A stretch of DNA of 64,000 nucleotides from Liolophura sinensis (taxonomy: Eukaryota; Mollusca; Polyplacophora; Chitonida; Chitonidae): assembly GCF_032854445.1 (NCBI RefSeq), contig NC_088300.1, positions 3,098,001-3,162,000 on the forward strand, given 5' to 3'. The first letter of the stretch is position 1. Each line of letters starts with the position of its first letter. Below the pieces are notes generated by a model. The model was not told where the DNA came from. It made no database searches and saw only the letters and a list, made by a program, of their open reading frames with translations. Position numbers and translations under genes: made by a program. Shown piece by piece: positions 1 through 64,000 of the stretch.

Positions 1-906
1 TATTGTGCTGTTTACAGGAAGATGTATAGTTATTGTCTTGTTGATAGGAAGCTGTACAGTTATTGTGGTGTTTACAGGAAGCTGTACAGTTATTGTGTTG
101 TTTACAGGAAATTGTACAGTTATTGTAGTGTTTACAGGAAGTTGTACAGTTATTGTGGTGTTGACAGGAAGTTGTACTATTGTGGTGTTGACAGGAAGCT
201 GTACACTTATTGTGGTGTTGACAGGAAGATGTATAGTTATTGTGGTGTTGACAGGAAGCTGTAAACTTACTGCGGTGTTGACAGTAAGCTGTACTGCTAT
301 TGTGGTGTTTACAGGAAGATGTACAGTTATTGTGTTCTTGATAGGAGTTATTGTGGTGTTGACAGGAAGCTGTACAGTTATTGTGGTGTTGACAGGAGGT
401 TGTACAGTTATTGCAGTGTTGACAGGAAGTTGTACAGTTATTGTAGTGTTGATAGGAAGTTGTACAATTATTGGGGTGTTGACAGGAAGGGGTACTGCTA
501 TTGTGGTGTTCACAGGAAGCTGTACAGTTATTATGGTGTTGACAGAAAGCTGTACAGTTATTGTGTTGTGGACAGGAAGCAGTACAGTTATTGTGGTGTT
601 TACAGGAAGCTGGACAGTTATTGTGGTGTTGACAGGAAGCTGTACAGTTATTGTGATGTTGACAGGAAGCTGTACAGTTATTGTAGTGTTGACAGGAGGT
701 TGTGCAGTTATTGTGGTGTTGACAGGAAGTTGTACAGTTATTGTGGTGTTGACAGGAAGTTGTACAATTATTGTGGTGTTGACAGGAAGCTGGACAGTTG
801 TGGTGATATTCACAGGAAGCTATACAAGTTATTTTGTTCTTACAAAAACCTGTACAGTTATTGTGTTCTTAAAATGCTGCTGTACAGTTTATGTTACATG
901 TATGTA
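1..906. repeat. Tandem array, 30-bp unit, about 30 copies
   Basis: A 30-bp unit (core ttgacaggaagctgtaca) is repeated from the left edge to about 906, so the array probably continues outside the window. Copies differ by a few substitutions and occasional 3-bp or larger losses, for example near 175 and 340. Because 30 is a multiple of 3, frames stay open across it and encode meaningless 10-residue repeats; I do not read a protein here. Confidence 0.93.
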
Positions 907-1194
907 TGGCTGAAGCAATGACAATGTGGCATATTACAAAAGCCACATTCACTTATTCATCTGCTTCAAAAAACTAAAGTCATGACAATTATCTTCTTCC
1001 ATTCCATTTTGCCACCATATTCACAATGTCCACCAGGTCCTGCATACACAAATCACATGTGCAGCATAATGTTAAATTAAATAACTTGGGTCTCAAGAAT
1101 TTCCCATTATCTTCCCTTTGAAATATTTCAATTACTTTTCCAATCTTGTTGACAAATATGGCCTGAACGTCCAAGGCCTCTGGCATTCTGTTTT
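907..1194. other. Unique sequence, nothing recognised
   Basis: AT-rich spacer between two minisatellites. I see no exon with both splice sites, no repeat and no RNA gene. Confidence 0.5.
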
Positions 1195-1365
1195 GTCCCA
1201 GAGCCTCTGGCATTCTGTTTTGTTCCAGAGCCTCTGGCATTCTGTTCTGTTCCAGAGCCGCTGGCATTCTGTTTTGTTCCAGAGCCCCTGGCATTCTGTT
1301 TTGTTCCAGAGCCTCTGACATTCTGTTTTGTTCCAGAGCCTCTGGCATTCTGTTTTGTAACTCTG
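1195..1365. repeat. Tandem array, 27-bp unit, about 6-7 copies
   Basis: The unit ctggcattctgttttgttcc followed by agagcct is repeated with few changes. On the plus strand each unit resembles a 3' splice site: a T-rich tract ending in CAG, then AG. The open frames through it exist because 27 is a multiple of 3 and are not taken as genes. Confidence 0.92.
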
Positions 1366-3290
1366 TTTACATCCACTAACAGATGTCTAGGGCACCTTAC
1401 CTATCAGCATCAATGTTTATTACTTCAAGATGTCTCACCAATATGAACAGCTTTCATCAAACTTCAACTGACATACATAAATTTGGAATATTTCCGAAAT
1501 ATATCTTCCCAGCATCACTGAAATCTCCATGACAACAGTTTCTCTTATTTTTACATCTGTATATGTATGTGAACATACATGTATTTTTCCATGTTGCTTT
1601 GGAAACTGCTGTTAAATGTCGTTTTGGAATTGGTCCTTGAAATTATCAAATTTGAGAGCCTCTGAATGGCTTTGAAATAAATAGTGAATGTCAGCACCGA
1701 CAGTTTGATTTAGAGTAAACATTTCCTTACATGATTTCTTTAGTGTTGGTGTAGAAACGTGTGAAGTAAGGTTTTAGGATGAATGTGTCAAAATAAGCTT
1801 TCAGAAAAAAAAAAAAAACCCTCTCCTGTATGACAATGGAATGAGTATTAGCTTGATTGATACAAAGCCAGACAGAGTGAACTTTTCCTGGCCCCTGAGC
1901 CACATCACACAGGGCATATCTGTGACTGAACACCCTCTGAGAATTTGCACAAGATAACAGGCCTTATGAAATGTGAATGACAGTCAGTGTTTCAATTTCA
2001 CATGAAAATTGTTATCTGGTGACAGATTCTGGCATTGCCGTCAATGAACTCCTCACCTGATGATAAACATACATATTAATATATTATCACACCTGACGGG
2101 CAACAGGTGTGTTGCTAGGTATGTCAGGTGGGATCACAATACTGAGAAGGTGTAACAGATCTACGTACAGGAAGCCTTGCCAAAGACAAAAACAATGCCG
2201 CACAGTTAGCTGCCAGTCCATTGATTCACTATATACTGTTATGTATCCTTTGTGCAAAGGGTTCATCTAAGTTCAGAAAAACAACATCAGTGGGAACATT
2301 CCAGACATGCCAAAAACTTGTACATTAGACACAGGTGTGGTGTGATCGAGTGCTTATGCAGGTGACATACATGTATATGGGGGGTGGGGAGTGGGGGCAG
2401 GCAGAATGCAAGGAGGTCAACTTCACCTCCACTGCAGTGGAAAACAGTCCATACATGTATGGTAACAGGGTTTCTACATTTCTCAACCTGTTCAGCCACA
2501 AGGCAATAAATAATGAAACCGAAAAACAGAAATTCTGGCTGCTGAAAGAACCCTCTTAAGCATGCAATATATCAAAGATTAAAATGACATTCCTTTCACT
2601 ACATACACCAGCAAAAATGTACCAGTGAAAAATGGATATATGATTCCCTTAACAGCTTGTATTCCACCACAGTAAGCCATAACCCGTGGGTTCCTCAAGG
2701 GAGAGAAAATACAGAGCACAGGTCATTGGCTGTCCAGAGAAGCAGGAATATTGAAAATCTTCACTGGGGAGAGAGAAATCAGTGTGACAATCCACAATCT
2801 TCTTCCAGCAGACCTCCACAGGGAATGGCCGTTCCTACAGATAACACTCAGTTAGATTTGCCTAAGGTATTGTAATGTGCTGATGGATTGACCTTTAGAT
2901 TCCTATCACAGGTCTGCTGTTGTCTTTATCCAGGACACATCTAACAGAGCAACTTTCCAGCGGAAGATTCCACAAAGCACTTCTCCATCAGCCTCAAAAT
3001 TTTTATATGGAGCTATAAGGCGAAGAAATTCAGATTTGCATGATTTAGTTTCACTAAACACTGGTTCAGTCATCTAAATTTTAACTCCTCTGGTTCCAAA
3101 TCTGGTGATTAAATCCTTTTCAATTTTTGGTTTCTGAATCAGTTCTTGGAACTGGTCTGTAGATACAGATCAGGAGGAGCTTAATGGACAAAAGAAAAAC
3201 TTCTGGTATTAATTACAATACTAATCATTTTTTATAGCCATGATTCCACCAATCCCCCCCCCCCCCAAAAAATTAAGCCCAAATTTTTTT
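1366..3290. other. Gene-free stretch with homopolymer tracts
   Basis: No exon or known element recognised. It contains an A-run near 1804-1818, a G-rich patch at 2379-2398 and a pure C-run near 3254-3267 just before the next minisatellite. Short open frames at 2335-2559 and 2657-2875 have no splice context or recognisable similarity. Confidence 0.5.
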
Positions 3291-5070
3291 TATGTGAGTA
3301 CCTGTATTACCAGAAGTGTACCTGTACTATCAGAAGTGTACCTGTACTACCAGAAGGGTACCTGTAGTACCAGAAGTGTACCTGTACTACCAGAAGTGTA
3401 CCTGTACTACCAGAAGGGTACCTGTACTACCACAAGTGTACCTGTACTACCAGAAGGGTACCTGTAGTACCAGAAGCATACCTGTACTACCAGAAGAGTA
3501 CCTGTAGTACCAGAAGGGTACCTGCAGTACCAGAAGGGTGCCTGTAGTACCAGAAGTGTACCTGTAATACCAGAAGTGTACCTGTACTACCAGAAGGGTA
3601 CCTGTAGTACCAGAAGTGTACCTGTACTACCAGAAGGGTACCTGTAGTACCAGAAGCATACCTGTAATACCAGAAGAGTACCTGTAGGACCAGAAGTGTA
3701 CCTGTACTACCAGAAGTGTACCTGTACTACCAGAAGGGTACCTGTAGTACCAGAAGTGGACCTGTAATACCAGAAGGGTACCTGTAGTACCAGAAGCATA
3801 CCTGTACTACCAGAAGGGTACCTGTACTACCAGAAGGGTGCCTGTAGTACCAGAAGTTTACCTGTAATACCAGAAGGGTACCTGTAGTACCACAAGTGTA
3901 CCTGTAATACCAGAAGGGTACCTGTAGTACCAGAAGTGGACCTGTAATACCAGAAGGGTACCTGTAGTACCAGAAGCATACCTGTACTACCAGAAGGGTA
4001 CCTGTAGTACCAGAAGGGTACCTGTACTACCAGAAGGGTGCCTGTAGTACCAGAAGTTTACCTGTAATACCAGAAGGGTACCTGTAATACCAGAAGTGTA
4101 CCTGTAATACCAGAAGGGTACCTGTAGTACCAGAAGGGTACCTGTACTACCAGAAGGGTGCCTGTAGTACCAGAAGTTTACCTGTAATACCAGAAGGGTA
4201 CCTGTACTACCAGAAGTGTACCTGTAATACCAGAAGGGTACCTGTAGTACCAGAAGTGTACCTGTACTACCAGAAGGGTACCTGTAGTACCAGAAGTGTA
4301 CCTGTAATACCAGAAGCATACCTGTACTACCAGAAGGGTACCTGTAATACCAGAAGTGTACATGTACTACCACAAGTGTACCTGTACTACCAGAAGCGTA
4401 CCTGTAGTACCAAAAGCATACCTGTATTACCAGAAACATACCTGTACTACCAGAAGGGTACCTGTAGTACCAGAAGTGTACCTGTACTATCAGAAGTGTA
4501 CCTGTACTATCAGAAGTGTACCTGTAGTACCAGAAGTGTACCTGTAATACCAGAAGGGTACCTGTAGTACCAGAAGCATACCTGTACTACCAGAAGGGTA
4601 CCTATAGTACCAGAAGTGTACCTGTACTACCAGAAGGGTACCTATAGTATCAGAAGTGTACCTGTACTATCGGAAGGGTACCTGTAATACCAGAAGTGTA
4701 CCTGTAATACCAGAAGGGTACCTGCACTACCAGAAGTGTACCTGTAATACCAGAAGGGTACCTGTACTACCAGAAGGGTATTTGTACTACCAGAAGTGTA
4801 CCTGTAATACCAGAAGTGTACCCGTTATACCAGAAGTGTACCTGTACTACCAGAAGTGTACCTGTACTACCAGAAGTGTACCTGTACTACCAGAAGGGTA
4901 CATGTAATACCAGAAGGGTACCTGTAATACCAGAAGTGTACATGTAATACCAGAAGTGTACCTGTAGTACCAGAAGTGTACCTGTAATACCAGAAGTGTA
5001 CCTGTTGTACCAGAAAAGTACCTGTACTACCAGAAGTGTACCTGTACTACCAGAAGTGTACCTGTACTTA
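3291..5070. repeat. Tandem array, 20-bp unit, about 89 copies
   Basis: The unit tacctgtagtaccagaaggg repeats in near-perfect 20-base register for almost 1.8 kb. Variants are agtgta/agggta/agcata at the unit end and gtagtac/gtactac/gtaatac inside. Many units contain GGTACC. Period 20 is not a multiple of 3, so frames rotate and the long open frames on both strands are artefacts of a stop-poor unit. On the minus strand every unit contains TACAG followed by GTAC, resembling back-to-back 3' and 5' splice sites. Confidence 0.96.
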
Positions 5071-6405
5071 GCAAAGCTTCATGTGTGTAATGATCTCCTA
5101 AACCATGTCCACTGTCAGATATCACGTCTTGTGAATGGACTCTATGACAGATACAGCATGGAAATTATTGCTCAGAAAACAGTCTGAAGTTCCCAAGAAA
5201 GTCTGAAAATACCTCAACCTACTTCCACATTACTTTAGCAATCACTTGCTCTGATTAAATCAGTTGCTATATTTGATTTTCAAACATTAAACAAAAAAAT
5301 CTAAAATGAGCACAATGGAATAAAATGTTTGCTATGCTCTAGCCACAAAACGTGTTCTGAAATGCCGATCCAGGCATGAGGGTTATAATGTGTATGATAA
5401 AGTTAACACACGCATACAACCAAAACTGGCCAGGTGAGTTCATATTCATTTGTTACTATTTACAGTGTCAGCTGGCTCCACCTCAGCAAATATGTCAATA
5501 TCTCCTCTTCACACGGCCAACTGGATGCTGGCTGCATATAAACTGCCTACTACACATATACCTGCATATAGAATTTTGGGGATCAACTGCTTGGACTTCA
5601 AACAAAAACTGTGAACAAAAAATTTACAGAGCCATGTTAAGGTAGCTATTAAACTTTTCATGTTCCATAAAATAGTCTGGATCCAGATGGATACTTCCGT
5701 GAAAGCCCTGAAGTGTCTGAAGTCTCTTAAGTCCAAATGTCTTTCCTTCCTATTGCGGAATGATTTTACCCATAATTATATAGCTGGTAAGTACAGGTTC
5801 ACTTCCAGAATCAATTACAAAACGTTGTTATATAAATAAATAAAAAATGATTTATTTATAATAGTACAATTTGGTGATAAACTTTCAGGAGCCACATTGC
5901 CAAATAGGCTTAAAAATCCCAAACTTGAAAAAAGGAAATGTATAAAAATCTGTTTTTTTTTCTTTTCTTCCACTGGCACATCAAATCAATAAATCTAAGT
6001 GAATCCAGTTCCAACTGGGAACCTGCAGGTGTGACAGTGTGTAAGTGTCTGCTGGGCTGAGTAACAACATCAGTGTAGCAATTGACTTAGATATCATTCC
6101 ACATTATCACCAAACAAAGCTCACCAACTTGGGGACACCAGAACAAGGGATGTTAGACAGTAAACATGACCAATCATTAATCAAAATGCTTCAAAGAAAT
6201 AAAAGATTAATGCTGGAGGCTCAGGAGTAACTAATCCCTTTGTGTGGATTGCCGGCAACAGTCCAGCAACCAGGAGGATCTGAGAGGCGAGTACAGAAAG
6301 GCTAACTCATTATCCAAATTGATGTATTGATTCCTTGCTGGGCGACAACACCAACACCAACACACTTTATCATGTCATTAAAAGTTATCCCATGGTGCTC
6401 CTTAC
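5071..6405. other. Unique sequence, nothing recognised
   Basis: AT-rich sequence with T-runs and no recognisable exon, repeat or RNA gene. Confidence 0.45.
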
Positions 6406-6469
6406 CTGTTAATGAAACCCAAACCAGGGATGCTGAGCAATCCCTGAGTTTTCCATCCTGACAAGCTTT
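6406..6469 (-). other. Possible exon of unknown gene
   Basis: Read on the minus strand, 64 bases lie between a good 3' splice site (gtcttgcag) and a consensus 5' splice site (gtaaggagc). Two of three frames are open. Entered in phase 0, as NEK9 exon 22 would require, it gives a short peptide beginning KACQDGKLRDCSASLVWVSL; another frame contains SIPGLGFIN. Neither matches anything I recognise. It could be a far-downstream exon of NEK9, a non-coding RNA exon, or chance. Confidence 0.2.
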
Positions 6470-9400
6470 CTGCAAGACCACCCAACTCAGCCACTTGTAC
6501 AGATTTATGTTATGACCATTACAAAAAGTTTCTTTGCAAAATGAGCTGTGGGAAAACTAGTATAGAATCATCTATGAACCCAGATCATCATCATTTTTAC
6601 TTTGATTTTGGAGGCAAAGCTACATCAGTTGGTATAGCCAATTTCAGAGCTGCACAAAAAGCATAATTTATCAATCTTCACTGAACAATACCCCCCAGAA
6701 TATGCTTGAATGAACACACAGCCAACATGCAAAATGTCTGAAGAAGTACAGTAATACATGGAAAGGTCAAAACTTGGCTATCATCTAACTTAGAAGGCCA
6801 AATCTCATACAGTTGAGTACCTACGATGCAATCTGATATCAGGCTTTTATACATGATATCACAGAATATCTTGTTATAATAATCTGACCTTGTCTTATAT
6901 GAGGAATGAGACTCCATTTTCCATTTTTCTGCTCTTTTCCGTAGTGCAATAAATAATTTGCATATAAAGTTTTCTCATTTCATTCTCTTCTTCATGCACA
7001 TGAAACTTCAACCAGTATTTACTTTTTTTTATAACTTGAAGAATAATGAGTTGCTTAATTTATGATGCAAAAATTCTGAAAATCCACCATATTACAGGCA
7101 TTCAGTCCGTCTATGACAGAGGTCAAACAATTTCAGACTTTAGTGTTTGATTTGCACCAGAAATCTGAGAGAATAAGGGTTAGGGTAGCGAGGTTTCTCT
7201 GTGCTATCTACACACCATATGTTGGTATGTCAGTTTGACATGGGAAGAATATATGCAGAGAGGCAAATATCTGGTGAAAATAATCAATGTTACACCTATT
7301 AAATTCCATAAACAAGCGAGCAAATGGCTAATCAATAATTATGTAAATTCTGTACTTTTCCATGGCAAATGGCATAATACAATGCAATGCTAGTCAGAGC
7401 CCTGAAGTTAGATACAGGTCTATTAGGACACATCGCGCGTTTCCAGCACTTCTGGTGTCGGCGTGACATTACTAACCAAATGACAGAGGCCCCTCTGTCA
7501 ATTATCTTATCTTCAGAACGCATCACATTAGCTAAGACAAACCAAATCCTCCGTCCACTAGGCTATTGATTCCCAAAATTAAAAAAGCAAAGGAAAATCC
7601 AGTGTTGATCAGAGAAGGTGTAATCCTGTGAGGAAGCGGGTTTCTACACTGACAGATGACGCTGCGACCAGTGCGAAGGCCCGCTCTCTGTAATTATGCC
7701 AGGGATTACAAATAAAGAACAAGGAAATTGGGGAGGAGAAAAAGTCGACAACTGAATGATGCGGCCTGATGCAGAGACAGCATCCAATTGACCAGAGTTT
7801 GCTAGTCACAATTACAACCCTCCTTTCCATCTTGAGGAGTACATTAGCCCGAACAATAGCCACTCCTAGAGCGTGGGACAAGGCTGTGCCTCTATCATAC
7901 CCACTGGAAATTGCCCAAAGTTAGCATTTATATGACATGTTAATAAAATCTGCCAGTAACAAGCAGCAAATAGAACTATTTTAACCAATATCATGAAAGA
8001 GATTTGAGGCCAGGGCAAACAGGGAATCCCACGGTGAGAAAAAACTAAAAATGACAAAATATGAACAAATCGCCAATAAAACCCATTACGGTTCAAAATT
8101 TCCCAAGAGGCACAAAATGAGGAGATATTTTAAACAGTTTTCATGAGAAATAGCTACTATCAATTTGATGTTACAAAAATATAGAATCGAATCCTTGAGA
8201 GTTTCATCTGACTAGAGCACAACTAATGAGTAATCCGTTTGAGTGCTAATAATGTGCAACACTACCCAGCCATGACCAAAATGTTCCACTGTCAGTCTGG
8301 AAGGACTTATCCTAATAATTATAAAACTATTACTTAATTGATGGGGTTTGCAATCTGTCCCTTTGGGTTTAATAGTCACACTATAGATTATTTACAATCA
8401 ATATTATTTCATGATTTTAAGACCAAAATGTTCTGTCTAGCTAGGGGCACCCAAAACAACCTCTGCACATCAGCTGAACATTTTTCTAATATGCCAACCA
8501 TGAACCATGTTAAAGGTCAAATATGTTCAGGATTTTGGGCATTTAAACATGCCTGAACTATGAAATTGAGGGAACTGAATTAGAAGCACAGCAACTGCGA
8601 GACAGCTTCAAGAATTAGATCTCTAGCTGGTATTCAACTTGAGCAGAGAGCCGCGGGATTTTACCAGTATCAATAACTGATTACCGGACGGTCCAGGTCA
8701 CATTAGTCTGTATTTCTCAGTTTGACATGATCGGGTACACTTAACAGTTATTAAGAGATATCCACAATAAAAACATTTGTCTTTCTTCCAAATTTGTCTA
8801 GAAAGTACCAATACATTCTTAAGTTGAAATGTAACTTAATGGTAGATATGGTAAGTATCAAAATAAACACAAATCAAAAGGCATATTTGTGATCCAGTCC
8901 TACAGGTCTTCCCACAATCTGCTACTTATAGTTGCATACACCCTGTGGCTCTCGACAGATTTCCGTCCAATAACGCTTACAGACAGGGAAAACTTGCTAA
9001 AGCTTAGGCAACTGACATTTATCAAACAGCCGCACAAAAAGGGCAAGATTCTGGAAGAATGTCATTGTGACCAGAGCTTTTAAGTGAGGGGTGTAGTGAC
9101 CTTAGCATGAAGTGTTTGTCATGTTTGTGGTGATATACAGCCCAGATTACATCATCTCCCTTAAAACGCTTCACCATAACTGACACTATCGCTAATCAGC
9201 AAAGCTGACACAGCTAATGAAGCCAGCATGATAAAATCTAGGCCTTTTTTTCCCTTCACTTTTCTGACATTTATCTTCCGGTCTCTGTTAGATCATCACC
9301 ATGATTAATGAATCACTTATTTTTTTAACAGAAATATCCTGTCATTATGTAGCATCAATTTGGTTACAATTACTTAAACGATTGATTCAGAGACAAGGTA

Positions 9401-9790
9401 TTAATGACTAATACCTTGTCAGATTGACTGGGGGATGCAGCATCAGTGACAAATATGACGGGAAACAACAGATACTCGGACACTCCATTAGCATGAGCTT
9501 TGTCACATGCATACTTTATACTAGGTGGGGAAAATTACAATGCATCATATACAAAAATCTTTTTCTTTTGTTTTACAGAAATCCATTTCAAATACACAAA
9601 AACACATCTTAAACATGTGAAACGATTGTACCTAAAACTTTCCAATATGGTATCTACACCATCATAAGTTATTATCCACATTAAGGTTAATACAAACTTT
9701 ATTTATTCCATATAACAAAATTAAGATTTTGGTTATTTGTTTGGAGTTTCAGCAATAAGAACATGTCTCTTACAATAATGGTATACATAC
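6470..9790. other. Gene-free stretch, possible regulatory DNA
   Basis: No exon with paired splice sites and no tandem repeat seen. From about 7320 to 9470 the sequence is less low-complexity than its surroundings and contains many TAATTA, ATTAGC, CTAAT and GATAA-like motifs, as conserved non-coding regulatory regions often do. This is only an impression of composition; conservation cannot be judged from one sequence. Confidence 0.25.
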
Positions 9791-9795
9791 CTGTA

Positions 9796-9880
9796 AATAT
9801 TTTATTTATTTATTTAATTATTCATTTATTTAATTGTTGTTTTCCTGTTGCTGTACTCACAAATTTCTCACCTTTATGAA
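9796..9880. repeat. Degenerate SINE 3'-end fragment
   Basis: A (tttat)-rich stretch followed by ttgttgttttcctgttgctg, then a tract like actcacaaatttctcacctt, is a diverged version of the SINE 3' half seen intact at 15042-15310 (tttatttgattggtgtttta, then actcaagaatatttcactta). Confidence 0.4.
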
Positions 9881-9920
9881 AACTGTCAAGCTATTAAATG
9901 GGTAGAGAAAACTACAGTTC

Positions 9921-10054
9921 CTGGGGTTGGTTTCATGAAGCTTACTTAGTTAAGTATGCCCTTAACTACCATGACAACATATGTTGTAGAGATATAAAGT
10001 GTACTTAGCTAAGGGCAACTTAATGCAAAGTAAGCGTCATGAAACCTGTCCCAG
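9921..10054. mobile_element. MITE-like element with terminal inverted repeats
   Basis: The left end ctggggttggtttcatgaag and the inverted right end ctgggacaggtttcatgacg match over about 28 bases, including the continuation cttactt. The 134-bp interior has no coding capacity and contains smaller palindromes (cttagttaag). This is the structure of a non-autonomous DNA transposon. No clear target duplication was found and the superfamily is unknown. Confidence 0.6.
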
Positions 10055-10389
10055 GAAAAAAACAATTCCCTTAATTACCATTAAGGTTCCGGACAAACCA
10101 TCTGACTTACTGTTGTATCAGAACTGGACTTGACCATATGACCTCAGTGGACAAGGTTGGACAGTGGTCAACTGTAGCAAGTCATGCATTAGCTAAATGA
10201 ACCCCTACTTCCGTGTACAAAACCGTTGTCAAATTTACAGATGGACTCAACATGAAAGTTGTAATCCACCAACAGTAGGTGATTGTGTCTGATATCACTG
10301 GGTAGGAAGCTTAAAGGTCTTCAACAAGACCATTTTAATGCATTCATTTATGTATGTTTAATGCTCAATGCCATCATGTAATGTTTCAC

Positions 10390-10660
10390 TTTTATGATGG
10401 CAGGCAGTTTTATCGGTAAACCAAAGACCTTTGGCATGTCACTGATGAACTTTCCCACAGGTGATATGGATAGATACCAGTATGCACACCATATTCATGG
10501 TTGTAGATTTAGACAGCACAAACAGCCACACAAGAGCTGCTTATTGTCATCAAGGCCCAAAGAATTGCCAGAGCAAGGAGAATCCACAAATTTCCTGTCC
10601 AAGCCAAGATTTAGACATGTGTAAATCAGCCAGCCAGAGTGTCTATGTGCCCTGATGTCT
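10390..10660. repeat. Dispersed repeat, related to the copy at 39950-40200
   Basis: Several blocks recur in the same order in both places, such as actgatgaactttcccacag against actgacaaacttttccacgg, then aaggcccaaagaattgccag against aaggccccacaaacaatcag, then aatttcctg against aattccctg. This fits two old copies of one interspersed element. The open frames at 10394-10655 lie inside it and are not counted as genes. Confidence 0.45.
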
Positions 10661-11248
10661 CCCTGCTGGCTTATTAAATCATCCTACGAAATACACAAGC
10701 AGTTATCTGGCAACAACTGTTCACACTTAGCATTCCACAAATCCTTTCTTTAAGAGTTCACTTAGAGCACACGCAAAATAAAATCAATAGGGATAAAAAA
10801 AAGTGAGGAATAATACTTAGAAAGCAGGTTCACAGAGTAAACCAGGAAAATGGCTTTTACCAGCAATAAAACGGCGACTCCCTCTACAAGAGGGAATAAT
10901 ACTCAATTCAGTCGCAATTATTGTCTTGGCTGAGGAAAGTTTCATCTTAATCTCCAGAGGTTGCATGAAAATGCCAAGTCTTTTATTTCTTCCAAATGAA
11001 GCAGAGTTTTTAAGTAATATATTCACATAGTAAACAAGCAGGAAATACAATAGAGAGCAAAGCGCAGATAAAACATGGCATTACACATAAATGCTTTTAG
11101 TTTGTAAAAAGATCAATCTCACTTTGTAACTAAGCCATCTGGCTGGCCAGGAGGCTTATGACTATACAGGTCAACGTGACATGTTATCTTTCTCTTTGTG
11201 GTTCTTTCCAGAAAATAGAGATCAGAGCTTTGTACACCTAAACTTATA
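10661..11248. other. Unique sequence, nothing recognised
   Basis: AT-rich sequence without an exon, repeat or RNA gene that I can support. Confidence 0.45.
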
Positions 11249-12213
11249 CTGAGCAATGCTGATATGCTACCTCACTGTTATAGAAGCACACACAAGAATG
11301 GAGAGCCCTGCCTACTTGAACTGTTACTGAGCAATGCTGATATGCTACCTCACTGTTATAGAAGCACATACAAGAATGGAGAGTCCTGCTTACATGAAAT
11401 GTTACTGAGCAATGCTGATATGCTACCTCACTGTTATAGAAGCACACACAAGAATGGAGAGCCCTGCCTACTTGAACTGTTACTGAGCAATGCTGATATG
11501 CTACCTCACTGTTATAGAAGCACACACAAGAATGGAGAGCCCTGCCTACTTGAACTGTTACTGAGCAATGCTGATATGTTACCTCACTGTTATAGAAGCA
11601 CACACAAGAATGGAGAGTCCTGCTTACATGAAATGTTACTGAGCAATGCTGATATGTTACCTCACTGTTATAGAAGCACACACAAGAATGGAGAGCCCTG
11701 CTTACATGAACTGTTACTGAGCAATGCTGATATGCTACCTCACTGTTATAGAAGCACACACAAGAATGGAGAGTCCTGCTTACATGAACTGTTACTGAGC
11801 AATGCTGATATGCTACCTCACTGTTATAGAAGCACACACAAGAATGGAGAGTCCTGCTTACATGAACTGTTACTGAGCAATGCTGATATGCTACCTCACT
11901 GTTATAGAAGCACACACAAGAATGGAGAGTCCTGCTTACATGAAATGTTACTGAGCAAAGCGGATGTTCTACCTCACTGTTGTACAATCACAAACAAGAA
12001 TGGAAAGCTCTGTCTACCTAAACTGTTATGTAGCAGTTTTGATGTGTTACCTCACTGTTATACAAGCATAAACAAGAATGGAGAGCTCCACTTACCTAAG
12101 CTGTTACTGAGCAATTTTGATGTGCTACCTCACTGTTATACAACCATAAACACGAATAGAGAGCTATGCTTACCTAAAGTGTTACTGAGCAATGCCGATG
12201 TGCTACCTCATTG
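11249..12213. repeat. Tandem array, 78-bp unit, about 12 copies
   Basis: The unit begins ctgagcaatgctgatatgct and has a 78-bp period. The first nine copies are almost identical; the last three (from about 11953) are clearly older and diverged. Since 78 equals 26 codons, long frames stay open on both strands: a 26-residue repeat containing DMLPHCYRSTHKNGE on the plus strand and one containing SCVCFYNSEVAYQHCSVT on the minus strand. Simultaneous opening of both strands argues that it is non-coding, though the diverged copies also keep the plus frame open. Confidence 0.93.
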
Positions 12214-13492
12214 CTACATTTGCATATTTAAGTTCAACATCTGAAGCATTTTGAAGGCAGAAGGTTTAATTCTTCTCAACCTGACTGCAATCTTCCCCCA
12301 TCCCCATCTTTCCCAACCACTATAGTTCTATAGTTCACACATCTAAATTATTTGCAAATAACTATCCACTGCTCAACTATGTCAACAACAATGCTATAAC
12401 TTTAGAACAACTACAATTTACAGCTGCCATAACAACATGCACTGCACCAAGTAAACAAACAACCTGCACTGCACCAAAGCACTATACAAACATTGCATAT
12501 AGATACTGCACATGTACACATGCAATGATTTACCATCAGAACCAGGGACATGACCTAATGACCAATAATAATTGAAATGGCATCCCAAATAAGGACAGAG
12601 CCCAGAAATGCTGCAAAGAACACTAAACGAAGGTGCCTACACAAGTACAAAGAAATCCTGATAACAGAAAAAATAAAACAACAAAAGTGTTTTCAGGATA
12701 ATTTGTAAATACCTCCTGAGATATAGGACTGATACATCACAAGAACTCAGATATATTTTATTTTAGTTTGTTGTCTTGGAAACCATGAAAATATTACATG
12801 GAACGCAGGAAAACAAATTTTATAGTTTGTAACTTGACAAGAGCTAATGATATGTTTATCCTGTGAAATTAAAAGTCTAAGAGGTGAATCCAGAAACTAT
12901 GGCAACGTTATGACCTGGAAAATCAGAGGAACTGATGCCTGACAGAGGGTGAAAATCCCAGTAGTCTGCGGGGCACACAGGTGAAAATCCCAGTAGTCTG
13001 CGGGGCACACAGGTGAAAAGCAGGGCACATGTGTAGTGAGGAGAGTTTGCCATACCCGGCAGACAAGGGGAGACAACTTTGACCTCACATACAATGTAGC
13101 TCTTTGCTTTCATATGAGTACCTGTACTCAAATTGTGACTTTGCTTAAGTTCGCTTGGATAGGGTTTTATCTAGGTTTGTGCTGTTTTGGTGGCAGCATT
13201 TTGATGAGAATTTCCATACGTTTCATGTATCCATTTCATTGGATAATCTATCTTTGCACGTGGATCTGACCAATCAAATGGACGATCGTGTGATGTCAAT
13301 TTGAAATTATTCAGCAACTGACATCACCGTTGAAGGACATGTGGAGAAGCAAGAGGGCAATGTATAACACTTAGCTGGGGTCAATGTTTGACCTAAGGCT
13401 GAAGGACTTATCCTATAACAGGATGGATCATAAAATGAAAAGATAGCAAATAACATAACTTCAATTATTCTGAAAGAGGGGTGGCAACACTC
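12214..13492. other. Gene-free stretch with a 31-bp duplication
   Basis: No gene recognised. At about 12950-13016 a 31-bp unit (gtgaaaatcccagtagtctg plus cggggcacaca) is present twice in tandem with the start of a third copy. Confidence 0.5.
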
Positions 13493-13534
13493 TTAAACAG
13501 CCGCTGGCATTTTCTTCTGATGTACTTGGTAACT
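13493..13534 (-). other. Possible terminal coding exon of NEK9
   Basis: On the minus strand a 3' splice site ending tttttag is followed by 13 sense codons (SYQVHQKKMPAAV) and a TAA stop, in the phase 0 required after exon 22. No homology supports it: it is simply the nearest acceptor downstream of exon 22 that I found to give a short tail and a stop. A true C-terminus with a coiled coil, as in vertebrate NEK9, was not found. Confidence 0.2.
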
Positions 13535-14093
13535 CTAAAAATCCAACTACATGATGTTAGACAAACTGGTAACACAACATTGTGTCACTATACTACCCAT
13601 GCTCATATGGCTAAAACCTAAACAGTGTTTAGTAACATCATCACTCCTTTGCAAACATGGCAGAAGTCTGATATATCTTTACTGGGTCAAAAAGGACAAA
13701 ACATAATTTATGACGCAATTCCAGTTCCCATACAGTCTTGGTGATATAATATCTCCTCAATTTTGCTGCAGATGTGCAGAACAAATTTCTAACTACAGGT
13801 AATCTCCATTGGTACAGTACCTGGTAAATAATATTAATTTACATGTTGCACTGAACAACATCCACAGCGATAGTGAAGGCTTATCTTCATTCTGCGATAA
13901 AACACAACCTATCATAGACTATGTACATAGACCATGTACAACACAACAAAATCTAAAACATAATTACGTGTTAGAAAATGCTGAACTCTTATTACTTGAA
14001 ACTGTAAAGTATCACATAATAGTACAATAATGTATCTGCAAGTTATACAGCAAAAATATTGAAGTTTCCAGAGAAATAAGAAGTTTTACATAC

Positions 14094-14227
14094 GATTTCC
14101 TCAGGCTGAACCTTCTGAAGCTGTTCCCACACATTTGAAGAGGATTTCCCCCGTCTGATCACTGCCTGCAGTTTGGCCAGATTTCAGTTTTACCAGGCAG
14201 GGGAATGAACTCTGCGCAGTCCAATTC
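14094..14227 (-). CDS. NEK9: NEK9 exon 22 with apparent one-base frameshift
   Basis: After a ttgtcag acceptor, the frame set by exon 21 reads [20 protein letters not shown] and soon meets TGA. One base out of frame, the rest reads [20 protein letters not shown] then LQKVQPEEI up to a GTATGT donor. Adding one base in the A-rich GTAAAACTGAAAT segment (about 14178-14193) would join the halves into 45 codons ending in phase 0. This may be an assembly error in a homopolymer, a real frameshift, or a genuine early stop giving a protein of about 817 residues. A 34-bp micro-exon (14194-14227, donor GGTAAAAC) is the remaining option. Confidence 0.6.
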
Positions 14228-17200
14228 CTGACAACAAGTGAAGATTGAAATCTCAGACAAAATAATCAGAAGTTATTCTTTGATGTGCAAATACAGCAGT
14301 ATCCAGATGACAGGGCTATTACGAAATCTAAAGGCTCACATGAGGGGTGTGTTTGAACCATAGAGTTTTCAACCAAAGTAATTGAAAGGAAAGTACACCA
14401 CCATTTACTGGGATAGTCATTACCAACTAAAAAAGGAGAAAATGACATTACTAAATTCATTTAAAATATCCCAATCACAAAGCAGCTTGTATCATCACTT
14501 TTCCTCATCCAGGATTGTATATCCATGTACTTGCTACAATCTAAATTGTCATATTACTTCTAGTGGCACATAGTTTATAGGTATTATTATTCTACATAGT
14601 ATGTGCTGTTCTCTCATATTTGCTTTACACTACTGCTACATCTAGCAAATTTTGTACAGAAATCTTGAACAACACCAAGGTCACTTGATGAGGCACGAAG
14701 TGATGTCATAAAACACAAACATTCTGTTTCAACCTTTATTTCTAATTTGTTAGATACATCATACATATGTCACATATAACAATCTAAAGTATCCACAACA
14801 TGATTGATGAATGCTAATTAAGTATATCTGGGCGAGGACACCAGTTGTGAGGCTAAGCCTGAACGGGCCTGTGTGCATGGCATAGGCTCCGAACTAATTG
14901 TCTACTGGAGGCAGTGATGTAAGCTAGCGTACAGATTGGCATATGCGCTGTAAGGAGTATGTTTCAACAGGCGCCATTCTACAACAATTTTTTACTGAAA
15001 ACACTGCCACGTTTTTCAGGCTTAATGGCAATATTACATAATTTTATTTATTTATTTGATTGGTGTTTTATTCCGTACTCAAGAATATTTCACTTATGCG
15101 GACAGATGCCAGCATTATGGTGGGAGAAAACCGGACAGAGCAAGGGGGAAACCCATGACCATCTGCAGGTTGCTGGCAAACATTCCCACTTACGGCCGGA
15201 GAGGAAGCTGGCATGAGCTGGACTTGAACTCACAGCGACTATATTGGTGAGAGGCTCCTGGGCCATTACGCTGCCCTAGCGCGCTAACCAACTGAGCCAA
15301 GGAGGAACCCCAATATTACATAAGCTGTACGTATATATAACATTAGCACCTTAGGCATGGAAGCATCTCTTGCTGAAGGTGACAATGCAGAATACTGAAG
15401 CAGTGAAAAAATGTTGTGACTCACAGCTCTCAGCCAATCAGGAACAGTGCTGCCCTGATTGACAGACAGGTGCTTGGAGCCAGGGCTAACAGGGGATTCC
15501 CCAGGAGAAGGTAACTCTAGAGGGCTGTCCACAGCTGGTGATTTTAGCACAAACTCAGTGGAGTCCCCACTGCCAGGCTGACTTCCATCCACTCCCTCAT
15601 CCAGGTCTGGCAAGTTTTTCGGACTGCTAGCAGCTAGAAACAAATATTTCTCACAATTATAAAAAAAGTTACTGCTATAATCAAATATCAATGACAAAGC
15701 TTCAAAATAAATGTGGTGATATTGACAACCCACCAAAACTATAAACAAGTACTGTTCTTATATTTCTATGTGATAGTTTTCAGCAGTCAGGGTTAAGCAT
15801 GTGGGAGAGGTAGTGGCCAGGAGAATAATTCGGTCAGTCAGTCACTTACACTTTGGGGAAGAAACTCTTTTTTTCAAGGTCTTTTGCTGGATGACTTTTT
15901 CTACAAAAAGAAATCAATATTGTGAAAGGTCACAATATCCATAGAGCAACAACAGTTTCAAATGTTGAAAGAAAATTTAAAGAAAAGAAATGACACAGTT
16001 GACATACAAATTTTGAAAACCACATTTGACTTCTATCCGCCTTAATTAAGTTAACCCTCTTAACAACGTCAGGAAAACTTTGTACTAAATAAATTTTTTG
16101 TTTAAGAAAATTCCCTTTCAATCCCACATAAATGAACAGATAGTGACAGGTTTTGTGTGAATACCTTTAAATCCAGGCTTTACTGCCAGTTAGTCTTACC
16201 TGCGATAATGATAGTGTGCCAATGTTTACAGGACAGGTGAGCCACCAAGTAATGTGCCCCAAATATCACCTTAGGTAGGGCTGTACAGCGCCCATTAGGG
16301 CCCTTCCCTTGCTCCCCTGACATGAAACCCAGGCGCCCAAAGTCACCATTACCCCAGGAGTAAAGCTCGTTGTCTGCCACAATGAAACAAGTCATGAAAA
16401 TTATACATATTAATAACAGCTTGCACAATGTAACACAAATCAGATGTAAGTAATACGGCAGCATACAAACAAAGTACAATAATGTAATGCTTGCGTTTTA
16501 TGACTTCACTGACATACAGTCTTACATAAATACTACATTTTCACTCAAAGCAAGCAAGAATTAGAGCACACATGTATTTATTTTTTCATCAGACTGGGAT
16601 GCAATGCTGTATTTAAAATTGTTTCACTTATACAACAGTGGAACACATGTAAAGGTGGTTTATTGTTGGTGGAAACCATGTTTGACCCCTTAACCCTCTA
16701 ATAAATGGCCGGACTCTAAACTGCAGCTCAGCCTGCAACCTTTGTTATTGGTGAAGGGTTGATGGTAAAACCAGGCTCCAGTCCAATGAGCAGGCAAGGC
16801 CTCAAAGACGCAAGGGTAAATGTTAACAACAACCATTCTCTATGATATTCACATGCAACCTAATGGCATGTGCACAGCTGGATCATTTTCCTAAAACTGA
16901 ATTTGACATTTTGTAACAAAGGTGAGGAGGGTTTATTGTAATTTATCTTAATAAATGAATATAAAACATCTCTTAACAAATGAAACTTAACACTTCATAA
17001 TTGTACTGCTGGTTTGTTTTAATTACAGGTGTTTTTTGGGGTTTCATTTTCGCAAAATGGTACACATTAACTGACTGAGTGACTGACGATGGTTATCCTC
17101 ACCACTAGTTGCCGCCACACTGAATCCATCTCCGCAGGCCACTTTTTCTACTTTCTTGCCAGTGAGAGCTCCACCCACCCGACTCAGCCCTGTGCGAGTC

Positions 17201-20200
17201 TTGTAATCTCCCTGACCAAGCTGACCAAACTCATTTGAGCCAAACATATACAGGTGCCCATACACTGTTGGAACAAAACCATGAAGATACAATGCTCTAC
17301 TACAAGTACTTTGTCTACAGTCCAAAACTGTAATGAAGTGGAACATTTTCACTGCACTTTACTAAACATAGTTATTTTCATTCTACTAATTTCATGGGAT
17401 GCCATACTTGAACATTTCACTTGTGTGATGGAAGTCTATGAGGGCTGATGCCAAGGGAGACAACCACAACTGACATGACCTACATGTATGACAACCCTCT
17501 GGCTATAGGGCTGCTATAGGGCTGGAATCTTAAAGGAAAAGACCACTAAAAATCAGTAAACAGACCATAGAAAACTATGCATAAATATACTTTCATTTAT
17601 TTTTTTTAGATTTTTGTGAAAAGAGTTAAAGGTATTCAAACATTTGAATTCTAAGACACTGGCAGTTGGAATAACTCTTTTTACTCATGAGTAAAGCATT
17701 ACTGAAATAATCAAGTGAACATCAAGGAAAAAAAAGAGATGTGATGTCAGAGTTCCTAAAAATCACCAGTATGGCTCATAAAGCCCACCATAATATTCAA
17801 ATATTTGGATGCCTTAAACTCTCTCAAAAAAATCTGAAAAAATAAACGACAGTAATTTTTTTTTCACATAGTTTTCAGTTGTCTGTATGATGAACCTTCT
17901 TCATATTTTAGCTTTCTGTTACTTTAAGGGGCTAACAGCTAGTTGTTTGCATTGATGTTGTCAACACTGCTTAACTACGAACACAAACCATTAGATTATC
18001 AAGTTTCATGAAGAGCACTTTCGCTAAGCAAGCATTTAACTAACATGACAACCTATGTGCACCAATTAGCTCAGGGCTACAAAACATTCAAGTGACTTGG
18101 TCGCAAAAATATTGCGTGTTTTTGCATTGTTACAGAATGACATGAGTATCGGGTATTTTTAAGTTACAAGCTTTTCGGAAATCCCACCCCTAGCATTGCA
18201 CATTAAGTGAATGTTAAGAAAAAAAAATGAAAACTGACAAGTCTGCTAGAATATTTAATTGAGGCGCTCTGAATTCAGTGGAAATGGAGCATGTGCACAG
18301 TGCTCGATAAAATTGGCAATAAAGAGGAGTAAAAAGGAGCTTGACAGGTTGACAAGCAAGTCTTGAGTTGTACCTGGTGGTCAGTTTGAACGGTGGAGTA
18401 CATTGAGGAAAGGGCCTCATGAAGCACAAAGATGTAGCTTACTTAGTGGTTGTTGAACTTGTCGCTTACCAGCAACTTACTTCGTGGACAACTGTGTTCC
18501 GCCTTAAAACTATATTATAAGTAGCATTTTAATCCAAGATTCCTCTATTTATTGCATGCCATTTATGGTACAACATGTGTATCTTCGGTGTAATACTTGG
18601 ATGGAGAAATATCGATTGAGTCGGAAAGATACCAAGATCACAATGTCATTGTTTCTGTCAACCACACGTACCTCGCTCCACATGTTTGGTTTGACCGGAA
18701 CTTTCCGAACACTACACAAATGCTTCCGGCCCTTCTGCTTTGATAAGAATGAGGCAAAATGGCCTGCCCTCTTTGAGTTGAATTTGAATAATGGCAGGAC
18801 TTCGGGCTTGTACAAGCTACATACTCAATGAATATTTTTTATTTCAATTCGAGTGATTTAGTTTATCAATGAACTTTAAAACTTTGTTAAGACGTCGTAA
18901 TTACAATTTGATTAAACACCCATATTTTGGGCGACCATGTCACTTTAAGTAGGCTTTGTGAAACCAGGGCCTTTGGTATTTTCCATGCAAAGTCACCTAC
19001 AAATGTACGTGTACTTTTAATAATGACAAAGGAAGAGAAAATAGGGTATAGGCAATTGTGCAGAACCCTGAGAACAGTGTGGATGTTATACAGTGCAGCT
19101 CTGGCTAACAGTTATCTGCTGATCCACACAGAGGATATGAATGTCTGTAACATGTCAGAGATTTACACAGCTATTCTTAAAGGGCATGCCCGGCTATAAT
19201 TTGACTATTAATGTGGGGCCGTTTATTGTGACAACTACCAAAAATGTTCCTGATAACATGATTTCTATTTACACAATTACACAAAATTTACACGTATTTT
19301 GCACAGGTTAGTCGCAGTATTATAAAGAAACTCACTATCAATGACAGCAGAATGTGTATGTCCAGGCACCACATCAACAATATGCCGTCTGCACAGTGGT
19401 TTGACCGGTGTGAACACCTTCTTACATGGAATGTCGTATGATATCTGCAAGATCAAAAAGGAGTTGGCAACATAATGCTTTTAGTTCAAAGACAGAAGAC
19501 ATTGCAGAAAGAAGAGACATTTTTGGACATACAAAGTGTCCATTTTGTGTTTTGTTGAGTATCTGAAATTTATGACACATGTACATTTATCTTTGCCACA
19601 TACGAGATAAAACTCAGGACAAAAGACAGAGAAAAGGACAAAAACAATGACCTCTTTGGCCATGGGCTGATATACTTAGAAAACGGAGCCAGTATGGAAG
19701 CTACATAAAATTACTGAAACAACTTCATAATATAATAAGCAACTTCCTTTTCCTTTCATTACCTTCTTCTTTGTCTTCCTGAGCCCTGCAGCTGAAGAGT
19801 TGAACCCAAGTTTGTTGTTTTCATTGCTACCTGAAGCCAAGACACGCCCACTTTGTGTCAAGAGAAAGCTTCCGTCCATTCCGGCATAAACGTGGCAAAT
19901 CGTATGACGGGCCCTCGTCTCAACCTGATTATAAAACCGTGTGATCAATTGCTGTTACAACATTCAGCACGTTCTAGGGTTAGTCACATTAGATGCATGG
20001 AAATAGGCTTGCTTCCATGTACAAGGTACATACAAAAGACACTGAAAGATCCAGTTCAGCATCTGAATTCTGAGCAACCTCTCTCAGGGTGTATTATGGG
20101 AGAGTTTTGCCTTTATCATATCTATCAATGACAATTGAGGTAATCTTTGGTCAAATACTCAACTAATCAGCTGGCACCCTATTTGAGTTACCAAAGTGTA

Positions 20201-23200
20201 ACATGCACTGTACAACAATTGAAGAAACACTTTACAGCCATAGAGAAAATGTTTCAGGTGAATAACTCATTTCAAACAAACAAATGACAACGGTTTTGTA
20301 CCGCAGTCTTATGAATATAGGTAAATGTACACTGAACTGGTGATTAGATAGTGTCAGTTCTTTATTTATCATACAAATCCACGTACCTTTTGTGGAGTAG
20401 AGAAATCATCTTCAGAGCCCAGCCCCAGTCTGCCTGTGGATGGAGGTTAACTTCCATTTTAGTTGAATGCACAGCTTCATAATTACAGCATTGAAAACTT
20501 GGGAACACTTTCACAAAACGTTGTATGAAGTCATATATTTATGTATGTATGGGGTTTAACACTGTACTTAACAACTTTTCAGTCATAAAAACGATGAGGA
20601 GTCATCAGGTGTGTACGAAGTCATATATCTTTTAAGTTTTTGTAAATAGTATTGGGAGTAGGTTTTAGCACCGTGAGGAAACATTTACATGAAAAGTTCT
20701 GAAACACTGATTTACTCCATTTTGTGAATGTGGGTCTTGTGAAATTGTGGACAACCAGGGCCCAGTTTCACAAAGCGACACACCACATTTTGTTTCATAC
20801 ATTTGTCGTATGACATTTTGTACATCACTATTAATGCACGATTGTCTCGTATGTGCCATTATCATACACGTACAACATCTCTGTGAAGCTGGCCCAGTTT
20901 GCCTGATTCGAAAAAGTTAGATACTTATATAAAGCACAAAAGATCTGTGGTACAAGACTAGAAGAAGTCTTTGAATAATTGAAATGACAATATCAGCTCT
21001 GGCTTCAACCTTACCAAATTCCCCACAGCCCCAGCTGTACACTTCCCCAGCTTTAGTCAGGGCTATCACATGAGCATCTCCACAAGCAATCTCTGCCACA
21101 GGATGACTGGAGAAAAAGTTAACAGGTATAGGTGTCAGCACTTCATCCCCTTCTTCATTGTCACAGCCTAAACAGCCGTAGTAGTCTGAGCCAAAAGCAT
21201 AAACTTCTCCATCATCTAAAAAACACCAGAGAAATAAAAAAGATGTCTACATATGATTTATTAGCTTCTGGAAATACCTGCAGCCTGGATTCTGTGAAAA
21301 TTGGATTTTTCCATATAAATCTCACTTTTAATGTCAAAAATACTAAATGTTACCATGTAAGTAAAGCGAAAAGAGCAGAATGATGTGTATATGTACATTC
21401 CTATTGAATTTGTCTGCCCCTAAATTAAAATCTGACACTCCATTCCATATTTTATGTTGTACTTAATGTTTAACTGTGATAAAAAAGAACAATGCATCTC
21501 TGCATTTTGACAACAAGCTTTGGATCAGAGAATAGTCTTTACATAAGAACACACAGTGTCCTATTCTTAAATCCATTTAATGCTCTCAAATTCTATTTTA
21601 GCACTCCCATGCTAGCTGTTATTCACCTGCTGATCATGCACAATACAGTACCTGAAAAACAGAGAGTGAAGTCCTCCCAACAGGCCGTCTGTTTGATGGG
21701 CACTCCTATGCTAGTTGTTATTCATTTGTCGATCATGTACAATACACTACCTGTCACCAGAGTGTGAAATCCTCCCCACAGGCTGCCTGTTTGATGGGCA
21801 CTCCCATGCTAGTTGATATTCACTTGTTGATCATGTACAATACAGTATCTGTCACACAGAGTGTGAAGTCCTCCCAACAGGCTGCCTGTTTGATGGGCAC
21901 TCCCATGCTGGCTGATATTCACTTGTTGATCATGTACAATACACTACCTGTCACACAGAGCATGAAGTCCTCCCAACAGGCCGTCTGTTTGATGGGCACT
22001 CCCATGCTGGTTGTTATTCCCATGATCATCATGTACAATACACTACCTGTCACACAGAGTGTGAAGTCCTCCTCACAGGCTGCCTGTTTGATGGGCACTC
22101 CCATTCACTTGTTGATCATGTACAATACACTACCTGTCACACAGAGTGTGAAGTCCTCCTCACAGGCCGTCTGTTTGATGGGCACTCCCATTCACTTGTT
22201 GATCATGTACAATAAACTACCTGTCACACAGAGTGTGAAGTCCTCCTCACAGGCTGTCTGTTTGATGGGCATTCCCATGCTGGTTGATATTCACTTGTTG
22301 ATCATGTACAATACACTACCTGTCACACAGAGTGTGAAGTCCTCCCAACAGGCCGTCTGTTTGATGGGCACTCCCATGCTGGTTGTTATTCACATGATCA
22401 TCATGTACAATACACTATCTGTCACACAGAGCGTGAAATCCTCCCAACAGGCCGTCTGTTTGATGGGCACTCCCATGCTGGTTGTTATTCACATAATCAT
22501 CATGTACAATACACTATCTGTCACACAGAGTGTGAAGTCCTCCTCACAAGCTGTCTGTTTGATGGGCATTCCCATGCTGGTTGATATTCACTTGTTGATC
22601 ATGTACAATACACTACCTGTCACACAGAGTGTGAAGTCCTCCCCACAGGCCGTCTGTTTGATGGGCACTCCCATGCTGGTTGTTATTCCCATGATCATCA
22701 TGTACAATACACTACCTGTCACACAGAGCGTGAAATCCTCTCAACAGGCTGTCTGTTTGATGGGCACTCCCATGCTGGTTGTTATTCACATAATCATCAT
22801 GTACAATACACTATCTGTCACACAGAGTGTGAAGTCCTCTTCACAGGTTGTCTGTTTGATGGCCACTCCCATGCTGGTTGTTATTCACTTGTTGATCATG
22901 TACAATACACTACCTGTCACACAAAGTGTGAAGTCCTCCCCACAGGTTGTCTGTTTGATGGGCACTCCCATGCTAGTTGATATTCACTTGTTGATCATGT
23001 ACAATACAGTATCTTTCACACAGAGTGTGAAGTCATTCCAACAGGTTGTCTGTTTGATGGGCACTCCCATTCACATAATCATCATGTACAATACACTACC
23101 TGTCACACAGAGTGTGAAGTCCTCCCAACAGGCTGCCTGTTTGATGGGCACTCCCATGCTAGTTGATATTCACTTGTTGATCATGTACAATACAGTATCT

Positions 23201-26200
23201 TTCACACAGAGTGTGAAGTCATTCCCACAGGTTGTCTGTTTGATGGGCACTCCCATGCTAGTTGATGTTCACTTGTTGATCATTTACAATACAGTATCTG
23301 TCACACAGAGTGTGAAGTCCTCCTCACAGGATGTCTGTTTGATGGGCACTCCCATTCACTTGTTGATCATGTACAATACACTACCTGTCACACAGAGCGT
23401 GAAGTCCTCCCAACAGGCTGCCTGTTTGATGGGCACTCCCATGCTGGTTGATATTCACTTGTTGATCATGTACAATACACTACCTGTCACACAGAGTGTG
23501 AAGTCCTCCCCACAGGCCGTCTGTTTGATGGGCACTCCCATGCTGGTTGATATTCACTTGTTGATCATGTACAATACACTATCTGTCAAACAGAGTGTGA
23601 AGTCCTCCTCACAGGCTGTCTGTTTGATGGGCACTCCCATGCTGGTTGATATTCACTTGTTGATCTTGTACAATACACTACCTGTCACACAGAGTGTGAA
23701 GTCCTCCCAACAGGCTGTCTGTTTGATGGGCACTCCCATTCACATGATCATCATGTACAATACACTACCTGTCACACAGAGCGTGAAGTCCTCCCAACAG
23801 GCTGCCTGTTTGATGGGCACTCCCATGCTAGTTGATATTCACTTGTTGATCATGTACAATACAGTATCTTTCACACAGAGTGTGAAGTCATTCCCACAGG
23901 TTGTCTGTTTGATGGGCACTCCCATGCTAGTTGATGTTCACTTGTTGATCATTTACAATACAGTATCTGTCACACAGAGTGTGAAGTCCTCCTCACAGGA
24001 TGTCTGTTTGATGGGCACTCCCATTCACTTGTTGATCATGTACAATACACTACCTGTCACACAGAGTGTGAAGTCCTCCCCACAGGCTGCCTGTTTGATG
24101 GGCACTCCCATTCACTTGTTGATCATGTACAATACACTACCTGTCACACAGAGCGTGAAGTCCTCCCAACAGGCTGCCTGATGGGCACTCCCATGCTGGT
24201 TGATATTCACTTGTTGATCATGTACAATACACTACCAGTCACACAGAGTGTGAAGTCCTCCCCACAGGCCGTCTGTTTGATGGGCACTCCCATGCTGGTT
24301 GTTATTCACACGATCATCATGTACAATACACTATCTGTCACACAGAGTGTGAAGTCCTCCTCACAGGCTGTCTGTTTGATGGGCACTCCCATGCTGGTTG
24401 ATATTCACTTGTTGATCTTGTACAATACACTACCTGTCACACAGAGTGTGAAGTCCTCCCAACAGGCCGCCTGTTTGATGGGCACTCCCATGCTGGTTGT
24501 TATTCACATAATCATCATGTACAATACACTACCTGTCACACAGAGTGTGAAGTCCTCCCAACAGGCTGCCTGTTTGATGGGCACTCCCATGCTGGTTGTT
24601 ATTCACATGATCATCATGTACAATACACTACCTGTCACACAGAGTGTGAAGTCCTCCCCACAGGCTGTCTGTTTGATGGGCACTCCCATCACATGATCAT
24701 CATTTACAATACACTACCTGTCACACAGAGTGTGAAGTCCTCCTCACAGGCTGTCTGTTTGATGGGCACTCCCATTCACTTGTTGATCATGTACAATACA
24801 CTACCTGTCACACAGAGTGTAAGTCCTCCCCACAGGCTGTCTGTTTGATGGGCACTCCCATGCTGGTTGTTATTCACATGATCATCATGTACAATACACT
24901 ACCTGTCACACAGAGTGTGAAGTCCTCCCCACAGGCTGCCTGTTTGATGGGGACTCCCTCTAGGGCATCCACCTTGCGGGGTATTCTGTACGCTGCTGTG
25001 TCACCATGACCCAGCTGACCTTCTATCTTGGTGTCTCCCTGAACATTCTGACAAAGACAACAAGAAGCAGATGAGATACACAGTTAACTGATGTCACTAT
25101 AGGCTTACTTACAGCATTCATATGACAAAGACAACAAGAAGCAGATGAGGTACACGGTTAACTGATGTCACTATAGGCCTACTTACAGCATTCATATGAC
25201 AAAGACAACAAGAAGCAGATGAAGTACACGGTTAACTGATGTCACTATAGGCCTACTTACAGCATTCATATGACAAAGACAACAAGAAGCAGATGAGGTA
25301 CAAGGTTAACTGATGTCACTAGAGGCCTACTTACAGCATTCATATGACAAAGACAACAAGAAGCAGATGACGTACACAGTTAACTGATGTCACTATAGGC
25401 CTACTTACAGCATTCATATGACAAAGACAACAAGAAGCAGATGAGATACACAGTTAACTGATGTCACTATAGGCCTATTTACAGCATCCATATGACAAGA
25501 CAACAAGAAGCAGATGAGGTACAAGGTTAACTGATGTCACTAGAGGCCTACTTACAGCATTCATATGACAAAGACAACAAGAAGCAGATGAGGTACACGG
25601 TTAACTGATGTCACTATAGGCCTACTTACAGCATTCATATGACAAAGACAACAAGAAGCAGATGAAGTACACGGTTAACTGATGTCACTATAGGCCTATT
25701 TACAACATTCATATGACAAAGACAACAAGAAACAGATGAGGTACATGGTTAATTGATGTCACTATAGGCCTACTTACGGCATTCATATGACAAAGACAAC
25801 AAGAAGCAGATGACGTACACAGTTAACTGATGTCACTAGAGGCCTACTTACAGCATTCATATGACAAAGACAACAAGAAGCAGATGAGATACACAGTTAA
25901 CTGATGTCACTATAGGCCTACTTACAGCATTCATATGACAAAGACAACAAGAAGCAGATGAGGTACACAGTTAACTGATGTCACTATAGGCTTACTTACA
26001 GCATTCATATGACAAAGACAACAAGAAGCAGATGAGGTACACAGTTAACTGATGTCACTATAGGCCTACTTACAGCATTCATATGACAATGACAACAAGA
26101 AGCAGATGAGATACACAGTTAACTGATGTCACTAGAGGCCTACTTACAGCATTCATATGACAATGACAACAAGAAGCAGATGAGGTACAAGGTTAACTGA

Positions 26201-29200
26201 TGTCACTATAGGCCTACTTACAGCATTCATATGACAAAGACAACAAGAAGCAGATGAGATACACAGTTAACTGATGTCATTATAGGCCTACTTACAGCAT
26301 TCATATGACAAAGACAACAAGAAGCAGATGAGGTACACAGTTAACTGATGTCACTATAGGCCTACTTACAGCATTCATATGACAATGACAACAAGAAACA
26401 GATGAGATACACAGTTAACTGATGTCACTATAGGCCTACTTTCAGCATTCATATGACAAAGACAACAAGAAGCAGATGAGGTACACAGTTAACTGATGTC
26501 ACTATAGGCCTACTTACAGCATTCATATGACAAAGACAACAAGAAGCAGATGAGGTACAAGGTTAACTGATGTCACTATAGGCCTATTTACAGCATTCAT
26601 ATGACAATGACAACAAGAAACAGATGAGATACACAGTTAACTGATGTCACTATAGGCCTATTTACAGCATTCATATGACAAAGACAACAAGAAGCAGATG
26701 AGATACACAGTTAACTGATGTCACTATAGGCCTATTTACAGCATTCATATGACAATGACAACAAGAAACAGATGAGATACACAGTTAACTGATGTCACTA
26801 TAGGCCTATTTACAGCATTCATATGACAAAGACAACAAGAAACAGATGAGATACACAGTTAACTGATGTCACTATAGGCCTACTTACAGCATTCATATGA
26901 CAAAGACAACAAGAAGCAGATGAGATACACAGTTAACTGATGTCACTATAGGCCTACTTACAGCATTCATATGACAATGACAACAAGAAACAGATGAGAT
27001 ACACAGTTAACTGATGTCACTATAGGCCTACTTACAGCATTCATATGACAAAGACAACAAGAAGCAGATGAGATACACAGTTAACTGATGTCACTAGAGG
27101 CCTACTTACAGCATTCATATGACAAAGACAAAAAGAAGCAGATGAGGTACACGGTTAACTGATGTCACTATAGGCCTACTTACAGCATTCATATGACAAA
27201 GACAACAAGAAGCAGATGAGGAACAAGGTTAACTGATGTCATTATAGGCCTATTTACAGCATTCATATGACAAAGACAACAAGAAGCAGATGAGATACAC
27301 AGTTAACTGATGTCACTAGAGGCTTACTTACATCATTCATATGACAAAGACAACAAGAAGCAGATGAGATACACAGTTAACTGATGTCACTATAGGCCTA
27401 CTTACAGCATTCATATGACAAAGACAACAAAAAGCAGATGAGGTACATAGTTAACTGATATCACTATAGGCCTACTTACAGCATTCATATGACAAAGACA
27501 ACAAGAAGCAGATGAGGTACAAGGTTAACTGATGTCACTATAGGCCTACTTACAGCATTCATATGACAAAGACAACAAGAAGCAGATGGGGTACACAGTT
27601 AACTGATGTCACTATAGGCCTACTTACAGCATTCATATGACAAAGACAACAAGAAGCAGATGAGATACACAGTTAACTGATGTCACTATAGGCCTATTTA
27701 CAGCATTCATATGACAAAGACAACAAGAAGCAGATGAGGTACACAGTTAACTGATGTCACTAGAAGCCTACTTACAGCATTCATACGACAAAGACAACAA
27801 GAAGCAGATGAGGTACACAGTTAACTGATGTCACTAGAGGCCTACTTACAGCATTCATACGACAAAGACAACAAGAAGCAGATGAGATACACAGTTAACT
27901 GATGTCACTATAGGCCTATTTACAGCATTCATATGACAAAGACAACAAGAAGCAGATGGGGTACACAGTTAACTGATGTCACTATAGGCCTACTTACAGC
28001 ATTCATATGACAAAGACAACAAGAAGCAGATGAGATACACAGTTAACTGATGTCACTATAGGCCTACTTACAGCATTCATATGACAAAGACAACAAGAAG
28101 CAGATGACGTACACAGTTAACTGATGTCACTGTAGGCCTACTTACAGCATTCATACGACAAAGACAACAAGAAGCAGATGAGGTACACAGTTAACTGATG
28201 TCACTGTAGGCCTATTTACAGCATTCATACGACAAAGACAACAAGAAGCAGATGAGGTACACAGTTAACTGATGTCACTATAGGCCTATTTACAGCATTC
28301 ATATGACAAAGACAACAAGAAGCAGATGAGGTAGAAGGTTAACTGATGTCACTATAGGCCTACTTACAGCATTCATACGACAAAGACAACAAGAAGCAGA
28401 TGAGGTACACGGTTAACTGATGTCACTATAGGCTTACTTACAGCATTCATATGACAAAGACAACAAGAAGCAGATGAGGTACATAGTTAACTGATGTCAC
28501 TATAGGCCTACTTACAGCATTCATATGACAAAGACAACAAGAAGCAGATGAGATACACAGTTAACTGATGTCACTATAGGCCTACTTACAGCATTCATAT
28601 GACAAAGACAACAAGAAGCAGATGAGGTACACAGTTAACTGATGTCACTATAGGCCTACTTACAGCATTCATATGACAAAGACAACAAGAAGCAGATGAC
28701 GTACACAGTTAACTGATGTCACTGTAGGCCTACTTACAGCATTCATACGACAAAGACAACAAGAAGCAGATGAGGTACACAGTTAACTGATGTCACTGTA
28801 GGCCTATTTACAGCATTCATATGACAAAGACAACAAGAAGCAGATGAGGTACACAGTTAACTGATGTCACTATAGGCCTATTTACAGCATTCATATGACA
28901 AAGACAACAAGAAGCAGATGAGGTACAAGGTTAACTGATGTCACTATAGGCCTACTTACAGCATTCATACGACAAAGACAACAAGAAGCAGATGAGGTAC
29001 ACGGTTAACTGATGTCACTATAGGCCTACTTACAGCATTCATATGACAAAGACAACAAGAAGCAGATGAGGTACATAGTTAACTGATGTCACTATAGGCC
29101 TACTTACAGCATTCATATGACAAAGACAACAAGAAGCAGATGAGGTACACAGTTAACTGATGTCACTAGAGGCCTACTTACAGCATTCATATGACAAAGA

Positions 29201-32200
29201 CAACAAGAAGCAGATGAGGTACACAGTTAACTGATGTCACTAGAGGCCTACTTACAGCATTCATACAACAAAGACAACAAGAAGCAGATGAGATACACAG
29301 TTAACTGATGTCACTATAGGCCTATTTACAGCATTCATATGACAAAGACAACAAGAAGCAGATGAGATACACGGTTAACTGATGTCACTATAGGCCTACT
29401 TACAGCATTCATATGACAAACACAACAAGAAACAGATGAGGTACACAGTTAACTGATGTCACTATAGGCCTACCTAAAGCATTCATATGACAAAGACAAC
29501 AAGAAGCAGATGACGTACACAGTTAACTGATGTCACTATAGGCCTACTTACAGCATTCATATGACAAAGACAACAAGAAGCAGATGAGGTACACGGTTAA
29601 CTGATGTCACTATAGGCCTACTTACAGCATTCACATGACAAAGATAACAAGAAGCAGATGAGGTACACGGTTAACTGATGTCACTATAGGCCTACTTACA
29701 GCATTCATACGACAAAGACAACAAGAAGCAGATGAGGTACAAGGTTAACTGATGTCACTATAGGCCTACTTACAGCATTCATATGACAAAGACAACAAGA
29801 AGCAGATGAGGTACACAGTTAACTGATGTCACTATAGGCCTACTTACAGCATTCATACGACAAAGACAACAAGAAGCAGATGAGGTACAAGGTTAACTGA
29901 TGTCACTATAGGCCTACTTACAGCATTCATATGACAAAGACAACAAGAAGCAGATGAGGTACACAGTTAACTGATGTCACTATAGGCCTACTTACAGCAT
30001 TCATATGACAAAGACAACAAGAAGCAGATGAGGTACACAGTTAACTGATGTCACTAGAGGCTTACTTACAGCATTCATATGACAACGACAACAAGAAGCA
30101 GATGAGATACACAGTTAACTGATGTCACTATAGGCCTACTTACAGCATTCATACGACAAAGACAACAAGAAGCAGATGAGGTACAAGGTTAACTGATGTC
30201 ACTATAGGCCTACTTACAGCATTCATATGACAAAGACAACAAGAAGCAGATGAGGAACAAGGTTAACTGATGTCACTATAGGCCTACTTACAGCATTCAT
30301 ATGACAAAGACAACAAGAAGCAGATGAGGTACAAGGTTAACTGATGTCACTATAGGCCTACTTACAGCATTCATATGACAAAGACAACAAGAAGCAGATG
30401 AGGTACACAGTTAACTGATGTCACTAGAGGCCTACTTACAGCATTCATATGACAAAGACAACAAGAAGCAGATGAGGTACACAGTTAACTGATGTCACTA
30501 TAGGCCTACTTACAGCATTCATATGACAAAGACAACAAGAAGCAGATGAGATACACGGTTAACTGATGTCACTATAGGCCTACTTACAGCATTCATATGA
30601 CAAAGACAACAAGAAGCAGATGAGATACACGGTTAACTGATGTCACTATAGGCCTACTTACAGCATTCATATGACAAAGACAACAAGAAGCAGATGAGGT
30701 ACACAGTTAACTGATGTCACTATAGGCCTACTTACAGCATTCATATGACAAAGACAACAAGAAGCAGATGAGGTACACGGTTAACTGATGTCACTATAGG
30801 CCTACTTACAGCATTCATATGACAAAGACAACAAGAAGCAGATGAGGTACAAGGTTAACTGATGTCACTAGAGGCCTACTTACAGCATTCATATGACAAA
30901 GACAACAAGAAGCAGATGAGGTACACTGTTAACTGATGTCACTATAGGCCTACTTACAGCATTCATATGACAAAGACAACAAGAAGCAGATGAGGTACAA
31001 GGTTAACTGATGTCACTATAGGCCTATTTACAGCATTCATACGACAAAGACAACAAGAAGCAGATGAGATACACAGTTAACTGATGTCACTATAGGCCTA
31101 CTTACAGCATTCATATGACAAAGACAACAAGAAGCAGATGACGTACACAGTTAACTGATGTCACTATAGGCCTACTTACAGCATTCATATGACAAAGACA
31201 ACAAGAAGCAGATGAGATACACAGTTAACTGATGTCACTATAGGCCTACTTACAGCATTCATATGACAAAGACAACAAGAAGCAGATGACGTACACGGTT
31301 AACTGATGTCACTATAGGCCTACTTACAGCATTCATATGACAAAGACAACAAGAAGCAGATGAGGTACACGGTTAACTGATGTCACTATAGGCCTACTTA
31401 CAGCATTCATATGACAAAGACAACAAGAAGCAGATGAGGTACAAGGTTAACTGATGTCACTAGAGGCCTACTTACAGCATTCATATGACAAAGACAACAA
31501 GAAGCAGATGAGGTACAAGGTTAACTGATGTCACTATAGGCCTACTTACAGCATTCATACGACAAAGACAACAAGAAGCAGATGAGGTACACGGTTAACT
31601 GATGTCACTATAGGCTTACTTACAGCATTCATATGACAAAGACAACAAGAAGCAGATGAGGTACATAGTTAACTGATGTCACTATAGGCCTACTTACAGC
31701 ATTCATATGACAAAGACAACAAGAAGCAGATGAGGTACACAGTTAACTGATGTCACTAGAGGCCTACTTACAGCATTCATATGACAAAGACAACAAGAAG
31801 CAGATGAGGTACACAGTTAACTGATGTCACTAGAGGCCTACTTACAGCATTCATACAACAAAGACAACAAGAAGCAGATGAGATACACAGTTAACTGATG
31901 TCACTATAGGCCTATTTACAGCATTCATATGACAAAGACAACAAGAAGCAGATGAGATACACGGTTAATTGATGTCACTATAGGCCTACTTACAGCATTC
32001 ATATGACAAACACAACAAGAAACAGATGAGGTACACAGTTAACTGATGTCACTATAGGCCTACCTAAAGCATTCATATGACAAAGACAACAAGAAGCAGA
32101 TGACGTACACAGTTAACTGATGTCACTATAGGCCTACTTACAGCATTCATATGACAAAGACAACAAGAAGCAGATGAGGTACACGGTTAACTGATGTCAC

Positions 32201-35200
32201 TATAGGCCTACTTACAGCATTCACATGACAAAGATAACAAGAAGCAGATGAGGTACACGGTTAACTGATGTCACTATAGGCCTACTTACAGCATTCATAC
32301 GACAAAGACAACAAGAAGCAGATGAGGTACAAGGTTAACTGATGTCACTATAGGCCTACTTACAGCATTCATATGACAAAGACAACAAGAAGCAGATGAG
32401 GTACACAGTTAACTGATGTCACTATAGGCCTACTTACAGCATTCATACGACAAAGACAACAAGAAGCAGATGAGGTACAAGGTTAACTGATGTCACTATA
32501 GGCCTACTTACAGCATTCATATGACAAAGACAACAAGAAGCAGATGAGGTACACAGTTAACTGATGTCACTATAGGCCTACTTACAGCATTCATATGACA
32601 AAGACAACAAGAAGCAGATGAGGTACACAGTTAACTGATGTCACTAGAGGCTTACTTACAGCATTCATATGACAACGACAACAAGAAGCAGATGAGATAC
32701 ACAGTTAACTGATGTCACTATAGGCCTACTTACAGCATTCATACGACAAAGACAACAAGAAGCAGATGAGGTACACGGTTAACTGATGTCACTATAGGCC
32801 TACTTACAGCATTCATATGACAAAGACAACAAGAAGCAGATGAGGTACAAGGTTAACTGATGTCACTATAGGCCTACTTACAGCATTCATACGACAAAGA
32901 CAACAAGAAGCAGATGAGATACACAGTTAACTGATGTCACTAGAGGCCTACTTACAGCATTCATACTACAAAGACAACAAGAAGCAGATGAGGTACACGG
33001 TTAACTGATGTCACTATAGGCCTACTTACAGCATTCATACGACAAAGACAACAAGAAGCAGATGAGGTACACAGTTAACTGATGTCACTATAGGCCTATT
33101 TACAGCATTCATATGACAAAGACAACAAGAAGCAGATGAGGTAGAAGGTTAACTGATGTCACTATAGGCCTACTTACAGCATTCATATGACAAAGATAAC
33201 AAGAAGCAGATGAGATACACAGTTAACTGATGTCACTAGAGGCCTACTTACAGCATTCATACTACAAAGACAACAAGAAGCAGATGAGGTACACGGTTAA
33301 CTGATGTCACTATAGGCCTACTTACAGCATTCATACGACAAAGACAACAAGAAGCAGATGAGGTACACAGTTAACTGATGTCACTATAGGCCTATTTACA
33401 GCATTCATATGACAACGACAACAAGAAGCAGATGAGGTACACAGTTAACTGATGTCACTAAAGGCCTATTTACAGCATTCATACGACAAAGACAACAAGA
33501 AGCAGATGAGGTACACAGTTAACTGATGTCACTATAGGCCTATTTACAGCATTCATATGACAAAGACAACAAGAAGCAGATGAGGTAGAAGGTTAACTGA
33601 TGTCACTATAGGCCTACTTACAGCATTCATACGACAAAGACAACAAGAAGCAGATGAGGTACACAGTTAACTGATGTCACTATAGGCCTATTTACAGCAT
33701 TCATATGACAAAGACAACAAGAAGCAGATGAGGTACAAGGTTAACTGATGTCACTATAGGCCTATTTACAGCATTCATATGACAAAGACAACAAGAAGCA
33801 GATGAGGTACAAGGTTAACTGATGTCACTATAGGCCTATTTACAGCATTCATACGACAAAGACAACAAGAAGCAGATGAGGTACACAGTTAACTGATGTC
33901 ACTATAGGCCTACTTACAGCATTCATACGACAAAGACAACAAGAAGCAGATGAGGTACACGGTTAACTGATGTCACTGTAGGCCTACTTACAGCATTCAT
34001 TTGACAAAGATAACAAGATGTAACATGAGTGATAATGCCCAGTCACTGTGTTGTGACAAATTAAAATTTTCAGAACATGTCAACGTTTTGACACATACAG
34101 GTGTGACTGTGAGGAACTCTGAGATGGCTGACTTAATTCTGTATTAATTTATTTGATTAGTGTTTTATGCCAAACTCAAGAATATTTCATTCTTTATGAA
34201 AGTGGCCAGCATTATGGTGGGAGGAAACCCACAGCCATCAGCACGTTGCTGGCAGACCTTCCAACCTATGGATGAGATGGCTGACAGCAGCGAACTAGAT
34301 TACATATAGTGATGAAATCCATCACAGCTGACTCTTTGATGACATGAAGACTTGTGTGAATAAATGTGAACATTATTGGTTGAAAACTGTTCAAAATTTT
34401 GTGTTTATAAAAAGATAGATGTCAAGGTCAGGGAATCCAATATGGCAGATAACAGCCATGCTGAATTTTGTACAGTGACAAAAATCAATTCCAATAGTTC
34501 TAGCAAATTGTTGAAGATATACTGTGCACGATACCAGGTTTGCCAGACAGATGCACAGACAAAAATTTAATTTATGCAAAGCTCCCTTTGTCCACTGATT
34601 CTGAAAACAAAGGCAAAGCTAAGGAAAATTTCAAGTAAATGTGTTAGCCAAAAGCTAATCAGTCTTAATTATTTTTCTGAAACATTATCTGCACAAGTCT
34701 TTTCAGACTTGAAATTCCATTTGACTTTGATGAGAAGCCAGAGCAGGCATGTGTACATGTAGAGAGAATGATCATCATACTTACAGCCCAAGTGTAAATT
34801 TCCTTCTCTATGGTGATGGCGACAAAATGGGAATGACCAGCCACAACCTTGGAAAAGAGTACTCAGCAAATCAGTGTCTTACATACGTGTGCTTCACTGA
34901 AGCTAGTGTGAGTATATTTCATAATGTTATAGCTGTGAATCAGATACTGAACATGGAAACTAACTGAAACTTGAGTTCTTCTGTACCTGATTAGAGTGCT
35001 TGAGCAACCTTTATGGCTAGTGGAATAAAATAACTATTCACTTATAAACATAATAAAAGGTTATAGAACCTACTGGAATAAAGTAATTATTCAATTATAA
35101 GTATAAGAAAAGATAAGCTTACCTGCATGGCACTTTTCCCTCCCTTGAACAGATCCAGCTTCTGCGGTGTCTGTTTGCCCCCTCCCCACTGGTACACCTG

Positions 35201-38200
35201 ATAACATTACCACAAATCCACATATATTAATCATTGGTTATAGTACGGGCTATACGTCAGTGATCAACTACACCTGTACATTTACATGTACTAATGTTTG
35301 CACCATTTAGACACCATGAAAGTCTAAATGCAACTTTTTTTAAGTACCAAGAAAAACCAAAACCCCTTCAATTTCAAGGTCAGTATTTCATGATATACAT
35401 GACAAGAATTAAAGCCTAATATAGTCATCCAGATACATGTGCCTGACGCTCAAACAAGACCTACAGGCAAAACACGAGATAAAAAGAGAAAGAGCAAACA
35501 CCAACTGCTTTTGACATCCTGTTAGTATTTGCTTACTTCACTTGTCTTTGAGGTCACCACGGGAACAGTGTCCGTTAATGCATTGGCAGACATGCGCACA
35601 CGGCGGGCAACAGCATTCAACTCCCAGACTTTGTTTTCCACTCTGTCCCTGAAAACAGAGTACAATATAGACCATGTAGTTACAGTATGCAGACTTAACT
35701 CAAAGCTATTTGCATTTACTGTAAAGTACTTATTATTCACTGGGGGCCTCCGTGTCCGAGGGGGTTAGCACACCAGCATGGCGCAATGACCCAGGAGCCT
35801 CCATGTCCGAGGGGGTTAGCACGCCAGCATGGCGCAATGACCCAGGAGCCTCCATGTCCGAGGGGGTTAGCACGCCAGCACGGCGCAATGACCCAGGAGC
35901 CTCCATGTCCGAGGGGGTTAGCACGCCAGCACGGCGCAATGATCCAGGAGCCTCCATGTCCGAGGGGGTTAGCATGCCAGCACGGCGCAATGATCCAGAA
36001 CCTCCTACCACTGCGGTCACTGTAAGTTGAAATCCAGCTCAAGCTGGCTTCCTCTCATGCTGTACGTGGGAAGGTCTTTCAGCAACCTGTGGATGGTTGT
36101 GGGTTTCCCCGGGCTCTGCCCGGTTTCCACCCACCATAATGCTGGCCGCCGTCACATAAGTGAAATATTCTAGAGTACGGCGTAAAACACCAATCAAACA
36201 AATAAATAAGTAAATATTATTCACTGGGATTTTTTTTCAGATTTACTTTGAAAATATGTTTGCGGGAATTAATTTTTTGCATATCTAATCAAGGGAATAC
36301 TGGAAAAGATCTAAAAACTGTTAATTTCCCTTGTTATGCCCGATATTACTCAAGCACATCAAACAGGGATTAAGGGTGGTTTTAATTCTCCTTTATTTTT
36401 TGCGCTGCCACTAGTCCTCATAATCTGGATCACAGACTAAAACACTGGGGGATGGATTATCACTATGTAAGAAGATTACTGTCACACCTATCATGAACAG
36501 TATTCAAAGACGTGTCACTTAACTGCTTTCGCACCTTTGATGAGTTCTTGGCAAAGTGATCTGTCATTTTTTGAGCAGCTCAATGCAAAACATGTGAATT
36601 AACCATTATCGCCTTCAGTCATTCATTCTTTATCAAGCAACATTATTAAGTTTGGCTTGTTTTCGCTTTTAATCGTGCTCTGTAGCAGATCAGAAATCGG
36701 TAACATTGCCATAGCTGTCAAACGGCCATTGTGTTTGATCAGATCACAATTTTTAGAAGTTCACATACTGGTCCACAGGAGAGACACAGCCTATGGGATA
36801 GCATGTATCAAAGCAACATTCACTGGGAGCCATCCTGTGGTTGTATCTACTTTTCTTTCATTTTGATCAATCAAGCTAAAGACGAATAAACTCCCACTTT
36901 GTTTTATACCCACCAAGCCCTGCCACCAGAGTTTGAATATATTTAAAGCCTAATTTTCCCTCCACGCTGTTAAAATTCAGCAGGCCCGCCAGGTTTTCTT
37001 ATGGCAACTCCTGTCAGTCCAGTTTTACGTTATTAATACTACCACCTGTAATATATGACTCAATATTGGAATTTTTTTCGATGGAATTACTTTTCGCGAC
37101 AAATAACTGATTGCCAAATCTTAGACAATTAGTTCCAAGCGAAAATGAAGTACTTCACAGTACATGTATGTTGAACATTGCTTTACAACAACAGCATGGG
37201 ATTTAAAGGAAGAGACCACAAAGAATATAATATGAGTTATTTCGGGAGAGGGATGGAAACAGACCTAAATGGCCACAGACACTTTCTTTCTGACGTGACG
37301 ATTTGCATTTGGTCTAGTGTTGTTGTTTCTTTAAAGAAACAAAATTTTATATATGTCATGTATCTGATTGGTTGGTTGAGTGTTTTTCAACACAACACTC
37401 AAGAATTTTTCACTCATACAATTGTTGTTCAGCTTATGCGTGGTGAATTAATGCCTGATTTAACATTATATCTCTCATATGATACAGAGCCTCCTCATAC
37501 ATATAAAGGGTTTCCCTAGGTGATCATATGAATGGTATTGTCTCATTAGAACATTCTGCCAAAAGACACCAGAGAGGACACTCCATTCGAGCACAGCACA
37601 CTAACAATGGTGAAAAGTAGTGCCAATATCTTTGTTTCATTATGATTTATATCAGACGCATGATGCCAATGTATGCCTAACTAAAATGCCAGTAAAAAGA
37701 CACCAAACATGACACCAAACACTCAGGACACCCAATCCATACACAGTACATTGACAACAACACAATCAACATTTTACCTATACCTCATGCTATTCTAAGT
37801 GAGGTAATATGGAGATTTCACAGCATGAGTAAGATTGAAGTGAGTAGTGAACTGTGTTTGACCCCACTTGCATGGCAGCTGTTTCAACCACTAGGTCAGC
37901 TGACTGTGATGAGCAGTGACATGTACAATATAATGAATTATGTGTACCTAATTGGGTAGCTTACCTGTCACTGGCAAACTCAGCTCTGTTCAGTATTTCT
38001 TCAGCTGAAGGTCTATCATCAGGATCCTTCAACAATACACAAAATGTGTGCAGTGGATGGGATCTTCGATGTTGTATCAGGTATACAATAAATCCAGAGC
38101 ACAACACAGAAATGAGTGCTACCAGCACACATGTCTTACAAATAAGCTTCCTCAAAGCATTATCTATCATATCATTTGCTCAACTCTCAATCAAGGTAAA

Positions 38201-41200
38201 TTCTTCAGTAATATGCATTAGTTATTTATTAAAACTGTACAAGCAGGTATCTAAATGTGCAATAAGGTATATGTAACAATATGGAGCCAAACAGTGAAGT
38301 ACTAAATACTAGAGTTAAAATTAAGCCAGTCTTGTTTATTAACTAAAGTAACAAAAAAAAATGATATATGTAACACCAGAAAAAGTTTGAAATGTTACCT
38401 TTTGAAGCAGGCACTTCACAAGTTGTTTAACGTCATAGGAATATGTGGGATCAATCTCACCAAATTCTCCACACACTATCTCATTGGCCAATTTCAAGGG
38501 ATTCTGAAAAACAATTGCAAAGGGGTAGAAAAAAAACCCATCATATGATGCAGTAATACTGTAGTTATTAAAAATTAATTAATTATTTTAAAATATGATA
38601 CAGTAGGACACTGTTTGCAAAGAAATATCATCTTGTATTTGGCCTACTTACTGTGGCATAGAATGTCTTTTGTAGTGTTAACAGCTCAAACAAAACACAG
38701 CCTAAAGCCCAAATGTCACTCTTGAAGTTATACCTGAAATGACATGATACAGAGTTATACCCCTTCCCTCTCTCAAAGAGGGGGGACAACTCCCTCAAGG
38801 TTTCTCAAGCAAAAGGGTTACAGTAATTATTTAAATTACTGATAATCAAAAATTTGGGTGTAAAACAATTTAACAAAAAAAAATTCGGAACAAAACTTTA
38901 AATTCTTATCACATATTTTCTAATTTGAATATTTATTATAGCAACAGGCATATTTTGACTTTCACAATGATACAGAATTAAACTACTAAACTAACTAAAA
39001 GAGTTAAATAGATTTATATATTTATTTATTTGATTGGTGTTTTATGCCTTACTGAAGAATAATTCACTTACACAACAGCATTATGGTGGGAGGAACCTGG
39101 ACAGAGCCCTGGAGGAACCCACGACCATACGCAGGTTGCTGCAAAACCTTCCCACGTACGGCCGGAGAGGAGGCCAGCATGAGCTGGACTTGAACTCACA
39201 CCGACCACATTGATGAGAGGCTAGGGTCATTACGCCAGGCTGGCATGCTAACCCCACTGGCCAGAAATGTAATGGCTGGCTATCTACTATGGCAGCCTAA
39301 CCATTTATCATTTTCACTAACATGGAAAGGCAACTCTATGACACCGAACACTTCAAACTACACAGACTTACTTGACCCCCTGAACTATCTCGGGTGACAT
39401 GTAATATGGGGTTCCAACAAACTGAAACAGGAAAATGTGAACAGGATTAACGACACACATGTATGGACAAATCCTGAGTCCTATTTTGATATTGTCAATG
39501 CTGATATTATAGTATAAACAGTGCAATCACCCACTGTGTGAGACTGTATCAGATGACTAGCATGGGACAGTTTTTCTGTTAAAGTCATGATCAGTGTATC
39601 AGCTAGGATCGCTTTCTGATTTCTCTAATTTTCAGTTGTAAAAATTGACAACTTTGATACTGTACACTTACCGAGTCCACCAACTGAGACTTGGTATCCA
39701 GAACTTTTGAAATGCCAAAGTCTCCCAGTTTTACTAGACCCAGTTTCGTCAAGAAGACATTCAATGTCTTCAGATCTCTGCAACAAATATATCCATTATT
39801 ACAATGTCTAATTAAACAACTTCTCATGTTCAAACTGTCATACAGAGTAAATGTTTTAAAATCTTCATTTAAGACACATGTGCAGTATTAAGGCTAATAA
39901 ATCTCTGATAAGATTACCCTGGATTAGCAGTTTAATAGGTTATCTAATCAAGTGTTGAAACCATCTGAGGACTGCTACTTACTGACAAACTTTTCCACGG
40001 ATGAGATTTGTATGTCATGTGGGTGGACAGACTTTCAAGTGCAAATGGCCCTACAAATGCTGTCAACCATTTACTTTTACCAAGGCCCCACAAACAATCA
40101 GAGCTCACTGGAGAAGCCAGAAATTCCCTGTTCACGACAGGAATTGAGCCTGCACTTCTAGCAACTGAACGACAAACATCTTAACTACTTGGCCACGATC
40201 CATTCTCATTTGTCTGTATTAGACCCCTAAATACATGTATTTACATATAGCAGCAAGTTTTGATTAAGAGTACTGCCTGTATAACTGCAAATAAGAATTT
40301 TATCCACACACGAGACTAGTACTTATCATGACTAATTTGAATGACCTCACCTATGGAGTATACCATAGCCATGTATGTATGATACTGCTGACGTCAGCTG
40401 GAACATGTACCAACGAACAACCTGAAGAGAGATCGGACAGAAAGTTCTAGCAATATACAAGCAGAATAATGTTATACTGTGTATAAATATAATATTGACA
40501 TTATTTCCCCCTTTACAATCAGAGAGCACGTGTCTTGATTGCCAGGTTATTCCAAGACTAGAACTAGGGCCAGGACTCACAGAGCATCTTAATCATTCCT
40601 GGCTCAAGGGTAACATTAAATAGCCATATGAGCCCTGCTTACACCTTACTACAACTAGGGCCAGTACTCACAGAGGGCATCTTAATCATTCCTGGCTCAA
40701 GGGTACCATTAAATAGCCATATGAGCCCTGCTTATACCTTACTACAACTAGGGCCAGTGCTCACAGGGGGAATCTTAATCATTCCTGGTCCAAGAATCCC
40801 ATTAAATAGCCATATAAGCCCTACTACCTCCTGACCAGAACTAAGGCCAGTGGTTGTAGGGGCATCTCAGTGATTCCTGGTACCAGGATCCAATTACATG
40901 GCCATATGAGCCCTGCTCACTCCTGACCAGAACTAAGGCCAGTGGTTGTAGGGGCATCTCAGTGATTCCTGGTACCAGGGTCCCATTACATGGCCATATG
41001 AGCCCTACTCACTCCTGACCAGAACTAAGGCCAGTGGTGGAAGGAGCATCTCAGTGATTCCTGGTACCAGGGTCCCATTACATGGCCATATGAGCCCTAC
41101 TCACTCCTGACCAGAACTAAGGCCAGTGGTTGTAGGGGCATCTCAGTGATTCCTGGCACCAGGGTCCCATTACATGGCCATATGAGCCCTACTCACTCCT

Positions 41201-44200
41201 GACTAGATCTAAGGCCAGTGGTGGAAGGAGCATCTCAGTGATTCCTGGTACCAAGGTCCCATTACATGGCCATATGAGCCCTACTGACTCCTGACCAGAA
41301 CTAAGGCCAGTGGTGGTAGGGGCATCTGAGTGATTCCTGGTACCAGGGTCCTATTAAATGAATGGTCATATCAGCCCTGCTGGTTGGAACCATGGTAAGG
41401 CCAGTGGTGGTAAGAGCATCTCAGTGATTCCTGGTACCAGGGTCCTATTAAATGAATGGTCATATCAGCCCTGCTGGTTGGAACCATGGTAAGGCCAGTG
41501 GTGGTAGGAGCATCTCAGTGATTCCTGGTACCAGGGTCCTATTAAATATGAACTGAAGCAAGCCTGTATGAGTTTCATCAACTACAGGGAACTGTCATGG
41601 TGCACACATTATTGTGAAATTCACATACCTCCTCTGAGAACAACTCCTCTTGTTTCACAATCTTCTCATGAAGATTCCCACCTGCACAACAGGAGTTCTG
41701 GTTTTATACATTTTAATGTCATTCCTACCATCAGTTGGCCAGCTTATATGTTTATTACGTTGCACAACCTGTTAATGCATTGAGATAATCTGGAACATTA
41801 AGGCTCAATACAATGTCCATTTTATTTTAGGAACATAATGCATACATCTCTTACCAAAACATGTGGAAACACTAAATTTCTCTTGTTCTTCACTGATTGA
41901 CTTCAGAATTATTTATCTCTAAAAATATGTCATCTGCCTGGTGAAGTTAAACACCAGTACATCTATGGCTTTAGATTAACAATCTAGCGTGGTGCAATGA
42001 CCCAGAAGTCTCTCACCAATTTTAATCTCAAAACGATGCTGTATTGACTTTGAGGGAGACTGTTAGAACCTACCGTTAGCGTACTCCATTTCAATGAGAA
42101 GACTGTCTTCTACCAAAAAGTGATTGTAGTAGGTGATGATATTGGCATGGTTCATTAATGACAATATGTCAATCTCATTTTGAGCATCTCTCTTCCCCTT
42201 CTCATTCAAACTATTGAGATAGACCTCTTTCCATACAACCAAGCTGTTATCCTGTAAACATATACAACTTAATCCTTAGCCTATAAACACTGATTTGGTC
42301 AGGCAAACTCTTTATATGATGAAGACAAAGACATAGTAACAATGTGTTACAAGATTAATTATTTATTTAATTGGTATTTAACACCATACACCGTGACCCC
42401 GTACTTTGTGTACATACCGCCTTACCACAGTACACTCCACATGTTATACACATAAGATCATAGGTATTTATGCGATCATAATTATGTTGTGTCTCTTCAG
42501 AAGTTTGGCGTACCACTCAATAACGATAATTAATTCCTTGGCATCTAACACTGATATTAACACCTGACTATAAGTGATATAATTCAACCAAGTTACCTGA
42601 ACTATATTAACCTCGTCGTTTAAACAGGTCATAAAAAAACATGAATTGTCATTTACAATAAAACCACTGGACCCTGCAATTAATACTGAGGTGAATAGCT
42701 TTCTTCCAATCTACAGGGGCATCTCAGTGATTCCTGGTACCAGGGTGCCATTACATGGTCTTATGAGCCCTACTCACTCCTGACCAGAACTAAGGCCAGT
42801 GGTTGTAGGGGCATCTCAGTGATTCCTGGTACCAGGGTGCCATTACATGGTCTTATGAGCCCTACTCACTCCTGACCAGAACTAAGGCCAGTGGTTGTAG
42901 GGGCATCTCAGTGATTCCTGGTACCAGGGTGCCATTATATGGTCTTATGAGCCCTACTCACTCCTGACCAGAACTAAGGCCAGTGCTTGTAGGGGCATCT
43001 CAGTGATTCCTGGTACCACGGTGCCATTACATGGTCTTATGAGCCCTACTCACTCCTGACCAGAACTAAGGCCAGTGGTTGTAGGGGCATCTCAGTGATT
43101 CCTGGTACCAGGGTCCCATTACATGGTCTTATGAGCCCTACTCACTCCTGACCAGAACTAAGGCCAGTGGTTGTAGGGGCATCTCAGTGATACCATTACA
43201 TGGTCATATGAGCCCTACTCACTCCAGACCAGAACTAAGGCCAGTGGTTGTAGGGGCATCTCAATGATACCATTACATGGTCATATGAGGCCTACTCACT
43301 CCTGACCAGAACTAAGGCCAGTGGTTGTAGGGGCATCTCAGTGATACCATTACATGGTCATATGAGGCCTACTCACTCCTGACCAGAACTAAGGCCAGTG
43401 GTTGTAGGGGCATCTCAGTGATACCATTACATGGTCATATGAGCCCTACTCACTCCTGACCAGAACTAAGGCCAGTGGTTGTAGGGGCATCTCAGTGATT
43501 CCTGGTACCAGGGTCCCATTACATGGCCATATGAGCCCTACTCACTCCTGACCAGAACTAAGGCCAGTGGTTGTAGGGGCATCTCAGTGATACCATTACA
43601 TGGTCATATGAGGCCTACTCACTCCTGACCAGAACTAAGGACAGTGGTTGTAGGGGCATCTCAGTGATTCCTGGTACCAGGGTCCCATTACATGGCCATA
43701 TGAGCCCTACTCACTCCTGACCAGAACTAAGGCCAGTGCTTGTAGGGGCATCTCAGTGATACCATTACATGGTCATATGAGGCCTACTCACTCCTGACCA
43801 GAACTAAGGCCAGTGCTTGTAGGGGCATCTCAGTGATTCCTGGTACCAGGGTCCCATTACATGGTCTTATGAGCCCTACTCACTCCTGACCAGAACTAAG
43901 ACCAGTGGTTGTAGGGGCATCTCAGTGATTCCTGGTACCAGGGTGCCATTACATGGTCATATGAGCCCTGCTGACTCCTGACCAGAACTAAGGCCAGTGG
44001 TTGTAGGGGCATCTCAGTGATTCCTGGTACCAGGGTGCCATTACATGGTCATATGAGGCCTACTCACTCCTGACCAGAACTAAGGCCAGTGGTTGTAGGG
44101 GCATCTCAGTGATACCATTACATGGTCATATGAGGCCTACTCACTCCTGACCAGAACTAAGGCCAGTGGTTGTAGGGGCATCTCAGTGATTCCTGGTACC

Positions 44201-47200
44201 ACGGTGCCATTATATGGTCTTATGAGCCCTACTCACTCCTGACCAGAACTAAGGCCCGTGGTTGTAGGGGCATCTCAGTGATTCCTGGTACCAGGGTCCC
44301 ATTACATGGTCATATAAGCCCTACTCACTCCTGACCAGAACTAAGGCCAGTGGTTGTAGGGGCATCTCAGTGATTCCTGGTACCAGGGTGCCATTACATG
44401 GTCTTATGAGCCCTACTGACTCCTGACCAGAACTAAGGCCAGTGGTTGTAGGGGCATCTCAGTGATACCATTACATGGTCATATGAGCCCTACTCACTCC
44501 TGACCAGAACTAAGGCCCGTGGTTGTAGGGGCATCTCAGTGATTCCTGGTACCAGGGTCCCATTACATGGTCATATAAGCCCTACTCACTCCTGACCAGA
44601 ACTAAGGCCAGTGGTTGTAGGGGCATCTCAGTGATTCCTGGTACCAGGGTCCCATTACATGGTCATATAAGCCCTACTCACTCCTGACCAGAACTAAGGC
44701 CAGTGGTTGTAGGGGCATCTCAGTGATTCCTGGTACCACGGTGCCATTACATGGTCATATGAGCCCTACTCACTCCTGACCAGAACTAAGGCCAGTGGTT
44801 GTAGGGGCATCTCAGTGATTCCTGGTACCAGGGTGCCATTACATGGTCTTATGAGCCCTACTCACTCCTGATCAGAACTAAGGCCAGTGCTTGTAGGGGC
44901 ATCTCAGTGATTCCTGGTACCAGGGTGCCATTACATGGTCATATGAGGCCTACTCACTCCTGACCAGAACTAAGGCCAGTGGTTGTAGGGGCATCTCAGT
45001 GATTCCTGGTACCACGGTGCCATTACATGGTCTTATGAGCCCTACTGACTCCTGACCAGAACTAAGGCCAGTGGTTGTAGGGGCATCTCAGTGATTCCTG
45101 GTACCAGAGTACCATTACATGGTCTTATGAGCCCTACTCACTCCTGACCAGAACTAAGGCCAGTGGTTGTAGGGGCATCTCAGTGATTCCTGGTACCAGG
45201 GTGCCATTACATGGTCTTATGAGCCCTACTCACTCCTGACCAGAACTAAGGCCAGTGGTTGTAGGGGCATCTCAGTGATACCATTACATGGTCATATGAG
45301 CCCTACTCACTCCTGACCAGAACTAAGGCCAGTGGTTGTAGGGGCATCTCAATGATACCATTACATGGTCATATGAGGCCTACTCACTCCTGACCAGAAC
45401 TAAGGCCAGTGGTTGTAGGGGCATCTCAGTGATACCATTACATGGTCATATGAGCCCTACTCACTCCTGACCAGAACTAAGGCCAGTGGTTGTAGGGGCA
45501 TCTCAGTGATTCCTGGTACCAGAGTGCCATTACATGGTCTTATGAGCCCTACTCACTCCTGACCAGAACTAAGGCCAGTGGTTGTAGGGGCATCTCAGTG
45601 ATTCCTGGTACCAGGGTCCCATTACATGGTCTTATGAGCCCTACTCACTCCTGACCAGAACTAAGGCCAGTGGTTGTAGGGGCATCTCAGTGATTCCTGG
45701 TACCAGGGTGCCATTACATGGTCTTATGAGCCCTACTCACTCCTGACCAGAACTAAGGCCAGTGGTTGTAGGGGCATCTCAGTGATACCATTACATGGTC
45801 TTATGAGCCCTACTCACTCCTGACCAGAACTAAGGCCAGTGGTTGTAGGGGCATCTCAGTGATACCATTACATGGTCATATGAGGCCTACTCACTCCTGA
45901 CCAGAACTAAGGCCAGTGGTTGTAGGGGCATCTCAGTGATACCATTACATGGTCATATGAGCCCTACTCACTCCTGACCAGAACTAAGGCCAGTGCTTGT
46001 AGGGGTATCTCAGTGATTCCTGGTACCACGGTGCCATTACATGGTCTTATGAGGCCTACTCACTCCTGACCAGAACTAAGGCCAGTGGTTGTAGGGGCAT
46101 CTCAGTGATTCCTGGTACCACGGTGCCATTACATGGTCTTATGAGCCCTATTCACTCCTGACCAGAACTAAGGCCAGTGGTTGTAGGGGCATCTCAGTGA
46201 TACCATTACATGGTCTTATGAGCCCTACTCACTCCTGACCAGAACTAAGGCCAGTGCTTGTAGGGGCATCTCAGTGATACCATTACATGGTCATATGAGG
46301 CCTACTCACTCCTGACCAGAACTAAGGCCAGTGGTTGTAGGGGCATCTCAGTGATTCCTGGTACCACGGTGCCATTACATGGTCATATGAGGCCTACTCA
46401 CTCCTGACCAGAACTAAGGCCCGTGGTTGTAGGGGCATCTCAGTGATACCATTACATGGTCATATGAGGCCTACTCACTCCTGACCAGAACTAAGGCCAG
46501 TGGTTGTAGGGGCATCTCAGTGATTCCTGGTACCAGGGTGCCATTACATGGTCTTATGAGCCCTACTCACTCCAGACCAGAACTAAGGCCAGTGGTTGTA
46601 GGGGCATCTCAGTGATTCCTGGTACCACGGTGCCATTACATGGTCATATGAGCCCTACTGACTCCTGACCAGAACTAAGGCCAGTGGTTGTAGGGGTACA
46701 AAATGATGGAACTGTAGATCCAAAATATTCAGTAAAATAAAACTACAGATTTGATAGTCCGTGACTGATCCAACACTGTGTCAAATATGTTGACAGGCTT
46801 GGAAAATGGGATTATTTTTCATGAACATATGTGACTGCCATGGACCTTTATGGCTCGGCGATTCTCACAACAGGTTAGTTAATTACAGAAAATATACGAG
46901 TCATATTGATGTATACTAGGGAAGATTTAATGCGCGTGTGAAAAGCAATAAATGTTCCTTACCACCAATCTGATGCATCAGGGGCTGTTTCTCTTCCTAA
47001 CTCTCGCAACTGTGTTGCTCTATGAGAGTTTCCCACTCCGCAACTAAATTTTTCCAAGTCTATAATGTCACAGCAATCTATGACTACAAATTTATATAAA
47101 GTATCTACTTTACTTGTCATTAAACAAAGTAAGCTTAGTGAGAAGTCATTATATCATCAGGGAAAACATTTTCTTCAGAATGACCTAATTTAGCATGAAG

Positions 47201-47860
47201 ATCTCAAAAATCAAAAACCCGGCCTAGGGATCACAAAATCATCTCAGACTTGTGTTAAAATTTCAAATCAATTTGAAATTGTTATTTTTTTACGTAACAA
47301 TGTAAAATACCGCTTGACAGTGTAAATTCTTGCTAAGTTAATGTCGGACTACAACAAATGTCAGCTAAATTAAATGAAAGGAACATCCTAAATTTAATTA
47401 CTGAAAGCTCAACTAAAGTCTAAGATAGCTTCATGATTACGGGTCCCTGACATTCGCCTGTCTATATTTCCATGAAAATTTTGTGTGGATGCACGTTGCT
47501 GAAGCACCTGACGGACAAGCGTTTGACATGCATGTAATGATGTATACATATTACTGCGGGTCCACCTGACTGAAGCACCTGACGGACAAGCGTTTGACAT
47601 GCATGTAGTGATGTATATATATTACTGCGGGTCCAGTTATCGTGATTAGTGATGGATTTTTTTGGGTTGTGTCAATTTTAACAAGTCCACACCTCGCTCT
47701 TCCTGTACAACACCGCTTCTCCAAATGCCCCTCTTCCCAGGATTCGCACGTAAGTATAGAATGTTTCCTGCTGACATTCGATCGGCGGTAAAACTGGAGA
47801 GGACGGGCCACCGTCCCCATCGTCCGACGCCATGTTGTAAACAAACTGCATGTTAGCCAT
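14094..47860 (-). CDS. NEK9: NEK9 (Nercc1) protein kinase, multi-exon gene
   Basis: Mitotic Ser/Thr kinase of the NIMA family; in vertebrates NEK9 acts downstream of Plk1 and activates NEK6/NEK7 in spindle formation (family knowledge). Twenty-one exons joined at GT-AG sites give 795 codons in one frame. Visible parts: glycine loop GRGAFGEA at residues 42-49, catalytic lysine K64 (VVWKEV), HRD aspartate D158, DFG at 176-178, SPE at 201-203, so the kinase should be active. Residues about 325-710 are RCC1 repeats ([47 protein letters not shown]). The tail keeps PDWLRA and, in exon 22, [11 protein letters not shown], a conserved NEK9 patch that separates it from NEK8. Human NEK9 is 979 residues; the C-terminal coiled coil is not located. 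Exons 47693-47860 to 15425-15633 are listed individually. Confidence 0.93.
15042..15310 (-). mobile_element. tRNA-derived SINE, full length, with target duplications
   Basis: Minus-oriented retroposon in NEK9 intron 21. Read on the minus strand it begins with a tRNA-like head. Box A (TGGCTCAGTTGGTTAGCGC) is at 15281-15299 and box B (GTGAGTTCAAGTCC) near 15217-15233. A conserved body (CACCATAATGCTGGC, GTGAAATATTCTTGAGTACG) follows, and it ends in ATAAA repeats. It is flanked by a perfect 13-bp duplication, caatattacataa, at 15029-15041 and 15311-15323, the signature of target-primed retroposition. Confidence 0.88.
15425..15633 (-). CDS. NEK9: NEK9 coding exon 21 (Ser/Pro-rich tail)
   Basis: Seventy codons, low complexity with several SP pairs ([23 protein letters not shown]), as expected of a mitotic phospho-regulated tail. 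It ends TVPDWLRA at a strong GTGAGT donor. Reading through that donor reaches no useful sequence, while splicing to 14227 continues WLRA with [11 protein letters not shown], as in the vertebrate protein. Confidence 0.85.
15850..15900 (-). CDS. NEK9: NEK9 coding exon 20
   Basis: A 51-bp exon encoding [17 protein letters not shown], the basic stretch just after the RCC1 domain. Acceptor ttttgtag, donor GTAAGT. Confidence 0.88.
16200..16373 (-). CDS. NEK9: NEK9 coding exon 19 (last RCC1 blade)
   Basis: Encodes [17 protein letters not shown] and [11 protein letters not shown] then [12 protein letters not shown], matching the final RCC1 blade of vertebrate NEK9. Confidence 0.94.
16374..17102 (-). 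other. NEK9 intron 18, nothing recognised
   Basis: Unique AT-rich intron; no repeat family or exon seen. Confidence 0.5.
17103..17264 (-). CDS. NEK9: NEK9 coding exon 18 (RCC1)
   Basis: Encodes [20 protein letters not shown], then [20 protein letters not shown]: one complete blade. The junction with exon 17 makes an ATG codon internally (D-M-YGHLY). Confidence 0.94.
18411..18972. mobile_element. Putative DNA-transposon remnant in NEK9 intron 17
   Basis: The left end (aaagggcctcatgaagcaca, then gtagcttacttagtg) is an imperfect inverted match to the right end (cactttaagtaggctttgtg, then aaaccagggccttt). The catgaagc and gcttactt parts also resemble the element at 9921-10054. The interior at 18549-18831 is open on both strands for about 90 codons. 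The minus frame is basic ([20 protein letters not shown]). I do not recognise either product, and the element could instead hold a captured exon, since GAG|GTACGTG in the minus frame looks like a donor. Confidence 0.35.
19336..19444 (-). CDS. NEK9: NEK9 coding exon 17 (RCC1)
   Basis: Encodes KVFTPVKPL and [13 protein letters not shown], the blade carrying the PGxTH-A motif. Ends in phase 1 at GTGAGT. Confidence 0.92.
19763..19924 (-). CDS. NEK9: NEK9 coding exon 16 (RCC1)
   Basis: Fifty-four codons including [20 protein letters not shown] and [11 protein letters not shown], which align with the [21 protein letters not shown] region of vertebrate NEK9. Ends in a lysine run (KTKKK). Confidence 0.93.
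20387..20433 (-). CDS. NEK9: NEK9 coding exon 15 (RCC1)
   Basis: A 47-bp exon encoding [16 protein letters not shown], continuing the WGCGEFG of exon 14 into the usual GxLG. Donor GTACGT. Confidence 0.93.
20533..20620. repeat. Dispersed repeat fragment in NEK9 intron 14
   Basis: The string tatgtatggggtttaacact followed by a stretch like cttaacaacttttcagtcat and aaaacgatgaggag has the look of a conserved SINE tail seen in many mollusc sequences. Only one copy is in the window, so this rests on memory of the family. Confidence 0.3.
20756..20897. mobile_element. MITE-like element in NEK9 intron 14
   Basis: The left end ccagggcccagtttcacaaa and the inverted right end ctgggccagcttcacagaga match with a few mismatches. 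The ~140-bp interior is non-coding. Its segment gtacatcactattaatg recurs at about 49350 (gtacgtcactattaatg), indicating a repeated family. Confidence 0.5.
21015..21215 (-). CDS. NEK9: NEK9 coding exon 14 (RCC1)
   Basis: The largest RCC1 exon, 67 codons, with [37 protein letters not shown] and [14 protein letters not shown]: two blades in the usual spacing. Completes the aspartate split across the junction with exon 13. Confidence 0.95.
21600..24902 (-). repeat. Exon-derived tandem array in NEK9 intron 13, ~34 copies
   Basis: The period is 99 bp, with an 87-bp variant lacking 12 bases (cccattcac instead of cccatgctggttgatattcac). On the minus strand each unit contains ~56 bases nearly identical to the end of exon 13 ([18 protein letters not shown]), its donor ACAG|GTAGTG and ~43 bases of intron. 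Copies vary at one codon: CGEDF, CEEDF or CWEDF. A single silent difference (GTG for GTC) separates most copies from the exon in the next codons. Most units have an in-frame TGA after the donor. On the plus strand 99 equals 33 codons, so an 805-codon frame stays open; this is an artefact. Confidence 0.95.
24903..25047 (-). CDS. NEK9: NEK9 coding exon 13 (RCC1), flanked by arrays
   Basis: Encodes [20 protein letters not shown] then [19 protein letters not shown], an RCC1 blade with its conserved CG-(D/E)-F. The 3' splice site (tctttgtcag) lies at the very edge of the 74-bp array. The last ~56 bases and the donor ACAG|GTAGTG are repeated about 34 times downstream in intron 13. Only the copy at 24903 joins to the complete 5' part of the exon. 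Confidence 0.94.
25049..34016 (-). repeat. 74-bp tandem array filling NEK9 intron 12, ~121 copies
   Basis: The period is exactly 74 bp; for example the string tgacaaag recurs at 25049 and 25123. The array abuts the 3' splice site of exon 13 and ends about 770 bp before exon 12. Read in the sense of NEK9, each monomer contains GCTGTAAGTAGGCC, a consensus 5' splice site, then GTTAACT, then the pyrimidine tract TTCTTGTTGTCTTTGTCA. Next comes TATG where the true acceptor has G. Monomers are very similar, with variants at a few sites (gaggtacac, gagatacac, gacgtacac, gaggtacaagg). Confidence 0.97.
34141..34272 (-). mobile_element. Truncated SINE in NEK9 intron 12
   Basis: The 3' half only, in minus orientation: atttatttgattagtgtttt, then actcaagaatatttcatt, then cagcattatggtgggaggaa and acgttgctggcagaccttcc. 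The tRNA-like head is missing, so this is a 5'-truncated insertion. Confidence 0.75.
34785..34847 (-). CDS. NEK9: NEK9 coding exon 12 (RCC1)
   Basis: Twenty-one codons containing [19 protein letters not shown]. The donor is GCT|GTAAGTATG. The same GCTGTAAGTA string occurs in every monomer of the 74-bp array that fills the following intron. Confidence 0.93.
35123..35197 (-). CDS. NEK9: NEK9 coding exon 11 (first RCC1 blade)
   Basis: Twenty-five codons, [20 protein letters not shown] then KSAMQ, phase 0 at both ends. Confidence 0.94.
35537..35648 (-). CDS. NEK9: NEK9 coding exon 10 (kinase-RCC1 linker)
   Basis: Linker of 38 codons, basic in the middle (ARRVRMSA), ending [10 protein letters not shown], which matches the start of the RCC1 domain in vertebrate NEK9. 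Confidence 0.93.
35745..36214 (+). mobile_element. SINE with tandemly amplified tRNA-like head
   Basis: A plus-oriented SINE in NEK9 intron 9, with body and tail running from about 36004 (gcggtcactgtaagttgaaa) to caaacaaataaataa. It is flanked by a 14-bp duplication, tattattcactggg, at 35731-35744 and 36215-36228. Its head, with the box A-like GAGGGGGTTAGCAC, is present five times as a 51-bp tandem repeat (35750-36003). The repeat therefore lies inside the target duplications and must derive from the SINE itself. Confidence 0.85.
35750..36003 (+). repeat. 51-bp minisatellite, 5 copies, of SINE head
   Basis: Unit gtccgagggggttagcacgc, continuing cagcacggcgcaatgaccca and ggagcctccat; copies differ at only a few sites. 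The same unit read once is the head of the SINE at 15042-15310, where the box A region is GGCTCAGTTGGTTAGCGC. Open frames on both strands follow from 51 being 17 codons. Confidence 0.93.
36230..37964 (-). other. Rest of NEK9 intron 9
   Basis: Mostly unique sequence. At about 37360-37415 a short stretch (gattggttggttgagtgttt, then acactcaagaatttttcact) is a diverged SINE tail. At 37550-37770 the words gccaaaagacaccag and aaagacaccaaacatgacac suggest a relative of the dispersed repeat at 48515-48715. No exon seen. Confidence 0.4.
37965..38026 (-). CDS. NEK9: NEK9 coding exon 9 (end of kinase)
   Basis: Encodes [20 protein letters not shown] with the conserved RP(S/T)A of kinase subdomain XI. 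The 3' splice site is gaag rather than cag, but the frame and homology fit. Confidence 0.92.
38399..38503 (-). CDS. NEK9: NEK9 coding exon 8 (kinase C-lobe)
   Basis: Exactly 35 codons, phase 0 at both ends, containing [17 protein letters not shown] and [10 protein letters not shown] of the distal C-lobe helices. Confidence 0.93.
38652..38733 (-). CDS. NEK9: NEK9 coding exon 7 (kinase C-lobe)
   Basis: Encodes [20 protein letters not shown] and QKTFYAT, with the conserved DxW of helix F. Phases fit both neighbours. Confidence 0.95.
39012..39262 (-). mobile_element. SINE in NEK9 intron 6
   Basis: Same family as 15042-15310 and in the same orientation: tatttgattggtgttttatg tail, gcattatggtgggaggaacc, gaggccagcatgagctggac and the box B-like segment gacttgaactcacac. 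It has a degenerate head (minus strand GTGGGGTTAGCATGCC). More diverged than the intron 21 copy; no target duplication recognised. Confidence 0.75.
39372..39421 (-). CDS. NEK9: NEK9 coding exon 6 (activation segment)
   Basis: A 50-bp exon encoding [16 protein letters not shown], the P+1 loop and APE-equivalent SPE. Donor GTAAGT. Confidence 0.95.
39672..39777 (-). CDS. NEK9: NEK9 coding exon 5 (HRD and DFG)
   Basis: Completes the HRD motif ([11 protein letters not shown]158 is the proton acceptor) and contains [13 protein letters not shown], the metal-binding DFG and start of the activation loop. Phase 2 in, phase 0 out, with a GTAAGT donor. Confidence 0.95.
39950..40200. repeat. Dispersed repeat in NEK9 intron 4
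   Basis: The second copy of the element at 10390-10660, sharing several ordered blocks. It continues into gcaactgaacgacaaacatc and ttggccacgatcc. Type unknown. Confidence 0.4.
40351..40421 (-). CDS. NEK9: NEK9 coding exon 4
   Basis: Encodes [20 protein letters not shown] then ILH and two bases of the HRD arginine; this is helix E and the start of the catalytic loop. Acceptor ctcttcag, donor gtgagg. Confidence 0.93.
40556..41548. repeat. 92-bp satellite family, intron 3 array, ~11 copies
   Basis: Units match the large array in intron 1 (gggcatctcagtgattcctg, tgaccagaactaaggccagt). Copies here are older: the leftmost three (40556-40800) share only about half the positions with the consensus, and the rightmost ones contain small insertions (attaaatgaatggtcatatc). 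Confidence 0.92.
41629..41681 (-). CDS. NEK9: NEK9 coding exon 3
   Basis: A 53-bp exon encoding [18 protein letters not shown], the segment after the kinase hinge. Acceptor tgtgcag, donor gtatgtg; in phase with its neighbours. Confidence 0.92.
42074..42251 (-). CDS. NEK9: NEK9 coding exon 2 (kinase N-lobe)
   Basis: Residues 57-115. Carries the catalytic lysine in SLVVWKEV and the alpha-C helix with its conserved glutamate in [10 protein letters not shown], then NIITYYNHF and the hinge LLIEMEYAN. Ends in phase 1 at a GTAGG donor. Confidence 0.93.
42712..46696. repeat. 92/77-bp satellite family, intron 1 array, ~46 copies
   Basis: The main unit is 92 bp (gggcatctcagtgattcctg up to ccagtggttgtag). 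A variant unit lacks 15 bases of attcctggtaccagggtg and is 77 bp, as at 43180-43257. The two types are interspersed in blocks. Units are far more uniform here than in intron 3, so this array has amplified or homogenised more recently. On the sense strand of NEK9 most units contain GTCAGGAGTGAGTAGGG, which resembles a 5' splice site. Confidence 0.95.
47499..47640. repeat. 71-bp tandem duplication in NEK9 intron 1
   Basis: The segment starting ctgaagcacctgacggacaa at 47499 recurs at 47570 with only a few substitutions, including catgcatgta and ttactgcgggtcca. It lies about 50 bp downstream of exon 1. Confidence 0.85.
47693..47860 (-). CDS. NEK9: NEK9 coding exon 1 (start codon, glycine loop)
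   Basis: Residues 1-56, ending at a GTGTGG donor in phase 0. Three in-frame ATGs occur: 47860, 47851 and 47833. The third has the best context (AACATGGCG), so translation could begin there, shortening the protein by 9 residues. The exon holds [17 protein letters not shown], the start of the kinase N-lobe. Confidence 0.85.
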
Positions 47861-47936
47861 CTGGCGGCAAGTAATAGAACAAGCACCTGTCAAAATGAAC
47901 GTACCTTCAAACTGACCGAATGGTTCGCCTTCAACC

Positions 47937-47944
47937 CTTTATAG
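47937..47944 (-). promoter_or_regulatory. TATA-like box upstream of NEK9
   Basis: The minus strand reads CTATAAAGGG about 77-84 bases before the ATG at 47860. This would place a start site near 47910 and a leader of roughly 50 nt. Position and sequence fit a TATA box, but no transcript evidence is available. Confidence 0.35.
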
Positions 47945-48514
47945 GATCAGATTGGGATGGGAGGGGTAATCACACAACGGTAAACCAATGAAAGAGTAAA
48001 TTCTGGAAAAGCTGAAATCCCCTCAGCCACAATAACATGGTTAATTAAAGCATGCTGATCACAGTTTTATAGCTCATGTTTATTACACAACAGGAATCTG
48101 CGGCAAGCTTTGTATGGTCTTGTTCTTCAACTTAAAGTTGGCCAAGGTCTGCAGGTTCTAGAACTGGAATGTATTGGTAGTTTAGTGGTTGCATGGTCGG
48201 TCTAAGCCACTTAATATTTAATCAGATCAGCAGATGAAAGAAATCAGTGGTTGGTTTACCTTTTGACCCATACTTGTACGGCGAAGTGCGTAAATTACCT
48301 ACTACGCCTATATTACATGGTGTGATAAAACTCTACATTTTAGCTTATACCAGTAGAACTGACAAAGGCCACAGTGTGGGTCAAGCCTTGTCGAGTTCTG
48401 ATTAACCTTTGATTGATGTAATGTATGTATGTTGGTGTACTGTTGTACAGTAATGAACAATTTCTCAGTCTTATTACGGTGTGTACATATACTGTTTCTT
48501 CTTGTGGCATTGCG
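47945..48514. other. Intergenic, upstream of NEK9
   Basis: Likely promoter-proximal DNA of NEK9; no exon or repeat recognised. The plus-strand frame 48429-48623, with a hydrophobic N-terminus, runs into the dispersed repeat at 48515 and is not accepted. Confidence 0.4.
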
Positions 48515-48715
48515 AGTCCATTCTGCCAAAGTGCTGCTGCCACTGAAGTATCATGCTGAAGACACCAGACATGACATCCATGCCAGTCACACCACACCAA
48601 CCAGTCCTGTTTCCTTGTTCTAACCTCTAAGTTTTTAGCACTAAGTGAGGTAGCAACAAGTAACATTTTTTAAGTGTTTGGAATGACACAAGCTGGGTTT
48701 GACTCATTAATAAAT
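48515..48715. repeat. Dispersed repeat
   Basis: Contains ctgccactgaagtatcatgc, gaagacaccagacatgacat and, further on, gcactaagtgaggtagcaac. The pattern recalls an interspersed repeat common in mollusc DNA, and part of it is echoed in NEK9 intron 9 near 37550-37770. Family identity is from memory only. Confidence 0.4.
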
Positions 48716-48817
48716 CAAATCATTTTATCATATGTGTATACCACAAATAGCCTTTTAAATGATGCATTCACACTTCATTTATCTACGACACTGTTTTGTC
48801 TTTAACTTGAACCACAC

Positions 48818-49302
48818 ATCAGATATAACGGTGCCACAAATCAGACATAACAGTGTCACAAAGCAGAGATATTACAGTGCCACACAGCAGACACGACAGT
48901 GCAACACAGCAGACATCACTACAATATACATCAAACATAACAATGTCACAAAGCAAAGACATCACAGTGCCACATAATTCACTGTCTCCTGTTTTGAAAA
49001 TGCTGTCGCCACAATATGGCTGAAATATTGCCAATGTAGTATTATGCCATAATCATTCATTCGTGCTACACAGCAGATATCGCTATGCTACACAGCAGAC
49101 ATCGCTTTGCCACACAACAGACATCACTATGATTTGCATCAGACATAACAGTGCTACAAAGCAGACATCATAGCGTGACACAGCAAACACCAGTGTCACA
49201 CAGCAGATATCACAGTGTTACACAGTAGCCATCACAGCACCACACAGCAGACATCACACTGCCACACAGCAGAGATGTCAGTGCCACAAAGAAGAAACAT
49301 CA
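48818..49302. repeat. Degenerate ~22-bp tandem repeat
   Basis: Loose repeats of cagacataacagtgtcacaa ag with many substitutions and small indels. It is interrupted around 48975-49055 by unrelated sequence (ccacaatatggctgaaatat). An old minisatellite. Confidence 0.75.
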
Positions 49303-49309
49303 CTGTGCC

Positions 49310-51158
49310 TCATTTTTGTTTACTGTACATTTGTTGTACCATAGTTTGTACGTCACTATTAATGTACCATTCCCCTATATGACATCACATATTTGTGAAA
49401 GTGCCTCGACATCACAATAGAAGGGCAGTGCAATGCTGTCATTTACCTGAAATTTCAATTTTTAATTTAGTTACTTAAGATAAAGCGAACCACAGTCAAA
49501 TAAAGGACAAAAACAGGTGTAACAGCCTAAGTCTTTAATCATGTTATTTGCAGCTTCAACCCAATGTTTCCCATTACAATTCCAGTCATAGATCATGGTA
49601 ATTGTGGTGCTCAAAACAAGCTTTTTCACATTTTATGTCATGTACACATTATTCAAATACAGGTACATATGATTACATTACTAGTATACATAAAACTGCT
49701 GTACCAAACTAACAGTGTTTCAGTGATAATAATGACTTAAGTGACTTCACTGATCAGGCCTGGCCTAATGTCATTCAGTGTACCCTAGACATACAGATGT
49801 CTCATGTTCTCTTACAACTTGTCTGACTTGAAGTACTCACACACTTATGAAAAAAGGAAAGCAAAGTTTCATGTTTTCTATATGGTCAAAGAGAACATGC
49901 TGTTCATATATGATATAGATGTAATAACAACAACTACAAAGTTTCACTTCAACTATGTCATTTGATTTTTCAAAAGATTTCATTATTTTATGTGGGAATA
50001 GATTTTTCATACCCATGAATACATATAAAAGGAACATAATGCATAAAATTCCACCTACATGTGATTATTTACTTATCACTCTTTTTGTCAGTGAAAACAA
50101 AAAACTGAAAAGTATTCTTTGCCTCTAACTAAAGCAGTATATCATTCGTTCAGTGTACAATTTTCACATCTTTCTGTGAATTCCAATGACCTGACCAAAA
50201 TGTTGAGGCTTCACATCAGTTTTTCACATCATAGTAAATCAGCACAGATTTGAATATTGATACTCTATCAACAATATCCTTTTTCCAAAAAGAGTTTTAC
50301 ATTTGTTCTCTGGGTTAACTTGGATGGCTAAGAAAGTTTCCTTTTAGGAGCCAAAATGGGCTATATACCCACACACTTTCTTGCCTCATATTACTTTGTT
50401 CTTGTTTTATCTCAGGCTACAAGACATTTAAAAGATAGCTGTTAAATAACCATGTGGTTATTTAACACTTTCGTGGCAAAATCAAGATGAACTTGGTCAT
50501 AAATCGCTTATTGCTCAACTACTCTGACAGAGGGCATCCGTTTCTACGGTAAGTAATTTACTGAACTTGAACTACCTGATAAGTTGTGTGATATAATTAC
50601 ATGTATTGCTGTCAGAGCTTGTTTGGTCATACTGATTCATCAGATCAGAACTATATGTTCATGTATATGTATTTGATCCAATCAGAGATAAAAGTTGTCA
50701 TTTTTCTGCTCAAAGGTAAGCAGTCTGTGCTTCTCAATTTCTCTTAAGTCAAAGAGAAACTCAATTCCTTATTGAGGTTTATATTAAGACTATCTACAAT
50801 ATTCAGAACCATTCAGGAAAGGGTTCAGTTTTTTGTGATCACTCAGTTGGGTTGTAACCTCAGCTTTCAATACTTCCTCTTACTTATCAGCTAATGTTCC
50901 AACGGCTGACTGCTCAAGTACAAGTGCAGGTTGCTGGAGATCTCAGCTGCAAACCCAGGTCATCTGATTTAGAGACCTACAAGTCCAGGTTACCTCAGAT
51001 CTCAGCTGCAAACCCATGCTGTCTGATCCAGATATGTACAGGTCCAGCTTGTCTGAGGTAATGCCTGTAGTTACAAGCCTAGGTCATGTGACATCATGAA
51101 CATCAGCCCAGGTCATCATCTCTTCACAATCTAATCATTACTGCCTCTGAAGTCCCCA
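49310..51158. other. Intergenic / 3' UTR region of KNL2
   Basis: Downstream of the KNL2 stop codon. No signal AATAAA stands out on the minus strand; ATTAAA occurs at 49534-49539. At 50441-50466 there is a perfect inverted repeat with 12-base arms (gttaaataacca / tggttatttaac) and a 2-base centre. At 50930-51060 the words aagtccaggtt and ctcagctgcaaaccca recur loosely. Confidence 0.4.
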
Positions 51159-51275
51159 CTATTCCAAATCATCTGACCAGTAATAATCTGACTCCTCTTC
51201 TGAATCGGGCTCAATCTCCTGTTCTTTGGAGAATAATTCATCGTTGTACTCCACATTATTAGCAGCTGATTCTTT
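51159..51275 (-). CDS. MIS18BP1: KNL2 exon l (C-terminus and stop)
   Basis: Thirty-eight codons and a TAG stop: acidic, ending EEESDYYWSDDLE. Vertebrate MIS18BP1 likewise ends in an acidic DYY-rich tail. Confidence 0.92.
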   Translation of the reverse strand, partial: KESAANNVEYNDELFSKEQEIEPDSEEESDYYWSDDLE

Positions 51276-54200
51276 CTGGAATAAACAAAAACATTTTCAT
51301 TTTATTATTTAGGTAGACTGTTAAAAAAAAATTAACAATATAATTTAAGCTATTCAAATAAAGAGAAAGTAATTGCTTCCATTATGAGCTAATAAGTGTA
51401 TGCCCCTGATCTGGGACAGACTATAAACAATGAAGCTTTCCTCTTGTTGTTTTCTCGGTGGAGTCCTTCAATGCCCTTAATAACAGCTTGACATACCTTA
51501 TTTTTGTGGTTGGTCAACTCTGGGGCAATTCTTCGTCTCTTCTTCAGTCTGTGGATATATCTGTCCATTTCCTTCCTAAATATAACAAAGTGCAAACGCA
51601 ACTGTAAGGTACAACCAAGAAAACTGAAGATTCTGCTCCTGGATTATAAGATATATTTGTTTCTAGAGCCTTTCCTTTTTTTAACTATAAAGAATAATGA
51701 TATTTATTCTTGAGACTGGTTGGAAATTTGTCTAAATATTGTTCATTTACCTTAATTACAACATTTTCTGATGTTCTAGTAGGTGACTTTAAATCGAATT
51801 GGAGTCTTGGAGTGCAAGACTTACAAAAAGGTGGCCACCAGTTAAATGTATGAAGAAGGCGACCATGAACAGAATTTCTCTTCTACATAAAGCCATTCTC
51901 CTGTGCATCGTTCGGATTTAAATCATGACTTATGATTACAATCATGTAGCATCTAGGCTTCTGATTGGACAATTCATCTTTGATAAGCAGCCACCTTAGC
52001 CATCCAGGCCAGAGATACAGCCTCCTGTGCTGGATATTTATTGTTTCTGCCTATGAAGTCATGGATATACCTGACAGCTGATAGCAACGCTCCATAATGC
52101 ACTAGTTAAAAACTTTTCTTGCCTTTACTTTTGAAGTGAACATAAAGTCTGCCACTGTATGTACACAGAAAAAATGATATAGGACATAGTTATCACGGAA
52201 AAATATGCAAAACATTCTATAAAGTTAGAAAGTCGAGAGCATGAAGTTCAGAACTGGGGATATGGTATTGACAAATAATTCACTCCGGGTAGTTATCGTG
52301 TAGAAGTCCTTATGACTAGCACTGAAAGCATCACGTGATAATTGGCTGTCACAGCAAAAAAACCATTAACTCTCGATTGTCAGTGGGGTTTCTTATAGTG
52401 GACAGACAGATATTGATGCAATAAATTAGATTTTGTCGTTAGTTTAAGTGTTAAACTGATGCATTTTGGACCACACATTTATGAGCAGGGAAATGAGAAC
52501 AGCCGCCCATGTCACAATGTGTACAAGTTGGGCAGGATACTGCAGTAACTTGTAGGGGTGAGGTGGCAAGAACAGCACCTCGGAAGACTCATTGCTTGAT
52601 AAAAAATAGTGTCACTATTATATTATTTTTTCCTCAGCAAAGTCAGATTTATTAGGAAAATATCTTCCCAAAATCATTATGAAAGGGTCTGTTATCAATA
52701 AGAAGGTTCTGCTATGTTTGGTAAATTTCCTGAAGTCAGTACAGCCAGCTAGGCTGAAAGCCTACACCCATGCAGGATGAGGGCGAGCAGGACGGCTAAA
52801 ACATGACTTAATTCCCTGAAGTCAGTACAGCCAGCTAGGCCGAAAGCCTACACCCATGCAGGACAAGGGCGAGCAGGACGGCTAAAACATGACTAAATTC
52901 CCTGAAGCCGGTACAGCCAGCTAGGCCAAATGCTTACACCCATGCAGCACGAGGATGAGCCGGACTGCTAAAACACAAGGCTTGTGTCCACAAACATCTC
53001 CCTGACCGAGCGCCAAACTAAAAGGAACACTGACCCTTTGAGCATACAACAGAGTTTATACTCTTGGTTGGGTATCAGGCATTGTTTGTATTTTCTCATT
53101 GTCACACTGTTTAATACTGATGGTTCAGGAGAGCTCCTAGGTTTTTTGATGTCACTCTAGATAGTTGTAACAGGGCAAAATGGCATCAACAGATGAGTGG
53201 CTAGGTATTGACGACTGTTTGCTATTTATTTTGTTGATAAGAGGTGTAGGATTTTTTAAACATTTGTAGAACATTTCTGAAGTACTACTTTATTAATTAA
53301 TTCAGCTGTATTGGCTGACTTTATGTTCACTTTAAAACGAGTTCTAATGATTCAGCATCTAACAACAAATGTAGAAAAACTACATGAAACATTTTTTTAA
53401 GTTGAAAATAACTATCTTGTAGTCCACCTAAGGCGTATATTTCCTCTCTGCATTATCAAGGTTCCAAGCGGGATCCTGTGCTCTGAACTGATGGTGTGAG
53501 CAATGATGTCAGTCTCAGACACAGCCACATACACATATACTGAATTTTAACTGTGTATTAACATTGTCAAACATTTCTAACTAACTCTCTTGTGGACTGC
53601 ACCAGCTCTTTAATGTTGCTCTGAGCTCAACACAGTGACTTGCCTGTTCACAGATTTACTATAGCTAGGAGTTTCTCCTCCAATGTGTGGAGTCTTCCGA
53701 GTTGAAACAGGTTCCACGTTTCTGAGAAATGGAGTTCTTGAAGCAGCTGGCGTGTCAAATGGTAACTTGTCACCAAATATATCATCATCGTCATCATCAT
53801 CATCAAATATCGGGGCCTGGAAAAACAATTACTCTATGGTAGTTATAGTGAAAGGACAGCACAATTTTCACAACAAAACACACAACATGTGTCATTGCCG
53901 TGTATCAACATGGCCCTTGGTCACAGCTACTCTTGGGGAGAAGCATGCTTTTGCAAATCTGTGAAGTGATCTTCCATCGAATTTTACAGCTATTGTCAGA
54001 GATAACAGTTAAAAACACTGAAACAAAATGACTCCCCTATTCTGTCATTTTCTTGTTATTTAGTCGTGGGGTTGGTGAAAAAGGGAATCCTACAACCATC
54101 CGCAGGTTGCTGACATACAGAAAAGGAAGCCAGCAGGAGCTAGATGTAAACTCACAGGGACTGCCTGAGGGGCTCATGAATCTATGTGCCTGTCTTATTA

Positions 54201-57200
54201 CACCTCACATTAGTGATTAATGTACACAGGAACATACACATACAGTAGGATTGAAAAAGCCTGAAGTTATACCCATGCCTTCAGCTTCCCCCCTGTTTCA
54301 CCTTGTCCATCTCACCTTGCACGTCTGTTTGCGCATGGGCGTGGAGTCAAAGTAATCATCCTCATAGCCCTCATTGTGCTGCTCCAGCAGTTCCCGCAGC
54401 TCCCTCTTCCTCTTCAGAGTGCCCACTCCCCCGGTCAGTGTCACGGGCTTGGCCGCTTCTGCAACACATGCCACATTTACCGTAGCTGTTTCACTACTGA
54501 CTTATGCCAAACTCAAGAACATTTGACATACATCTAGGTCATGTTCAAGGGAAATCCGCTCATTAGGGAGGATCCTTCGCATGGTGAAGGTTAGTTTTGT
54601 CATCAGGACATTTGAGTGGTAGTGTCCTAAATCATGATCTTATGATAACTGAGCACAACCCTGGAAATTGGTTTCTGAAAACACCCCCTCGGAGAATGTC
54701 ATAAAGGCAGAACTGATCATGTAATACATACAAGATATACCCATTATATCAAATTCATTTAAACAAATGGTGTACTTTTTATTTGTTTTGAGCCTCTGGC
54801 AAGGAAAAGAAGAAAATTAAATCACTAGTTTAATAAACTTGATATAATGGCTCATGATTTGCATACCCTATTTATCTTATCATTTATTCTGAGGAGTTTT
54901 AGGCAGATGAAAGATAAGACAAACACAAACATCTGTTTGTTTTACCAAATGACATGCCTACTAATATTGAAATATGTGAAGTGATTTAGACCGATTCTGA
55001 TTCCAATTAAGGAACACACTGCCGTAAGAAATTTAGGACTTTGGGTTCAACTAAATAGGAAAATGAGTTGCACTTGATTCCTAGTTAAACCTCCTAGGCC
55101 CATATTTTCCAGAATCTATCAAATAAGAAATTATAAGATGACATCTGTCACTGGCCCAACAAAATAACATGCAAATGAGGCAGCGCAAGGATTCCCACAA
55201 AGCAACGTTCCCTCGTGAATTGCATATGTAAACAATATGACAGATTGAAAGCAAATTACAATTCTAGTAAACCAAATACGATCATCCTTTCTTCTAAAAT
55301 ATACTATAAAGTATTTGCAAGGATCTGCACGACAGAACTCATGTTACATGCTAGGCCGCATAATTACATTACAATACTGTGTCTGACATTCCAAGTTTGC
55401 TCAATGTCTCCCGGCATCTAGACAACAAGGACAGTTAACCCGGTCCAAAAACTCATTGTTCGGCTATGTTTCTAACTACAGCAATTCAAATGAGCTGATG
55501 GCTGAAGGGAAACATGGGATAAAACTGAACATTCGGTTCTTCACCCAAAGTCTGATGCATGTCAGTAGACATCTGGAAGTATCAACTTAATGTAGATTAT
55601 GTCTAAACTAACAATTTTTTGGCCGTCTGCAACATGTCTCCTTAATGTAGTTCCACAAAACACTGAGGGAATGCGTGAACAGAAGACATGGCACAATCCA
55701 TTACTGTGCAGTAAGGCAACTTTTTTCCTAGGCCATATCAGCATTCAAAACCAAGCATTAATCAGAAAACTTGGCTCGAAAAATCTGGCTAAAAGCAGTT
55801 ATTTTAAAAACACACTAAACGAAACAGGCACATTTAGACTTTTAGAATAAAGAATTCACGACAGAGCTTATTAACTGGTCTTATTAATTATCATGGAACT
55901 CAGAGGATTAACAAAACAGTGTCTATGACCTTTCTAAAGGCAAGATATTTCGGCTCCTTCCTGGACTTTTATCATGGTAACGATATATGGACAAGAAATC
56001 ACTGTGTAGCCACTTACATGACTTCTTGTGTTTGAGGTGAGAATAGGATAGGCTGGATCAGAGAATGACCATGTGGTACATCAAGTGCAGGCCATAGATC
56101 ATTTATTCATATGCACAAGTTATTTCCCTGGTGCTCTAGGCAGCTGTAATGTAAATCTGGTACCAGATGATGCGTGTACCCTTGACACATTAAACATTGA
56201 GCTTGTGTTCGTGAGTAGCTTGACTTATAGTATCAAGCGCATCCATTTTATTTACAACAATCTTTCCCATTTTTCTATTCATGTTTTATAAACTGACTAA
56301 TTCAGAAACATTTCTGAGAAGAATGCAGACTTACTAGCTTTGGGTTTAGAAGCCTTGGAAGCAGCCTGTTTGTCAGTCTCTGCTGAACGGTAGTAAAACT
56401 GTTGACATTCCTCTCGTGTTTTTGACAGAACAGCTGCTGACACCAGCATCCAGAAACTGGGATCATCAGGAGAATACTTCTTTACTGCTCTGTGATACAG
56501 AAGAAATTTTAACATTTTCAAACTCAAATATACCCTATTTCCTCAACCTTTTCGCATATTAATGTGCACTTATCAGTGTAATTTATGCCCATTTTTAATT
56601 TAAATTTAGTGACAAAATTACACTGGTTGGGTTGGCCAGTTAAATTAGCTTCACAAAAAGTATAATTTTATCAGTTCACACAGAATAATACCAATCACCC
56701 GGGAAACATGCGAAAACTTTTGAAGAATTACCATGCCCAAGAAGATCTGTATGTACAAATTATGAGGTAGTAGAAAGAGCATGTAATTCCACATGCAACT
56801 GAGAAAGCAAATTTAGTTAACGGACACCCAAGGAACCTGGGGGGATCTGAGAGGCTATCTGAAAATCTAGCCTCTTGTAGTCTACAAACTACACAGCAAA
56901 AACGCTTCGCAAGATAATTTGTGTACAAGGTTTATAAACACTACATCAACTATGTACATGGAAGTATAGCACTGCAAACATGTGTCCCTCAGAGACAAGA
57001 TACAGAATGGCCACTTGCCTGACAGTGGATGATACCCTACACTAAAGACTGCAATATTGGTCATGTTTAGATAAACTTAGCCTAAGCTTAAGATGGGACT
57101 GGCTCATCTGTCACACCAGCCAATCAGAAACAATTCTTAATAGACTTCAGCCTTATAACTCTACCAAATCTGACCTGGACATTATGTAACAGGCCACCAA

Positions 57201-58832
57201 GGTAACATGTAAAAACACTATGCTTAATGCCCAGTATTCCATTTCCTTAACCCATAAAGCTGACTGCCATCATACACGTAGTTCGGGAAATCCTTGAGAA
57301 TGGCATTAAACATGAATCAAGTAAATACATTGTAGATAACAAGCTAATAACATCACACTCATCACTAACTTACCCATACAGAGCACTGGTTTCCTTCTTT
57401 GTCCATGTGTTTGAGTTGGCAGCCGACTGTGCTTTGCCTTTCTTTGATAAGGTTCTCTCTGTTGTTCTGTTGTTCAGATTCGATCCATGAGCTGCCCTAC
57501 TTGGCTCGTAAGTATGGTCTGATAACCCGTCAGAAGATCCTGCCATGCGCACACTAGGTGTTCTTTTATTCTTCCCTCTGTTGGATCGTGTTTGCCTGAT
57601 GGCTGTAGCAGGTTTCTCAGACTCGCTTTCACTGTCTTTCAGCTTTTCTTCTGAAGATGACTTAGCTGAAGGTAATGATGCTTTAGCTCCTGCCAACTTA
57701 CCATTGCCTTTGTTTGTGGATTTCTTAGGTTCATCCTCAGATTCTGTGGAGGAATTTAGACTGCCATGATCTTCTTTAGGGTGTGCTTTCTTTTTCATCA
57801 TTGTCTTCCTCTTAGGTTTTTTCTTTCTTTCTTGTGTATTACTTCTCTCAAGTGAAGAATCTGAGAGGTCTTTTGCTGAGCTAGCACGACAGCGTTTGTT
57901 GATTTGCTTCCTTTTGGATGACCTTGTGTGATAATTGCTCTGCACATCTCGGGTCTCAGGGAGGGAAACTGCCCTAGATTGAGTCTGCCGGCCAGTCACC
58001 TGTATGCTCTCATGACAAACATCACTGCTAGTTCTGTCACACTGCTCCTGGGTAGTTTTCCCTTGCTCTCTGTTCTTTCCAGTTGTTTTCGCCCTCACCC
58101 CATGACCCTTTTTACCACCGACAGGAGATAAGTCTGCCTTTGTGGCTGTATCACTGACAGAAGATACCTGTTCTGAGACAGCTATTCTTGCACCACAATC
58201 AGAGTCTATGTCTGAGGAATCTGAAAACTTTTCTCCTGCTTTACTGTAACAAGTCTTTGTACTCATTCCTTTTCTTTGAGACAACCGTTTTAGCTTATGC
58301 TTCTGTATAACACTCAACACATCAACTTCCACATTCAAACTGTGTACAGGCTTTGCCCTTTTGTTTGTTTGCTGGACACACGTCTTCTTTGGCCTTTGAC
58401 TGTTTTCTTTGTTTATATCAGTCAGAACAACTACAGATTCAATGTTGCAGCTTCTCTTCAGAGCAGCCAAAGAACATCCAGTTTTTTCTTCAGTCTTTCT
58501 GGCAGTTGCAATGTTTCTCTTAACTGTCACCACACAATTAGTCTTGGAGTCAGATTTTAATTTCTGTGTTTTATTGACAGTAGCCGGTTTTGATAGATTG
58601 TTTTCATGAGACTGCCGTGTCTAAATAAAAGAGAATTAGGGAGGAAACATAGAAAACAAGAACAATAAGGAGAAAACATAGAAAACAAGAACAATAAGGA
58701 GAAAAAAAAAACCAATCAACATCAATACTACATTAAAATACTATATACAAGATACAGCTTTTTAACACAGCTAGCAAAACATACATGCACCACCTGTACA
58801 TGCATGTTGGCAGCAAATCAGTTTGTGTGTTG

Positions 58833-58891
<59 letters not shown>

Positions 58892-61800
58892 AATTAAAAG
58901 CTGAAACACCAGAAATAAATTTGATGTCATCATTTTCTTCCACATTTTACATTTGTCTGTTATTGGGAACAGACTTGGGAATATCTTGTCGTTCTCTCCA
59001 TCACTAGACAGTTCATATCTATACATGGTCTTTCCAATCTGCCAACTAAATTTCTTACTTTAGCATTCATAAGTGACTAACGGCCAGTAAACATCAATAA
59101 TTTTAAACTTCACTCCCTTAAAAAAAACTTCCGTTCCAACAATAAGCGCCATGTTGTCTGGTTCATTAATGAGGGTGAAACTGTTGTCTGTGTTAATGAA
59201 TTTATTTGACAGGTGGCCTCAATAGCCCCAACTTTAAAATGGCGTCGCCCAAGGTTTAAGTGCTGTGATGCGGGTATGTTCTAAAGCATGTGTCTCTAAT
59301 TTTTGACCTGTTGACATTCACAGTTGCATGTAGTAAGAAAATCTGAAGTATAAGAGAATACTAAATTTATTCTCTTGTATCTTTACCATCTGCACATATA
59401 CATATGTGGTATCTGTAATGGCCACACCCGTTTAGTTCATCACTATCAGGATCTTCTGTCATATTAATATATTAATAGATATGCCCACCTTACAGTAATC
59501 TAAAGCAAAGACACGCTCTTCCTCTCACAGAATACAACAAAGTGTAATTCTATTTGCATAGTTCATGTATTGACACTTGAGGTTGTTACTGTTCCTATAC
59601 TGAACACACATGTATCTCCTTGATTCTGAAACAACCATATTATTCCAAGTACAAAATTCAATTATGGGATTATATACATTACTAATAAAGTGCTTTTATC
59701 ACATGGAAAGATTTGCTACCAACCATTCAGACTATCAAGGGCGGAAGAGAGGCATATTTTTTATTGATGCCATAAGTAACACACCTGAGTTTGTGATCTA
59801 TCAAGGACTGGGGACTCAACTGGGGTGATCTCCACATGTCCTGTCTTGTTGTGTACCCGCACCCGCTGGCCCGCCCAGAAGGCCAGCAGCGGCTTCACCA
59901 TCCTCCCACTGCGTGTTCGGGGCAGCTCTTCCAACACTGGGCTGGGCACTGATAAAACACACACAAAGTCAAAGATCAAGCAGAAATCAGGATTTCCTCT
60001 TTTTTTGCACATGAGCATTTTGGTTCTGGTGACGAAAAGATCTACACTGCATGGCTGTGGATCTTGTATATGCTTTCTTTCCACTATACACAACCACTGC
60101 ATGTGCAAACTCAACGCAGATTCCAAGGCAAAAATGTTATATCCTACCCATATTCGTACCCGCACATGTGATTGGCGATGATGTCGATAAGCTGCCATGG
60201 TTGGACAAAAGCAGCCACTTCACAGGAAAACTGGAGTGCTCAGAGGAAATGCCTTCTGCCTTAAGACCAGAGCCAAACCAATGAAAGCTGGATTCAAACA
60301 CACCCTCGTCCACCAATGGTGTGACTGTCCCAGTGCTTTAATCATCTAAGTATTACTCAACCTAAGATTTCTATGTCATTTCTCACCTTCCAAGATTGAA
60401 CCCAACTTTGGTTCACAAGTCCTCCTCCTGTGGCTCAACCTCAGCTTTTCTGCTTTAATTCCTGCAAAGGTTGCGTTCTGCACTTCACTGGAAGTGAAAA
60501 AAGAACGAAGAAATACAAAACCAGGTCATAGCACAATCCTTCACTACATGAAACATTCTTACCATGATATTTTCGATGGAGGTTACATTTTTTATATTCA
60601 ACATTTTTCTTACAAATAAAAGTGCTTTTACTGCAATTTACACCTACGCAACATATGAGTAGTAACATGACAACATATTTATTTATTTGTTTATTTATTT
60701 GGTTGGTGTTTTACGCAGGATGCAAGAATATTTCACTTATATGACGGCAGCCAGCATTATGGTGGGAGGAAACCGGGCAGAGCCCGGGGGAAACCCATGA
60801 CCATCCACAGGTTGCTGGAAGACCTTCCCATGTCATGACAACATATGTGTAGACACATGACAACATTTGGGTAGACACATGACAACATATGTGTAGAAAC
60901 ATGATATGATAGTTGAAATCAACTTAGCCCAGTATCACTTTTTGGAACAAAGCCCTGGATTCAATTGCAGTTACGTGCAGCAACATGGCAAATATACTTC
61001 AAGAGGCTATATCACAGAATGTGTGGACAAAAATCTGAAAGCGTGCCCTAAAAATTCAGTGGAAAAAAGGCATTTTAAAAACAATTAAAAGTAAAATACT
61101 CTTAGAACTGGTGCGAAAACTTACATTTTCTCACCAGGATATCGTCTTACCTTCCAAACAAACTACAAAATACGTTTTTAAAGTAGCACTGGACCTTCCA
61201 AGCTGCACAAAGATGCTTTTATGTTCCCTGAACTGACTCCGATCGATTAAAATGTCAAAAACGGTAGAATTTAGTCATCAAAATAACATCAGAAAAAAGC
61301 AGGGCTTTTCAATACATACTCCCGGCAGGTTTTCACGGCATGATGTCTCCCTACCAGGGCTCAGCAGCTGACAAGATAGGCAGACGGTCCAACTCTAATG
61401 GGTTTTTTAAGAGGAGCTTAAAATAATATTTTTTTGAAATGCAGTTAAATGTAAATCTTCAACCTTTTGCAACCACTAAAGCACTTTATTTGGTGGAATT
61501 TTTGCATACAATTATTATGAAAATGATGCTAAAAATTATTTTGTTTGTGTCACTAAAGGTGCAGGCTTGATAAAAATTTGCAAATTATTTCTCTACACCC
61601 TATACTTCTCTTAGAATGTTTCAAAATATTGGTTGTAGAGGAAGTTGAAAAGGCTGAAAAATTTGGGTACATACTAACAAAGCAAAAATATTGTCTAGGT
61701 AACATTTCGGGAACAATGAAGGCATTGGGGTTTCTCCTTTAAGATAAAACTTAATCATGGTCAAAATTTTCACCAATGTCCGATTTATTAAAATAGTAAT

Positions 61801-64000
61801 AAAGTTTATAAAAATTTATCATGTGGGTTAGTTTACAATTCCTTATTAGATTCTGGCATCCCAAACATAATATATACACAAACTTGTCAGCAGCTTATTT
61901 TAACTTCCAGAAGACACTTCTGAGCCTGTATCAAAAGGGAGGAAAGTCAAGCATAACTGTGATAATGCATACTGTAGCGGTACATCGCCAAGTAGTCCTA
62001 TCTGATGTAAAGGTTATGCCCATTTTGTAAAATAAGTCCCTACATGTACATGTGAAACGTGTATAAGAGAATGGAAAATATCTGAATAACAATGAGACAT
62101 TACACAGTCTTTCTCTTTTCCTTCCTCAGACAGAAATTCTGAATCAACTTTTCCCAGTCATGAGGGAAACCATCCTTGAATTTCTTTACCAGACTTCTTG
62201 GAAAACCTATTCAGAAAAGAGAATCCAAAAGCTTGGGTTAGCCATGGTGCCTGAGAGCACAAATTTGCATAAATTTATTAATTAATTTGATAGGTGTTAA
62301 ATGCCTTAGTCAAAAATTTTTGTTTGTAAAAATGCGGTGAAGTCTTGGGAGGGGGAAACAGAGTAAACCACCATCTTTCAACAGGTACCTGACAAACGAA
62401 CAATCGGAATTCATTTCAAACTTCACTGTATGAACAACAGCATGCAGAGCCAAAACAGACAAAGAACTTGGTCAAACTTTTAAATAAAACTTTCAGTAAA
62501 ATGGCTAAGACAGGAGAAGAATGTGGGTAATGGAGAGCTAGGGTAATGAAATTAGATTATGATTTTCAATGTTTATTTATGATGTGTGATCTTACCAGCT
62601 TCTAAGGCATCATGTTCTTCTATGTCCCCAAGCAATTTGTACACAGTGCCAGAGCCAGACAACACTGTTTTATTGTCAATACGTTTCACAATCACTGAAC
62701 TGTGCCAAAAGTTTTCCTCGGGATCTCCACTTCATATAAAAAAAAGAAAAATAAATGAGGTTGTTGAAGCAACAACTGCATTCACTTGTGTCTTTAATTT
62801 TTCCAACTAAAATGCTACGGGAAACAAAAAAACACACTTTTCTACTGGAAAGTTCCACTTGCAATATTGAAGCTGTGAAGCTCAAGTGAAGTGGTTTTTC
62901 GGGTACCTGGCAAAGGGCTACCGTTTCCTCTTTTTGAGCAGTCATACCGCATAATTATTATATGATTCTCAACAGTGATTTAGTGGCTCAGGAAACTCTA
63001 ATATCTTTGTCTTGCACAAACTTTTCCTGCCAATACACAAGTGAAGAATCATCAGACCTAAATTCAAACAGAATTCAACTGAGTCAGGTTGTCTACAAAG
63101 GTAAAGGGAAAGAATGGACTGAATTTCATCCCTTCATGCAAATCAGCACATCAAAACTATTCACCTTTTATGTCCCTCCACGCAAACCCCTCTACACTGA
63201 TCAAATGGTTTGATGATCCACTGACTCAACACATGTTTTGATCCATCCTTCACAATGCTTCCGGTTGACCTTTGTGAAGTCGGCCTTTCACTCAGCACAG
63301 GTTTACTTGCATTGCCTAGAAATGTGAAAGATACGCATAACTTTACCCATAATATCTGTTTAGTTTGATACATAATTTCAACAACATTTCCATCTATAAA
63401 CACATTTATTCATATGTGCCTGATATAGCCTGAAATGTCTTTCATGTGAAACCGTGGGTCATTTCACTACACTTGCTCATGTGTTCATTCTTTACTGGCA
63501 GATTAAAAAGCTTCATCTTTTTTTTTTCTTTTGGTTAAAGGAAAACAAGTGTCTATGCACTGCAGCCTGACAACCCTCCTAACACAAAGCTAGGGCCAAG
63601 GCAGGTGCCCGACTGAATAATATGGAAGTTCATGTGACGACCATTGGGTGCACCCTGTCAAGTAAACCACAAGGCAGTTGCTAGGTCAAACCCCGTGAGA
63701 CTTACCATTCCATGTTACATTACCAGCTTGTGTCTTTGTCTTGTTTTTCTCTGATGGAACAGACAGCTTCTTTATTTCTGGTTCATTTGGTGGTTGACTT
63801 GCCTTGGGCATTACTTCGACTTCAGTATCAGTATCGTCTACTACTCTGTCCGAGTCCTCACAACTACTGGAAGTGTTCTCGATCACACTTGTCATATTGC
63901 CCCGCCCAGGGAGAAAACTCTCCTGGGGTGAGTCATGGTCCTCAGCAGCTGCTGACTCACATGTAGACTTGCCATCAAAATACAAGGCATGTTTTCTAGG
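51159..64000 (-). CDS. MIS18BP1: MIS18BP1/KNL2 centromere protein, 5' end outside window
   Basis: Subunit of, or partner to, the Mis18 complex that recruits HJURP and licenses CENP-A loading at centromeres after mitosis (family knowledge). Twelve exons join in frame to 953 residues, numbered from the window edge. Visible parts: SANTA domain at about 130-220 (VCVEGHKSGDPEENFWHSSV, then SGSGTVYKLLGDI and KKFKDGFPHDWEKLIQNF); CENP-C-like motif at 272-291; a long basic, Ser-rich exon; SANT/Myb at about 722-765 (WTKKE, PSFWMLVSAAV, SKTREECQQFYY); an acidic end, ESDYYWSDDLE. Human MIS18BP1 is 1132 residues, so perhaps 150-250 N-terminal residues are missing. The gene lies upstream of NEK9 in the same orientation. 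Confidence 0.93.
51497..51575 (-). CDS. MIS18BP1: KNL2 exon k
   Basis: Encodes KEMDRYIHRLKKRRRIAPEL then TNHKNK, a very basic helix. Acceptor ttatattag fits the phase left by the GC donor of exon j; donor GTATGT. Confidence 0.88.
51576..53643 (-). other. KNL2 intron with 86-bp triplication
   Basis: The GC-AG intron between exons j and k. It holds three tandem copies of an 86-bp unit (cctgaagtcagtacagccag, ctacacccatgcagga) at about 52729-52985, the third copy being the most diverged. No other repeat seen. Confidence 0.75.
52729..52985. repeat. 86-bp tandem repeat, 3 copies
   Basis: Copies start at 52729, 52815 and 52901. The first two are almost identical; the third has several substitutions. 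Confidence 0.9.
53644..53816 (-). CDS. MIS18BP1: KNL2 exon j (poly-Asp, GC donor)
   Basis: Starts APIFDDDDDDDDIFGDKLPF; the aspartate run comes from a (GAT)n repeat at about 53783-53808. It continues TPAASRTPFLRNVEP to KSVN. The 5' splice site is AG|GCAAGT, the classic non-canonical GC donor. Reading past it adds QVTVLSSEQH and a stop. Confidence 0.87.
54060..54180 (-). mobile_element. SINE fragment in a KNL2 intron
   Basis: Words ccgcaggttgctgacataca, gaagccagcaggagctagat and gtaaactcacaggga match the middle and box B region of the SINE family, in minus orientation. A separate scrap of the tail (gccaaactcaagaacatttg) lies at 54507, on the other side of exon i. Confidence 0.6.
54316..54458 (-). 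CDS. MIS18BP1: KNL2 exon i
   Basis: Encodes LKRKRELRELLEQHNEGYED then DYFDSTPMRKQTCK. Matches the conserved C-terminal charged helix of the family; GC-rich like exon f. Confidence 0.9.
54459..56334 (-). other. KNL2 intron between exons h and i
   Basis: A 1.9-kb AT-rich intron. Apart from the SINE tail scrap near 54507, I see no repeat or exon in it. Confidence 0.5.
56335..56489 (-). CDS. MIS18BP1: KNL2 exon h (SANT/Myb)
   Basis: Encodes AVKKYSPDDPSFWMLVSAAV then LSKTREECQQFYYRSA, the second and third SANT helices with the conserved W and EC(x)nY, then a Lys/Ala tail. Confidence 0.93.
56490..57373 (-). other. KNL2 intron between exons g and h
   Basis: Unique sequence; no repeat or exon recognised. 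Confidence 0.5.
57374..58620 (-). CDS. MIS18BP1: KNL2 exon g (long basic/Ser-rich exon, SANT start)
   Basis: A single 1247-bp exon, 415 codons, largely disordered, Lys/Ser/Thr/Glu-rich with basic clusters (KKKPKRKTMMKKK) and acidic-Ser clusters (SSTESEDEP, DSESESE), plausibly phosphorylated and DNA- or chromatin-binding. It ends with TWTKKETSALY, the first helix of the SANT/Myb domain. Confidence 0.93.
58621..59784 (-). other. KNL2 intron between exons f and g
   Basis: Holds a ~30-bp duplication (aggagaaaacatagaaaaca, 58630-58705), an (AT)n microsatellite and, at 59140-59260, two ATGGCG motifs in opposite orientation that resemble YY1 promoter sites. No exon recognised. Confidence 0.5.
58837..58884. 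repeat. (AT)n microsatellite
   Basis: A pure alternating AT run of about 48 bases inside a KNL2 intron. Confidence 0.97.
59785..59948 (-). CDS. MIS18BP1: KNL2 exon f (CENP-C-like motif)
   Basis: Fifty-five codons with LPRTRSGRMVKPLLAFWAGQ then RVRV. This fits the CENP-C motif pattern (R-x-S-x-R-x-x-x-x-P-x-x-[YF]-W-x-G-x-R), which binds the CENP-A nucleosome. It is GC-rich compared with its neighbours (CGG, GCG, CTG codons). Confidence 0.9.
59949..60386 (-). other. KNL2 intron between exons e and f
   Basis: Open frames on both strands run from exon f into this intron but end without splice sites or similarity. No repeat recognised. Confidence 0.45.
60387..60487 (-). CDS. MIS18BP1: KNL2 exon e (basic linker)
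   Basis: Encodes EVQNATFAGIKAEKLRLSHR then RRTCEPKLGSILE. It is the only acceptor choice (cttccag at 60488) that gives an open frame after exon d; two nearby AGs lead to stops. Confidence 0.82.
60673..60835 (-). mobile_element. Truncated SINE in a KNL2 intron
   Basis: Minus-oriented 3' half: tttatttggttggtgtttta, gcaagaatatttcacttata, ccagcattatggtgggagga, cccatgaccatccacaggtt. The head is missing. It is followed at 60833-60903 by three short repeats of acatgacaacatatgtgtag. Confidence 0.8.
60836..62103 (-). other. KNL2 intron between exons d and e
   Basis: AT-rich, unique apart from the short acatgacaacat repeats at its lower end. No exon recognised. Confidence 0.45.
62104..62206 (-). CDS. 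MIS18BP1: KNL2 exon d (SANTA end)
   Basis: Encodes FPRSLVKKFKDGFPHDWEKL then IQNFCLRKEKRKT; the F-(x)n-FxxGFPxxW ending is typical of the family. Donor taken as GTAATG at 62103, which keeps the frame into exon e. Confidence 0.9.
62272..62400 (-). mobile_element. Highly diverged SINE remnant
   Basis: The pattern attaattaatttgataggtg, taaatgccttagtcaaaaat, gggagggggaaacagagtaa and accaccatctttcaacaggt follows the order of the SINE 3' half with many changes. Confidence 0.4.
62596..62729 (-). CDS. MIS18BP1: KNL2 exon c (SANTA core)
   Basis: Contains GDPEENFWHSSVIVKRID and SGSGTVYKLLGDIEE. The WHSS-I-R and SG-x-YxLxG pattern is diagnostic of SANTA. The acceptor is a T-rich tract ending gaag. Confidence 0.93.
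62730..63164 (-). other. KNL2 intron between exons b and c
   Basis: No repeat or additional exon recognised. Confidence 0.45.
63165..63315 (-). CDS. MIS18BP1: KNL2 exon b (SANTA start)
   Basis: Fifty codons ending SQWIIKPFDQCRGVCVEGHK, the first strands of the SANTA domain. Phase 1 in, phase 2 out at a GTGAAT donor. Confidence 0.9.
63316..63705 (-). other. KNL2 intron between exons a and b
   Basis: Contains a T-run at 63519-63530. From about 63545 to 63670 it reads like a dispersed repeat (agcctgacaaccctcctaac, tgggtgcaccctgtcaag), but no second copy is in the window to support this. Confidence 0.35.
63706..64000 (-). CDS. MIS18BP1: KNL2 exon a (partial at window edge)
   Basis: Open from the edge in frame (PRKHALYFDGKST) to a GTAAGT donor; 98 codons, acidic and Ser-rich with DSDRVVDDTDTEVEV. 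No domain seen; lies N-terminal to SANTA. Confidence 0.85.

Follow-up and report, generated by a model that had tools for sequence, protein, structure and literature searches.

In the chiton Liolophura sinensis, an exon end and its 5′ splice site are repeated in a tandem array of 35 units, which is probably a passive "mirage" repeat, and a survey of sampled exon ends in this genome suggests that splice donors may be birthplaces of repeats. The window, that is, the whole stretch of 64,000 nucleotides that was analyzed, contains kinase and RCC1 exons that, at the level of sequence, fit NEK9; the kinase open frame would be the upstream part of this gene. The gene name NEK9 and the exon number 13 for the array-bearing exon come from the original prediction, and we assume them here. 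The features are as follows:

39606..39887, minus strand: open frame with a protein-kinase match (PF00069 positions 111-158; E 4e-7; 30.1 bits, just below the family cut-off of 31.7)
25049..34018, minus strand: upstream array, 74-bp unit, ~121 copies, containing a branchpoint-like TTAAC at 121 places as well as the real acceptor's polypyrimidine tract
25049-25048, minus strand: real acceptor AG
24903..25047, minus strand: authentic exon, RCC1 repeat, 145 nt, phase 0 in and phase 1 out (RCC1 match E 4.6e-11; frame continuous into the next exon); acceptor called from sequence, with a second AG a few nt further in
24958-24903, minus strand: unit 1 of the donor array, the last 56 nt of the authentic exon
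24901..24902, minus strand: authentic 5′ splice site CAG/GTAGTG, weak (consensus score 1.2)
21601..24958, minus strand: donor mirage array, 35 units mostly of 99 or 87 bp (exon end, donor and intron start)
21060..21215, minus strand: next exon, RCC1, with a provisional 3′ end (acceptor AG 21217-21216)

Anatomy of the NEK9 donor array

The donor array runs from position 24958 to 21601 of the window (TRF score 4651) and consists of head-to-tail units, namely the real exon end and 34 copies of it. The 35 unit starts are spaced by 99 bp (24 times), 87 bp (6), 86 bp (2), 83 bp (1) and 98 bp (1). The 99 and 87 bp units are multiples of three; a general rule of this kind was discarded, as some other arrays break it. 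In a full unit, 56 nt from the end of the exon (18 codons plus a final G) are followed by the junction and by 30-43 nt of intron. The first unit is the real exon end itself, and the array is contiguous with the exon and has the same orientation. Compared with the real junction over 65-69 nt, the 34 copies show 87-99% identity. The GT of the donor is intact in 24 of the 35 units (23 of the 34 extra copies), and an in-frame stop follows the junction in 33 of the 35. The glycine codon reads TGG in 13 units, GGG in 11, GAG in nine, and GAA and TGA in one each. The original prediction had described an exon end and donor amplified about 34 times in sense orientation, with the real exon as the most upstream member, many intact donors and stops soon after most of them, and all of this was borne out; from the codon tally, its remark on glycine variation (CGEDF, CEEDF, CWEDF) was also right.

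Among the 35 units 32 distinct sequences were found, with three identical pairs; unit-to-unit similarity was highest at a lag of 7, and the outermost unit had the lowest match score of all. In the 609-Mb genome the junction had at least 35 matches, and every match listed lies within the NEK9 array, 35 of 35 on the minus strand. A dispersed element that carries a donor, such as a transposon or introner, would explain why the repeats contain splice signals; given the confinement of the listed matches to one locus and the presence of the gene's own codons in the units, this origin was rejected as having practically no chance of being correct. An assembly artefact is very improbable, since the 3.4-kb donor array is shorter than a read, its units are mostly distinct and the same architecture recurs at 12 other sampled donors. 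Such an artefact would be favored by the mean HiFi read of 8.3 kb at 14x coverage, as given in the available part of PMC11068029, and by the upstream array, the copy number of which is uncertain because its 8,970 bp exceed this read length.

This upstream array, absent from the original prediction, ends on the acceptor of the same exon. In only two of its copies does an AG stand at the place of the acceptor (TTTGTAG); elsewhere the first AG is found 12-22 nt further on. TTGTCAG does not occur in the 74-bp array, and GTAAGT occurs at 95 places in it.

Reading frame and use of the copies

When the exon was joined from donor 24902 to the exon at 21215, an unbroken RCC1 frame was obtained. By conceptual splicing, all 22 distal donors tested (of the 23 with GT) led to a premature stop, and none of these 22 gave an open longer isoform. 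At NEK9, the score of the first donor was equalled or exceeded by 21 of the 23 copies with GT, and the same held for 5/5 copies at locus L040; at some other loci the first donor outscored most copies, and its score was reached by 0/4 copies at L094, 2/10 at L006 and 2/5 at L033.

To the descriptive claims, the original prediction had added a possible regulated splice choice, in which distal donors would sometimes be used, giving premature stops and decay (a switch by nonsense-mediated decay) or longer isoforms. The GT retained in 23 of 34 copies, the stops behind nearly all junctions and the premature stop from every distal donor tested would suit this role. It is opposed by the lack of any open longer isoform from these donors, by copies without detectable constraint, by like structures at unrelated genes, and by amphioxus mirages, which in the available text of PMC3087553 and PMC3902484 are reported without disturbance of the mRNA. 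We regard such a choice as quite improbable; the amplified donors, many of them intact, and the stops stand, and the regulatory role was not upheld, because exon and intron parts vary alike, the GT is not significantly preserved and such arrays are not rare in the genome.

Constraint on the array copies

The alignment check that had been put forward, namely whether the exon part of the units is more conserved than the intron part, was run and gave 22/56 against 19/43 variable columns (p = 0.68). Pairwise diversity in the NEK9 array was lower in the exon part (0.071) than in the intron part (0.104). Across the 12 donor arrays compared (NEK9 and 11 others, with L072 left out) the exon part was the less diverse one in only 4/12 (p = 0.34). 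Higher conservation of the exon part was rejected on the column and 12-array comparisons. An excess of synonymous changes was seen in the NEK9 exon part (10/39 possible against 13/123, p = 0.03); split by type of change, neither transitions (p = 0.18) nor transversions (p = 0.22) reached significance. The GT was kept in 102 of the 119 scorable copies of the 12 arrays. Its diversity was below the unit mean in 10/12 arrays, yet not significantly so (p = 0.20), and that of the donor 9-mer was not significantly lower in the 12 arrays either (p = 0.91). The exon and intron parts of the units vary alike, and the copies are without detectable constraint.

It has also to be considered that selection retains donor arrays because many U1 sites aid exon definition. 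The excess is specific to donors, and the NEK9 donor is weak, with a score of 1.2 compared to a median of 4.2. Such weakness is not shared by the remaining 12 mirage donors, which score 4.2-8.8, and the diversity tests on GT and donor 9-mer speak against selection on these sites, which makes this explanation improbable.

Survey of donor and acceptor arrays in the genome

Splice sites were called from the DNA sequence by consensus and open frame. The RCC1 sample comprised 113 matches, 97 of them in the stretches examined, from which six repeat copies were removed; L023 was left out of the survey; 33 of 138 kinase and 44 of 81 myosin matches were hand-picked by one rule (match ≤ 300 bp, open frame ≤ 130 aa). 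From the resulting 168 matches, 142 donors with a score ≥ 1 and 160 acceptors with a score ≥ -1.5 were obtained. NEK9 and L004, which had been noticed before sampling, were excluded from the rates, leaving 133 donors and 151 acceptors.

Architecture like that of the NEK9 array was found at 12 further donors, including some in unrelated genes. Among the unascertained RCC1, kinase and myosin exons, 11 of 133 donors (8%) lie in such arrays. When every array was collapsed to one unit, coverage peaked at the donor junction, where these 11/133 compare with an intron background of 0.017 (~5x, p about 3e-5); acceptors in arrays (3/151) were at background level. The ratio of donor to background was 3.2-7.5 under five parameter changes, and by set the donors in arrays were 5/68 for RCC1 (ratio 4.5), 2/29 for kinase (9.6) and 4/36 for myosin (3.9). 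This excess holds only when arrays are collapsed; uncollapsed coverage at the junction (11/133) is not above that of the intron at +200 (20/133).

An absolute polarity, with arrays at donors alone, was rejected on account of three acceptor mirages that contain the exon start and an intact AG (L027, L028, L067). The position of array edges near donors was dropped as proof of seeding, given that arrays cover 10-16% of the raw intron sequence on the donor side.

Motif controls were of two kinds. At a score of at least 4, called donors (11/83) exceeded other sense sites (3/156) and antisense sites (6/140); at a score of at least 5 the difference between them (6/56, 4/78 and 4/65) was not significant. 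Donor-like GTRAGT was found in few arrays away from exon ends (6 sense and 1 antisense of 58). One of the six sense cases is a mirage remnant, and two belong to one array family. Genome-wide, tandem triples of a donor 9-mer numbered 609 compared to 109 for the reversed control (singles 9,807 and 4,854), those of a second donor 9-mer 347 compared to 58 (singles 6,053 and 6,502) and those of an acceptor 8-mer 308 compared to 99 (singles 40,787 and 19,004); matches to these patterns overlap within arrays, so the counts are not independent.

The same peak could arise without any hot spot, if introns are rich in minisatellites that overlap exon ends by chance and the peak is an effect of counting or of persistence, the latter because a functional copy would not decay. 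In line with this, arrays cover 16,316 of the 133,118 bases of 18 RCC1 loci, and no donor peak is seen in the raw profile. Against it, the collapsed peak falls off little towards the unconserved intron side (0.076 at +20..+39, 0.086 at the junction), acceptors have no collapsed peak, and triples of the second donor 9-mer are enriched genome-wide relative to an equally common reversed word. On balance we consider the absence of a hot spot unlikely, although it deserves serious attention.

Proposed origin of the array

We think it likely that the NEK9 array is a mirage-type minisatellite born from a duplication across the donor, that the first donor is the one used and that the birth of the array was probably connected with the 5′ splice site itself. 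The founding step would have been a short tandem duplication spanning the donor of the exon, and growth to ~35 units would have followed by unequal exchange, which the identical unit pairs and the similarity at lag 7 fit. The exon-side copy would serve as the working exon end and the remaining 34 as intron. The spliceosome most likely chooses the exon-proximal donor, and for this reason the copies would be tolerated. That array birth is probably tied to the 5′ splice site follows from the roughly fivefold frequency of arrays at donors relative to other intron positions, with arrays counted once; the excess would stem from mutational bias rather than selection, with a likewise presumptive molecular step.

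More tentatively, and with somewhat less than even confidence, active 5′ splice sites may in this chiton be hot spots of minisatellite birth, at which a process of donor use promotes local tandem duplication. This reading would account for arrays at ~8% of donors, 5x the rest of the intron and 4x the 3′ splice sites, and candidate processes are co-transcriptional U1 binding, polymerase pausing and R-loops.

Relation to known systems

In the available text of PMC3087553 and PMC3902484, mirages of amphioxus are described as minisatellite-like tandem copies of 5′ and 3′ exon-intron boundaries beside the real exon, in Adh3 and the globins BflGb6 and BflGb9 and, per PMC3902484, in troponin C and PGBD5; many but not all units keep AG/GT, the unit length is 10-160 bp (PMC3087553), and regular splicing is undisturbed (globin RT-PCR in PMC3087553; also PMC3902484). 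The NEK9 array resembles them in that the boundary and its splice signal are included in all 35 units, the real exon end forms unit 1 and the copies share its orientation, the 99/87 bp units fall within the published range and GT is present in many, not all, units. Further likenesses are concerted turnover inside the array, to which the identical pairs point, and a divergent edge unit; the predicted reading frame would be consistent with normal mRNA. Length polymorphism and somatic instability are further traits of mirages; the chiton array is described from one assembly. It differs in belonging to a mollusc rather than a cephalochordate, in its ~35 units compared to the 6 and 3 reported for BflGb6 haplotypes, and in the arrays on both sides of the exon; the chiton is also set apart from the amphioxus reports, as far as their available text goes, by arrays at 8% of the donors sampled and by the excess of arrays at donors.

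Minisatellites at exon-intron boundaries are also known from human segmental duplications, where, according to the available part of PMC2812944, internal tandem repeats of variable number (~30-bp units x 4) gave rise, in recent paralogues, to new introns or to variable exons; the chiton exon, in contrast, is unchanged and the copies are confined to the intron. A tandem duplication that carries splice signals is likewise involved in intron gain from duplicated AG/GT proto-splice sites (Rogers, as cited in the available text of PMC3087553). This origin was rejected here, as no new intron was made: the exon is uninterrupted and the existing, following intron is filled with copies. In the titles and abstracts listed from an open-licence library, neither mirages in molluscs nor a donor hot spot were reported; the Conus intron paper PMC3862624 deals, in its available part, with microsatellites. 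New here are the arrays at 8% of sampled donors, ~5x the collapsed background, and a probable donor hot spot.

In genomes with donor arrays, gene prediction and read mapping may misplace exon ends. If a considerable fraction of the exons of one animal indeed have many near-identical donors at their ends and are nonetheless spliced correctly, they would offer a natural test of how the spliceosome chooses among equal sites, for example by the first transcribed donor or by the shortest exon. A hot spot restricted to donors, if true, would mean that splicing or transcription is coupled to the tandem duplication of DNA; what had been a curiosity of a few amphioxus genes would become a general mutational process.

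Tandem copies of splice junctions at the NEK9 locus

The window corresponds to C6:3098001-3162000 in a 609-Mb genome assembly made up of 632 contigs. By profile matches the minus-strand gene in the window contained a kinase exon and RCC1 exons, as expected for a putative NEK9; name and exon number were taken from the original prediction. The same prediction held that an exon end and its donor (5' splice site) were amplified in tandem, which was confirmed.

Features of the putative NEK9 locus (window positions)
25047-24903, minus strand: NEK9 exon, 3' end reading CAG/GTAGTG
24958 to 21601, minus strand: donor array, 35 units counting the real exon end as unit 1

Each donor-array unit comprised the final 56 nt of the exon followed, across the junction, by 30-43 intronic nt, and the GT was retained in 24/35 units. 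Joining donor 24902 to the exon at 21215 in the sequence gave an uninterrupted RCC1 frame. Scripted splicing from the distal GT donors resulted in a premature stop in all 22 cases tested (of 23 GT-bearing copies), and the predicted in-frame stop soon after the donor in most units was found just past the junction in 33 of 35. An 841-aa open frame on the plus strand opposite the array (21656-24181) is probably meaningless; unit lengths divisible by three (99 and 87 bp) and free of antisense stops probably account for it.

A 74-bp repeat of 8,970 bp directly precedes the exon, which is therefore flanked by arrays on both sides. In about 121 copies the repeat carries a TTAAC word, branchpoint-like by consensus, together with the polypyrimidine tract found at the real acceptor (3' splice site). 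TTGTCAG did not occur inside the 74-bp array. Among 122 polypyrimidine tracts matched, an AG at ≤4 nt was present at the real acceptor and two copies, and the first AG after the remaining tracts was 12-22 nt further on. The copies are thus mostly without the acceptor's own AG, yet not wholly inert by sequence.

Tandem arrays with units of 15 bp or more occupied 22,052 of the 64,000 bases (34%) of the window. A 78-bp × 12 array (11219-12244) had an open frame on each strand (341 aa and 247 aa), with Pfam matches that look spurious, and a 416-aa open frame at 57370-58620 (minus strand) had no Pfam match at E 0.01.

Survey of further junctions

One locus among the genome-wide RCC1 matches had copies 104 bp apart, and the surroundings of RCC1 exons were therefore sampled more widely. 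The sample, modest and from one assembly, took in 20 regions surrounding RCC1 exons, followed by 77 exons of the kinase and myosin sets, each extended by ∼600 bp at both ends; splice sites were called from sequence. Besides NEK9, twelve donors lay inside tandem copies of their own junction (loci L004, L006, L011 with two, L017, L021, L033, L040, L065, L072, L083 and L094), as did three acceptors (L027, L028 and L067). At the myosin exon of L067 (1-605, gene orientation) a 32-bp unit was repeated ∼19 times and, by eye, nearly all TTTGTAG/GTTTGAG acceptors were intact before the real one; should the exon call be right, splicing would have to pick the last of them.

Elsewhere in the whole assembly (G000), RCC1 matches lay together with part of a kinase match in a single 555-aa open frame at G000:C2:1035103-1036722 (minus strand), possibly an intron-poor NEK8/9-like gene. 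Five kinase matches with long open frames, spaced ∼2.6 kb apart at G000:C5:13465676-13476590 (plus strand), likely form a tandem gene cluster. An array with ∼36-bp units at G000:C1:93392582-93394463 (plus strand) contained dozens of perfect CAGGTAAGT words.

Excess of arrays at donors

When a junction was required to have two or more additional copies nearby and L004 and NEK9 were omitted, arrays were present at 11/133 donors versus 3/151 acceptors (Fisher p = 0.025). Raw local-copy coverage of the donor-side intron (+60 to +420) was 10-16%, above the 8% at the donor junction, as might be expected if the genome had no donor hot spot, but copy number inflates raw coverage. With each array counted as one unit, coverage was 0.086 over the first 20 intron nt (11/133 at the junction); it dropped to 0.019-0.036 at intron positions 60-240 and, on the exon side, to 0.013 by 60-80 nt from the junction. 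Against the intron background (mean 0.017 at 120-400 nt) the excess at the donor junction had a Poisson p of about 3e-5; acceptors (3/151) compared with a background of 0.020. The donor ratio to background was 3.2-9.6 across nine settings, including each exon set (RCC1 5/68, p = 0.006; kinase 2/29, p = 0.019; myosin 4/36, p = 0.021). Acceptor ratios were 0-2.5, highest in kinases (2/32, p = 0.19). We consider a genome lacking a donor hot spot rather unlikely.

Three exact copies of a word at tandem spacing were also counted genome-wide against the reversed word, a thin control with a single reversed word per motif. Tandem triples numbered 609 versus 109 for the first donor 9-mer (singles 9,807 versus 4,854; ∼2.8 times per single), 347 versus 58 for the second (6,053 versus 6,502; ∼6.4 times) and 308 versus 99 for the acceptor 8-mer (40,787 versus 19,004; ∼1.45 times); these totals are not independent array counts, because matches overlap inside arrays. 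At a consensus score ≥4, called donors were in arrays more often (11/83) than other sense sites (3/156, p = 0.0007) or antisense sites (6/140, p = 0.019), a difference lost at ≥5 (6/56, 4/78 and 4/65). The donor-like motif by itself is thus probably not the cause of the arrays.

Constraint on the copies

Better conservation of the exon part of the units than of the intron part was not borne out: in the NEK9 array 22/56 exon and 19/43 intron columns were variable (p = 0.68; pairwise diversity 0.071 versus 0.104), and the exon part was less diverse in only 4 of 12 donor arrays (p = 0.34). A synonymous excess in the exon part (p = 0.03) was not significant within transitions or within transversions. 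Across the 12 arrays the GT was present in 102/119 scorable copies, with a diversity below the unit mean in 10 (not significant, p = 0.20). In at least six of the 13 arrays, most GT copies equaled or outscored the first donor by consensus score; in L094, L006 and L033 most scored below it. Judged from these comparisons, the donor copies show no clear sign of being kept for function.

Relation to mirages and proposed origin

According to two reports, mirages, the minisatellites of exon-intron boundary copies known from amphioxus, occur at 5' and 3' boundaries in variable copy number, preserve AG/GT in many of their units but not in every one, and leave splicing undisturbed (PMC3087553, PMC3902484). 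The NEK9 array shares every mirage feature tested, and differs from the published examples compared in having more units and an exon flanked by an array on either side. No report of mirages in this phylum, of their frequency or of a donor excess was found in the open-licence literature searched and, as far as that literature shows, all three are new.

Most likely, a small duplication spanning the donor would start an array, which would grow by unequal exchange while the exon-proximal donor stays in use; we regard these steps together as the probable and best explanation. As the copies look unconstrained, a mutational bias tied to donor use is favored over selection for extra donors.
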